From assembly GCA_903884235.1 (NCBI GenBank), contig CAISEB010000019.1:1-46260 (forward strand): 46,260 bases of DNA. Direction: 5' to 3'. This stretch comes from an uncultured Pseudomonadota bacterium (lineage in GTDB: Bacteria; Pseudomonadota; Gammaproteobacteria; Steroidobacterales; Steroidobacteraceae). Under the pieces are notes generated by a model, which saw only the letters and a list, made by a program, of their open reading frames with translations, was not told the origin of the DNA and ran no database searches. Both the position numbers and the translations under genes were made by a program. Below are positions 1 through 46,260 of the stretch, in pieces (the stretch's first letter is position 1; every line of letters begins with the position of its first letter).

Positions 1-22
1 CATAACCGGAGGGACGATTTCC

Positions 23-325
23 ATGAGGAAGCCGAGACGTAATCATTCCGCGGCGTTCAAGGCGCGGATAGCCCTGGAAGCGATTCGGGGCGAGAAGACG
101 GTGGCGGAGATCGCATCGCACCATGAGGTTCATCCGAACCAAGTGACGATGTGGAAGACGCAGGCGCTGGAGAACCTGGTCGGGATTTTCGGCGGCAAGA
201 CGATCGCGGACGACGGCAAGGAGCAAATCCGGGAGCTGCGCGAGAAGGTCGGCGAGCTGACGATGGAACGCGATTTTTTAGAAGGCGCGCTCGGGAAGCT
301 CCCCGGCCTGAGCGGCAAGCGTTGA
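23..325 (+). CDS. IS3-family transposase OrfA (helix-turn-helix subunit)
   Basis: This 100-residue protein has the standard start of IS3-family OrfA: a basic N-terminus (RRNHSAAFKARIALEAIRG), then a helix-turn-helix with HPNQVTMWK (about residues 35-45), then a leucine-rich coiled-coil stretch (residues 70-95) used for multimerisation. It binds the IS ends. Alone it usually acts as a regulator; joined to OrfB by -1 frameshifting it forms the active transposase. The ATG at 23 follows a purine-rich GGAGGGA. The frame ends at 325, beyond the frameshift site, so about 15 residues are unique to the unshifted product. Confidence 0.9.
   Translation: MRKPRRNHSAAFKARIALEAIRGEKTVAEIASHHEVHPNQVTMWKTQALENLVGIFGGKTIADDGKEQIRELREKVGELTMERDFLEGALGKLPGLSGKR
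274..280 (+). other. Programmed -1 frameshift heptamer T_TTT_TTA
   Basis: Read in the OrfA frame, positions 274-280 are exactly X_XXY_YYZ (T TTT TTA, with TTT and TTA as zero-frame codons). A -1 slip here puts the ribosome in the frame that is open to 1149. The fused product would be about 375 residues: 86 from OrfA, ending Asp-Phe-Leu, then Arg-Arg-Arg of the OrfB frame. Frameshifting of this kind is how IS3-family elements make their transposase. No downstream pseudoknot was worked out. Confidence 0.75.
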
Positions 326-1149
326 TTGATCGGGGTTCTGAGGTTGCGGTGTCGCGCCAGGCGGAGCTGCTCGACCTGAGCCGGTCGAGCGTCTATTACG
401 CGCCGCGCCCGTTGCCGGAACGGGACCTGAGGCTGATGCGGCGGCTGGACGAGCTGCACCTGAAGTGGCCGTTCTACGGGACGCGCAAGCTGACCCGTGA
501 GCTGCAGGACGAAGGGCACGCGGTCGGCCGGCGGCACGTGACGACGCTGATGCGACGGATGGGCATGGAGACGATCTACCGCAAGCCGCGCACGAGCATC
601 CCGGCGCGGCAGGCGGCGATCAAGCCGTACCTGCTGACGGGTTTGGTGATCGACCGGCCTAATCAGGTCTGGGCGGCGGATCTGACGTATATCCCGATGG
701 CGCATGGCTTCCAGTACCTGGTTGCGATTATCGATGTCTGGAGTCGCAAGGTCATGTCCTGGCGGGTGTCGAACACGATGACGCCGGACTTCTGCGTCGA
801 GGCCTTGCAGGAGGCTCTGGCGGAGCACGGCAAGCCAGAGATATTCAACACGGACCAGGGATCTCAGTTCACGAGCGACGACTGGACGAACGAATTGAAG
901 GCGGCGGGCGTTCAAATCAGCATGGACGGCAAAGGTCGGTGGATCGACAACGTGTTCATCGAGCGACTGTGGCGCAGCGTGAAGTACGAGAACGTCTACC
1001 TCAAGGCGTACGAGACCGGATCGGAACTGCGTCGTGGCCTGGCCGAGTACTTCGAGTTCTACAACGCCGAGCGAAGCCATCAGGCGCTGGACTACCAGAA
1101 GCCGGATGACGTTTACTACGGTCGTCCGGCGCTGAAGGCCGCGGCATGA
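280..1149 (+). CDS. IS3-family transposase OrfB (DDE integrase core), expressed by -1 frameshift
   Basis: OrfB supplies the catalytic domain of the IS3 transposase. After an HTH_21-like region ([16 protein letters not shown], then [11 protein letters not shown]) comes the rve retroviral-integrase fold. Its DDE residues are the Asp in WAADLTYIP, the Asp in [11 protein letters not shown] and the Glu in [12 protein letters not shown], with the usual [14 protein letters not shown] tail. The start given is the first codon read after the -1 slip. The same frame is open from an ATG at 151, but no separate ribosome binding site is evident and the fusion is the expected active product. All catalytic residues are present and no stop interrupts the frame, so the element may still be active. 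Confidence 0.88.
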
Positions 1150-1305
1150 TCGAGGTCGAGGAATCCGAAGAGCTTCTGACGCTACGCGTCAGACCGCGGA
1201 TGCCGAAGACGATTGACGAAGAGCAAGGACCAAGAAATCATCATCAACAGGGCTGGCAGATCCACTTAGCCGAAGAAGAAATCTGTCCTAAGAACCGAAG
1301 CCACC

Positions 1306-2121
1306 CGTCTCCACCCCTTCCTGATCGAGGGGTGGCGCAAGGAGTGCCGCCAGGCAGGCACCAACCCCCGCACGATTAACCGGAACCTTCAGCGTCTTCG
1401 GGCGGCCGTCCAGAAGGCGGTCGAGTGGAAGCTCCTCACCGAACATCCATTCGCCGGCGTCAAGCCGCTCAAGGCGGACAAGGGCGGCATCGTCCGTTAC
1501 CTGAGCGCAGAGGAGGAGGTCGCCCTCCGCCAGGCGCTTCTCGATCGAGAGGCGAAGTCGCGAAGGGCGCGGGAGCGATTCAACGTGTGGCGCGAAGCCC
1601 GGCACGAAGACGCGCTACCACTTCGCACTGAGGTCTACGTCGATCACATTCAGCCGCTTACGCTCGTTGCCCTGAACACAGGGCTTCGGCGCGGCGAGCT
1701 GTTCAGTTTGATCTGGCGGGACGTGGACCTCGCCGGGAAGGTACTGACAGTCCAAGGTAGCAGCGCGAAGTCCGGTCAGACGCGGCGCGTGCCGCTCAAC
1801 GCCGAGGCCGTTGAGGTCCTGACCGCCTGGCGAAAGCAGGCCGCGGACCATTCGGCTGGCGCCTACGTATTCCCAGGAGAGGAGGGCGCCCGCCTGAACA
1901 ACGTTAACAGGGGCTGGCGCACTGCCTGCAAGTTCGCGGGGCTCACCGATTTCCGGTTCCACGACTGCCGGCACCACTTCGCCAGCCGGCTTGTCCAGTC
2001 GGGCACTGACCTCAACGTCGTGCGCGAGCTTCTCGGGCATGCCGACCTGACGATGACGCTTCGGTACGCCCACCTGGCGCCCGGCAACATGGCGGCTGCC
2101 GTCGAGCGGGTGGCCCGCTGA
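1306..2121 (+). pseudogene. Tyrosine recombinase/integrase, 5' end removed by the IS
   Basis: The frame is open from the IS junction to TGA at 2119-2121. It reads the rest of a SAM-like core-binding domain (FLIEGWRKECRQAG, TINRNLQRLRAAVQKAVEW) and a complete catalytic domain. Catalytic residues visible are Arg in NTGLRRGELF, the HxxR box in FHDCRHHFASRL, His in LLGHADLT and the nucleophile Tyr in MTLRYAHL (codon 2065-2067). The N-terminal arm-binding domain and any start codon are missing. A GTG at 1585 could start only a 178-residue catalytic fragment. This is the island integrase, and its position next to the left attachment site is typical. Inactivation would freeze the island unless another integrase acts in trans. 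Confidence 0.85.
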
Positions 2122-2780
2122 TGGCACGGCCGAAAGCCAAGACCGGGCCGGTAGCCGCGCCGTGGTCGGTGATCGCCGGGTCGGCGGAGACCGTCGAGCT
2201 CAGCGCCGAGGTCCGCGAGATTGTTGGCGCGGCCGCGACGGACCCGTTCCTGCAGCGAATCGCCGACGCGGTCGCCGAGTGCCAGTTCGCGCATCACCGT
2301 GACGACTCCGCGCCGACAACGGGAGAGTCCGCGGCGACGCTGCGGGCGATCTTTCAGCACGCCGAGCATCTGGTCGGGCTGCTCGGCGGCCGCACCGACG
2401 AGCTAGCTGAGCCGTTGCGTGGCCTGTCCGCGGCGGTGGGCCGGGATTGGCTGGAGCAGCTACGACAGGCTCTGCGCCTACTCAGCGAGGAATCGGTCGT
2501 CGCGCTGCGGCCGTACCTCGCGCCGACGAAGGGGCGGAAGCCCGGCATCGCTGAGCCGCACCAGGTCCTGCTCGGTATCCGCTGTTGGGAGGCGCTCGAG
2601 TCCGTCAGCATCAGGCCGACGCTCACGGCCTCCGTCGATGACGGCAAGCCGGCCAGCGTGTACCTGAAATTGCTCGCATGGGCCTTGCGAGTGTCCCGAC
2701 TCGGCGGCGATGCGCGAAAGATCGGCAGCGCGGCGAAGCGAGTCCGGCAAGGGCTCCAGAAGGTACACGCCAGAGACTGA
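2121..2780 (+). CDS. Unknown protein translationally coupled to the integrase
   Basis: This is a 219-residue soluble, mostly helical protein with no motif I recognise. Its ATG overlaps the integrase stop (TGATG at 2119-2123), so the two were co-transcribed and probably translationally coupled. The C-terminal 40 residues are basic (KIGSAAKRVRQGLQKVHARD), which could suit nucleic acid binding, but that is inference. With the integrase 5' end lost, expression now depends on read-through from the IS or on an internal promoter. Confidence 0.7.
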   Translation: MARPKAKTGPVAAPWSVIAGSAETVELSAEVREIVGAAATDPFLQRIADAVAECQFAHHRDDSAPTTGESAATLRAIFQHAEHLVGLLGGRTDELAEPLRGLSAAVGRDWLEQLRQALRLLSEESVVALRPYLAPTKGRKPGIAEPHQVLLGIRCWEALESVSIRPTLTASVDDGKPASVYLKLLAWALRVSRLGGDARKIGSAAKRVRQGLQKVHARD

Positions 2781-2844
2781 TCCCGCGTTTAGACCAGCGG
2801 CTCACTATGCCGCACTGTCTCGCTCAGCCACACGGAGCGAGACC

Positions 2845-3132
2845 ATGACTCCCAACCGCCCCCGACCGGACCTTCGAACAGGCGCCGCCGCGGCCTATTG
2901 CACCGAGCAAGGGCGGACGACCTCCCCAAGCTTGCTGGAGAAGTCTCGGGCGCGCGGACCTGACGAGCACCGCGACCGCGGCCCCGATTTCTATCGTGAT
3001 GACCGGGGCGTCTGCTGGTATCCGCAAGATGCGCTCGATGTGTGGGTCGCCACATGGAAGGCCGCTCGCAGATTCCGCGAGCCCGGGACGGTACCAGCGA
3101 ACTTCGTGGCCCGCCACGACGAAGCGGCTTAA
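2845..3132 (+). CDS. Excisionase / AlpA-like small DNA-binding protein
   Basis: A 95-residue protein beginning MTPNRPRPDLRTGAAAAYC, followed by a short helix-turn-helix and a wing-like segment ending in DFYRDDRGVCWYPQDALDVW. The pattern (select an entry, then a residue/helix ending YxxxDLDxW-like) is that of MerR/excisionase-type HTH proteins such as AlpA and phage Xis. Such proteins bend attachment-site DNA for excision or switch on integrase. I chose the ATG at 2845 because GGAG lies about ten bases upstream; the frame is open further upstream to 2710 but that part overlaps the preceding gene. Its place between integrase and replication gene supports the assignment. Confidence 0.65.
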   Translation: MTPNRPRPDLRTGAAAAYCTEQGRTTSPSLLEKSRARGPDEHRDRGPDFYRDDRGVCWYPQDALDVWVATWKAARRFREPGTVPANFVARHDEAA

Positions 3133-3146
3133 CGAGCCAATCTGAA

Positions 3147-3983
3147 ATGTCGCGGTACCTCGAACCAAACTTCTGGCGGCAGGCCATTCGTGACCATGGC
3201 CCCAATTGCCCGACGACGCGCGCGACGCTTCTGATGCTGAGCACGTTTATGAACCGGGACGGCATCGCGTATCCGTCGCAGGAGACGTTGGCGGCGGCAA
3301 CCTGTTTCCACGCGAACTCCGTCCAGCGCGCAATCAAGCGGGCGAATTCAGAAGGTTGGATTTGGATCGAGTCGCAGAAGTCGGAAAAGGGGCGGGGCTG
3401 GCGGAAGAACACCTACATCGCGGTTGTGCCCGACACTGTGCCATTGAGCGCGAAGGCGCAGGCATCGTCGGACCGGCTCGCGGCCTACTACGGCTCCGTT
3501 GAGGGTCAAGGTGCCACTCCGCAAGTGGGACCTCATGATAATCGTCCCACTCTAGAAGTGGTGCGTCAGCCAGAGATCGCCGCGACCCTTACCGTAACGG
3601 AACACGCTCAGGTCCCACACGAGACCTTGCGAGGTGACACATCTGAGGGCTCGTGGTGCCACACCAGGGGTGGCGAGGCGCCACATCAGGAGTGGCATAA
3701 GTCTTCTCTTAAGCTCTCAGAAGAAGCTCTAAGAACTGAAGGGCACGCGCTGACGCGACGCGCCTCCCCCGTGAAGACGGCGAATCGAATCGCGAGACCG
3801 AAGACCGACGAGAGACTCGACAGCGACATCGCACAGGTGATCGCCGTGGAGCCGGCCTTTCGCCTCGTGGACATCGCCAAAGCCGTCGGCGAGCACGACA
3901 TCGAGCGGGTGCGGCAAAGGCTCGTGCAGATGGCGGCGCACGAACAGGCGCCGGTGGTAGCCGTAGGGGGTGGTCGTGGTTGA
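3147..3983 (+). CDS. Winged-helix replication-initiator-like protein with an internal origin
   Basis: This 278-residue protein has an N-terminal helix-turn-helix of the replication O/RepA type: TRATLLMLSTFMNRDGIAYP, SQETLAAATCFHANSVQRAI and GWIWIESQK form recognition helices and wing (about residues 25-90). The middle (about 120-195) has low-complexity composition because the DNA there is a run of 22-bp repeats, and 22 is not a multiple of three. The C-terminus (about 200-278) is basic then helical (DIAKAVGEHDIERVRQRLVQM). Lambda O has the same layout: a DNA-binding N-terminus, iterons inside the gene, and a C-terminus that recruits the helicase loader. The start ATG at 3147 lies 14 bases after the previous stop. 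Function is inferred from layout and the HTH, not from a full domain match. Confidence 0.65.
   Translation: MSRYLEPNFWRQAIRDHGPNCPTTRATLLMLSTFMNRDGIAYPSQETLAAATCFHANSVQRAIKRANSEGWIWIESQKSEKGRGWRKNTYIAVVPDTVPLSAKAQASSDRLAAYYGSVEGQGATPQVGPHDNRPTLEVVRQPEIAATLTVTEHAQVPHETLRGDTSEGSWCHTRGGEAPHQEWHKSSLKLSEEALRTEGHALTRRASPVKTANRIARPKTDERLDSDIAQVIAVEPAFRLVDIAKAVGEHDIERVRQRLVQMAAHEQAPVVAVGGGRG
3511..3699 (+). repeat. 22-bp palindromic iterons (putative replication origin)
   Basis: Six copies of a 22-bp unit start at 3511, 3544, 3612, 3634, 3656 and 3678. The last four are head-to-tail with an exact 22-bp period. The unit is half-site GTSCCACW, five bases, then half-site AGTGGSAY, so each is itself an inverted repeat. 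Best copies are 3511-3531 (GTGCCACT / AGTGGGAC), 3544-3564 (GTCCCACT / AGTGGTGC) and 3678-3698 (GCGCCACA / AGTGGCAT); 3656-3676 is near-perfect in the core. In 3612 and 3634 only the left half is well kept. They lie inside the initiator-like gene, as in lambda ori, and are probably its binding sites. Confidence 0.75.
3697..3740 (+). other. AT-rich patch with 13-bp tandem repeats (putative DNA unwinding element)
   Basis: Only 16 of these 44 bases are G or C, in a strongly GC-rich setting. The patch directly abuts the last iteron. It holds two 13-bp units, AAGCTCTCAGAAG at 3711-3723 and AAGCTCTAAGAAC at 3724-3736, differing at two positions. Iterons followed by an AT-rich region with short tandem repeats is the usual design of iteron-type origins. 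Confidence 0.55.
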
Positions 3984-4297
3984 TGCCGCCGCTATCAACT
4001 GGCGCGTCGTTCCCGTCCGGTTCGGCCAGGCGATCCGGAATGACGCTGGAAACGTAGAGCGCTCGGGTTCGCTTGATAGCGCGGGACGCTGGAAATATCG
4101 GGGAGCGAGCGGGCTCCGTGCCGTCGACCGAGCGCCAGGTAGTGCTCCGTGCTCCACCGGTGCTCCAGCGGCTGCCGAGTCAGGCCGAGCTATCCCAGTA
4201 GATGCCCCGCGTTTGCACCCGGACTGCCGGGATGATGCCCCAGCCGTGCGCCCGAGTTGCCTCGCGCTCACCCTTGCGAACCGATCCTGAGCCGGCT
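3984..4297 (+). other. 314-base stretch without a convincing gene; GTGCTCC repeats
   Basis: A GTG-started frame of 106 codons (3970-4290) overlaps the end of the initiator gene and runs through here, but its composition is poor and nothing in it is recognisable, so I do not call it. The stretch holds three copies of GTGCTCC at 4142, 4149 and 4160 on the same strand. Because the terminase operon starts just downstream, this gap is a candidate packaging (pac/cos) or control region; that is inference from position only. Confidence 0.35.
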
Positions 4298-4699
4298 GTG
4301 GCGCGTAAGCCGAAGAACCGCGCGCTGGTGACGATCCCCGGCTGCTGGCAGCCCGATTTTGTGGAACGTCTCGATCGCCGCTTCAAGATTGCGCACGCGG
4401 TGCGCGACCGCATTGCCGCGATCGAGTCCGACATTGGCGGTCGCGACACGCTCTCCTACGCGCGCCGTTGTCTGGTGCGCCGACTGGTCTGGCTCGAGGC
4501 GGTCGTCGAGACATTCGAGCAACGCCTGGCTGCGGGTCAGACCGTTGACATGGGTCAGTACACCCAGGCTCTCAACACGCTGCTCGGTTTGCTGCGATCG
4601 GTCGGATGGGAGCGCAAGCCACAGAACCTCCGCACCTTGCGCGACGTGATGAACAGCCCCTCGTCGCCGCCTCGCGCCCTGCAGGAGCCGCCGCCGTGA
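4298..4699 (+). CDS. Conserved phage-type small protein at the head of the terminase operon
   Basis: The product, about 133 residues and helical, reads fMet-ARKPKNRALVTIPGCWQP, then DFVERLDRRFKIAHAVRDRI and YARRCLVRRLVWLEAVVET. It resembles small proteins I associate with terminase-bearing elements in proteobacteria. A small-terminase or packaging-adaptor role is possible but unproven. I picked GTG 4298 because the conserved-looking part starts there; ATG 4202 is in frame but has no ribosome binding site and adds a Cys/Pro/Arg-rich leader that looks non-coding. Confidence 0.55.
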   Translation: MARKPKNRALVTIPGCWQPDFVERLDRRFKIAHAVRDRIAAIESDIGGRDTLSYARRCLVRRLVWLEAVVETFEQRLAAGQTVDMGQYTQALNTLLGLLRSVGWERKPQNLRTLRDVMNSPSSPPRALQEPPP

Positions 4700-4787
4700 C
4701 GCGCCCGACCGTTGACATCGCCAACATTCCGAACCGATCAGCGGCGCTCCTACCGCGTCCTAGCGCGTCCGCCAAACCGGAGGACCC

Positions 4788-5351
4788 ATGAACGAATGTG
4801 AAATTTGCGGAGCCGCCGACTCAGATTCGTGCGGCTGCACACCCAACGACCAACCGACCGGCATCATCGCCGAGGAGATCACCGTGACTGAATCTGCCGA
4901 ACTCCCCCTCCGCACCGCCTACGGAATGTCCGTCGCACTGCCACCTCAGGGCCGCCAGCGCCTGGTGATCGAGCGGCCGGCTGCGCCTCCGGGCGTGAAT
5001 GTCCCGCCCGACCATCACTGGGACGATCGGTTCGGCAAGGGAATACCGGACGCCTGGGATGGCAAGGAGGTCGCCCGCCAGTTGGCGATCCTGGATGAGG
5101 CTCGCGCCACGGCCGAGCGGCAGGCGAAGTACAAGGGCGAGCAGCTCGAGAGCAGGGCTGCGCAGGAAGCCGCACGGCCGCCGACAGTCGAGGAGCAGTT
5201 CGCAGCCGTCGTGCGGCGGCTCGCGACCTTGGAGGCTCAGCGGGTCGAGCATCACGTCCGGCTCAATTCGCTCGAGGAGGCGGTCGCAGCCGGCAAGCCG
5301 GCAACGGTTGCTCGCATCGGCCGGACCCCGACGCCAGGGAGCGTGGCATGA
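4788..5351 (+). CDS. Unknown coiled-coil protein with N-terminal Cys cluster
   Basis: A 187-residue protein with a strong ribosome binding site (GGAGGA at 4779-4784). The N-terminus carries closely spaced cysteines (CEICGAADSDSCGC), a possible small metal knuckle. Residues about 95-170 are highly charged and heptad-like (LAILDEARATAERQAKYKGE, then RRLATLEAQRVEHHVRLNSL), predicting a coiled coil. Its stop overlaps the next start (ATGA), so it belongs to the operon leading to the terminase-like gene. No family recognised; a scaffold-like or adaptor role is only a guess. Confidence 0.65.
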   Translation: MNECEICGAADSDSCGCTPNDQPTGIIAEEITVTESAELPLRTAYGMSVALPPQGRQRLVIERPAAPPGVNVPPDHHWDDRFGKGIPDAWDGKEVARQLAILDEARATAERQAKYKGEQLESRAAQEAARPPTVEEQFAAVVRRLATLEAQRVEHHVRLNSLEEAVAAGKPATVARIGRTPTPGSVA

Positions 5352-5824
5352 GCGTCGACGGCCGTCTCGAGCGCCTGTACGGCGACGCCCGCCGGCATCA
5401 GCTCAACGTCGAGGTGAGGGCCACGTGTAGCCGATCGGGCGTCGTCGATGAGCCGATGATCCTGGCGAAGCAGGCGGAGGCGGCCAAGGCGCACGAGGCT
5501 GTCTGGCTTGAGAACCCCGCAATGACTGTTGCCGAGGACGTTGAGCTTCGAGCGGCTCGCGGTCGTCGGGGGCTGACGCCGAACGAGGCGGCGGCGCAGG
5601 CCGACCAGATCATGCACGACCTGCGGACGCCGGTGTACGGCACCCGAGCGGTCGTTCGGGCGGTCGTCGCGGCAGAGAAGGCGGCCAACTCCAAGACGCC
5701 GGTGCTGAATCGGATGCTCAACGCCGGGGCGGGCAATTCCCCGGCGCTGGCACGGCTTCGGCTCGGTGCTCGGGCGGACCAGCTCGCAGCGCATCGACCG
5801 GCCGGGAAGAAGCTGACGCCGTGA
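5348..5824 (+). CDS. Unknown helical protein in the terminase operon
   Basis: A 158-residue soluble protein, rich in Ala and Arg, with no recognised motif. It overlaps the gene before it (ATGA at 5348) and the gene after it (GTGA at 5821), so the three are translated as a coupled unit. The central segment (AAQADQIMHDLRTPVYGTRA) is helical. Its close coupling to the large terminase-like gene suggests a partner in DNA packaging, but nothing in the sequence proves it. Confidence 0.65.
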   Translation: MSVDGRLERLYGDARRHQLNVEVRATCSRSGVVDEPMILAKQAEAAKAHEAVWLENPAMTVAEDVELRAARGRRGLTPNEAAAQADQIMHDLRTPVYGTRAVVRAVVAAEKAANSKTPVLNRMLNAGAGNSPALARLRLGARADQLAAHRPAGKKLTP

Positions 5825-7935
5825 AACCGCTGTTCGAGTTCCTGGCTGACCCGGACTTGTTCGGCGCGACGTTTGCCGGGCCTAGCTATTCGGCCTGGCG
5901 GACGGTCGCGAAGATCCTGGACGGGCTGCCGCTCGATGCTGGCGAGCTGGAGCTGTACCGAGCGATCACGGGGCGGGATGCGCCACCGAGCGAGGCGTTC
6001 ACCGAGGCTTACATCATCAAGCCGCGCCGGGCCGGTGGCACGCAGTTCGCGGCGGCCCTGGCGCTGCACAGCGCGCTGACGGACCAGCGGGCGAAGCTCG
6101 GCCCTGGTGAGGTCTCGGTCACAGCTCTGATCGCGGTCGACCGACGCCAGGCACGCCAGGCGCTCGGATACGTCAAGGGACTGATCGCTGGCTCGCCGAT
6201 GATCGCGGCGGAGGTGACGAGCGAGACGCGGGAGAGCATCGAGTTTCGGCATGCGGCAAGGCTCGAGATTCACACCGCGAGCTTTCGCAGCACGCGCGGC
6301 TTCTCGTTCGCCGCAGTGGTGCTCGATGAAATGGCGTTCTTCCGCAGCGACGAGTCGGCGAACCCGGACACCGAGCTGGTGCGCGCAGTTCGGCCTGGTC
6401 TCGCCAACCTGGGCGGCCGGCTGCTCGGCCTGTCATCGCCGCACGCGAAGCGCGGGCATCTGTACGAGATGCACCGCGAGCACTTCGGCAAGGATTCGGA
6501 CGTGCTGGTGCTCCAGGCGTCGCACTCGATCCTGAACCCGACCATCAGCCAGAAGATTATCGACCGGGCGATGCGCGAGGACCCGATCGCCGCGCGATCC
6601 GAATGGTTCGGCGAGTTCCGCAGCGACGTGTCGCAGTTCCTCGATGACGAGCTGGTCGACCAGGCAATCGTCGAGCGCCGGCGCGAGCTGCCAGCCAGGG
6701 CGGGCGTGATCTACCGCGGCTTCGTCGACCCGTCCGGTGGCCGGCACGATGCGATGACGTTCGGCATTGCGCACGCGGAAGGGGAGCGAATCGTCCTCGA
6801 TCGCCTGCTGGTGCGCGCGCCGCCGTTCGCGCCCGAGCGGGTAGTCGCCGAGTTCGCGGCGGTCGCTGCCGAGTTCGGGCTGTCGAGCGTCACCGGCGAC
6901 GCATACGCGGGCGAGTGGGTCGTGGCCGCATTCTCCAGCGCCGGCCTTCGGTATGAGCCCGCCGAGGCTGACAAAAGTTCGATCTTCCTCGAGACGCTGC
7001 CGCTGTTCACGCAGGATCGGCTCGAGCTGCTCGACGTGCCGGTGCTCTCAACGCAGCTGCGTCTGCTCGAGCGCAAGCCGCGGGCGAACGGTCGGGCGGA
7101 CCTCGTGGATCACCCGCCCCGCGGGAACGACGACGCAGCCAATGCCGCGCTCGGCGCCGCGTGGCTGGTGGCCCGCCAGGCGGAGCGCCAATCTGTGATT
7201 GACCCCGAGTTGGCGATCGCCGCGACCCAGCGACCGGCTCCTGACGTGCGATTCGCGCCGCGCATCCTTGGCGCGGTGGTCGACGGCGACCGGTTGCAGA
7301 TTGCCAGGCGCCTCGGGCGGCTCGCGCTCGCGCCGATGAGCGAAACCGGCAATCCGCTGCACCTGGCGGGCCTCATCGCGGCCGAGGCCAGCCGGTGGAC
7401 CGCGTTCGCGATCTACGTCGCCGACTCCTCGCCAGGGCAGCCCGTCCTGGCCGCATTGCGCAGCCTCGGCTATTCGGTGTTCGCGGTCGACCTGTTTGGC
7501 GATGCGTACCGCGGCAACTTCGGAGACCTGCGCACCGAACTCGCGTTCAAGCTGGCTGACTGGCTGCCGCACGCGAGCGTGCCGGCCGCACTACTGCATG
7601 ACCTCTCCGCGATCGGATTCACGACGCGCCGCGGCACGCCCGAGCTGCTCGAGTCGGCGATCGGCGTCGTGGACGCGCTCGCGGTCACGCTCCTCGACCG
7701 CAGCAGCTACCAGGACCCGCGCACCGTCATGCAAAGCACAAACATCACGCGCGCGATCAGCGACGACGGCCGATATGGCGGGAGCACAGCTCCACGGCCA
7801 GCGTCCGGCCTCGTGCGTCCGTACCACCTCGGAGACCTCGAGCCTTCGCTCGAGCGCGACGGCTGGAGCCGCTGTTTGCCCGCCGAGGAAGGTTCGCGCT
7901 CGCTGACTGATTACGACGTTTTGAGTCGAGACTGA
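5821..7935 (+). CDS. Large-terminase-like protein with altered Walker A and extra C-terminal module
   Basis: The first 450 of 704 residues follow the phage large-terminase plan. Walker A position is 67-74 (KPRRAGGT), Walker B is VVLDEMAFF (D169-E170), a coupling segment is LLGLSSPHAKRGHLYEM, and the RNase H-type nuclease has D303 (FVDPSGG), D360 (VTGDAYAGEW) and D437/D438 (RGNDDAANA). The usual Walker A reads GRRxGKS; here Lys is Gly (G73), a loss that should weaken ATP binding unless K67 substitutes. Residues about 525-625 add a second piece resembling the end of a terminase nuclease fold (NFGDLRTELAFKLADWL, LLHDLSAIGF, VVDALAVTLL) without clear catalytic acids. Family members are usually near 450-500 residues. 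GTG start overlaps the upstream stop. Confidence 0.75.
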   Translation: MKPLFEFLADPDLFGATFAGPSYSAWRTVAKILDGLPLDAGELELYRAITGRDAPPSEAFTEAYIIKPRRAGGTQFAAALALHSALTDQRAKLGPGEVSVTALIAVDRRQARQALGYVKGLIAGSPMIAAEVTSETRESIEFRHAARLEIHTASFRSTRGFSFAAVVLDEMAFFRSDESANPDTELVRAVRPGLANLGGRLLGLSSPHAKRGHLYEMHREHFGKDSDVLVLQASHSILNPTISQKIIDRAMREDPIAARSEWFGEFRSDVSQFLDDELVDQAIVERRRELPARAGVIYRGFVDPSGGRHDAMTFGIAHAEGERIVLDRLLVRAPPFAPERVVAEFAAVAAEFGLSSVTGDAYAGEWVVAAFSSAGLRYEPAEADKSSIFLETLPLFTQDRLELLDVPVLSTQLRLLERKPRANGRADLVDHPPRGNDDAANAALGAAWLVARQAERQSVIDPELAIAATQRPAPDVRFAPRILGAVVDGDRLQIARRLGRLALAPMSETGNPLHLAGLIAAEASRWTAFAIYVADSSPGQPVLAALRSLGYSVFAVDLFGDAYRGNFGDLRTELAFKLADWLPHASVPAALLHDLSAIGFTTRRGTPELLESAIGVVDALAVTLLDRSSYQDPRTVMQSTNITRAISDDGRYGGSTAPRPASGLVRPYHLGDLEPSLERDGWSRCLPAEEGSRSLTDYDVLSRD

Positions 7936-7952
7936 AAACAGGAGATCAGAAC

Positions 7953-8234
7953 ATGCCCTCGCTTTTCGTCGATGAAATCACAATCGCGCCCGACGGCAGC
8001 TCGTCGCTCGTTCGCACGCAGGAGTTACAGCTCGATGCTGGCCCCGTGCTGTCGGAGCCGTTCGCGGCGCAGACCGATCGGCTCGACCTGCGCTCCGACG
8101 CGGCTTGCTCGGTCGCGGTCGGGATGGCTCCCGGCGCCGTGGCTTCGGGCGTGCCGGTCGGTCCGGGTTCACCCACCTCAATTCAGCTCGACCGCACCAC
8201 AGGCTGGCGGGCGGCTGCACTCGCGATCGTTTGA
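7953..8234 (+). CDS. Small unknown protein downstream of terminase, possibly structural
   Basis: A 93-residue protein with a good ribosome binding site (AGGAG at 7941-7945). The segment RLDLRSDAACSVAVGMAPGA followed by Gly/Pro/Ser-rich turns resembles small beta-rich phage head or decoration proteins, whose genes often follow the terminase. The similarity is in composition and pattern only, so the role is uncertain. Confidence 0.55.
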   Translation: MPSLFVDEITIAPDGSSSLVRTQELQLDAGPVLSEPFAAQTDRLDLRSDAACSVAVGMAPGAVASGVPVGPGSPTSIQLDRTTGWRAAALAIV

Positions 8235-8254
8235 CCACCACAGGAGATTTTCAG

Positions 8255-8764
8255 ATGAGCAAATCGAAAGGCATTGTTGGAACGCCGGTCAACTTCATCG
8301 GTCCGGCCGGTGCAGCTCTCGGCAACGCAGAAGGCCGCACGCCGGGCGTTCCGGCGGGATACAGCGGCACCGTTAATCGGCAGTTCGAGGGCGATCAGTC
8401 GCAGCAGCTGAACCCGCGCTCGGGCACGCCGTTGCAGGACCGAGACAGCAATCCGGACCAGTACATGCGCATAGCCTCCAGTGGTCGTTACGGCGTGAGT
8501 CCCGGCGCCGGCGGAGTCGACATGAACAATCCGAATTCCAACGGCAACGGCGTCGCGTTCGACAAAATCAATCGCGCCAAGGACTACACGCCGTACAACG
8601 CGCCGGCGATGGACTCCCCCGTGCGGGACGGCAAGCAGATGCCGCTGCCGGATGCCTCGATCAAGACGAACGCAATCCGCAACGGCGTGGGCGAATCCTT
8701 CGCAGCCAACGAGGCGACGCCGGACCAGCTCGTGAAGGTCGGCGGTGTGATGTCGCGGGATTGA
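8255..8764 (+). CDS. Unknown Gly/Asn/Pro-rich protein
   Basis: A 169-residue hydrophilic protein with many Gly, Asn, Pro and Asp (for example GVDMNNPNSNGNGVAF), no membrane segment and few bulky hydrophobics, so it may be largely disordered or an extended structural protein. The ATG at 8255 follows AGGAG (8242-8246). The frame is open upstream but that overlaps the previous gene in another frame. I do not recognise a family. Position after the terminase-like gene makes a virion or packaging accessory role possible. Confidence 0.6.
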   Translation: MSKSKGIVGTPVNFIGPAGAALGNAEGRTPGVPAGYSGTVNRQFEGDQSQQLNPRSGTPLQDRDSNPDQYMRIASSGRYGVSPGAGGVDMNNPNSNGNGVAFDKINRAKDYTPYNAPAMDSPVRDGKQMPLPDASIKTNAIRNGVGESFAANEATPDQLVKVGGVMSRD

Positions 8765-8949
8765 CTCGTGCGCAGCCCGCCTGGCGCACGCTGACGGTCG
8801 GGGAGTGGTTCCTGACCGTCGGCCCGAGAGTGCGCGGGCGGTGCTGGCTGCTGGTCTATCGCGGCTCGATCGTGGCGGCCGGGCACTCGTTCCGCGAGCT
8901 GCTCCGGTGTGCGATCCGCAACGGCGTCGAGCGCATCCGTCAGGGCTGA
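8761..8949 (+). CDS. Small unknown protein, TTG start overlapping upstream stop
   Basis: A 62-residue basic protein with two tryptophan/leucine-rich segments (WRTLTVGEWFLTVGPRVRG, CWLLVYRGSIVAAGHSFREL) that look like a small beta sheet and a helix. The start is inferred as TTG at 8761, overlapping the preceding stop (TTGA). There is no other start with a better site. Function unknown. Confidence 0.5.
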   Translation: MTRAQPAWRTLTVGEWFLTVGPRVRGRCWLLVYRGSIVAAGHSFRELLRCAIRNGVERIRQG

Positions 8950-9041
8950 ATATGACAACGCCCCGGCAGGGCGGAGCGTGTTCCCCAGTATACCAAAACG
9001 CCATATTCGGCGCTCGGGTAGGATTGGGCTGGAGGTTCGCT

Positions 9042-9686
9042 ATGAACAGCAAAGCGCCCGGCCCGACTGGCTTCAAAGTCCGGCAGCTCCTCACCAAAGT
9101 CAGAACACTCGCGCTCAACTCACCGCTCGCAAAGCGGCTGCTGGCCAACTCGATGCCGCTGCCCGCCGACGCGCCGGTGAGTCCGGAGGACGTGCGGGAC
9201 CTGACACCCGAACGTGCGCTCGCAATGGTCGAGGCTCTCGATCCGGCTGCGAGCTGGAGCTTCTACGCTCAGCTCCCGGTATCCACTCAGGAATTCATCG
9301 CGGCGAAGGTCAGCACTAAGCGGTGGGGCTCGTTGCTCATCAACGAGATCCACGCACAAGCCATCGCGAGCGCGAAGGCGCCAGCGACGGCGCAACCGAC
9401 TGCCGTACGCCTGCGTGCCGGATCGATTGAGTTCAAACGGATGCCGGTTACGTGCCGCGGCTGCGGGTGGCACGGCGTCGGGAGCGACACGAAGGTCAGC
9501 GAGCTATTCGATAGCGGCATCACCGAGCACGTCTGCCCGGCATGCGCTGCGGACATCGCGATCACCACCTGGCCGACTCTCGCTGAATATCACGCGCACT
9601 GGAATGAGTTGAGCGGAGCCGAGCGCGAGTACGTGTTCCTCATCGAGAAGGCAAGCCACGAGTCAGAGGCCAAGCCTTCGCACTGA
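9042..9686 (+). CDS. Unknown protein with C-terminal zinc-ribbon-like motif
   Basis: A 214-residue protein. The N-terminal two thirds are helical with no recognised family (RQLLTKVRTLALNSPLAKRL, then LTPERALAMVEALDP). The C-terminal part has two CxxC pairs, CRGCGW and CPACAA, about 30 residues apart, the spacing of a zinc ribbon. Such modules bind nucleic acid or protein partners. The ATG at 9042 follows GGAGG (9031-9035), a strong site, after a 92-base gap, so this gene may start a new transcript. Confidence 0.65.
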   Translation: MNSKAPGPTGFKVRQLLTKVRTLALNSPLAKRLLANSMPLPADAPVSPEDVRDLTPERALAMVEALDPAASWSFYAQLPVSTQEFIAAKVSTKRWGSLLINEIHAQAIASAKAPATAQPTAVRLRAGSIEFKRMPVTCRGCGWHGVGSDTKVSELFDSGITEHVCPACAADIAITTWPTLAEYHAHWNELSGAEREYVFLIEKASHESEAKPSH

Positions 9687-9728
9687 ACGGCTGCGAAGCT
9701 GATCGCGAACAGACATGGAGGTGCGACC

Positions 9729-9944
9729 GTGAATGACCGCGAGTTCTGGCTGGTCGGTGATGACCCCGCCTCGATCGACGATGGCACGCTGGGCGTGCGG
9801 TTCTTCCCGGACGGCACCAGGCCGGTGACGCCTTCCTCGATCCGGGCCGAAGGTGAGCGGATCTCAGAGGCCGACTGGTCCGCCAGGGTGGTCGCTCGCC
9901 GCGCTTCGATCGCAGCCGGGAAAGCGTCCAAGGCCGGAACTTAG
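9729..9944 (+). CDS. Small unknown protein
   Basis: A 71-residue acidic-then-basic protein (REFWLVGDDPASIDDG at the start, RASIAAGKASKAGT at the end). Start is GTG 9729 with GGAGGTG just upstream (9718-9724), a strong site, so the frame is likely real despite its size. No family recognised. Directly after its stop a 7-bp stem (TTGCCGC / GCGGCAA, 9949-9970) could be a weak transcription end, but it lacks a T-run. Confidence 0.5.
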   Translation: MNDREFWLVGDDPASIDDGTLGVRFFPDGTRPVTPSSIRAEGERISEADWSARVVARRASIAAGKASKAGT

Positions 9945-10125
9945 ATCGTTGCCGCCTGATACCGCGGCAATGGCCGGTGGGCGACTGAGTTTCCGAATCT
10001 AATGAGTGAAGCGCACGGTTAAACGTTGCGACCGTCTTGTGTTCGCCACGCGTTTCAAACGTGCCTGGTGGGGCGAATGTGCCAAAGCGAAGTTTTGCCG
10101 CGCTCGGCGATTGAGGTTTTCCAGA

Positions 10126-11256
10126 ATGGTTGAGCGACGCCGGCCTCTGTTTCTGCCACGCCCCCCGGAGGGTTGTGACGACGCGTACCGCGTACTGTGT
10201 CAACCGAGCAGTCCCCGCTCCGTCTGCGCGCGGGAGCTATGCGAGGAATTCTGGACCGATTTCCGCGACCTCGCGGACGCAGCCTTCCTGGATCGCCTTC
10301 CCTTCGAGTTCCACCAGCGCTGGTTCGAGATGTACTTGGGTACGGCGCTGCGCCGCGCCGGGCTAGATGTTTCGGCGCGGAAGCCCGGCCCGGACTTGCA
10401 AGTGCTGCACGGGGAGCAGCGCATCCATATCGAGGCGATCGCTCCTAGCGCCGGAAACCCACTGCATGCGGACGCCGTACCGGAGCCCGTGTACCGAGAT
10501 GCAGACGGCGAACTGATTGCTGTGCAAGTGCCACACGACCAAATCACGCTTCGAATCGCGCACGCCTTCCGTGCGAAGGCCGGCGTGTTCGACCGTTACA
10601 GGCAGAGAGCCTATGTGCGGGAAGGGGAGCGGTGCATTATCGCAATCAATCTTCGAGCGATCCCGCACGCGTGGGCGGACGCCGCCGAGTGCTGGTATCG
10701 CGCGCTCTACGGCGTCGGAGATCGGTTCGTGGCAATCGATCCTGCCGGCGGCGCGATCACGGCCGGGCGCAATCACCGAGCACTACTCCATCGTGTGGGA
10801 GGGGCAGCGGAAGACGTCGCTCCGCTACTGCGACAGGAGAACTGCTTGATTTCTGGCGTCCTGGGGTCGTCTGCCGACGTGGGCAACGTCCCGAATCTGC
10901 CTGGCGATGACTTCATGCTCATGCCCCACGCATCGCCGAATGCTCCGTACCCACAAGGACTGTTGCATCTCGGAGGAGAATTGGTGCTTCACGCGGACGG
11001 TGGCGAACGGTGGAATGTGGAGGCCATTGACTACGGCGCCCACGAGACGCGCGGGCCGGAGCCGATCGTGGCGGAGTTGGACGGCGTGGCAATCGAGGGG
11101 GAATGGGCGGTCGAAGGGCGGATTCTTTCCGTCAGCGTAGGTGGGTCGCACTGTGACGTTCCTCTGGCTGGAGGAGACAACCCAGAGGAGTCGGCTCGAG
11201 CTATCGCAATCGAGATCGCACGCGCTCGCGGGTCGCGGGGGGAGACGCGAGAGTGA
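10126..11256 (+). CDS. Possible PD-(D/E)xK-fold protein, first gene of a three-gene cassette
   Basis: A 376-residue protein. The segment around residues 60-110 reads FHQRWFEMYLGTALRRAGL, then KPGPDLQV, then RIHIEAIAPSAG. A helical Glu (E68), a Pro-Asp (D90) and a beta-strand Glu (E103) follow the order of PD-(D/E)xK nucleases, but the final Lys is replaced (IEAIA), so catalysis is doubtful. The C-terminal 150 residues contain repeated beta-like stretches of unknown kind. I chose ATG 10126 (TTGAGG upstream) over an in-frame GTG at 10006. Its stop overlaps the next start (GTGA). This starts an accessory cassette unlike the packaging genes before it; a defence or toxin role is possible but unproven. 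Confidence 0.6.
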   Translation: MVERRRPLFLPRPPEGCDDAYRVLCQPSSPRSVCARELCEEFWTDFRDLADAAFLDRLPFEFHQRWFEMYLGTALRRAGLDVSARKPGPDLQVLHGEQRIHIEAIAPSAGNPLHADAVPEPVYRDADGELIAVQVPHDQITLRIAHAFRAKAGVFDRYRQRAYVREGERCIIAINLRAIPHAWADAAECWYRALYGVGDRFVAIDPAGGAITAGRNHRALLHRVGGAAEDVAPLLRQENCLISGVLGSSADVGNVPNLPGDDFMLMPHASPNAPYPQGLLHLGGELVLHADGGERWNVEAIDYGAHETRGPEPIVAELDGVAIEGEWAVEGRILSVSVGGSHCDVPLAGGDNPEESARAIAIEIARARGSRGETRE

Positions 11257-12002
11257 ACGAGTTGACCAAGGTGACTACCGCAGACCCACACTGGCAGCGC
11301 GAGCTCCCAATATTCACGCGGTTCCTTGCGTGCGTTCCAGACCTCGGAGTACGTGCCGATTCCATTCGTCGCGGCACGGGCTTCGACGCTGCGTGCACCA
11401 CCGACGCCGGAGCGGAGCTGGCGTTCGAGCTTACCGAGATCACCGACCAGCCGCTCGCAGCGGCAATGACGCCCCTCCTTGAGGTTCCGGTGCTGCTCAA
11501 CGACCGGCTGCGTGCGGGTGCCGATTCCGACTCGCGCGCGATTCAGCAGCGGTACGCTCACCACGATATCGCCGTGACCCTCTGCCCTGGCGCAGGCGTG
11601 CGCGCTGTCCGGCGCGTAGTTCCAAGGTTCTTCGCCTGGTTGGCCGCAAGCGACCCGAGGGTAGTTGCCGCGTCCGAGCCGCCGGTGGAGCTGCGGCATG
11701 TAATCCGGCGCGTCGATCCGCGATACGTTCCGGGTATTAGCGGTCTGTGCTTCCACGTTCCTGCCGGCCGCGCGATATGGATTGGCGAGGAGTCGGTGGC
11801 GACGATCCGCGCGAAGTTCGAAAAGGACTACCCGCGCGGAATTGGTTTACAGCTACTAGCCTACTTCCACCGACAGCCCGCTCGGCCGGACGCCGTGGCC
11901 AATGTTTGCGCCTTCCTCGATTCGGTCATGCCCGACGAGTCTTTCGAGCGCGTCTGGATCTACGACGACCCCGAACGGCGGGTTCTACTTCGCCATCCCT
12001 GA
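11253..12002 (+). CDS. Unknown protein, second gene of the cassette
   Basis: A 249-residue protein whose GTG start overlaps the preceding stop, implying translational coupling. The segment GFDAACTTDAGAELAFELTE has an Asp followed by a strand with ExxE, loosely like the nuclease-like core seen in its upstream neighbour, so the pair could be distant relatives or partners. The C-terminus has an aromatic-rich strand (ERVWIYDDPERRVLL). No named family recognised. Confidence 0.6.
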   Translation: MNELTKVTTADPHWQRELPIFTRFLACVPDLGVRADSIRRGTGFDAACTTDAGAELAFELTEITDQPLAAAMTPLLEVPVLLNDRLRAGADSDSRAIQQRYAHHDIAVTLCPGAGVRAVRRVVPRFFAWLAASDPRVVAASEPPVELRHVIRRVDPRYVPGISGLCFHVPAGRAIWIGEESVATIRAKFEKDYPRGIGLQLLAYFHRQPARPDAVANVCAFLDSVMPDESFERVWIYDDPERRVLLRHP

Positions 12003-12022
12003 AACTTTGTGAGGGCGGCCAA

Positions 12023-12547
12023 ATGAGCGACGATCTGCAGAACTTCCGAGCGTGGTACGTGGCAGCCCTTGAGTCGCTTTATCCGAGTCGCGATGCCGGC
12101 ATCGCCACGCTGATGATCTCCTTGCCGTTGCTCGAGCGATATCTGCGACAGCGGACAGGGCTCACTCCAGAGCAGAGCTTGGATGACCGCTGCATGGACA
12201 CGCTGCGGACGATCTTCCCTGAAATTCCTGACGCCGATACCGCCAGGAGTTTCTGGGCGGTTTACCGCAATGGATTCCTGCACCAAGCGACGCTTTCTCA
12301 GCGAACTCGTCGAGGCAACGCCCTGCCTGAGGGCTCGCTGACACATGACGTGGAATTGGCGGTGACGGTGCAACCGGATGGCAGCTTCGTCCTTCACCCC
12401 GTCCTATTCAGTCGGCGGGTCGTCCTCGCGATAGAATCTGACTTCCTCGTCTTTGCGGCAGTTGGAACGACAGCGCCTCAACTGCCGAGAGTCGTCCCGT
12501 CAACGTTATTGGGCACGTCTCAAATTGTCCTGAGCACAAAAGCATGA
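12023..12547 (+). CDS. HEPN-like protein (RNxxxH motif), third gene of the cassette
   Basis: A 174-residue protein with a helical N-terminal half. Helix 1 is FRAWYVAALESLY, followed by LLERYLRQRTGL, and then FWAVYRNGFLHQATL, which contains R82-N-G-F-L-H87. That is exactly the RNxxxH pattern of HEPN domains, many of which are metal-independent RNases or antitoxin-partnered toxins. The C-terminal part (residues 110-174) is beta-rich and may be a separate domain. It lies 20 bases after the second cassette gene, with a GAGGGCGG site. A catalytic HEPN function is an inference from one motif plus helical context. Confidence 0.55.
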   Translation: MSDDLQNFRAWYVAALESLYPSRDAGIATLMISLPLLERYLRQRTGLTPEQSLDDRCMDTLRTIFPEIPDADTARSFWAVYRNGFLHQATLSQRTRRGNALPEGSLTHDVELAVTVQPDGSFVLHPVLFSRRVVLAIESDFLVFAAVGTTAPQLPRVVPSTLLGTSQIVLSTKA

Positions 12548-12639
12548 CGCCCACGGCTGACCACGCTATTGGTTGCGCGGCCTATTGCAGGCGCCGCCGC
12601 TAGGAGGCGGGCCACTTAGACCTATCCGGGAGAGGGAAT

Positions 12640-13140
12640 ATGAAGGTTTGGCGCTTGGCGATTCCGTTCGCAGCATTAATTCTAGTTAACTCGGAAGCTT
12701 GTTTTTCTGACGAGCTTAAGGCGGGAATTCTTCTCAAATCGATCGACCACCTTCACAGCCTGACCCAGATTTCAAAGGAGCTTACGCAGTCAGCCGAGAA
12801 CATAACGGAGATGACTGGCAGGTCTAGTTGCGACCGGGCATGGTTAGCGGCACAAAACGCTGTTCACGCCGCGACAGGTGGGATGAATGCCGTTGATTCG
12901 GTGGTCGGACCGCTACTGATTCTCGCCGGCATGAAGGCCGCGGAGGACCAAAAGCTCGCTGAAAACGTGGTCGGCTTCGAGATCAACACCGCGCTACCGG
13001 TAGTCGAAAATGCCATTGCGCAGGTGAACAATTCGGCGGCGACGATCACCTCTCCATCGGTCGCCCTAGAGGTCCAGCGGGCGAGGGATACGCTCATCAA
13101 AGCCCGTGACGAGCTTAAGAAAGCGCAGTCAGACCTTTAG
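12640..13140 (+). CDS. Exported protein of unknown function
   Basis: A 166-residue protein with an N-terminal signal peptide: basic MKVWR, hydrophobic LAIPFAALILV, then a polar cleavage region near NSEACFSDE. Cysteine follows but the residues before it do not make a clean lipobox, so secretion to the periplasm is likelier than lipidation. The mature part is alpha-helical and Ala/Asn-rich with two cysteines (SSCDRAWLAAQ) and ends in a charged helix (RARDTLIKARDELKKAQSDL). Base composition looks less GC-rich than the host genes, suggesting transfer. Preceded by GGGAGAGGG. Confidence 0.65.
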   Translation: MKVWRLAIPFAALILVNSEACFSDELKAGILLKSIDHLHSLTQISKELTQSAENITEMTGRSSCDRAWLAAQNAVHAATGGMNAVDSVVGPLLILAGMKAAEDQKLAENVVGFEINTALPVVENAIAQVNNSAATITSPSVALEVQRARDTLIKARDELKKAQSDL

Positions 13141-13168
13141 CAGCATTCAAGAGGGCGGGGACGAAAGT

Positions 13169-13182
13169 GCGGACCGGTCCGC
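13169..13182. repeat. Perfect 14-bp palindrome GCGGACCGGTCCGC
   Basis: The 90-base gap between two convergent genes holds this perfect dyad with no loop and no T-run, so it is not a standard terminator. It could be a protein site or chance in GC-rich DNA. Confidence 0.4.
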
Positions 13183-13230
13183 CGAGTCCCGGATCACGTC
13201 GCAGAAGGCGCCGCACGATCGAGTGGTGCC

Positions 13231-13611
13231 TCACCGAAACTTAGTGACAGAGATCGGAACTCCAGCCAGCAGCGGATTCGACCATTGGCCCGTCACGGGC
13301 TCGGTAATCCCTGAGCTTGTCACTACGCGGTAGCAACTCGCTCCGGGGAATATCGCGAGCGCAATAGCCGGGTCACCGAGCTGCTCTGTGCGGGCGGGTT
13401 TGCCACGGGCGGCTGGTTTGCGGCGGTGCCCTTTCAGGGAATCGCCGATGGTCGCCGTCCACTCCTCGCCGCTGTGAGTCCAGGTGATGGAGTAAATGCG
13501 CTCCGCAATTGGCAAGGGGTGCCAGTCACATCGCCGAGCGTAATCGGCGTACGCGGCTTCCTTTTGGTCCGGCGCTGCGCCTGGTACGAAGAATTCTGGG
13601 GGGCTTTCCAT
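13231..13611 (-). CDS. Conserved hypothetical protein at the right end of the island
   Basis: A 126-residue protein, starting MESPPEFFVPGAAPDQKEAA. It has a pattern I associate with a family of short unknown proteins in proteobacterial mobile regions: ERIYSITWTHSGEEWTATIG, then DPAIALAIFPGASCYRVVT, then WSNPLLAGVPISVTKF. The alternating hydrophobic strands suggest a small beta-barrel-like fold. The frame is open upstream to 13875 but the conserved-looking part starts at the ATG 13611-13609. It is the only leftward gene in the island and lies next to the inferred attachment site. No function known. Confidence 0.65.
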   Translation of the reverse strand: MESPPEFFVPGAAPDQKEAAYADYARRCDWHPLPIAERIYSITWTHSGEEWTATIGDSLKGHRRKPAARGKPARTEQLGDPAIALAIFPGASCYRVVTSSGITEPVTGQWSNPLLAGVPISVTKFR

Positions 13612-13796
13612 GCCTGGCTCCGCAGGTGATCGCGGGCCAATTGTCCCACGGCGTTTGAAGAGCGGGACGTGTTTCCAAATCTGTTTCCAATCTGAAGGAA
13701 GTAGACCGTATCGAACCGTAACAAACGGGGGAAGGAGACCTGCTAAGACTCTGATTTGCCGAGGTTCGATTCGGTCACTTACGACATTCCCCGGCC

Positions 13797-13826
13797 TGCA
13801 AATCCGTGTACGCCGGTTCGATTCCG
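13797..13826 (+). other. tRNA-Cys 3' fragment, inferred attR of the island
   Basis: Thirty bases match the stretch of a bacterial tRNA-Cys from the GCA anticodon (TGCAAATCCG) through the variable region to the T-arm (CGCCGGTTCGATTCCG). No 5' half, D-arm or matching acceptor stem is present, so this is not a tRNA gene. Phage-type integrases use exactly this 3' part of tRNA genes as att core. The fragment reads left to right, so the element should lie to its left and the intact tRNA-Cys beyond the left edge of the window, next to the integrase. The direct repeat itself cannot be seen here. Confidence 0.65.
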
Positions 13827-13957
13827 CATGCTCATCGAAGCGCTCAAGGGACCTGGTGGGGGCGTCGCGTGGCAAGGTAGAGCCGTGCGGGGATCGAAAT
13901 TCCAGATGTGAGGACGATTAGTAGTCATAAAAAAATAGAGGAGATGTTCCTGGAGAG

Positions 13958-13985
13958 TTGACAGATCGTTTATAAATGCTAATCT
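13958..13985 (+). promoter_or_regulatory. Sigma-70-type promoter for the DGQHR gene
   Basis: TTGACA (13958-13963), 16-base spacer, TAATCT (13980-13985) in an AT-rich stretch, 40 bases before the start codon at 14026. The -35 box is a perfect consensus. The region 13612-14025 otherwise holds only the tRNA-Cys fragment and no gene I can support. Confidence 0.6.
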
Positions 13986-14025
13986 GCATTCCTGGCATGT
14001 CGCCACAGAAAATTTTGGATGATAT

Positions 14026-15468
14026 ATGTACCCCGCAGACGCAACTGGAACCCCGACGCCTCTTAGCTCTCTCGATGATCTGGTCGAGCAGGGGACGGCC
14101 ACTGAGAAGCCTGAAAAGGTCTTCATGGGGCACAACCTCGGGTTTCGCTCGTTCTTGATGTCGATGCCTCTCCGTGACTTCTTCGAGATGTCGGCTGTCT
14201 CTAGCGATCCAGGGAACGACCCTTCGCTTGTGTCGCAGCGGAAGCTCGACCCGGCACACGCGCAAAAGCTTGCGGTCTACATTCTCAAGGGTCTGGTTCA
14301 GGCTTCGATCCATCGTCGCGGGGATATCGAGAAGAAGCAGGTGCCGGCCGAGTGGCTGCGGCTCCAGGACGTCGTCGGAAAGCAGCCCTACATGACCTTG
14401 CAGCCGATCGTCGTGAATATTCGGGAGTGCAGCCCGGCGGGTAGCAATCTTCGCGGGCATCGAATGCTGACGACTGACAACGAAACCGCCGCATTCAAAG
14501 TGTTCTTGTCGCAGCGTCATGTGCTGTGGGTCGTGGACGGACAGCATCGTCGTAAGGCGATGGAGTATGTGTTCGATTTTCTGGAGCAGGTTCGCACGAC
14601 GGGCAAGTACCCGAAGAAAGGCGGCTTGGTTGGCGCCGGCGAGGACTCGATCACCACTGACGGAGCCGCACTTTGGGAGGAGTGCTTCAACGTCGCGCGA
14701 GCTTTCTGCACGATTGCAGTCGAGGTGCACCTGGGTCTCTCCGTCGAGCAGGAGCGGCAGCTGTTTCACGACCTCAACCGGCTCGGGAAGAAGGTAGAAA
14801 CAAGCCTCGCGCTTCAATTTGATAGCTCGAATCCAGTCAATCTGTTCATCAAGGAACGGTTGATTAGCGATCTCGGCTTGAAGGTGGCGGAGAAGGACCA
14901 GAAGGATTGGCACAAAGATACGGGTGACTTGTCGCGCAAGGACGTCGTTGCGATCAACGCAATCCTCTTTTTGAACAAGACCAACATCAATGGTGCGACG
15001 CCGGCGGTGGTTAGTCCGCGAGTCGATGTGGCGTACCGGTTCTGGGAGGCTGTGTCGGCTATCCCTGGCATTGATGAGGATCAGGCACGCGAGAAGACCG
15101 TAGCTGCTCAGCCCGTCGTGCTGAAGGCGCTGGCCAAGCTCGCGTTTGACTTCGGGTTCAGTTCCCGGCGTGCTGATAACGCCGACGACCTACTCGAAAT
15201 TCTATTGAACGGAATCACGGACCTCGACTTTAGGCATGACAATCCGATGTGGCGCTACTTCGAGCTTGCGCCTGATCAGCGCGAGGCCGCGTTGCCTGGG
15301 CTCGGTGCGTACCTCGCCACAACGGACGGGTCGACGAATCGCGACATCGGCGGGTTCCAGGGCGGATTCATGCGGTTCGGTGCGAAGCACAACGATATTT
15401 ACCCGATCCTCGGCGACATGATTCGTTGGAAGCTCGCGCTGCCAAATCGGCACGCTCAGGCGGAATAG
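14026..15468 (+). CDS. DGQHR-domain (DndB-like) protein, solitary
   Basis: A 480-residue protein with the signature WVVDGQHRRKAM (DGQHR at residues 171-175) and the family's FHDLNRLGKKVETSLAL segment. DGQHR proteins include DndB, the regulator of DNA phosphorothioation operons, and stand-alone relatives found in defence islands. DGQHR resembles the nucleotide-binding box of ParB-like folds. No dndA, C, D or E genes are nearby, so this is an orphan and its DNA-modification role is not established. It has its own promoter, sits between a tRNA-Cys fragment and tRNA-Pro, and its base composition is less GC-rich than the chromosomal genes to the right, all signs of acquisition. It is longer than typical DndB (about 350-400 residues). 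Confidence 0.8.
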   Translation: MYPADATGTPTPLSSLDDLVEQGTATEKPEKVFMGHNLGFRSFLMSMPLRDFFEMSAVSSDPGNDPSLVSQRKLDPAHAQKLAVYILKGLVQASIHRRGDIEKKQVPAEWLRLQDVVGKQPYMTLQPIVVNIRECSPAGSNLRGHRMLTTDNETAAFKVFLSQRHVLWVVDGQHRRKAMEYVFDFLEQVRTTGKYPKKGGLVGAGEDSITTDGAALWEECFNVARAFCTIAVEVHLGLSVEQERQLFHDLNRLGKKVETSLALQFDSSNPVNLFIKERLISDLGLKVAEKDQKDWHKDTGDLSRKDVVAINAILFLNKTNINGATPAVVSPRVDVAYRFWEAVSAIPGIDEDQAREKTVAAQPVVLKALAKLAFDFGFSSRRADNADDLLEILLNGITDLDFRHDNPMWRYFELAPDQREAALPGLGAYLATTDGSTNRDIGGFQGGFMRFGAKHNDIYPILGDMIRWKLALPNRHAQAE

Positions 15469-15623
15469 CTGGCCGATAGGAATCGCCGCACGGTGCCTCG
15501 ATTGGGCGCCGCGCGGCTAATTCTTCAGTAGTTGGGCCGATTCACGTGGACCACCCGTGGATCACGGCCACTTGAATGATCGCCGAATCGGCGACCCTTC
15601 GAGATCAAAACAGCTTGATTTAG

Positions 15624-15700
<77 letters not shown>

Positions 15701-15724
15701 TCCGACCTTCCAGAAGTCCCTTCG

Positions 15725-16726
15725 TCAGTACGAGCGACTGACCGAAAACTCCGCAAGCTGCCTCAGCGCCTCCTTGTGAACCGATTCGGGTATCGGTTCG
15801 AGGGCGACAAGCGCCTGGTCTGCCTCGCGTTGAGCGAGTCGCGCAGTGTACTCAAGCCCACCGGACGATTCAATCGCTTCGAGCACCGCGGGGAGATCTT
15901 CGAGGCTTCCCTGCTCGATCGCGCGACGCAAAAGCGCCTGCTGCGCAGGAGTTCCGTGCTGCAAGGCATGGATCACGGGGAGCGTCGGCTTGCCTTCCGC
16001 GAGGTCGTCGCCGACGTTCTTGCCGCGCTCCGCGGGGTTGCCGCGGTAGTCGAGCGAGTCGTCGACGAGCTGGAATGCATTGCCGAGATGGCGGCCGTAG
16101 GCCGTCAGTCCGCGCTCGATCGCGGGATCTGCGCCTGCCAGCACGGCCGCGACCGCGGCGCCTGACTCGAACAGGCGTGCGGTCTTGCGGTAGATCACGT
16201 CGAGGTAGCGCGCCTCGGTCGTATCCGGGTCGCCCGCGTTCATCAATTGCAGTACTTCGCCCTCGGCGATCACGTTGGTCGCGTCGGACATAATCTCCAT
16301 CACGCGCGTGCTCTTCAGGCGCACCATCATCTGGAAGGCGCGTGAATAGAGGAAATCCCCCACCAGCACGCTCGCGGCATTGCCCCAGACGGAGTTGGCC
16401 GTGCGCCGGCCGCGGCGCTGGCCGGACCCGTCCACGACGTCGTCGTGCAACAGTGTGGCGGTGTGGATGAACTCGATCACGACCGACCCGAGCACGTGGG
16501 GCCCGAGGGCGCTGGCGCCGGCAGCCCGGGCGGCGAGCAGCACCAGCAGCGGCCGCAGTCGCTTTCCGCCCGCCCCGATGATGTAGCCGGACACCTGGTT
16601 CACGAGGGCGACGTCGCTGGCCAGCTCGCGCCGGATCGTGTCGTCCGCGGCCACGAGATCGTCCTGGACGGTCGTCCGGAGGGTTTCGATCAGGGTGGGT
16701 TGTTGCGCCGCCATAAGGGCCGGCAT
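15725..16726 (-). CDS. ispB: Octaprenyl (polyprenyl) diphosphate synthase
   Basis: This trans-prenyltransferase extends FPP with IPP to make the ubiquinone side chain. The family's residues are complete: [12 protein letters not shown], first Asp-rich motif [17 protein letters not shown], and second Asp-rich motif [10 protein letters not shown]. The C-terminus ends in the usual RSY. The frame extends to a TTG at 16753, but ATG 16726 or ATG 16714 are better starts by comparison with family length (about 320-330 residues). I chose 16726 and either is possible. It is divergent from rplU, with the promoter region between them, a gene order common in gammaproteobacteria. Confidence 0.93.
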
Positions 16727-16785
16727 CGTACCGGCATTCTCGGCGTCGGCCAAACGGTACCCTCAAAAGAACCCGGACAGGGGGT

Positions 16786-16814
16786 TTGACGCAACCCGCT
16801 GCGCCCACTAGAAT
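16786..16814 (+). promoter_or_regulatory. Sigma-70 promoter of rplU-rpmA
   Basis: TTGACG (16786-16791), a 17-base spacer and TAGAAT (16809-16814), a close consensus match, with a leader of about 70 bases before the rplU ATG. This suits a strongly expressed ribosomal operon. Confidence 0.75.
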
Positions 16815-16890
16815 TCGCGATTCCTTACGACCGGCCTTCGGGTCGGCCCCCGGGACCCCGCGTGGCCCCTGTTTCGAGGTGTTCTTGCAC

Positions 16891-17202
16891 ATGTTCGCGG
16901 TCATTCAAACCGGCGGTAAGCAGTACCGCGTCAGCGAGGGCTCGGTCCTTCGCATCGAGAAGCTCCCGGCCGATGCCGGCGCCACGGTCGAGTTCGGCGA
17001 GGTCCTCCTCGTCGGCGAAGGCGACAGCATCAAGCTCGGCAAGCCGTTCCTGGACGGCGCCAAGGTGACCGCCACCGTGCAGTCGCACGGCAAGGCCGCG
17101 AAGGTGCGGATCGTCAAGTTCCGTCGCCGTAAGCACTACCTTCGCCAGAAGAACCACCGTCAGCCGTTCACCGAGGTCAAGGTGACCGGGATCGTCGGCT
17201 GA
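16891..17202 (+). CDS. rplU: 50S ribosomal protein L21
   Basis: L21 binds 23S rRNA in the large ribosomal subunit. The 103-residue protein has the full family pattern: [18 protein letters not shown], then [20 protein letters not shown] and the basic loop [20 protein letters not shown]. Length is normal. The ATG at 16891 is the only sensible start. It is followed 29 bases later by rpmA, the standard L21-L27 pair. Confidence 0.97.
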
Positions 17203-17231
17203 ACTGAATTCGACTCTGGAGCTAAGCACTC

Positions 17232-17489
17232 ATGGCACATAAAAAGGCAGGCGGCAGTACTAAGAACGGCCGCGATTCCCATTCCAAGCGCCTCGGCGTG
17301 AAGCTGTTCGGCGGTGAGGTTTGCCTCGCCGGGAACATCATCGTTCGCCAGCGCGGCACGCTGTACAAGCCGGGCCGCAATGTCGGCGTGGGCACGGACC
17401 ACACCCTGTTCGCGCTGACGCCCGGCAAGGTTGCGTTCGAGAAGAAGGGCGCCGACCGGCGCACCTTCGTCAGCGTTCTCGCCGACTGA
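17232..17489 (+). CDS. rpmA: 50S ribosomal protein L27
   Basis: L27 sits near the peptidyl transferase centre, where its N-terminal tail helps place tRNA ends. The 85-residue protein starts [20 protein letters not shown] with no N-terminal extension of the kind that needs proteolytic removal in Firmicutes. It continues [20 protein letters not shown] and [17 protein letters not shown] as expected. Co-transcribed with rplU and followed by a strong intrinsic terminator. Confidence 0.97.
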
Positions 17490-17511
17490 GCGAGCCGCGC
17501 GCGGTCCCGTG

Positions 17512-17538
17512 AAAAACCCCGGCCCTGCCGGGGTTTTT
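17512..17538 (+). terminator. Rho-independent terminator after rpmA
   Basis: A perfect 12-bp stem, AAAAACCCCGGC (17512-17523) and GCCGGGGTTTTT (17527-17538), with a three-base loop and a T-run on the descending arm. It ends the rplU-rpmA transcript. The A-run makes it able to work in the opposite direction too. Confidence 0.9.
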
Positions 17539-17580
17539 CGTTTGGGGCCGCCGCCTCGCCCGTCAAGGTAGACTGCAGCC

Positions 17581-18630
17581 ATGAGATTCGTAGACGAAGC
17601 CCTGATGCGCGTCCAGGCCGGCCACGGCGGACGCGGCTGCGCCAGCTTCAGGCGCGAGAAGTTCATCCCCTTCGGCGGTCCGGACGGTGGCGACGGCGGC
17701 CTCGGAGGCAGCGTCTACCTGCGCGCCAAGGCCGGCATCAACACGCTCGCGGATTTTCGCATCCAGCGCCTGTTCAAGGCCCAGGGCGGCACGGCCGGCA
17801 GCGGCAATGACTGCACCGGCAAGGGGGGCGAGGACCTCTACGTGGACGTACCCGTCGGCACCACCGTGCTCGACGACGAGACCCAGGAGCAGCTCGGCGA
17901 CCTGCTGCACGCCGGCGACATCGTGGTCGTCGCGCGAGGCGGCAAGGGTGGCTGGGGCAATACCCGGTTCAAGACGAGCACGAACCGCGCGCCGCGCAAG
18001 GCCATGCCCGGGCTGCCCGGCGAGAAGCGCATCCTGCGCCTTGAAATGAGGGTCATCGCGGACGTGGGCCTGCTGGGCATGCCCAATGCCGGCAAGTCGA
18101 CGCTGATCCGCGCCGTCTCGGCGGCGCGCCCGAAGGTCGCGGACTACCCCTTCACGACGATGCACCCGAACCTCGGGGTGGTCAGCGTGGGGCTCAACCG
18201 CAGCTTCGTGATGGCCGACATCCCCGGCCTGATCGAGGGCGCGGCGGACGGCGCCGGCCTCGGGATCCGGTTCCTGAAGCACCTGCAGCGCACCCGGGTG
18301 CTGCTGCACCTCGTCGACGTGCTGCCGCCCGATCCGGACGCGGATCCGGTGAAGGACGCCCGGGCGATCGTCGCGGAGCTGAAGAAGTTCAGCGAGGAGC
18401 TCGGCAAGCGCGAGCGCTGGCTGGTCCTGAACAAGCTCGACCTGCTGCCGCCGGCAGAGGGGGAGGCGCTGTGCAAGGACATCGTCCGGCGCCTGCGCTG
18501 GAAGGGTCCGCTGTACCGGATCTCGGCCGCCACCGGCACCGGGACGAGGGAGCTGGTCGAGGCGCTCATGCAGCGGATCGAGGAGAGGGCGGCCGAGGAT
18601 GCCCCGGACGGGCAGGCGCCAACCCCCTGA
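17581..18630 (+). CDS. obgE: Obg GTPase (ribosome assembly / stress)
   Basis: Obg assists late 50S subunit assembly and links growth to (p)ppGpp. The 349 residues show the glycine-rich Obg fold ([36 protein letters not shown]) over residues 1-158. The GTPase domain follows with G1 [10 protein letters not shown]3 [10 protein letters not shown]4 NKLD and G5-like SAATG. It is slightly shorter than the E. coli protein because the acidic C-terminal tail is reduced ([14 protein letters not shown]). It follows the rpmA terminator, so it needs its own promoter. The rplU-rpmA-obgE order is widely conserved. Confidence 0.96.
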
Positions 18631-18636
18631 AAAGCA

Positions 18637-18695
18637 ACGGGCCGGACCCCAGGGGGACCGGCCCGTGTCGTTCAGGCACCCGCCAGGGCGGGTGC
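18637..18695. terminator. Paired hairpins between convergent obgE and rpsT
   Basis: Two GC-rich hairpins fill the gap: ACGGGCCGG (18637-18645) with CCGGCCCGT (18658-18666), and GCACCCGCC (18676-18684) with GGCGGGTGC (18687-18695). The first lies just after the obgE stop, the second just after the rpsT stop (reading leftward). Neither has a strong T-run, so efficiency is uncertain. Confidence 0.65.
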
Positions 18696-18703
18696 GGAAG
18701 GAC

Positions 18704-18967
18704 TTACTTCAGGGCCTTCAGGAGCGCCGACAGGCGGCTCTTGTGGCGCGCCGCGGTGCTGCGGTGAATGATGCCCTTGTTGACCATCGAGTCGATGACC
18801 GGGGTGGCAGCCTTCACGGCGGCCTGGGCGCCGGTCTTCTCGCCGGTCTCGATCGCGGCGCGCGCCTTCTTGATGGCGGTGCGCATCTTCGAACGCAGCG
18901 TCATGTTGTGAGCGCGACGGACGACAGCCTGGCGGGCGCGCTTCTCTGCGGACTTGATGTTGGCCAA
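18704..18967 (-). CDS. rpsT: 30S ribosomal protein S20, TTG start
   Basis: S20 binds 16S rRNA early in small-subunit assembly. The 87-residue basic helical protein starts ANIKSAEKRARQAVVRRAHN after its initiator and ends with HRSTAARHKSRLSALLKAL, as in the family. The start codon is TTG (18967-18965), with no ATG available; E. coli rpsT also uses UUG, where it is tied to translational control of the gene. It is divergent from murJ, also as in E. coli. Confidence 0.96.
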   Translation of the reverse strand: MANIKSAEKRARQAVVRRAHNMTLRSKMRTAIKKARAAIETGEKTGAQAAVKAATPVIDSMVNKGIIHRSTAARHKSRLSALLKALK

Positions 18968-19008
18968 AACGGGAACTCCGGACGAATGGGGTCTGAACCG
19001 AGCCCGGT

Positions 19009-19037
19009 ATTCTGCTGATTGTTGGTTTTTCTGTCAA
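19009..19037 (-). promoter_or_regulatory. Sigma-70 promoter of rpsT
   Basis: On the reverse strand TTGACA (19037-19032), a 17-base spacer and CAGAAT (19014-19009) lie about 40 bases upstream of the TTG start. The -35 is perfect and the -10 has four of six consensus bases. Confidence 0.7.
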
Positions 19038-19116
19038 TTTTCGATGCGCGGGGCCGGTCCGGAGCCCCGGACACCCCGGTATAGTGCCCGCCGGGTCCGG
19101 CGGAGTGTCCACGACG

Positions 19117-20673
19117 ATGAAAGGCGGTTTCCTGCGCAGCACGTCGATCATCGGCGCGATGACGCTGCTGTCGCGCGTCTCGGGCCTCGTGCGCGACATG
19201 GTCTATTCGCGGATGTTCGGCACCGGGCCCGCGATGGAAGCCTTCTTCCTCGTCTTCAAGATCCCGAACTTCCTGCGCCGCATCACGGGCGAGGGGGCCT
19301 TCTCGCAGGCCTTCGTGCCGGTCGTGTCCGAGTACCGCCTGAAGCGGACGCATGGCGAAGTCGACGCGCTGGTCGCGGGCACCATGGGCACGCTCGGCAT
19401 GCTGCTGTTCGTCGTCACGGCGATCGGTGTCATCGCCGCGCCCATCGTGATCTTCATCTTCGCGCCCGGCTTCGAATCGGTCGGCGACCGCCACGACCTC
19501 GCCGTCGAGATGTTCCGGTGGATGTTCCCGTACATCTTCTTCATCTCGCTCACCGCGCTCGGCGCCGGCGTGCTCAACACCTACGGCAAGTTCGGCACCG
19601 CGGCATTCAATTCCGTGATCCTGAACATCGTCATGATCCTGTTCGCGACCTCGATCGCGCCCCACTTCGCGAAACCCAGCCTCGGGCTCGCGGTCGGCGT
19701 GTTCGTGGCGGGCGTGATCCAGCTCGTCGCGCAGTTCCGCGGCCTGCACCGGCTCGGGCTGCTCAGCCGGCCGCGCTGGGCGTGGCGCGATCCGGGCGTG
19801 CGCCGCATCGGCAGGCTGATGCTGCCCGGCATCTTCGGCTCGTCCGTCGCGCAGTTCTCGCTGCTGCTCGACACGTGGATCGCGTCGTTCCTCATGGCCG
19901 GCAGCTTCTCGTGGATGTACTACGCCGATCGGCTCGTCGAGTTTCCGATGGGCGTGTTCTCGATCGCGCTCGCGACCGTGATCCTGCCCGGCCTCTCGGC
20001 ACACCACGCCGAAGAGTCCCCGGAACGCTTCAACGAGACCCTCGACTGGGCGCTCAGGCTGACCTGCCTCGTGTCGCTGCCGGCGGCCGTCGCGCTGTTC
20101 GTGCTCGCAGGTCCCCTGACGACGACAATCTACGCCTACGGCAAGTTCACGCCCCGCGACGTGGACATGGCGAGCTACGCGCTCATGGCCTACGCAATCG
20201 GGCTGATGGGGTTCAGCCTCGTCAAGGTGCTGGCGCCGGGCTACTTCGCCCGCCAGGACACCCGCCGGCCCGTGCGGGTCGGGATCATCGCGCTCAGCGT
20301 CAACATCGGCTTCAACCTGGTGGTCGTGATCCCCGCCTCGCGGATGGGCTTCCCGGCGCCGCACGCCCTGCTCGCGCTGGCCACGGGCATCGGTGCCTAC
20401 GTGAACACCTGGCTGCTGTATCGCGGCCTGCGCCGGGCCGGGGTCTTCGTGCCCTCGGACCGCTGGCGGCGCCTCGCGGTGCAGGCCGTCGCCGCGAACC
20501 TGGCCATGGCGGCGTTCCTGTGGTGGGCCGCCGGCTCCTGGGCCGGCTGGATCGAGTGGCGGGCCCTCACCCGGCTGCTCCACCTCGGGCTCTGCGTGGG
20601 CGGCGGAGCCGCCGTCTACGGAGCCGTGCTGTGGCTCATGGGCCTGCGGTTCCGTGACCTCCGACCCGTATAA
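19117..20673 (+). CDS. murJ: Lipid II flippase MurJ (MviN)
   Basis: MurJ moves lipid II across the inner membrane for peptidoglycan synthesis. The 518-residue protein has the MOP-exporter layout of about 14 membrane segments, beginning MKGGFLRSTSIIGAMTLLSR then VSGLVRDMVYSRMFGTG, with FKIPNFLRRITGEGAFSQAF, all typical of MurJ. The start is ATG 19117; a GTG at 19105, closer to the GGCGGAG ribosome site, would add four residues. First gene of murJ-ribF-ileS-lspA-ispH, an order conserved in many gammaproteobacteria. Confidence 0.95.
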   Translation: MKGGFLRSTSIIGAMTLLSRVSGLVRDMVYSRMFGTGPAMEAFFLVFKIPNFLRRITGEGAFSQAFVPVVSEYRLKRTHGEVDALVAGTMGTLGMLLFVVTAIGVIAAPIVIFIFAPGFESVGDRHDLAVEMFRWMFPYIFFISLTALGAGVLNTYGKFGTAAFNSVILNIVMILFATSIAPHFAKPSLGLAVGVFVAGVIQLVAQFRGLHRLGLLSRPRWAWRDPGVRRIGRLMLPGIFGSSVAQFSLLLDTWIASFLMAGSFSWMYYADRLVEFPMGVFSIALATVILPGLSAHHAEESPERFNETLDWALRLTCLVSLPAAVALFVLAGPLTTTIYAYGKFTPRDVDMASYALMAYAIGLMGFSLVKVLAPGYFARQDTRRPVRVGIIALSVNIGFNLVVVIPASRMGFPAPHALLALATGIGAYVNTWLLYRGLRRAGVFVPSDRWRRLAVQAVAANLAMAAFLWWAAGSWAGWIEWRALTRLLHLGLCVGGGAAVYGAVLWLMGLRFRDLRPV

Positions 20674-20707
20674 TCAACCGTTTTAGCCGCGCCGGACTCC
20701 GGAACCG

Positions 20708-21643
20708 ATGCAACTCTCCCGAGGGCTCAGAAACTGCAGGCCTGACGATCGCGGCGTCGCCGTCGCGATCGGCAACTTCGACGGCGTGCACCGTGGCCAC
20801 CAGGCGCTCGTCGCCCGGGCCCGGTCGGCCGCGTCGGGGGGCGAGCGCGTTGCCGTGCTGACCTTCGAGCCGCACCCGCGCGAGTTTCTCGACCCGGCGC
20901 AGGCGCCACCCCGGCTGATGCGCCTGGCCGAGAAGTCCACGGCGCTCGCCGCGCTCGGCGTCGAGCGCCTTGCCGTACTGCGCTTCAACGAGCGCCTGCA
21001 GCGCCAGTCGCCCGACGACTTCGTGCGCGAGGTGCTCCACGACGGCCTCGGCGCGCGCCATGTCGTCGTCGGCGAGGGCTTCCGCTACGGGTGCCGGCGT
21101 GCCGGCACGGTCGACAGCCTGCGCGCCGCCGGTGCCGTGCTCGGCTTCGACGTGCATGTCGTGCCGAGCGTCGCGGTGGATGGCGAGCGGGTTTCCAGCA
21201 CCCGCGTGCGCGCGGCGCTCGCCGCGGGCGACCTCGTCACCGCCCAGCGGCTGCTCGGGCGCCCCTATTCGATCACCGGGCGCGTCGTCGCCGGCCAGCG
21301 CCTGGGCCGCGAACTGGGGTTCCCGACCGCTAACTTCCGCATGCCCCCGTCCTCGGTGGCGCTGCGCGGGATCTACGCGGTCCGGCTCCAGGGCATCGAG
21401 GGCCGCCCCGATGCGGCCGCGGTCGCCTCGCTCGGAACGCGGCCGACCGTCGGTGGCATCGAGCCGCTGCTCGAGGTGCACGTGTTCGATTACGACGGCG
21501 ACCTGTACGGCCGGCGGTTGACCGTCGAGTTCATCGAGCGCCTGCGCGACGAGGAAAAGTTCCCGTCGCTCGAGGCGCTGGTGACCCAGATGCATGCGGA
21601 CGCAACCCGCGCCCGTGAGATCCTTGCGGCGCATGCCGCCTGA
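20708..21643 (+). CDS. ribF: Bifunctional riboflavin kinase / FAD synthetase
   Basis: RibF phosphorylates riboflavin to FMN and adenylates it to FAD. The 311 residues hold the N-terminal nucleotidyltransferase domain ([57 protein letters not shown]) and the C-terminal flavokinase domain ([35 protein letters not shown]). A TATAAT (20669-20674) sits in the murJ end and may give it an extra promoter, but no good -35 is visible. It overlaps or nearly abuts ileS. Confidence 0.96.
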
Positions 21644-21653
21644 CGAGAGCCCC

Positions 21654-24476
21654 GTGGACTACAAGCAAACGATCAATCTTCCGCAGACCGACTTCCCGAT
21701 GAAGGCGGACCTCGCCAACCGGGAGCCGCGCTGGCTCGAGTTCTGGCGCAGCCAGGACCTCTATGCCAAGCAGCGTGCCGCGATGCATGGCCGCCCGAAG
21801 TTCATCCTCGCGGATGGGCCGCCGTATGCGAATGGCACGATCCACATCGGCCATGCGGTCAACAAGATCCTCAAGGACATCATCGTCAAGTCGCGCTCGC
21901 TCGACGGCTATGACGCGCCGTACGTGCCCGGCTGGGACTGCCATGGCCTGCCGATCGAGCACCAGGTCGAGAAGACCCATGGCCGGGTCGGCGGCAAGCT
22001 CGACGCTAGGGCGTTCCGCGCCGCCTGCCGCGAGTACGCAGGCAAGCAGGTCGCTGGGCAGAAGGCCGATTTCATCCGCCTCGGCGTGATCGGCGACTGG
22101 GACGACCCGTACCTGACGATGGCGCCGGCATACGAGGCCGCGCAGCTGCGTGCGTTCTCGCGCATCCATGAGCGTGGGCACGTCTTCAAGGGCTTCAAGC
22201 CCGTGCACTGGTGCCTCGACTGCCGCTCGTCGCTCGCCGAGGCCGAAGTCGAGTACGAGGAGCGCACGAGCCCGAGCATCGACGTGCGCTATGCGGTCGT
22301 GGATGTCGCGGACCTCGCGGCGCGCACCGGGATCGAGGCGGCGCGCCTGGCCGGCGCGAGCGTCGCGATCTGGACCACGACGCCCTGGACGCTGCCCGCC
22401 AGCCAGGCCGTGTCGGTGCATCCGGAGTTCGAGTACGCGGTGATCGCCGCCAATGGCCCTGCGGGTGCGGAGGTGCTGGTGATCGCCGCCGACCTCGCGG
22501 CGGCGGTTGCGGCCCGGGCCGGCCTGAGCGCGACGATCGTGCTCGGCAAGGTGCCCGGCGCCAGGCTCGAACGACTGCGGCTGCGCCACCCGTTCTACGA
22601 CCGTGAAGTGCCAGTGATCCTCGGCGAGCACGTGACGCTCGATGCCGGCACCGGTGCCGTGCACACGGCCCCGGGGCATGGTCTCGACGACTTCATCGTC
22701 GGCCAGCGCTACGGCCTGCCGGTCGACAACCCGGTCGGTGGCGATGGGCGCTTCCTGCCCGCAACCCCGTTGTTCGCCGGCATCGGCGTGTTCGACGCGA
22801 ACCCCAAGGTCGTCGAGGTGCTGGCGGAGGCGGGACGGCTGCTGTCGCACCTCCCGTACCGCCACAGCTACCCGCACTGCTGGCGCCACAAGACGCCGGT
22901 CATCTTCCGCGCCACGCCGCAATGGTTCGTGAGCATGGAGAAGGCCGACCTGCGAGTCGAGTCGCTGGCGGAAATCCGCCGTGTCGAGTGGGTGCCCGGC
23001 TGGGGCGAGCAGCGCATCTACAGCATGATCGAGGGTCGACCGGACTGGTGCATCTCGCGCCAGCGCACCTGGGGCGTGCCGATCCCGTACTTCATCCACA
23101 AGGAAACCGGCGAGCTGCATCCGCGCACGGTCGAGCTGATCGAGGAAGTCGCCCAGCGGGTGGAAACCGCGGGAATCGATGCCTGGTTCGACCTCGATCC
23201 CGCGGAACTACTCGGCGCGGACGCGACGGCATACGACAAGTCGACCGACGTCATGGACGTGTGGGTCGACTCCGGCGTGAGCCACTGGTGCGTCACCGGC
23301 CAGCGCCCTGAGCTGCGCACGCCGGCCGATCTCTACCTGGAGGGCTCGGACCAGCATCGCGGCTGGTTCCATTCCTCGCTGCTGACGTCGGTCGCGATGC
23401 ACGGCCATGCGCCGTACCGCGCCGTGCTGACGCATGGCTTCACGGTCGACGACAAGGGACGCAAGATGTCCAAGTCGCTCGGCAATACCGTGGTGCCGCA
23501 GAAGGTCATCAGCTCGCTCGGTGCCGACGTGCTGCGCCTGTGGGTGGCGGCGACGGACTACTCCAACGAGATGAGCGTCTCCGACGAGATCCTGAAGCGG
23601 ATGGCGGATTCCTACCGCCGCATGCGCAACACGGTGCGTTTCCTGATCGGCAACCTGCACGGCTTCGACCCCACGACTCAGGCGGTCGCGGTCGGCGACC
23701 TCCTCGAGCTCGACAGCTGGGCGATCGCGCGCGCGGCGGTCCTGCAGCAGGAGCTCGTCGATGCCTATCGCGCATACGAGTTCCACCAGATCTACCAGAA
23801 GATCCACAACTACTGCATCGTCGACCTCGGAGCCTTCTACTTCGACGTCCTGAAGGATCGCCTCTACACGATGGCAGCCGACAGCCACGGTCGTCGCTCC
23901 GCGCAGACGGCGCTCTGGCACATCCTCGAGGCCATGGTGCGCTGGCTCGCGCCGATCCTGAGCTTCACGGCGGAGGAAATCTGGCACTCGCTGCCGACGG
24001 TGGCCGGTCGCCCGGAGTCGGTGCTGCTCGCCGAATGGCACCAGTTGCCGCATGCAGCGGCTGCCGGCACGGTGGATTGGGATGCCGTGGTCGCGCTCAA
24101 GTCCGATGTCAGCCGCGCACTCGAGGCGCTGCGGACCGCCGGGCAGATCGGCGGTCCGCTCGACGCCATCGTCGACGTCTGGGCCGACGACGCGCAACGA
24201 GCGCGGCTCGCTCCGCTCGGCGACGAGTTGCGCTTCGCGCTGATCACGTCCGAGGCGCGGCTGCACGCCGCGGCCGACCGGCCGGCCGATGCCCTGCCGG
24301 CCTCCAGTGTCGCCAAGGACGGCGTGTGGATCGCCGTGCGGCCGAGCACTGCGACCAAGTGCGTGCGATGCTGGAGCCTGCGTCCCGACGTCGGCGCGGA
24401 TCCCGCGCATCCGACGGTGTGTGCGCGGTGCGCGAGCAACGTCGCCGGGCCCGGCGAGACGCGGAGGTACGCGTGA
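21654..24476 (+). CDS. ileS: Isoleucyl-tRNA synthetase
   Basis: Class I synthetase charging tRNA-Ile. The 940 residues contain the HIGH motif ([18 protein letters not shown]), the CP1 editing domain ([31 protein letters not shown]), KMSKS ([12 protein letters not shown]), an anticodon-binding domain and a C-terminal zinc finger (KCVRCW and CARC pairs). I chose GTG 21654, giving [17 protein letters not shown], the usual N-terminus; an in-frame ATG at 21633 would add seven residues and overlap ribF. Its end overlaps lspA. Confidence 0.96.
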
Positions 24477-24997
24477 ACGCGCCGCATCCGATCGAACGGC
24501 GGTTCGGCCAGCTGCGCTGGCTGTGGCTCACCGCCCTCGTGATCGCCGCGGACCAGGCGACGAAGGCCATGGTCGTGTCGAACCTGCAGTTGTTCGAGCG
24601 GCGTGACTGGCTGCCGATGCTCGGCGTCATGCATGTCCACAATCTCGGCGCCGCGTTCAGCTTCCTGAACGATGCCGGTGGCTGGCAGCGCTACCTGTTC
24701 CTCGGCCTCGCGATCGTCGTCAGCGGCGGCATCGTCGTCTGGCTGCTGCGCATGAAGGGGCGCGTGTCGTGGATGCTGCCGGCGGGACTTGCGATGATCG
24801 CCGGCGGGGCCCTCGGCAATGCGCTCGATCGAGTCGCCCGCGGCTTCGTCGTCGACTTCATTGACGTGCACTGGTTCGAGGTCTATCACTTCTACGCGTT
24901 CAATCTCGCGGACACGGCGATCACGATTGGCGCCGCACTACTCGTCCTCGACACGATGCTCGAGGCCAACCGGCCGGGAGGCGCAGCCGCGCCGTGA
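24473..24997 (+). CDS. lspA: Lipoprotein signal peptidase II
   Basis: LspA cuts the signal peptide of prolipoproteins in the inner membrane after lipidation. The 174-residue protein has four membrane segments. Family motifs are [33 protein letters not shown] and [11 protein letters not shown], with catalytic Asp residues D128 and D147. The GTG start overlaps the ileS stop (GTGA) and follows CGGAGGT. The ileS-lspA-ispH run is a classic gammaproteobacterial operon. Confidence 0.96.
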
Positions 24998-25944
24998 AGA
25001 TCCACCTCGCAAATCCACGCGGCTTCTGCGCGGGCGTCGACCGGGCGATCGACATCGTCGAGCGCGCCATCGGGCTGTTCGGGGCGCCAATCCACGTGCG
25101 GCACGAGGTGGTCCACAATCGCTACGTGGTCGAGCGACTGCGCTCGCTCGGTGCCGTGTTCGTCGAGGAGCTCGACGAGGTGCCGGATGGCGCGACGGTG
25201 ATCTTCAGCGCGCACGGCGTGTCGCGTCAGGTGCAGGCGGAGGCCCGTCGACGCGGCCTCAACGTCTTCGACGCAACCTGCCCGCTCGTCACCAAGGTGC
25301 ACATGGAGGTCGCGCGCTACGCGCGCGAGGGCCGCGAGGTCATCCTCATCGGGCACGCCGGGCATCCAGAGGTGGAAGGCACGATGGGCCAGTTCGATGC
25401 CGCCGGCGGCGGGCGCATCCACCTCGTCGAGCACGAGGGCGACGTCGCGGCTCTCGAGGTCCGCGATCCGTCCCGACTTGCGTTCGTCACGCAGACGACG
25501 TTGTCGGTCGACGATACGGCGCGCGTCGTGGAGCGCCTCCAGCAGCGTTTTCCTGGACTCGACTCGCCGCGCCGCGAGGACATCTGCTATGCGACGCAGA
25601 ACCGTCAGGATGCCGTCAAGGCGCTCGTCGAGTACTGCGATGTGCTGATCGTCGTCGGCTCGCATACGAGTTCGAACTCCAACCGCCTGCGCGAGATCGC
25701 CGAGAAGCAGGGCATCCGTGGCTACCTCGTGGATGGTGCGACGGACCTGCGGCGCGAGTGGCTGGAGGGTGCCGGTGAGGTCGGCGTGACGGCCGGCGCC
25801 TCGGCGCCCGAGGTGCTCGTCCAGGAGGTCGTCGCGACACTGCGGGCGTGGGGTGGGGAGCCCGCGGTCGAAGTCCCTGGGCGCGCCGAGCACATCGTAT
25901 TCGGGCTGCCGCGACCGCTTCGGCACGTCGAGCGTCAGGCCTGA
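24994..25944 (+). CDS. ispH: 4-hydroxy-3-methylbut-2-enyl diphosphate reductase
   Basis: IspH makes IPP and DMAPP in the last step of the MEP pathway, using a [4Fe-4S] cluster. Cluster cysteines are C12 ([11 protein letters not shown]), C96 ([10 protein letters not shown]) and C198 (ICYATQNRQ). The proton-relay residue E126 is in [11 protein letters not shown], with substrate histidines H41, H74 and H124. The 316-residue length is normal. The GTG start overlaps the lspA stop. It supplies the IPP used by ispB in the same window. Confidence 0.96.
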
Positions 25945-25966
25945 GACGCGCTTCACTCGACACGCG

Positions 25967-25995
25967 TTGCCCGCCGGGGGGAAGTTTCCTATACT
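25967..25995 (+). promoter_or_regulatory. Promoter of tRNA-Thr
   Basis: TTGCCC (25967-25972), 17-base spacer, TATACT (25990-25995), followed by a GC-rich start region sixteen bases before the tRNA. The GCCGCCC just after the -10 box resembles a stringent-control discriminator. Confidence 0.65.
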
Positions 25996-26011
25996 TCGCC
26001 GCCCTTAAAGT

Positions 26012-26087
26012 GCCGGTGTAGCTCAGCTGGTAGAGCAGTCGCTTCGTAAGCGAGAGGTCGGGGGTTCGATTCCCTCCACCGGCACCA
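26012..26087 (+). tRNA. tRNA-Thr (CGT anticodon)
   Basis: A 76-base cloverleaf with encoded CCA: acceptor GCCGGTG/CACCGGC, D-arm GCTC-GAGC, anticodon loop TTCGTAA with CGT at 34-36, and T-arm GGGGG-TTCGATT-CCCTC with one weak pair. The 27-43 pair is G opposite G. It stands alone after ispH. Confidence 0.95.
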
Positions 26088-26132
26088 TCTAAATCAGCGA
26101 CTTGGGCGCGTGCGGATCCCGCCGCGCCGGGC

Positions 26133-27296
26133 TCAGCGTGCGTCGCTGCCCTGTGCCTCCCCGCAGCCTGCGGTGTTGGAATCCACGCAGCGCGGGATGC
26201 CCCGCGGTCCCTGCGCGGCCTCGCCGTGGCCCGCCACGCCATCGGCGCGGTCGCCCTTGCGGCGCAATTCGACGCGGTACAACCAGAACTCGCGCGGACC
26301 CTCCGGTCCGATGCGGTACAGCGTGACGCCGGCGACATGCGACAGGTCGAGGTGACGCCCATTGGGCGCGACGCGAATCTCCTCGATCGGGAACTCGAAT
26401 GTCACGCGTCGTCCCGCCGCGAGCCGAACCTCGCCATTGAAGCGGTCCGCCACGGTCCAGTCATGCGTCCGGTCGTGGACGCGCACGTGCAGCGTCAGGT
26501 CGTTGTGGCCCGCGTTGCCGACGTCGATCGCGAGCCGGTCGTAGCCGGACCAGTCCGGACTCGGCTCGTCGAGCGTGACGCCGGCATAGGGCCGGGTCTG
26601 CAAGGGGACGCGCAGCGCGACCTCCTGCGGGACGCGGGCGAGGCTGGTGGGCGCCCGGGCCAGCTCCGGCGATCCGGCCGTGAGCCCGACGAACAGGAGA
26701 TCGAGGCTCGAGGCCGGCGCGAACAGGACCGGGTACTCGAGGCCGCGACGGGCGTAGCCTGCGGTTGTCCAGGCGAGCGGCGTCAGGATCAGGCCGACGA
26801 GCACCAGCCCGGCGCCGAGGCTTGCAAGCCGCCAGGCGCGGGGCAGGATCGCGCGCCAACGCGCGTCGAAGGTCATCGCGAACGCGAGCGCCGCCGCCGC
26901 GCCGCGCGCGTCGAGCCAAACGTCGCGTATCGACGGGTCGCGGTGGGTGAACAGCTGCGCGACCTCCGTGAACGCGCCGATCAGCGTCGCGAGCGCGAAT
27001 GCACGCAGGTACTGCGCGGGCACCGGGCGGGTCGCAGCTGCGCGCTGGAACTCGATCGCCAGCAGCCCGGACGCAATCGCGCCGAACACCATGGGATGCG
27101 CGAGCTTCTGCAGGGAGTGCAGGATCAGCGGCCGGCCGGGCAGTTCGGCGAAGAGCACGAGCCCCGCGAGCAGCGCCATGAGGCCGATCAGCACCCGCGG
27201 CGGCACCGTCGCGAGGTGCGCCACGTCAAGTGCGGAGCGGGCCGCGCCCGGATCCGCGGCGCGGTCATCCGGCTCCGCGGGAGGCCGCTCAGGCAC
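26133..27296 (-). CDS. VanZ-like membrane protein with C-terminal beta domain
   Basis: A 387-residue protein. Residues 30-205 carry a VanZ-like membrane unit: LIGLMALLAGLVLFAEL, then HSLQKLAHPMVFGAIASGLL, LATLIGAFTEVAQLFTHRD with SIRDVWLDARGAAAAL (the VanZ HExxQ/D-D pattern), and LASLGAGLVLVGLILTPLA. Residues 220-350 form a soluble beta-sandwich-like domain (WSGYDRLAIDVGNAG, LTLHVRVHDRTHDW, GRHLDLSHVAGVTLYR), similar to carbohydrate-binding folds. Its ATG overlaps the end of the acyl-AMP ligase gene by 8 bases, so both are in one operon. The function of VanZ domains outside teicoplanin resistance is not known. The C-terminus is followed by tRNA-Thr in the opposite direction. Confidence 0.75.
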   Translation of the reverse strand: MPERPPAEPDDRAADPGAARSALDVAHLATVPPRVLIGLMALLAGLVLFAELPGRPLILHSLQKLAHPMVFGAIASGLLAIEFQRAAATRPVPAQYLRAFALATLIGAFTEVAQLFTHRDPSIRDVWLDARGAAAALAFAMTFDARWRAILPRAWRLASLGAGLVLVGLILTPLAWTTAGYARRGLEYPVLFAPASSLDLLFVGLTAGSPELARAPTSLARVPQEVALRVPLQTRPYAGVTLDEPSPDWSGYDRLAIDVGNAGHNDLTLHVRVHDRTHDWTVADRFNGEVRLAAGRRVTFEFPIEEIRVAPNGRHLDLSHVAGVTLYRIGPEGPREFWLYRVELRRKGDRADGVAGHGEAAQGPRGIPRCVDSNTAGCGEAQGSDAR

Positions 27297-29250
27297 GCTG
27301 GGCGCCGACCTTTTCTTCCAGATGACGCGCGAGCGCCGCGACCGTCGGGAAGTCGAAGAGCTCCGTAAGGTCGATGAGGCCCGGATACTCCCGGTCGATC
27401 TCCTCGTGGATCTGGATCAGCGTCAGCGAGCTCGCGCCGATCTCGAACAGGTTGTCGTCGACCGACAGGTTCTTGCCCGGCAGCGCCGCATCGCAGATCG
27501 CCTTGACGCGCGACTCGAGCGTGCCGGTCGCGCCACGCTGGGCATGGTGCGCCTCGCGCGCGCGATCGAGCTCCTGCAGCTCGGCGGCAAACTCGCCGGC
27601 GACGAAAGCGTTCTCGAGCGCCACGCGCTGGATCTTGCCGCTCGTCGTCTTGGGGATGCGCTTGACCGGCACGACGTGCGCCACCTCGAGGCCCGCGTGC
27701 TCGTTGACGAGGCGAGTCACCTCGGCGGCGACCGGCAGGAACTCCTCGGCCGAACCCCGGTGCAGCACGAAGATCGTCAGTTCGTCGGACTCGGCACCGG
27801 CCGGGCGGCAACCCGCCGCGACGACCTTGCCGAGCTCGAGGCCCGCTGCCTGCTGGGCGATCGCCTCGAGGTCATGCGGGAAGTAGTTCTGGCCGTTGAC
27901 GAAGATGATCTCCTTGGCGCGGCCCGTCACGTACAGGTCGCCGTCCACGACGACGCCGAGGTCGCCCGTGTCGAGCCAACCGTCGGCCGTGATCGTGCGT
28001 GCGTTGATCTCGGGCGCCTCGTAGTAGCCGCGCGTGACGTTGTCGCCGCGGATCAGCAGGTGCCCGACCGAGCCGTCGGGCAGCGCGCCGCGCGATTCGT
28101 CGGCGATCCGCACTTCCGTACCCGGCAAGGGCCGGCCGACCGACATCAGCGCGAGTGCGTCGCCGGAGTCGTTCCCCGCGAGGCCGGCGGGGCTGCCGAC
28201 CGCGAGGCGATGACGGTCGAAGCGACGCGCGGCGTACGCGCTGCCCGGTGAGGGGAAGCTGACCGCGAGCGTGGCTTCCGCGAGCCCGTAGACGGGGAAC
28301 ATCGAATTGCGCGGCAGTCCGTACGGCGCCATGCGGTCCATGAACTCGTTGCAGAGCTCGACCGAGATCGGTTCCGCGCCGTTGAAGATGAGCCGCACGG
28401 CGGACAGGTCGATGTCCTCGAGCGTGCGCTCGCCCAGCACCTTGAGGAAGTGCCGGTAGCCGAAGTTCGGCGAACTCAGGATCGTCGCGCGCTTCTCGCT
28501 CGCGAACTTCGGCCACAGCAACGGCCTGCGGATGAAGAGTTCCGTCGGCATCAGGTGGTTCTCGATCCGGTTCGAGAACATGAACAGGTGCTTGCCGATC
28601 AGTCCCATGTCGTGGGTCAGCGGCATCCAGCTCAGGCCGACGTCGTCGGCGGTGAAGCGGGCCCCCGCGGTCGCGCCGCGCAGGTTCGCGATCACGTTGC
28701 GGTGGGTGAGCACGACACCCTTGGGATCGCTGGTCGAGCCCGAGGAGAACTGGATGAACGCGGTGTCGCCCGCATCCGGTCGAATCGCACGCCCGGCCTG
28801 CGAGAAGTCCACGATCTCGTCGGCCAGCACCGCGCGACTCTTCAGCGTCTCGTAGATGGCCGTTTCGCCGACGCTCGCGGCGAATGCGCCGATGCGCTCC
28901 AGGTTCTTCCGGTCGGTGTAGAGCAGGGGGCCGTGCAGGAGCTTCGCGATCCTGAGCAGCTTGTGCCGGTGCTCGTCGGAGATGCCGACCGCCAGCGGCA
29001 CCGGCGCGATGCCGCCCGCCAGCGCCGCCCAGAAGCCCTCGATGAACTGCTGGTTGTGGCTGAGGAAGATGATCATCTTGTCGCCGCGCCGGGCGCCGAC
29101 GTCCTGCAGATGCTTCAGGATGCCGAGCGCGCGGTCGTGCAGCCCGCCGAAGGGGACGACGCGCTCGTCATGTTCGCCCTCGAGGTAGTGGATCGAGCGG
29201 TCCGCGTCGCGGTTCGCCTCGAGGATCTCGATCAGGGTCTCGTGTGCCAT
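27289..29250 (-). CDS. Fatty-acyl-AMP ligase fused to an acyl carrier domain
   Basis: An adenylate-forming enzyme of 653 residues. The AMP-binding motif is FSSGSTSDPKGVVLTH; further motifs are YGLAEATLAVSF, DGWLDTGDLGVVVDGDLYV and TTSGKIQRVAL. The last 85 residues are an acyl carrier domain whose phosphopantetheine Ser is in EIGASSLTLIQIH. It would activate a fatty acid and load it on its own carrier arm, starting a lipid or lipopeptide-like product. I chose ATG 29250 over a TTG at 29274. The nearby phosphopantetheinyl-transferase-like gene and P450 fit this role. Substrate cannot be read from sequence. Confidence 0.88.
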   Translation of the reverse strand: MAHETLIEILEANRDADRSIHYLEGEHDERVVPFGGLHDRALGILKHLQDVGARRGDKMIIFLSHNQQFIEGFWAALAGGIAPVPLAVGISDEHRHKLLRIAKLLHGPLLYTDRKNLERIGAFAASVGETAIYETLKSRAVLADEIVDFSQAGRAIRPDAGDTAFIQFSSGSTSDPKGVVLTHRNVIANLRGATAGARFTADDVGLSWMPLTHDMGLIGKHLFMFSNRIENHLMPTELFIRRPLLWPKFASEKRATILSSPNFGYRHFLKVLGERTLEDIDLSAVRLIFNGAEPISVELCNEFMDRMAPYGLPRNSMFPVYGLAEATLAVSFPSPGSAYAARRFDRHRLAVGSPAGLAGNDSGDALALMSVGRPLPGTEVRIADESRGALPDGSVGHLLIRGDNVTRGYYEAPEINARTITADGWLDTGDLGVVVDGDLYVTGRAKEIIFVNGQNYFPHDLEAIAQQAAGLELGKVVAAGCRPAGAESDELTIFVLHRGSAEEFLPVAAEVTRLVNEHAGLEVAHVVPVKRIPKTTSGKIQRVALENAFVAGEFAAELQELDRAREAHHAQRGATGTLESRVKAICDAALPGKNLSVDDNLFEIGASSLTLIQIHEEIDREYPGLIDLTELFDFPTVAALARHLEEKVGAQRA

Positions 29251-29303
29251 GTCTTGCCAGTCCTTGCTGCCCAACGGCCTCGGCCGGGGCGTCGAGCCCG
29301 CGC

Positions 29304-30629
29304 TCAGTGGCGGGCGATCAGGCGCATGTGCAGGTTGCCCCGCGTGCGCAGGTTGATGGCCGCTTCCATCTCGAGCGGTCCGTCGAATAGATACTGCATG
29401 CGCCAGCGGCGCGCCATGCGCACGAGGTGCAGGGTCATCTCGTAGATGGAGAAGTTCTCGCCGACGCAGTGGCGTGGTCCGGCCGCGAACGGGATGTAGG
29501 TGTACGGATCCCGCGCGGCCGCCCCGGGCCCGAGGAACCGCTCCGGCCTGAAGCGCTCCGGCTCGTCCCAGTAGCGCGGGTGCCGCTGGATCAGGTACGG
29601 GCTGAACAGCAGCTCCGTGCCGGCGGGAACCACGTGGCCGGAGAGCACGTCGGCATCGATCGTGCGCCGGGTCAGCACCCAGCCCGGCGGGTAGAGGCGC
29701 AGCGATTCCTTGATGACCGCCTGCGTGTATTCGAGCCCCTCGGTGTCATCGAAGTCGAGCTCGACGTCCTCCGGCAGCGCTGCGACCTCGGCGGCGAGCC
29801 GGGCGTCGGCGTCTGGGTTGCGGGCCAGCAGGTACCACGTCCAGTTGAGGGCGCTCGCCGTCGTCTCGTGCCCGGCGACGACCAGCGTCATCACCTCGTC
29901 GATCAGCACCCGCTCGGGCATGGGCTCGCCGGTGCCCTTTTCGCGAGCGGCGATCAGCATGCCGAGGAAGTCGGTGGGTTCGGCGCCACGCGCGCGGCGG
30001 ATCTCGACGAGTTCCCCGACCATGCGGCTCAGCTGCCGGAACCGGTACGCGAACTGCAGGTCGCGCGCGGAATCCTCCGCGACCATCAGGAAGGCGTTGG
30101 CGCCCAGCGTGTCGTTGAACCAGTCGAGGTCCGCACCGAAGATCGCGCGCAGGATCACGCTCAGCGTGAGGTCGCTCATCTGCGCGGTGACGTCGAGTGG
30201 TTCGCCGCTGGCGGCATGGGCCTCCCACACCGGGATCTGGGCGTCGATGCAGCGCCCGATCAGTGTGCTGAAGCGCTCGGTCGCCTTGCGATGGAAGGCC
30301 GGCTGGATCATGCGTCGCTGCCGGCGCCAGAGCTCGCCCTCGCTGGTCATGATGCCGTTGCCGAGCAGGATCTTGATGCGATCCAACCCGATGCCCTTCG
30401 TGTAGTTGCGGTGGTTCGTCACCAGCACGCGCTTGATGTCGGCCGGACTGTTGGTGACCCAGATGTCGCGGCCCCGGGTCGGGGCGTGGATCCGGAACAG
30501 GTCATCGCCGCCCGCAGCCGCCGCGACGAGTCGCTCGAGCGAGTCGGGCGCGTCGCCGACGTCGAACCGGTCTTCCGCCAGCGGCGGGAGCGCAGTGCTC
30601 GCGCTATGCTGATCGTTGATTCGGGGCAT
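29304..30629 (-). CDS. Cytochrome P450
   Basis: A 441-residue soluble P450. The I-helix has VVAGHETTASAL (oxygen activation), the K-helix ExxR is IKESLRLYPP, then PERFRPERFLGP, and the heme-ligand loop is FAAGPRHCVGENFSIYEM. No membrane anchor or fused reductase is present, so it needs separate ferredoxin or flavodoxin partners. It lies 53 bases upstream of the acyl-AMP ligase on the same strand and probably oxidises the acyl chain or its product. The start overlaps the divergent gene region, leaving almost no room for two separate promoters. Confidence 0.92.
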   Translation of the reverse strand: MPRINDQHSASTALPPLAEDRFDVGDAPDSLERLVAAAAGGDDLFRIHAPTRGRDIWVTNSPADIKRVLVTNHRNYTKGIGLDRIKILLGNGIMTSEGELWRRQRRMIQPAFHRKATERFSTLIGRCIDAQIPVWEAHAASGEPLDVTAQMSDLTLSVILRAIFGADLDWFNDTLGANAFLMVAEDSARDLQFAYRFRQLSRMVGELVEIRRARGAEPTDFLGMLIAAREKGTGEPMPERVLIDEVMTLVVAGHETTASALNWTWYLLARNPDADARLAAEVAALPEDVELDFDDTEGLEYTQAVIKESLRLYPPGWVLTRRTIDADVLSGHVVPAGTELLFSPYLIQRHPRYWDEPERFRPERFLGPGAAARDPYTYIPFAAGPRHCVGENFSIYEMTLHLVRMARRWRMQYLFDGPLEMEAAINLRTRGNLHMRLIARH

Positions 30630-30645
30630 TCGGGCGGCGTGTCGT

Positions 30646-31308
30646 GTGCTGAACTCGTCGGAACAATTCCTGAGTTTACATTACGTTGCGGTACCGGCGC
30701 AGCCTTGGAACGCGCTCGAGCGCAATTGGCTCGGGCGGCTCGCGCCCGCCCGGCGGGCGCGCCTCGCGGCGCTGCGGTCCCCGTCCGACCGCAACGCCTC
30801 GCTGCTCGGCCTCGCGCTGCTCGGCCGCGGATGCGAGCGGCTCGGGTTTCCGTACGTTCCGCGGGACCTCGACAGCGTGCCGCGGAAGAAGCCGGCGATC
30901 CCGGGAGGGCCCTCCTTCAGCATTTCCCACGCCGGCGGCCTCGTGGCGTGCGTCTGCACCGTCGAGGGCGCCGTCGGCCTCGACCTCGAGCCGCACGGCG
31001 CGGCCACGGCGGCCGGCCTGCGGCTCGCGCTCGGCGCGGCCGAGCGCGGGCGGATCGACACCGGCGAACTCGACCCCACGACCGCCTGGGTGATGGCGGA
31101 GGCCGTGCTCAAGGCGGCCGGGGTCGGCATCGACGCCGCCCCGCGAGTGCGGTTCGGCACCGGTCGCGCATCGCTGGACGGCGTCGAGTTCGGCCTCACG
31201 CGTGCGCCCCTGGGGGCGGACCACGTCGCCTACCTCGCCCACGCGGCCGGCGGCATGCGCCTCGAAGTCGTTCGCCACGAGACGGCGGCGTTCGCGCCGT
31301 TGCCGTGA
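30646..31308 (+). CDS. 4'-phosphopantetheinyl transferase-like protein
   Basis: About 220 residues with the Sfp-type pattern: RKKPAIPGGPSFSISHAGG (substrate and CoA region), VGLDLEPHG (the metal-binding DxE) and WVMAEAVLKAAGVG in place of the usual WxxKEAxxK. The second Lys and the Glu are kept; the first Lys is Ala. It could charge the carrier domain of the divergent acyl-AMP ligase. Start is uncertain: GTG 30646 is used, and a TTG at 30616 is in frame. Its promoter must lie inside the P450 5' end. Confidence 0.75.
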   Translation: MLNSSEQFLSLHYVAVPAQPWNALERNWLGRLAPARRARLAALRSPSDRNASLLGLALLGRGCERLGFPYVPRDLDSVPRKKPAIPGGPSFSISHAGGLVACVCTVEGAVGLDLEPHGAATAAGLRLALGAAERGRIDTGELDPTTAWVMAEAVLKAAGVGIDAAPRVRFGTGRASLDGVEFGLTRAPLGADHVAYLAHAAGGMRLEVVRHETAAFAPLP

Positions 31309-31349
31309 CCCCGGCGAATCGTCAGAATTCGCGCCTTCCGAGGAGCCCC

Positions 31350-32093
31350 ATGTCCGCCACGCCCGATACCCCCGGCCCCGGTTCCGGCGCCCCAGACGAG
31401 ACCGTCTACAAGGGTCGGCGCCTGACTCGCGCGCGCCGCGTGCTGTACTGGTTCGGGACCCCGATCGCGATGCTGCTGGTGCGCTTCTGGTGGCTCACCT
31501 GTCGCGTGGTGCGCGTCGAGGGCGGGGAGCACATTTCCGCCGGGCTCGAAGGCGGTCCGCTGATTCCCGTGTACTGGCACCAGCATCAGCTGTTCTGCAC
31601 GCGCTTCCTGCTGCACCAGCGTGCCCGCGGCATGTCGCCCGGGTTCCTGATCAGCCCGTCGGTCGACGGCGAGATCCCGGCGATGATCGCCAAGCGGGAG
31701 AAGACCTACGTGATCCGGGGCTCGTCGAGCCACACCGGTGCGCGCACGCTGCGCGACTACTACGTGGCGTTGCAGAAGGGCGTCTCGCCGGCGATCACGG
31801 TCGATGGTCCCTACGGACCGCCGTTCGAATGCAAGCCCGGCGCGGTGCTGCTCGCACAGCTGTCCGGTAGACCGATCGTCGCGATGACGTTCCACGCCGA
31901 CCGGGCGTGGCTGTTCCGGGCCTGGGACCGTTTCGTCCTGCCGTGGCCGTTCGCGCGCATCACGATCGTGGTCGGTCCGCCGCGCTACGTCCCGAAGCGG
32001 GTCGACGCGACGGAGGTGCTCCGCCTGCAGCAGGCCGTCACCGACGAGCTGAAGGACCTTTACCGCACCGCCCGCGAACTCGCCTCCGGCTGA
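31350..32093 (+). CDS. Lysophospholipid acyltransferase-like protein (DUF374 type)
   Basis: A 247-residue protein with one N-terminal membrane segment (VLYWFGTPIAMLLVRFWWL) and the DUF374 pattern: PVYWHQHQLF (catalytic His region), LISPSVDGEIPAMIAKR, VIRGSSSHTGARTLRDYY and TVDGPYGPPFECKPGAVLLA. Relatives include enzymes that add acyl groups to lipid A or phospholipids. The ATG at 31350 follows GAGGAG. It overlaps the convergent CDF gene by 34 bases at its 3' end. It may act in the neighbouring lipid cluster or in general envelope lipid synthesis. Confidence 0.82.
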   Translation: MSATPDTPGPGSGAPDETVYKGRRLTRARRVLYWFGTPIAMLLVRFWWLTCRVVRVEGGEHISAGLEGGPLIPVYWHQHQLFCTRFLLHQRARGMSPGFLISPSVDGEIPAMIAKREKTYVIRGSSSHTGARTLRDYYVALQKGVSPAITVDGPYGPPFECKPGAVLLAQLSGRPIVAMTFHADRAWLFRAWDRFVLPWPFARITIVVGPPRYVPKRVDATEVLRLQQAVTDELKDLYRTARELASG

Positions 32094-33148
32094 GGCGGGA
32101 TCCCGACCTGGCCGCAGTGCTGATCGCCGTCGGCGCAATCCGCCGGCTCGATCTGGATCGTCGAGTGCGTGATCCGGAACTCCTCGACGAGCACGTGCTT
32201 GAGGGCCGCGAGCGCGCCGGCGGCGTCTGCCCCGGGTGCCAGCCGTGCGTGCATCGTGAGGAGCGTCTCGCGCGGGGTCAGCGTCCAGGCGTGAACGTGA
32301 TGCACGTCGAGCACGGACGGCACCGCCGCCACCAGCCGATCCGCCAGGGACACGGCGTCGAACCCATCCGGCGAGCCTTCCTGGAGGACGTGGGCCGAAT
32401 GGCGCAGGAGCTGCCATGCGCCGCGCGCGATCAGCGCGGTCACGACAAGCGACAGCCAGGCGTCGGCCGCATACCACCCCGTGGCGATCACGATGCCGGC
32501 CGACAGCGCCGCGGCGCCGGAGCCGGCGAGGTCGCTGAGCACATGCAGGTACGCTGCACGGACGTTGAGGTCATGTTCGTCGCCGTGCAGCAACCAGGCC
32601 GCGAGGACGTTCACCACGAGGCCCCCGAGTGCGACCGCGAGGGCCATCGGCCCGTTGACCGGATGGGGGTGGAGCAGGCGCTCGCCGGCCTCGAACAGGA
32701 TCGCGATGACGATCCCGAGCAGCAGCAGCGAGTTCACGAACGCGGCGAGCACCTGCAGGCGCGTATGCCCGAAGGAGCGGGCGTGCGAGGCCGGGCGGCG
32801 AGCGAGGCGATGCGCGAAGAACGCGAGCGCGAGTGCGAGCGTGTCGACGAACATGTGGCCGGCATCCGCGAGCAGCGCGAGCGACCCGGACCAATAGCCG
32901 CCGACGGCCTCGACGATCGTGAACGAGCCAATCAGCCAGAAGGCGATCCCGAGCCCGCGGCCGGCGTGGTCGTGCCCATGATCGTGCCCATGGCCGTGCC
33001 CATGGCCGTGCCCATGGCCGTGCCCGTGTCCGGCATCGTGGTCGCGACCGTGGTCGTGCCCATGGCCATGCCCGGACCCGTGCGGGTGCCCGTGGGAGTC
33101 CGGCCGGTCGGTGCCGGGGCGGGTGTCGGTCTCGGTGGTCGGTGTCAT
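32060..33148 (-). CDS. Cation diffusion facilitator metal exporter with His-rich N-terminus
   Basis: A 362-residue CDF/CzcD-type proton-metal antiporter. Residues about 20-65 are almost only Gly and His with a few Asp, a likely zinc buffer. Six membrane segments follow; metal-site residues are in LLADAGHMFVDTLALAL (HxxxD) and LNVRAAYLHVLSDLAGSG (HxxxD). The C-terminal cytoplasmic domain (VLDVHHVHAWTL) is present. Substrate is probably zinc or cobalt. I chose ATG 33148. It converges with the acyltransferase gene and is divergent from the GGDEF-EAL gene. Confidence 0.92.
   Translation of the reverse strand: MTPTTETDTRPGTDRPDSHGHPHGSGHGHGHDHGRDHDAGHGHGHGHGHGHGHGHDHGHDHAGRGLGIAFWLIGSFTIVEAVGGYWSGSLALLADAGHMFVDTLALALAFFAHRLARRPASHARSFGHTRLQVLAAFVNSLLLLGIVIAILFEAGERLLHPHPVNGPMALAVALGGLVVNVLAAWLLHGDEHDLNVRAAYLHVLSDLAGSGAAALSAGIVIATGWYAADAWLSLVVTALIARGAWQLLRHSAHVLQEGSPDGFDAVSLADRLVAAVPSVLDVHHVHAWTLTPRETLLTMHARLAPGADAAGALAALKHVLVEEFRITHSTIQIEPADCADGDQHCGQVGIPPQPEASSRAVR
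32963..33100 (-). repeat. Short tandem repeat encoding the His-Gly tract
   Basis: The DNA behind the CDF His-rich tract is built of near-identical 6- and 12-base units (CGTGCCCATGGC repeated at least three times in a row, with variants either side). Such tracts can expand or contract in frame. Confidence 0.8.
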
Positions 33149-33357
33149 CGGGGCACTGTAGTGGCCCAGGCGGGCGGGGGCAATCAAGTCAAAAACTTCT
33201 GTGCGGACGGACAGTTATCTTGCAATCCTCGAAAATCATGACAGAATGACTCGCAACTCTATATAGCCGTGTCATTCCGTGAACTGTGCAACAGGTCCGG
33301 AAGCCGTACCGGCGGGCTGCGAGACTGGGGCAACAACCCGAAGTAGGGCTTGGTTCG

Positions 33358-36054
33358 ATGCCGATCGTGACAGGCGACGAGGATCGGGGGTTCACCGCCT
33401 CCGACATACTGGCGCCGCAGCGCTGGGCGCCTGCGGCCAGCCGCGTTGCATTCGGCCTCGATGTCACGTGCACCAAGATCGCGGTCGACTTCCAGAACCT
33501 CGAACCGGCGACCGCCGACGCGACCTTGCGCCAGAACCTCGACCTGCTGCGCGACGCGACCGGCACCGACGTCGCATTCCTCGCCAGCTACGACAGTCTC
33601 GGCAATTCCATCCAGTCGATCGAAGTGTCCAAGGGCCTGTTCGTGCCCTGTTCCCCCGAGGTGCTGCGCGGCGAACCGCTCGCGCGCTTCCCGTGGATCC
33701 GCGAGCGCCTGACGCACACCCGCATCCTCGAGATCCGAGACACGCTCAGCGCGCGCCGCGAACACGCCGGCGAGGCGCAGCGCTTCGGCGAACTCGGCAT
33801 GCGGGCGCTGCTGCTCGTCGGGCTCGCCGTCCGTGGCCGGCCCTACGGCTTCCTCGGGCTCGCCGCCGGGGCACCTTGCGTCGGCTGGGACGTCAATTTC
33901 CACCTGCTGCTCAAGCTGATCGGCAGCAGCCTCGCCGCGGGACTCGACCGGGTCGCGCTGCAGCGCGAAGTCGAGGACCTCAAGGAGCGCAATGCGCTCG
34001 CGCTGCCGTGCACCAACGAGGGTCTCTGGGACTACGACGCCGGCAGCAACCGCACCTGGTTCTCGCCGCGCTGGAAGTCGATGCTCGGCTACGCCGAGGA
34101 CGAGCTGACGCGCGCCCCGGATTGGAACAAGCTCGTCCACCCCGACGACCTGCCACGCGTGTCGCAGATGATCCGCGAGCATGTCGCGGGCCGGTCGCCG
34201 CTGTTCGAGAGCATGCATCGCATGCGCCACCGCGATGGCGAGTGGCGCTGGGTGGTGTCGCGGGCGAAGGCCCACGTCGACAACGGCAGCCTGCGCCGGC
34301 TGATCGGCGTCGAACTCGACGTCACCGAGCGCAAGCTCTACGAGGAAGCGTTGTTCCGCGAGAAGGAGCGCGCGCAGATCACGCTGCAGTCGATCGGGGA
34401 TGGCGTGATCACCACCGACGAGCAGTCGCGGGTCGAATACCTGAACCCGGTAGCCGAGGAATTGACCGGCTGGCGCGTCGAGGACGCGATGGGGCGCAGC
34501 GTCGACGAGATCTTCCGCGCCTTCCACGAGGAGACCTGCGAGCCCCTCGAGAATCCGCTCGCGTCGGCGATCCGGCGCCTGCGTCCGGTGAAGTCCGTGC
34601 GACCGATGCTGTTCATCCGCCGCGACGGCAACGAGATCTACATCGAGTGCACGGCATCGCCGATCCGCGACGGCACCGGCACCGTGACCGGTGGCGTGCT
34701 CGTGTTCCACGACGTCAGCGAGTCGCGCGAGCTGAACCGCCGCCTGAGCTACCATGCGAGCCACGACGTGCTCACCGGCCTCGTCAATCGCCGCGAGTTC
34801 GAGAACCGGCTGGAGCGCGCGTTGCGCAGCGCCAAGGCGCGCGAGACCTCGTACGCCCTGTGCTATCTCGATCTCGACCAGTTCAAGATCGTCAACGATA
34901 CCTGCGGCCACAGCGCCGGCGACGCGCTGCTCGGCCAGGTCGGCCAGCTGCTGAAGACCAAGGTCCGTTGGCGCGACACGCTCTCGCGCCTCGGTGGCGA
35001 CGAGTTCGGCGTGCTCCTCGAGGCCTGCTCGCTGGACGATGCCCTGCGCACCGCCGAATCGCTGCGCGAGGCGGTTCGCAACTGCCGCTTCCAATGGGAG
35101 GACCGGACCTTCCGTCTCGGCGTCAGCATCGGTGTCGTGCCCATCACCCCGGAAAACGAGGATGTCGCCTCGGTGCTGTCGGCCGCCGACAGCGCGTCGC
35201 AGGCGGCGAAGGAGCAGGGCCGCAATCGCGTCCACTGCTTCGAGGAGAACGACCTCGATCTCATGCGTCGTCGCCGCGAGATGCAGTGGGCCGCGCGCAT
35301 CAACACGGCGCTCGAGGAAAGCCGCTTCGACCTGTACCGCCAGACCATCCTGCCGCTGCACGGCGGCGAAACGGGCCTGCACTACGAGATCCTGCTGCGC
35401 ATGCGCGACGAGCAGGGCAAGATCATCACGCCGGACAATTTCATCGCCGCGGCGGAGCGCTACGGGCTCACACCCTCGATCGATCGCTGGGTCGTCGAGA
35501 ACACGCTTCGCTGGCTCGTGTCCGAGGCCGACGAGCGCGACAAGCTCGCGATGTGCTCGATCAACCTGTCGGGCCAGAGCCTGGGCGACGACAAGTTCCT
35601 GCCATTCGTCATCGAGCAGTTCCATCGCACGGGCCTCGACGCGCGTCGCATCTGCTTCGAGATCACGGAGACCGCGGCGATCGCGAGCTTCTCTCAGGCG
35701 AACCGATTCATCCAGGCGCTGAAGGAGCTCGGTTGCAAGTTCGCGCTCGACGACTTCGGCACCGGCCTGTCCTCGTTCGGCTACCTCAAGCACTTCCCGG
35801 TCGACTTCCTGAAGATCGATGGCAGCTTCGTGAAGGAGATCCTCCGCGATCCGATCGACCGCGAGATGGTCCGGTCGATCAACGAGATCGGTCACCTGAC
35901 GGGCAAGCAGACGATCGCGGAGTTCGCCGAGAACGAGGAGATCATCTCGATGCTGCGCAATCTCGGCGTCGACTACGCGCAGGGCTATGGCGTCGCCCGC
36001 CCGCAGCGCATCCAGCGCAGCGGCTCCGACCGCAACGCGGTCATCGAGCCCTAG
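33358..36054 (+). CDS. GAF/PAS-GGDEF-EAL c-di-GMP signalling protein
   Basis: An 898-residue cytoplasmic protein. A GAF-like sensor (residues 40-200) is followed by two PAS domains (NEGLWDYDAGSNRTWFSPRW; ITLQSIGDGVITTDEQSRVE), a GGDEF domain with an intact site (GGDEF at 546-550) and an inhibitory RxxD site (R537-D540) exactly five residues before it, and an EAL domain (YEILLR, with E677; ALDDFGTGLSSF, with D798-D799; FEITETAAI). EAL reads EIL, a tolerated change. Both synthesis and breakdown of c-di-GMP are possible. No membrane segments, so it senses an internal signal. ATG 33358 lacks a strong ribosome site; the frame is open to 33286. Confidence 0.92.
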   Translation: MPIVTGDEDRGFTASDILAPQRWAPAASRVAFGLDVTCTKIAVDFQNLEPATADATLRQNLDLLRDATGTDVAFLASYDSLGNSIQSIEVSKGLFVPCSPEVLRGEPLARFPWIRERLTHTRILEIRDTLSARREHAGEAQRFGELGMRALLLVGLAVRGRPYGFLGLAAGAPCVGWDVNFHLLLKLIGSSLAAGLDRVALQREVEDLKERNALALPCTNEGLWDYDAGSNRTWFSPRWKSMLGYAEDELTRAPDWNKLVHPDDLPRVSQMIREHVAGRSPLFESMHRMRHRDGEWRWVVSRAKAHVDNGSLRRLIGVELDVTERKLYEEALFREKERAQITLQSIGDGVITTDEQSRVEYLNPVAEELTGWRVEDAMGRSVDEIFRAFHEETCEPLENPLASAIRRLRPVKSVRPMLFIRRDGNEIYIECTASPIRDGTGTVTGGVLVFHDVSESRELNRRLSYHASHDVLTGLVNRREFENRLERALRSAKARETSYALCYLDLDQFKIVNDTCGHSAGDALLGQVGQLLKTKVRWRDTLSRLGGDEFGVLLEACSLDDALRTAESLREAVRNCRFQWEDRTFRLGVSIGVVPITPENEDVASVLSAADSASQAAKEQGRNRVHCFEENDLDLMRRRREMQWAARINTALEESRFDLYRQTILPLHGGETGLHYEILLRMRDEQGKIITPDNFIAAAERYGLTPSIDRWVVENTLRWLVSEADERDKLAMCSINLSGQSLGDDKFLPFVIEQFHRTGLDARRICFEITETAAIASFSQANRFIQALKELGCKFALDDFGTGLSSFGYLKHFPVDFLKIDGSFVKEILRDPIDREMVRSINEIGHLTGKQTIAEFAENEEIISMLRNLGVDYAQGYGVARPQRIQRSGSDRNAVIEP

Positions 36055-36078
36055 CCGGTAGCAGCCGGCGGCGCCGGC

Positions 36079-36930
36079 TCAGGATCCGACCGAGAGCCTC
36101 ATCGAGAGGTCGATCGCGCGCACGTGCTTCGTGATCGCGCCGACCGAGATGAAGTCCACGCCCGTCGCGGCGACCGCGCGGATCGAGCCGAGGTCGATGC
36201 CGCCGGATGCCTCGAGCGCGAGCGGCCGGCTGCGATTCCGGTTCCGCGCGACCGCGAGGGCGAGGTCCGCGAGGCTGAATTCGTCGAGCAGCGCCATGTC
36301 CGCCTCGGCGGCGAAGGCCTCGTCGAGCTCGTCCAGCGTCTCCACTTCGACCTCGACGCGGGTCGCGGGCGCGAGCGCGCGCGCCGCCGCGACCGCCGCC
36401 CCGATCGAGCCCGCTGCCGCGATGTGGTTCTCCTTGATCAGGATCCCGTCATAGAGGCCGATGCGGTGGTTCGTGCCGCCGCCGCAGCGGACCGCGTACT
36501 TCTGGGCATTGCGCAGGCCCGGGAGCGTCTTGCGCGTGTCGAGGATCCGGCAGCCCGTGCCGGCGATGGCCTCCACGTAGCGCCGCGCCACCGTCGCGGT
36601 GCCCGACAGCAGCTGCAGGAAGTTCAGCGCCGAGCGCTCCCCGGTGAGCAGCGCGCGGGCCGGACCCTCGGCCTCGAACAGCAGCTGGCCGGGCGCGACC
36701 GCATCGCCGTCCCGGGCGTGCCAGCGCACCGTCACGGCGGGGTCCAGCGTCGCGAACACCGCGTCCACCCAGGGTGCGCCGCACAGCACCGCCGCCTCCC
36801 GGGTAATCACCCGAGCGTGGCCGCGGGCAGCCGCCGGGACGAGGCCCGCCGTGAGGTCGCCAGGGCCCACGTCCTCGGCGAGCGAGGCGGTGACAGTCGC
36901 AATCAGGTCGGGCGGAAGCGAGGTGTTCAT
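36079..36930 (-). CDS. nadC: Nicotinate-nucleotide pyrophosphorylase (quinolinate phosphoribosyltransferase)
   Basis: NadC converts quinolinate and PRPP to nicotinate mononucleotide in NAD synthesis. The 283 residues show [30 protein letters not shown], the substrate loop [20 protein letters not shown], then KENHI and EASGGI. I chose ATG 36930; the frame runs on to 37017 but that part is unlike the family. It converges on the GGDEF-EAL gene with a 24-base gap. Confidence 0.95.
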
Positions 36931-37119
36931 TCCAAAAGCGTTACATGCAGCGCGACAAAAGAAAACCCGCAGTGCGTTTTTGCCGTAAACCCCGCATGGC
37001 CGCGTCGATCCGCGCACGCGTAGCCTCGACCCATTGGACGAGGCTTCGCGACCGCCCCCGCCCGGGTGGTCGCGACGCTGAATGACGATTGAGGCCCGAG
37101 CGGGCCAGGGAGCAGGATC

Positions 37120-38577
37120 ATGGAAACCCCCGCCGTCGCGGGCCTGCGTCGCGCGCTAGGCCCCCTTCCTAGCTGGCCGGTCTGTGGGCACACCGAGTGC
37201 CCGCAGCGCGACGACCTCGTGCTCGGCGCGCTCGATGCCCTCGCGGCCCACGTCGCCCTGCTCGACGAGCACGGCGTCATCCGTGCCGCCAATCAGCACT
37301 GGCGCCAGTTCGCGGCGACCACCGCCAGCGGCCCCGAGTCCGGCAGCGGCGTCGGCACGAACTACCTCGAGGCCTGCCGTCGGGCGCGCAGGCGTGGTGC
37401 GGTTGGCGCGGTGGCCGCGGTGGCCGCCGTCGAGCGCGCGCTCCTCGGCGAGGCGCACGAGTTTCCGTACTGCTGCGATACCGCCGACGGCCGGCGCTGG
37501 TTCCGTGCGCGCCTCGTGCCTTTCGACGCCGGTGATCGCCGGGGCGTCCTCGTCACGCACGAGGACATCACCTCGCGCAAGGCGCACAAGGACACGCTGG
37601 CGGCGCTGTCGCGGCATGCGGCCGAGGGCGCCATCGTGCTCGGCGCCGGCGGCACGATCGACTGGGTCGACGACGCGCTGCTGCAGATGACCGGACTGCG
37701 CCGCGAGCTGCTGCTCGGGCGTGCGATCAATTCGGCGCTCGGCGGGGACGGCGCGTCCGGCACGGTGCTGGAGGCGATCTACGCTGCGTTCCTGGCGCGG
37801 CGGCCCGGCACCGCGACCGTGCCGGTGTTGCGCGACGACGGGCAGGTGCTGATGGTGGAGGTGCACTTCGAGGTCGTCGACGGAGGACCGGGCGCGAGCG
37901 AGAACGAGAGCGAGAACGAGAGCTATGTCGCGACGCTCGTCGACGTCACGGAGCGGCGCCAGCTCGAGCATGCGATCGCGACGGTCGCCGACGAGGAGCG
38001 CCAGTCGCTCGCCCACGAGGTGCACGACGGCCTCGGCCATGAGCTGACGGCGGCGCGCCTTGCGATCTCGCTGGCCATCTCGCGGTGCGAGCCCGGGCGG
38101 GCCGAGCTCGAGATACTGCTGCGCGCCGAGACCGCGATCGAACGCGCCGCTGCGATGGCGCGCTCGATCACCAACGGCATCGTGCCGCTGCGCCGCGGCG
38201 TCCCGCTGCTGACGGCACTGGAGGCCTTCGCCGACAACATGAGCGTTCCCGGCGTCGTCAGCGTGACGCTGGAAGGCCGGATCGACGCCGCGCCCATCGG
38301 CAACGACGCGGACCAGCTCTACCGGATATGCCAGGAAGCGGTGGCCAATGCGATTCGCCACGCGCGCGCGCGCCACGTGTCGATCGTGCTCGAGGCGCGC
38401 CGGCGCGGATTCGAGCTCAGGATCACGGACGATGGCACGGGCTTCGAGGTCGGGGAGGGCGGGGCCGGCAAGGGGCTGCGAATGATGAGGCTGCGGGCCT
38501 CGAGCCTTGGAGGCCATCTCACCCTGCGTTCGGGGGTCGGCCAGGGAACCGTCGTCAGCTGCCTGATCGGCGAGTGA
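37120..38577 (+). CDS. PAS-domain histidine kinase of the NarL/DesK type
   Basis: A 485-residue soluble kinase. Two PAS-like sensor domains ([39 protein letters not shown]) precede the HisKA_3 dimerisation helix with the phosphoacceptor H302 ([19 protein letters not shown]). An HATPase_c domain follows ([44 protein letters not shown]). No membrane segments are present, so the signal is cytoplasmic. No response regulator gene is adjacent. A small acidic repeat (SENESENES) links the sensor and kinase. Divergent from nadC; the 189-base gap holds an 8-bp inverted repeat (37046-37053 with 37068-37075). Confidence 0.9.
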
Positions 38578-38640
38578 CCGCCGGCGGGCGCCCGTCGTCC
38601 GGCGCCGGCCGCGGTGCGTGCCGCGGCCGGGCCATGGACA

Positions 38641-39240
38641 TCAGAACGGCAGGCCGTGGGCGTGACCGCCCATGCACATCAGCATCGGGATCGAGAGGAT
38701 GAAGTTCGTGCGCGAGGCGTACAGCGCGACCTTGCGCGCCTTCGCCTTTTCCTCGTCCGTCGCGGCGACGATGCCGAGGATCTTCTTCTGGTTCGGCCAG
38801 ATCAGAACCCAGACGTTGAAGAGCATGATCGTGCCGAGCCAGGCGCCGACGCCGATCGCGCGCTCCGTCGGGGCGAGCATGAACGCGTTGTGGATCGAGC
38901 CGTGGTAGAAGAACAGCGTGTACGCGCCCGACAGCCAGGTCACGACGGCGGCCCAGCGGAACCACGCGAGGGCGGTGGGCGCGATGTACTTCGAGATGCC
39001 GGCGCCGCCCGGGCCACCCTTGTCCGCGGCCGCGGCGGCGAGCCCGGGGACCTGGACGACATTGAAGTAGTACAGCAGGCCGATCCACATCACGCCAGAG
39101 ACGAGGTGCAGCCAGCGGACGATCGCCGCATGGTTCACGCCGAGCTCGCCGCCGGCGACGGCGGTCAGCGCGAGGCTGAGGACGATGGCGAGCACGAAGC
39201 CCGTCGTAATGGAGCCCTTGATGGAGGTGAGTGGATTCAT
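38641..39240 (-). CDS. PuuD-like urate hydroxylase-family membrane protein
   Basis: A 199-residue protein with about five membrane segments. The pattern WLHLVSGVMWIGLLYYFNVV, WFRWAAVVTWLSGAYTLFFY, GAWLGTIMLFNVWVLIWPNQ and NFILSIPMLMCMGGHAHG matches the membrane part of PuuD-type proteins, with a conserved His in helix 2. PuuD proteins that oxidise urate carry an added cytochrome c domain, which is absent here. No purine-degradation genes are near, so the role is uncertain; a heme-binding electron carrier is possible. Confidence 0.7.
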   Translation of the reverse strand: MNPLTSIKGSITTGFVLAIVLSLALTAVAGGELGVNHAAIVRWLHLVSGVMWIGLLYYFNVVQVPGLAAAAADKGGPGGAGISKYIAPTALAWFRWAAVVTWLSGAYTLFFYHGSIHNAFMLAPTERAIGVGAWLGTIMLFNVWVLIWPNQKKILGIVAATDEEKAKARKVALYASRTNFILSIPMLMCMGGHAHGLPF

Positions 39241-39374
39241 CGACTAGTCCCCTTGGAGTGTTCGCGACCGGGTGCGGTGAATTCCGCGCTGCCGGTCGCC
39301 GTTCGGTCGGGTAGGATAGGGGTTACCCACAGTTGTTTTCAACCGGCAAATCGGTCCGAGCCAGGCGCTTGCAA

Positions 39375-39575
39375 GTGAACGCGTCCGTCCCCAACTCGCC
39401 GTGCATCAGCGTCTGTAACATCGGCCCCGAAGGCTGGTGCCAGGGTTGTTTCCGGACGCTAGACGAGATCGCGGCCTGGATGCGCCTCGATGCGGCCAAC
39501 CGCGTCGCGGTGCTGAAGGCCTGCGATGCGCGGCGTGCGGCGGTTGTCCCAGGATCGCGTCTCGTCGGTCCCTGA
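39375..39575 (+). CDS. DUF1289 small Cys-rich protein
   Basis: A 66-residue protein with the DUF1289 signature SPCISVCNIGPEGWCQGCFR then TLDEIAAWMRL. Its four cysteines probably bind a metal. The start is GTG 39375. It is directly upstream of grxD, 28 bases apart. Function of the family is unknown, though it is often near redox genes. Confidence 0.85.
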   Translation: MNASVPNSPCISVCNIGPEGWCQGCFRTLDEIAAWMRLDAANRVAVLKACDARRAAVVPGSRLVGP

Positions 39576-39603
39576 GTCCGTATTTCAAAGAGGTTCGAAG
39601 CAG

Positions 39604-39936
39604 ATGAGCGAGTCAGATGTCAGCGCGCGGATAAACGCGCATCTTGCAGCGGCGCCGGTGGTGCTGTTCATGAAGGGCACGCCCGACTTCCCGCAGTGCG
39701 GCTTTTCGGCGCAGACCGCCGCGGCCCTGCAGGCGTGCAAGGCGCAGTACCACGCCGTGAACATCTTCGAGGATCCGGAGCTGCGCGAGGCCCTGAAGGC
39801 GCACTCGAACTGGCCGACCTACCCGCAGCTGTACGTCAACGGCGAGCTGGTCGGCGGTTGCGACATCGTCCTGCAGCTGTACCACAGCGGCGAGCTCGCC
39901 CAGATCGTCAGCCAGTCGGGTGCCGCGAACGCCTGA
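39604..39936 (+). CDS. grxD: Monothiol glutaredoxin (Grx4 type)
   Basis: This CGFS-type glutaredoxin carries [2Fe-2S] clusters with glutathione and hands them to target proteins. The 110 residues contain VVLFMKGTPDFPQCGFSAQT (active site CGFS), WPTYPQLYVNGELVGGCDIV and the expected C-terminal helix. Length is normal. Start ATG 39604 follows AGAGG at short distance. It converges with rnt. Confidence 0.96.
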   Translation: MSESDVSARINAHLAAAPVVLFMKGTPDFPQCGFSAQTAAALQACKAQYHAVNIFEDPELREALKAHSNWPTYPQLYVNGELVGGCDIVLQLYHSGELAQIVSQSGAANA

Positions 39937-39961
39937 CGGCGTTCCGTCCAGTACGCGCCGC

Positions 39962-40666
39962 TCAGCCCTCTTCGGGCTCGAGCGGCGAGGGCTCCAGCGG
40001 GTCGACCGGTGCGTCCTCGCTGGCTTCGACCAGGTTCGAGATGCGGCGCCGCGCGGCCTCGAATATCGGCCGGAACTGGTTGCAGATCTCGCAGAACAGG
40101 TCCGCCGTCTGCTCCGCGTCATAGCGCGCGGAATGCGCGGACTCCTTGTCCCACGTCAGGCCCGAGGCGATCACCGCCTTGGACAGTACCGTCTGTCCAA
40201 GCGCGACGCCCGCGAGGGTCGCCGTGTCGAAGCAGCTGAACGGGTGGAAGGGGTTTCGCTTGATGCCGGTGCGGGCCACCGCCGCGTTCAGGAAACCGAG
40301 ATCGAAGGCGGCGTTGTGGCCGACGAGGATCGCGCGCGTGCAGCCGGAGTCCTTGAGCGCCGTCCTCACTTCCTTGAACAGCCGGCCGAGCGCGTCGCGC
40401 TCCGGCAGCGCCGGACGCAGCGGATGGTGCGGATCGATGCCGTTCACGGCGAGTGATGCCGGGTCGAGGCGCGCCCCGGGGAACGGCTGGACGTGGAAGC
40501 GCCACGTCTCGCTGCGGCGCAGGTTGCCGTCCGGATCGAGCGTGAGGATCACGCCGGCGATCTCGAGCAGCGCATCGGTGCCGGAGATGAAGCCGCCGGT
40601 CTCGCAGTCCACGACCACCGGCAGGAAGCCGCGGAACCGCTCGCGAATCTCGTAGGGAAGGTTCAT
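39962..40666 (-). CDS. rnt: Ribonuclease T
   Basis: RNase T trims the 3' ends of tRNA and other stable RNAs. This DEDDh exonuclease has motifs VVVDCETGGF (D and E), VGHNAAFDLGFLNAAV (D) and HSARYDAEQTADLF (H and D), and SLAVNGIDPHHPLRPAL, all typical. The 234 residues include a short acidic, Pro-rich tail (PVDPLEPSPLEPEEG). It starts 4 bases after the pyrC stop, so it is the last gene of the peptidase-pyrC-rnt operon. Confidence 0.94.
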   Translation of the reverse strand: MNLPYEIRERFRGFLPVVVDCETGGFISGTDALLEIAGVILTLDPDGNLRRSETWRFHVQPFPGARLDPASLAVNGIDPHHPLRPALPERDALGRLFKEVRTALKDSGCTRAILVGHNAAFDLGFLNAAVARTGIKRNPFHPFSCFDTATLAGVALGQTVLSKAVIASGLTWDKESAHSARYDAEQTADLFCEICNQFRPIFEAARRRISNLVEASEDAPVDPLEPSPLEPEEG

Positions 40667-40670
40667 CGCG

Positions 40671-41714
40671 TCAGCATGCTCCGGGACCGGCGATGCGCCA
40701 GGCGACCGTCTCGCCGGCGCGGAACGGCACGAGCACCTCGTCGCCGAATGCGTATGAATCGGGGACGGTCCAGGGCTCCCGCACCAGGGAGATCGCGCCG
40801 GCGTTGCGCGGCAGGCGATAGAAATCCGCGCCATGGAAGCTCGCGAACTCCTCCAGGCGGTCCAGGCGGCCGGCCTGCTCGAAGGCCTCCGCGTAGAGCT
40901 CGATCGCCGCGTGTGCCGAATAGATGCCGGCGCAACCGCATGCGGCCTCCTTGGCGTGGCGGGCGTGCGGTGCGCTGTCCGTGCCGAGGAAGAACTGCGC
41001 GCTGCCGGACGTCGCGGCCGCGACCAGCGCCTCGCGGTGCACCTCGCGCTTCAGGACGGGCAGGCAGTAGTGATGCGGGCGCAGGCCCCCGGCGAAGATC
41101 GCATTGCGGTTCAGCAGCAGGTGCTGCGGCGTGATCGTCGCCGCCACGCGGGCGCCTGACGCGCGGACGAAGTCCACGGCTTCGCGCGTGGTCACGTGCT
41201 CGAACACGACCCGCAGGCGGGGGTGGCGTCGCACCACGTCGGCAAGCACGAGATCGATGAATGCCGCCTCGCGATCGAACACGTCGACGGCCGCATCCGT
41301 CACCTCGCCGTGCACGAGCAGCGGCAGGTCATGCTCCTCGAGCGCGGCCAGTGCGCCGGCGACGTTCGCCAGCGACGTGACGCCGGAGTCCGAATTCGTG
41401 GTCGCGCCGGCCGGGTAGTACTTGAACGCGTGCACGACGCCGCTCGCCTTCGCGCGCGCGACTTCGTCCGTGCTGGTGCGGTCGGTGAGGTACAGCGTCA
41501 TCAGCGGCTCGAACGTGCAGCCCGCCGGCAACGCCGCGACGATGCGCTCGCGGTACGCCGTCGCCGCAGCAGCCGTGGTGACGGGGGGCTTGAGGTTCGG
41601 CATCACGATCGCCCGCCCGAACCGCTCCGCCGTATGGCGCACGACCGCGCCGAGCGCGCTGCCATCTCGCAGGTGCAGGTGCCAGTCGTCGGGGCGGGTG
41701 ATCGTCAGTCTCAT
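40671..41714 (-). CDS. pyrC: Dihydroorotase (class II, PyrC)
   Basis: PyrC makes dihydroorotate in pyrimidine synthesis with a two-zinc centre. Zinc ligands are in [10 protein letters not shown] (two His), FKYYPAG (the lysine that is carboxylated), [11 protein letters not shown] (His) and FEHVTT (His); the catalytic Asp is in GTDSAPH. The 347-residue length is normal for the E. coli type. Its ATG overlaps the stop of the M17 peptidase gene by four bases, and the rnt start follows it closely. Confidence 0.96.
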
Positions 41715-43234
41715 CGGCGGGCTCGTTCCGGGTGTATCGCGCCCAGGAACGCCGGGCTCGCCAGGAGGCGGGTGGCGAAGCGTACTCCAAAGCCGGTCAT
41801 CGGCGTTGGCACGTGCGCGAGCCCGCCCGTGCGCTCGGCCGCAGACAGGTCGACGTGGACCCAGGGGATGCCGGCACCGACGAATCGGGACAGGAATCGC
41901 GACGCGTAGATGTGATCGCCCTTGCCGTCCAGCAGGCACTGGGCGATGTCTGCGGTGGGGCTGTCGAGATCCTCGTCGAAGTCCTCCGGCATCGGCAGCG
42001 TCCAGACCCGCTCGCCGGACTCGCGCCCCGCGGCCTCCAGCACGTCGCGCAGTGGGCTGAAGTTCGTGAACACGCCGGACATGCGCTCGGTGAGCGCGGT
42101 GACGCAGGAACCCGTGAGCGTCGCGAAGTCGACGATGCACGCCGGCTTCGTGCGCGATGCGATCGCCAGCGTGTCGGCGAGCACCATGCGGCCCTCGGCG
42201 TCGGTGTGCGTGACCTGGATCGTCGTGCCGTCGGCCGCCGTGACGACGTCCTGCTGCGTGTAGGCGTCCGGGCCGATGCGGTTCTCCGCGATCGCGAGCC
42301 ACGCGTCGACCGGATGCGGATACTCGATCGCGGTCAGCGCGCGCAGCGTCGCGAGCGCGACGGCGCTGCCGGCCATGTCGCCGTGCATGTTGAGCATCGA
42401 GCGGGCGGTCTTGATGTCGTGCCCGCCGGTGTCGAAGCACAGGCCCTTGCCGACGAGCGCGACCGGTGCGCGTCCCTTCGCCCCCGGGCCCTTCGGCCGG
42501 TACTGCAGGTGCACGAGGGCGGCATCGCGCCCGGCGCTGCCACGGGCGACGGCAAGGAAGGCGCCGGCGCCGAGGCGACGCAGCGCGCGCTCGTCATGCA
42601 CCGTGATGCGCCAGCCATGGCGGCGCGCGAGGGTCGCGAGCGTGCGGCGGTAGGTAGTCGGGTACAGCACGTTCGGCGGGAGCTGCGTGAGCCAGCGGGC
42701 GAGGTGTGCCGCGGTCTCGACCGCGACCGTTGTCGCAAGGTCGCCGGGGCCGGCCACGTGCACGTGGCTCGGGCGCCACTCGGCGGGCGGGCTCTGCTTG
42801 GCGTGGGGCCGTGATTCGGTGGCGGCGAGCAGCGCGGCGAGCATCGCCTCGCTGGCCGACGTGCCGCTCGCCATCGTCGTGCCATCGAGCGCGAACAGGC
42901 CGACGCGAGCCGGCCGTGCCGCGGCGATCTCGCGGACCATGCGTGCCGCCTGCGTCAGCACCCTGAAGGCCGCCGCGTCCGGGGGCAGCAGCGCCACGAC
43001 GACCCGGACGGGATGCAGGGTGCCGAGGGTGGCGGCGAACTGGCCACCGACCTTGCACTGCAACCGGTCGCGTTCGCGTGCCAGGGCCGCGCCACCGGGC
43101 AGGTTGCCCAGCACCGCGAGCTGGTCCTCGCGCAGCATCACGAGCAGTGCGTCGACCGACCGCATCCATGCGGCATCGGGGACTTTGCGGCTGTGCGTCA
43201 AAACGAACGGCGCCGCCGTGGGAATTAGTTTCAA
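41711..43234 (-). CDS. M17 leucyl aminopeptidase-family protein, TTG start
   Basis: A 507-residue cytosolic metallopeptidase. The C-terminal M17 domain has the metal and catalytic residues in [15 protein letters not shown] and [27 protein letters not shown] and TADIAQCL complete the pattern. It is closer in look to the PepB/“leucyl aminopeptidase family” branch than to E. coli PepA. The start is TTG (43234-43232), with AAGGA seven bases upstream and no better codon. It is divergent from aceE across 90 bases. Confidence 0.88.
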
Positions 43235-43248
43235 GCTCGGTCCTTTTC

Positions 43249-43277
43249 TTGACCCACCCAGTTCAAATCCAGATCAT
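43249..43277 (+). promoter_or_regulatory. Possible aceE promoter
   Basis: TTGACC (43249-43254), 17 bases, then GATCAT (43272-43277), with four of six -10 bases matching, about 48 bases before the aceE ATG. No clear PdhR operator was recognised. Confidence 0.4.
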
Positions 43278-43324
43278 ATCGAACTCGACACGGGCGGGTC
43301 GCCCAGAACGGACCGAAACACGAC

Positions 43325-45991
43325 ATGTCGGAAAATCCCAGAGTTCTCGAGGACGCGGATCCGCTGGAGACGCAGGAGTGGCTCGAGTCCATCGATTCGG
43401 TCCTGAAGGCGTATGGCCCGGAGCGGGCACACTTCCTGCTGGAACGCCTGATCGACCACACGCGTCGCGCCGGCGGGCATCTCCCGTTCAAGCCGAACAC
43501 CGCCTACGTCAACTCGATCAGCGCCGCCCACGAACAGCCGTATCCCGGCAATCGCGCGCTCGAGCGCCGGCTCGAGGCGTACATCCGCTGGAACGCGATG
43601 GCGATGGTCGTCGGCGCCAACCGCCAGAGCTCCGAATACGGCGGCCACCTCGCCACCTATGCGTCGTCGGCCACCCTGTATGAAGTGGGCTTCAACCACT
43701 TCTGGCGAGCCGCGAGCGACGCGCACCCCGGGGACATGGTGTTCATGCAGGGGCACTCGAGCCCGGGCATCTACGCCCGCGCGTACCTCGAGGGGCGCCT
43801 GAGCGAGGACCAGCTGCGGGGCTTTCGCCGCGAGGTCGGTGGCGGCGGCCTGTCCTCCTACCCGCACCCGTGGCTGATGCCGCACTTCTGGCAGTTCCCG
43901 ACGGTTTCGATGGGCCTCGGGCCGATGATGGGGATCTTCCAGGCCCGCTTCCAGCGCTACCTCGAGCATCGCGGGCTGCAGAAGCCCTCGGACCGCAAGA
44001 TCTGGTGCTTCCTTGGCGACGGCGAGATGGACGAGCCGGAGTCGATGGGCGCACTGACGATGCCGGTGCGCGAGCGGCTCGACAACCTCGTCTTCGTCAT
44101 CAACTGCAACCTGCAGCGACTCGACGGCCCGGTGCGCGGCAACGGCAAGATCATCCAGGAGCTCGAGGCGGCATTCCTCGGCGCTGGCTGGAACGTCATC
44201 AAGGTCATCTGGGGCTCGCGCTGGGATCCACTGCTCGCGCGCGACCAGAAGGGCCTGTTGCGCCGGCTGATGGAAGAATGCGTCGACGGCGAGTACCAGA
44301 ACTTCAAGGCCAAGGGCGGCGCGTACACCCGCGAACACTTCTTCGGCAAGTACGCGGAGCTTCGCGAGATGGTCGCGAACATGTCCGACGACGAGATCTG
44401 GCGCCTCAACCGCGGCGGGCATGACTTCGTCAAGGTCTGGAACGCCTACGCCGCCGCCATGGCGACCAAGGGGCAGCCGACCGTCATTCTCGCCAAGACC
44501 GTGAAGGGCTTCGGCCTCGGCAAGGCGGGCGAGGCGCTGAACCCGACGCATCAGCAGAAGAAGCTCGACGACGAGGCGCTGCGCGCCTTCCGCGACCGAT
44601 TCAACATCCCGGTCTCCGACGAGGAGATCGCGAACCTGCCGTTCAAGCGGCCCGCGGAGGACAGCGACGAGATGCGCTACCTGCAGGAGCGTCGCGCGTC
44701 CCTCGGCGGCTACCTGCCGCGGCGTCGCACCAGCGCGCCGCCGCTCGTCGTGCCGCCGCTCGAGGCGTTCCAGCCGCTGCTCGAGTCGACGGGCGATCGC
44801 GAGATCTCGACGACGATGGCGTTCGTGCGCCTGCTCGGCATCCTGCTGAAGGACAAGAACCTCTCCAAGCACATCGTGCCGATCGTCCCGGACGAGGCGC
44901 GCACCTTCGGCATGGAGGGCCTGTTCCGCCAGATCGGCATCTATTCGTCGGTCGGCCAGCTGTATACGCCGCAGGACGCCGACCAACTGCTGTCGTACCG
45001 CGAGGACAAGAAGGGTCAGATCCTCGAGGAAGGCATCAACGAGGCCGGGTCCATGGCGTCGTGGATCGCAGCCGCCACGGCCTACTCGAACCACGGCACG
45101 TACATGGTGCCGTTCTACATCTACTACTCGATGTTCGGCTTCCAGCGCACGGGCGACTTCATGTGGGCGGCGGGCGACATGCGCGCACGGGGCTTCCTGC
45201 TGGGCGCGACGGCCGGTCGCACGACGCTCGCCGGCGAGGGCCTGCAGCACCAGGACGGCCACTCGCAGCTCGTGATGAGCGTGATCCCGAACTGCGTGTC
45301 CTATGACCCGGCCTATGCGTACGAGCTCGCGGTGATCATCCATGATGGCATGCGACGCATGTACGTCGAGGAAGAGAGCGTCTTCTACTACCTGACCGTG
45401 ATGAACGAGAACTACGTGCAGCCGGCGATGCCGTCCGGGGTGGAGGCGGGCATCCTCAAGGGGATGTACCTGCTCGACATCGGCGGGCGTGGCAAGGTGC
45501 GCGCGACGCTGCTCGGTTCGGGCACGATCCTGCGCGAGTGCCGCGAGGCGGCACGCATGCTGGAGACCGAGTTCGGCGTGCCGGCGGACGTCTATAGCGT
45601 CACGAGTTTCTCCGAGCTGCGACGCGAGGCGCTCGAGATCGAGCGCCACAACCGGCTGCACCCGTCGGCCAAGCCGAAGGTGCCGTACGTGCGCGAGTGC
45701 CTCGGCGACCGGCCGGGTCCGTTCATCGCCGCGACCGACTACATGAAGATCGTGCCCGACCAGGTCCGCGAGTGGGTCCCCGGGCGCTACGTGGTGCTCG
45801 GCACCGACGGGTTCGGGCGATCGGATGCCCGCGCCGCGCTGCGACGGCACTTCGAGGTCGATCGCTACCACATCGCGGTGGCCGCACTGAAGGCGCTCGC
45901 CGACGAGGGCAAGATCGACGTCCAGACCGTGCACGCGGCCATCGAGAAGTTCGGCATCGACCCGTCGACGCCGAACCCGGCGACGGCCTGA
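43325..45991 (+). CDS. aceE: Pyruvate dehydrogenase E1 component (homodimeric)
   Basis: E1 decarboxylates pyruvate with thiamine diphosphate and acetylates the lipoyl arm of E2. The 888 residues match the homodimeric AceE type: HVSA-like GGHLATYASSATLYEVGFNH, AYLEGRLSEDQLRGFRREVG, TPP-Mg motif FLGDGEMDEPES through VINCNLQRLDGPVRGN, and EGINEAGSMASW with GLQHQDGHS in the pyrimidine domain. Length matches E. coli AceE (887). It is 3 bases before aceF. Such PDH is usual in gammaproteobacteria and many betaproteobacteria. Confidence 0.97.
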   Translation: MSENPRVLEDADPLETQEWLESIDSVLKAYGPERAHFLLERLIDHTRRAGGHLPFKPNTAYVNSISAAHEQPYPGNRALERRLEAYIRWNAMAMVVGANRQSSEYGGHLATYASSATLYEVGFNHFWRAASDAHPGDMVFMQGHSSPGIYARAYLEGRLSEDQLRGFRREVGGGGLSSYPHPWLMPHFWQFPTVSMGLGPMMGIFQARFQRYLEHRGLQKPSDRKIWCFLGDGEMDEPESMGALTMPVRERLDNLVFVINCNLQRLDGPVRGNGKIIQELEAAFLGAGWNVIKVIWGSRWDPLLARDQKGLLRRLMEECVDGEYQNFKAKGGAYTREHFFGKYAELREMVANMSDDEIWRLNRGGHDFVKVWNAYAAAMATKGQPTVILAKTVKGFGLGKAGEALNPTHQQKKLDDEALRAFRDRFNIPVSDEEIANLPFKRPAEDSDEMRYLQERRASLGGYLPRRRTSAPPLVVPPLEAFQPLLESTGDREISTTMAFVRLLGILLKDKNLSKHIVPIVPDEARTFGMEGLFRQIGIYSSVGQLYTPQDADQLLSYREDKKGQILEEGINEAGSMASWIAAATAYSNHGTYMVPFYIYYSMFGFQRTGDFMWAAGDMRARGFLLGATAGRTTLAGEGLQHQDGHSQLVMSVIPNCVSYDPAYAYELAVIIHDGMRRMYVEEESVFYYLTVMNENYVQPAMPSGVEAGILKGMYLLDIGGRGKVRATLLGSGTILRECREAARMLETEFGVPADVYSVTSFSELRREALEIERHNRLHPSAKPKVPYVRECLGDRPGPFIAATDYMKIVPDQVREWVPGRYVVLGTDGFGRSDARAALRRHFEVDRYHIAVAALKALADEGKIDVQTVHAAIEKFGIDPSTPNPATA

Positions 45992-45994
45992 GCC

Positions 45995-46260
45995 ATGGCG
46001 CCCCCGATGCAGATCAAGGTGCCGGACCTCGGTGACTTCAAGGAAGTCGAGGTCGTGGACGTGCTCGTCCGCGAGGGCGACGTCGTGGACGTCGACGCGG
46101 CGCTCGCGACGCTGGAAACCGAAAAGGCGACGATGGACGTCCCGGCCACTGCCGCGGGCCGCATCGTGCGCGTGCTCGTGAAGAAGGGTGACAAGGTCTC
46201 GACCGGCACCGCCATCGTCGAGATCGAGCCGAGTGCCACGGCCGTCGCCGCCGCGGCGAC
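45995..46260 (+). CDS. aceF: Dihydrolipoyl acetyltransferase E2, 5' part only
   Basis: The gene runs off the right edge. The 88 codons present encode a lipoyl domain: MQIKVPDLGDFKEVEVVDVL then TLETEKATMDVPATAAG, where the Lys in EKA is the lipoylated residue, and GDKVSTGTAIVEIEP. An Ala-rich linker begins at the edge. The ATG at 45995 lies directly after the aceE stop. Number of lipoyl domains cannot be seen. Confidence 0.95.
   Translation, partial: MAPPMQIKVPDLGDFKEVEVVDVLVREGDVVDVDAALATLETEKATMDVPATAAGRIVRVLVKKGDKVSTGTAIVEIEPSATAVAAAA

Follow-up and report, generated by a model that had tools for sequence, protein, structure and literature searches.

The locus raises the question of what a cluster of palindromes is doing inside an open reading frame. 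The cluster lies at positions 3511-3698 of the stretch of DNA analyzed here (46,260 bases, referred to as the window), where a motif scan finds copies of one palindromic unit within the open frame 3147-3983. We consider it likely that these repeats serve as iterons, in a replication origin that is embedded in the gene for its own initiator and built in the manner of lambda O/ori. In-gene iteron origins with a cognate initiator are known; the unusual aspect is the satellite-like carrier.

The repeat cluster and its gene

The features of the gene are listed below, with mismatches counted against the unit GTSCCACW-N5-WGTGGSAC.

3147..3983, + strand: O-like replication initiator, 278 aa (phrog_391, 4.8e-14; PF13730 HTH_36, 3.6e-9)
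3210..3362, + strand: winged-helix DNA-binding domain, residues 22-72 (HTH_36 match)
3511..3531: iteron 1, GTGCCACT-CCGCA-AGTGGGAC, perfect against the unit and the sole site with 0 mismatches in the assembly
3544..3564: iteron 2, 2 mismatches
3612..3619, + strand: half-site, left arm only
3634..3641, + strand: half-site, left arm with 1 mismatch
3656..3676: iteron 3, 3 mismatches
3678..3698: iteron 4, 2 mismatches
3691..3740: AT-richest 50 nt (60% AT), candidate DNA-unwinding element, overlapping the end of iteron 4
3792..3941, + strand: C-terminal helical domain, residues 216-265, the confident part of a structure model (block means 56-87), with no family match

The first-pass annotation had counted six copies of the full unit, which mismatch counting reduces to four two-armed palindromes (3511, 3544, 3656 and 3678) and two left half-sites. 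Site 3612 has 5 mismatches to the full unit, and site 3634 is absent from the scan list at ≤5 mismatches, its left arm alone matching. The same annotation placed four units in exact 22-bp tandem; this is true of the left-arm starts at 3612, 3634, 3656 and 3678, and among full palindromes of the last two only. The distance from 3511 to 3544 is 33 bp. Counting both strands, the window has six exact GTSCCACW half-sites, five of them within the cluster (+3511, +3544, +3612, +3656 and -3524). The four full palindromes lie in reading phases 1, 1, 2 and 0. Because the copies occupy all three phases, a peptide repeat is ruled out as the cause of the iterons, and the earlier proposal that the repeat is kept at the DNA level and not for the protein stands.

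Allowing ≤1 mismatch, the 4.12-Mb assembly contains two occurrences of the unit, the perfect site at 3511 and one on another contig. A reversed-pattern control also yields two places; an isolated site is thus no less common than expected by chance, and the weight lies on the clustering. Pairs of unit sites 5-35 bp apart were found on none of the viral contigs, and among genome contigs on six (L096-L101) from a single MAG, Omnitrophota STD1_16. In the two of these that were inspected (L096 and L098) there is an inverted repeat, each arm 26 nt long, which probably belongs to a dispersed repeat family, and the Omnitrophota matches were rejected as an origin.

The protein matches phrog_391, annotated as 'replication initiation O-like', over positions 17-162 of 298, and several further 'replication initiation' PHROGs match it as well. 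Together with the HTH_36 match, this bears out the first-pass description of the gene as replication-initiator-like. Past position 162 of phrog_391 there is no match to a lambda-type C-terminus, and no P-type helicase loader was recognized among the island frames scanned; the protein is for these reasons classed from its sequence as O-like rather than as lambda O in the narrow sense. NCBIfam returned no match, and a profile of 11 relatives gave weak matches in the PDB to MarR/GntR winged-helix proteins (best E 0.0013). A single-sequence structure model of the whole initiator is poor (mean pLDDT 36.1) with the exception of approximately residues 216-265, which may be the helicase-recruiting part. 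The PDB search with the poor whole-protein model produced nothing at E ≤0.001, and that model was set aside.

Relatives of the initiator are scarce. Four genomes in a sample of 200 from the same family contain matches, its own genome included, and the best non-self match among them (1.2e-5) is from a genome of the same genus. No tblastn match was obtained in phages or plasmids, and a pattern-first search of viral and genome contigs, the reach of which is close relatives only, identified no homologues. With no close relative found, gene and repeats represent a new presumed initiator-iteron pair.

The AT-richest tract contrasts with an AT content of 38% for the gene 3147-3983, and is modest compared with the 76% of lambda. 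The iterons follow the winged helix and the AT-rich tract lies 3' of them, as the first-pass annotation had recognized in placing the repeats between the DNA-binding N-terminus and the C-terminus and comparing the design to lambda O/ori. According to the available text of PMC7466680, both elements of lambda lie mid-gene in O, the iterons first and the AT tract after them. GC skew, which had been proposed as a check, shows no clear switch at the initiator gene in 1-kb steps.

Chance, controls and distant O-like genes

The cluster was evaluated with a motif-free detector (arms of 7, a reference palindrome with ≤1 mismatch, and copies with ≤3 mismatches within 230 bases of the reference) against synonymous-codon shuffles of the same gene, which leave the protein unchanged. 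For the initiator gene 3147-3983, 7 of 3000 shuffles score at least as high as observed. Three detector settings were tried, and significance for this gene varies with the setting: in an earlier version 0 of 40 shuffles reach the score, and at a looser setting 14 of 200 do, which is not significant (16 of 26 O-like genes have p<0.05 at that setting). Applied to lambda O (J02459) as a positive control, the detector returns exactly the four annotated iterons (39034-39118; 0/500 shuffles), and the AT peak of that gene (39123-39172) is located directly to their right. As a negative control, one of 13 other open frames of the island scores p<0.05.

The survey of relatives began from phrog_391 searches of 200 family, 396 order and 369 class genomes (overlapping sets), with matches in 20 (1e-5), 7 (1e-8) and 18 (1e-10) genomes, respectively. 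Loci L003 and L004 (internal stops), L007 and L008 (repeats of L001 and L002) and L009-L024 (16 of the 21 loci of one search, with translations that read as GntR-type regulators or wrong-frame) were dropped beforehand. The resulting set comprises 26 O-like genes, the window gene and 25 distant relatives. A significant palindrome cluster is present in 17 of the 26 (16/25 without the window gene) and missing from nine, L038 and L040 among them. Half-site sequence and palindrome size vary from gene to gene, and the layout is constant. By alignment, the clusters are mostly behind the HTH; in L034, which has a different N-terminus, it begins at residue 24. Of the 49 distances from one copy to the next in the 17 genes, 23 are 17-24 bp.

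In 10 of the 17 genes (2.5 expected) the 50 nt richest in AT begin close to the right-hand end of the cluster, at -25 nt to +80 nt from it, an interval chosen post hoc with positions already seen; in one gene (2.4 expected) they lie just to the left of the cluster. The count on the right is 9/16 (2.4 expected) when the window gene is removed, and 7/14 (2.1 expected) when three genes with another N-terminus are removed. A changed repeat sequence with a preserved architecture in distant homologs fits co-divergence of initiator and iteron. These comparisons suggest that O-like genes of distant bacteria commonly have the layout of lambda O/ori, with palindromic iterons in the linker of a winged-helix initiator and an AT tract 3' of them, each gene having its own word. 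If so, the code by which HTH_36 domains recognize their iterons becomes a computable question.

One subgroup of relatives allows codon usage to be compared. Among L036, L038 and L040, unchanged residues (L, V, S, P, T, A, R and G) have identical codons in 47 of 55 cases in a 37-column linker, vs 98 of 234 elsewhere; L041 was aligned and left out of the count. Every pair reaches p<0.01 singly, but the same sequences recur among the pairs, which are not independent. Because codons are retained to this extent, the linker of this subgroup is, by codon comparison, held at the DNA level. L036 is the only one of the three genes to pass the cluster test.

Origin, operator or RNA structure

In the reading that we favor, a dimer of the N-terminal winged helix would bind each GTSCCAC(W)N5(W)GTGGSAC palindrome, and several dimers on the phased sites may assemble, by analogy with lambda, into an O-some-like complex. 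The AT-rich tract just 3' would then melt and the host replicative helicase would be loaded, perhaps through the small C-terminal helical domain. The protein stretch encoded by the iterons would be a tolerant linker. Replication from this origin would be that of the excised element, a phage-satellite-like island that measures at least ~17 kb and sits at the tRNA-Pro 3' end.

Lambdoid phages are an established case of an origin lying inside the initiator gene (PMC7466680, available text). The window gene shares with lambda O/ori an O-type initiator, palindromic iterons 20-24 bp apart in mid-gene behind the DNA-binding part, and an AT-rich tract on the 3' side. It differs in iteron sequence, in a longer inner spacing (a palindrome of 21 bp, vs a 19-bp inverted repeat in lambda), in the lack of a detectable lambda-type C-terminus and a recognizable P-like loader, and in its residence on a satellite-like island, whereas lambda is a full phage. 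The RepA_N plasmids also have the origin inside the initiator gene: the consulted portion of PMC5703833 describes for pSK41 an origin central in rep, with Rep boxes bound there by the N-terminal domain, and states that the protein stretch encoded by the origin is dispensable. These proteins, however, belong to another family, and pSK41 is a plasmid of Firmicutes.

The palindromes could instead be operators, bound by the HTH_36 protein or the product of the small upstream gene so as to regulate transcription across the initiator gene, with replication starting elsewhere or never; we find this improbable. The sites do resemble dimer operators, and the proteins weakly matched in the PDB by the family profile are common winged-helix regulators. 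The profile matches of the protein, on the other hand, are to replication initiators, and phased in-gene copies with an AT tract behind them are the known layout of the lambda origin. A promoter scan (0 found, vs 0.1 expected in shuffles) speaks neither way on this point. Less probable still, to the point of being hardly credible, is that the selected feature consists of hairpins in the mRNA, for example for translation control. A 206-nt region does fold better than 200 of 200 shuffles (z -3.3), and synonymous constraint in the relatives would fit as well, but copies of any single palindrome cross-pair as RNA. Moreover, complementarity suffices for RNA structure and the reuse of one half-site is unneeded, palindrome size and sequence vary between genes while the layout is constant, and Rfam has no match except the tRNA.

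The island and its relatives

The island features in the window are as follows.

23..1149, + strand: transposase frames at the contig edge, which we take to be IS3-like
1291..2121, + strand: tyrosine integrase frame, N-terminally truncated beside the IS (PF00589, 3.1e-33)
2845..3132, + strand: small gene between integrase and initiator, assigned by position; no family match
4202..4699, + strand: presumed small terminase subunit, the relatives of which adjoin a large terminase; no family match
5821..7935, + strand: large terminase subunit-like gene (phrog_2, 5.4e-18; no NCBIfam match)
10006..11256, + strand: defense-like cargo gene (PADLOC PD-T7-1, 8.5e-7, and PD-T7-5, 9.2e-6, weak; phrog_8571, 1.1e-12)
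14026..15468, + strand: DGQHR/DndB-like cargo gene (PF14072, 8.9e-31; phrog_36010, 4.1e-155; below NCBIfam cut-offs)
15624..15670: 47-bp attachment repeat with an exact second copy on another contig of this genome (C52:90856-90902)
15624..15700, - strand: tRNA-Pro (CGG), integration target

A 219-aa frame at 2121-2780, directly after the integrase, has no match to any family. The DGQHR/DndB-like gene adjoins the attachment site.

The attachment repeat corresponds to 47 bp of the tRNA-Pro 3' end. The window tRNA and the DNA to its right are matched in 14 of 15 genomes of the genus, and four of six relatives compared (G094, G128, G057 and G134) have, to the left of an intact tRNA-Pro, DNA that is colinear with the sequence left of the C52 copy. 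G128 has a nearly empty site: ~150 bp separate the end of the match from the tRNA, and on C52 ~0.85 kb separate it from the repeat; other DNA lies in between in G057 (~2.4 kb), G134 (~3 kb) and G094 (~6.5 kb). The remaining two, G152 (a 2.1-kb contig end) and G072 (with a second repeat of its own 27 kb away), match in the attachment repeat alone. Given the repeat and the colinear host flanks, the island most likely spans from C52:90903 through the contig break to window position 15623, and is at least 17,086 bp long if both contig ends belong together.

Characters of a satellite found here are the direct att repeats, an integrase (truncated) and the element's own replication gene, in which the initiator frame is open. 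No capsid or other virion structural gene was found in the frames scanned, which lie on the visible part of the island. PICI/SaPI and PLE elements are described in the accessible parts of PMC6092414 and PMC7145576 as having an integrase, a regulator, their own initiator with iterons, and integration at an att site; PICIs also have an AT-rich region, and some carry a small terminase gene. The window island has in common with them the integrase, an initiator with iterons and att-site integration. The differences are its large terminase and the location of the candidate origin inside the O-like gene, whereas in PICIs the origin is 3' of the initiator gene and in PLE it is in region NCR3 (same sources, same parts). 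The literature consulted (titles and abstract openings, mostly non-subscription) contained no report of a satellite with an O-like in-gene origin; the window island is a satellite-like element that may have one.

The first-pass annotation envisaged a mobile island that replicates when excised. The attachment repeat and the colinear flanks in relatives support the island, but self-excision is improbable for the present copy, which is probably stuck because its integrase frame lacks the N-terminal part and sits next to the IS. Elsewhere in the assembly, the IS has only a 59-bp match at 77%. The initiator gene could also be a decayed remnant with a former origin, on an island that is dead, a possibility compatible with an in-gene origin and one that we find unlikely without being far-fetched. 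The truncated integrase beside the IS is in its favor, as is the fact that two of the six sites are half-sites. Weighing against decay, the initiator and terminase frames are both open, the former with one perfect palindrome and three good ones, and an origin can survive a broken integrase.

Matches to the large terminase occur in 10 of 200 family genomes, its own included, and no relatives were found among viral contigs. Wider stretches were compared for nine of the 11 other terminase matches (L064-L072), with two weak ones left out. These loci resemble the window island in the related large terminase and, in seven of nine, in a relative of the 4202 frame, the presumed small terminase, just upstream of it. 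They differ in replication module, which is of the primase/helicase kind: five of six large frames near the terminase, in a test that covered six of the nine loci, contain AAA_25, PriCT_2, Prim-Pol or DnaB-N domains, and a profile built here detects no O-like gene in the nine stretches.

A sister island, L076 (G004 contig C60, from another genus), has an O-like gene with iterons of a different word (GTCGAAC/GTTCGAC) and tRNA-Pro (CGG) at the far end; no match to the terminase was found in it. Its integrase of 431 aa includes the arm-binding domain and is 55% identical to the window integrase over 261 aa. It also has a small HTH-like gene, the place of which is occupied in the window by the frame 2845..3132, with kinship judged by eye only. 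Since integrase and initiator are shared with L076 and the terminase with the primase islands, the window island looks like a mosaic of an L076-kind integrase and initiator with a primase-kind terminase pair. Tentatively, and with chances that we place somewhat short of even, satellite-like islands that share one terminase pair may exchange replication modules, the module here being an in-gene origin of the lambda type whose iteron word is its own.

Two further observations concern these elements. L076 encodes a large polyvalent protein, a frame of 1922 aa at 8518-14286 with LPD38 and inorganic pyrophosphatase-like domains. The tRNA-Pro 3' end is probably an integration hot spot: it is duplicated over 44-48 bp at 93-100% identity in several genomes of the genus (G083:C8, G114:C35, G105:C95 and G072), and on contig C30 of G072 it appears twice, ~27 kb apart.
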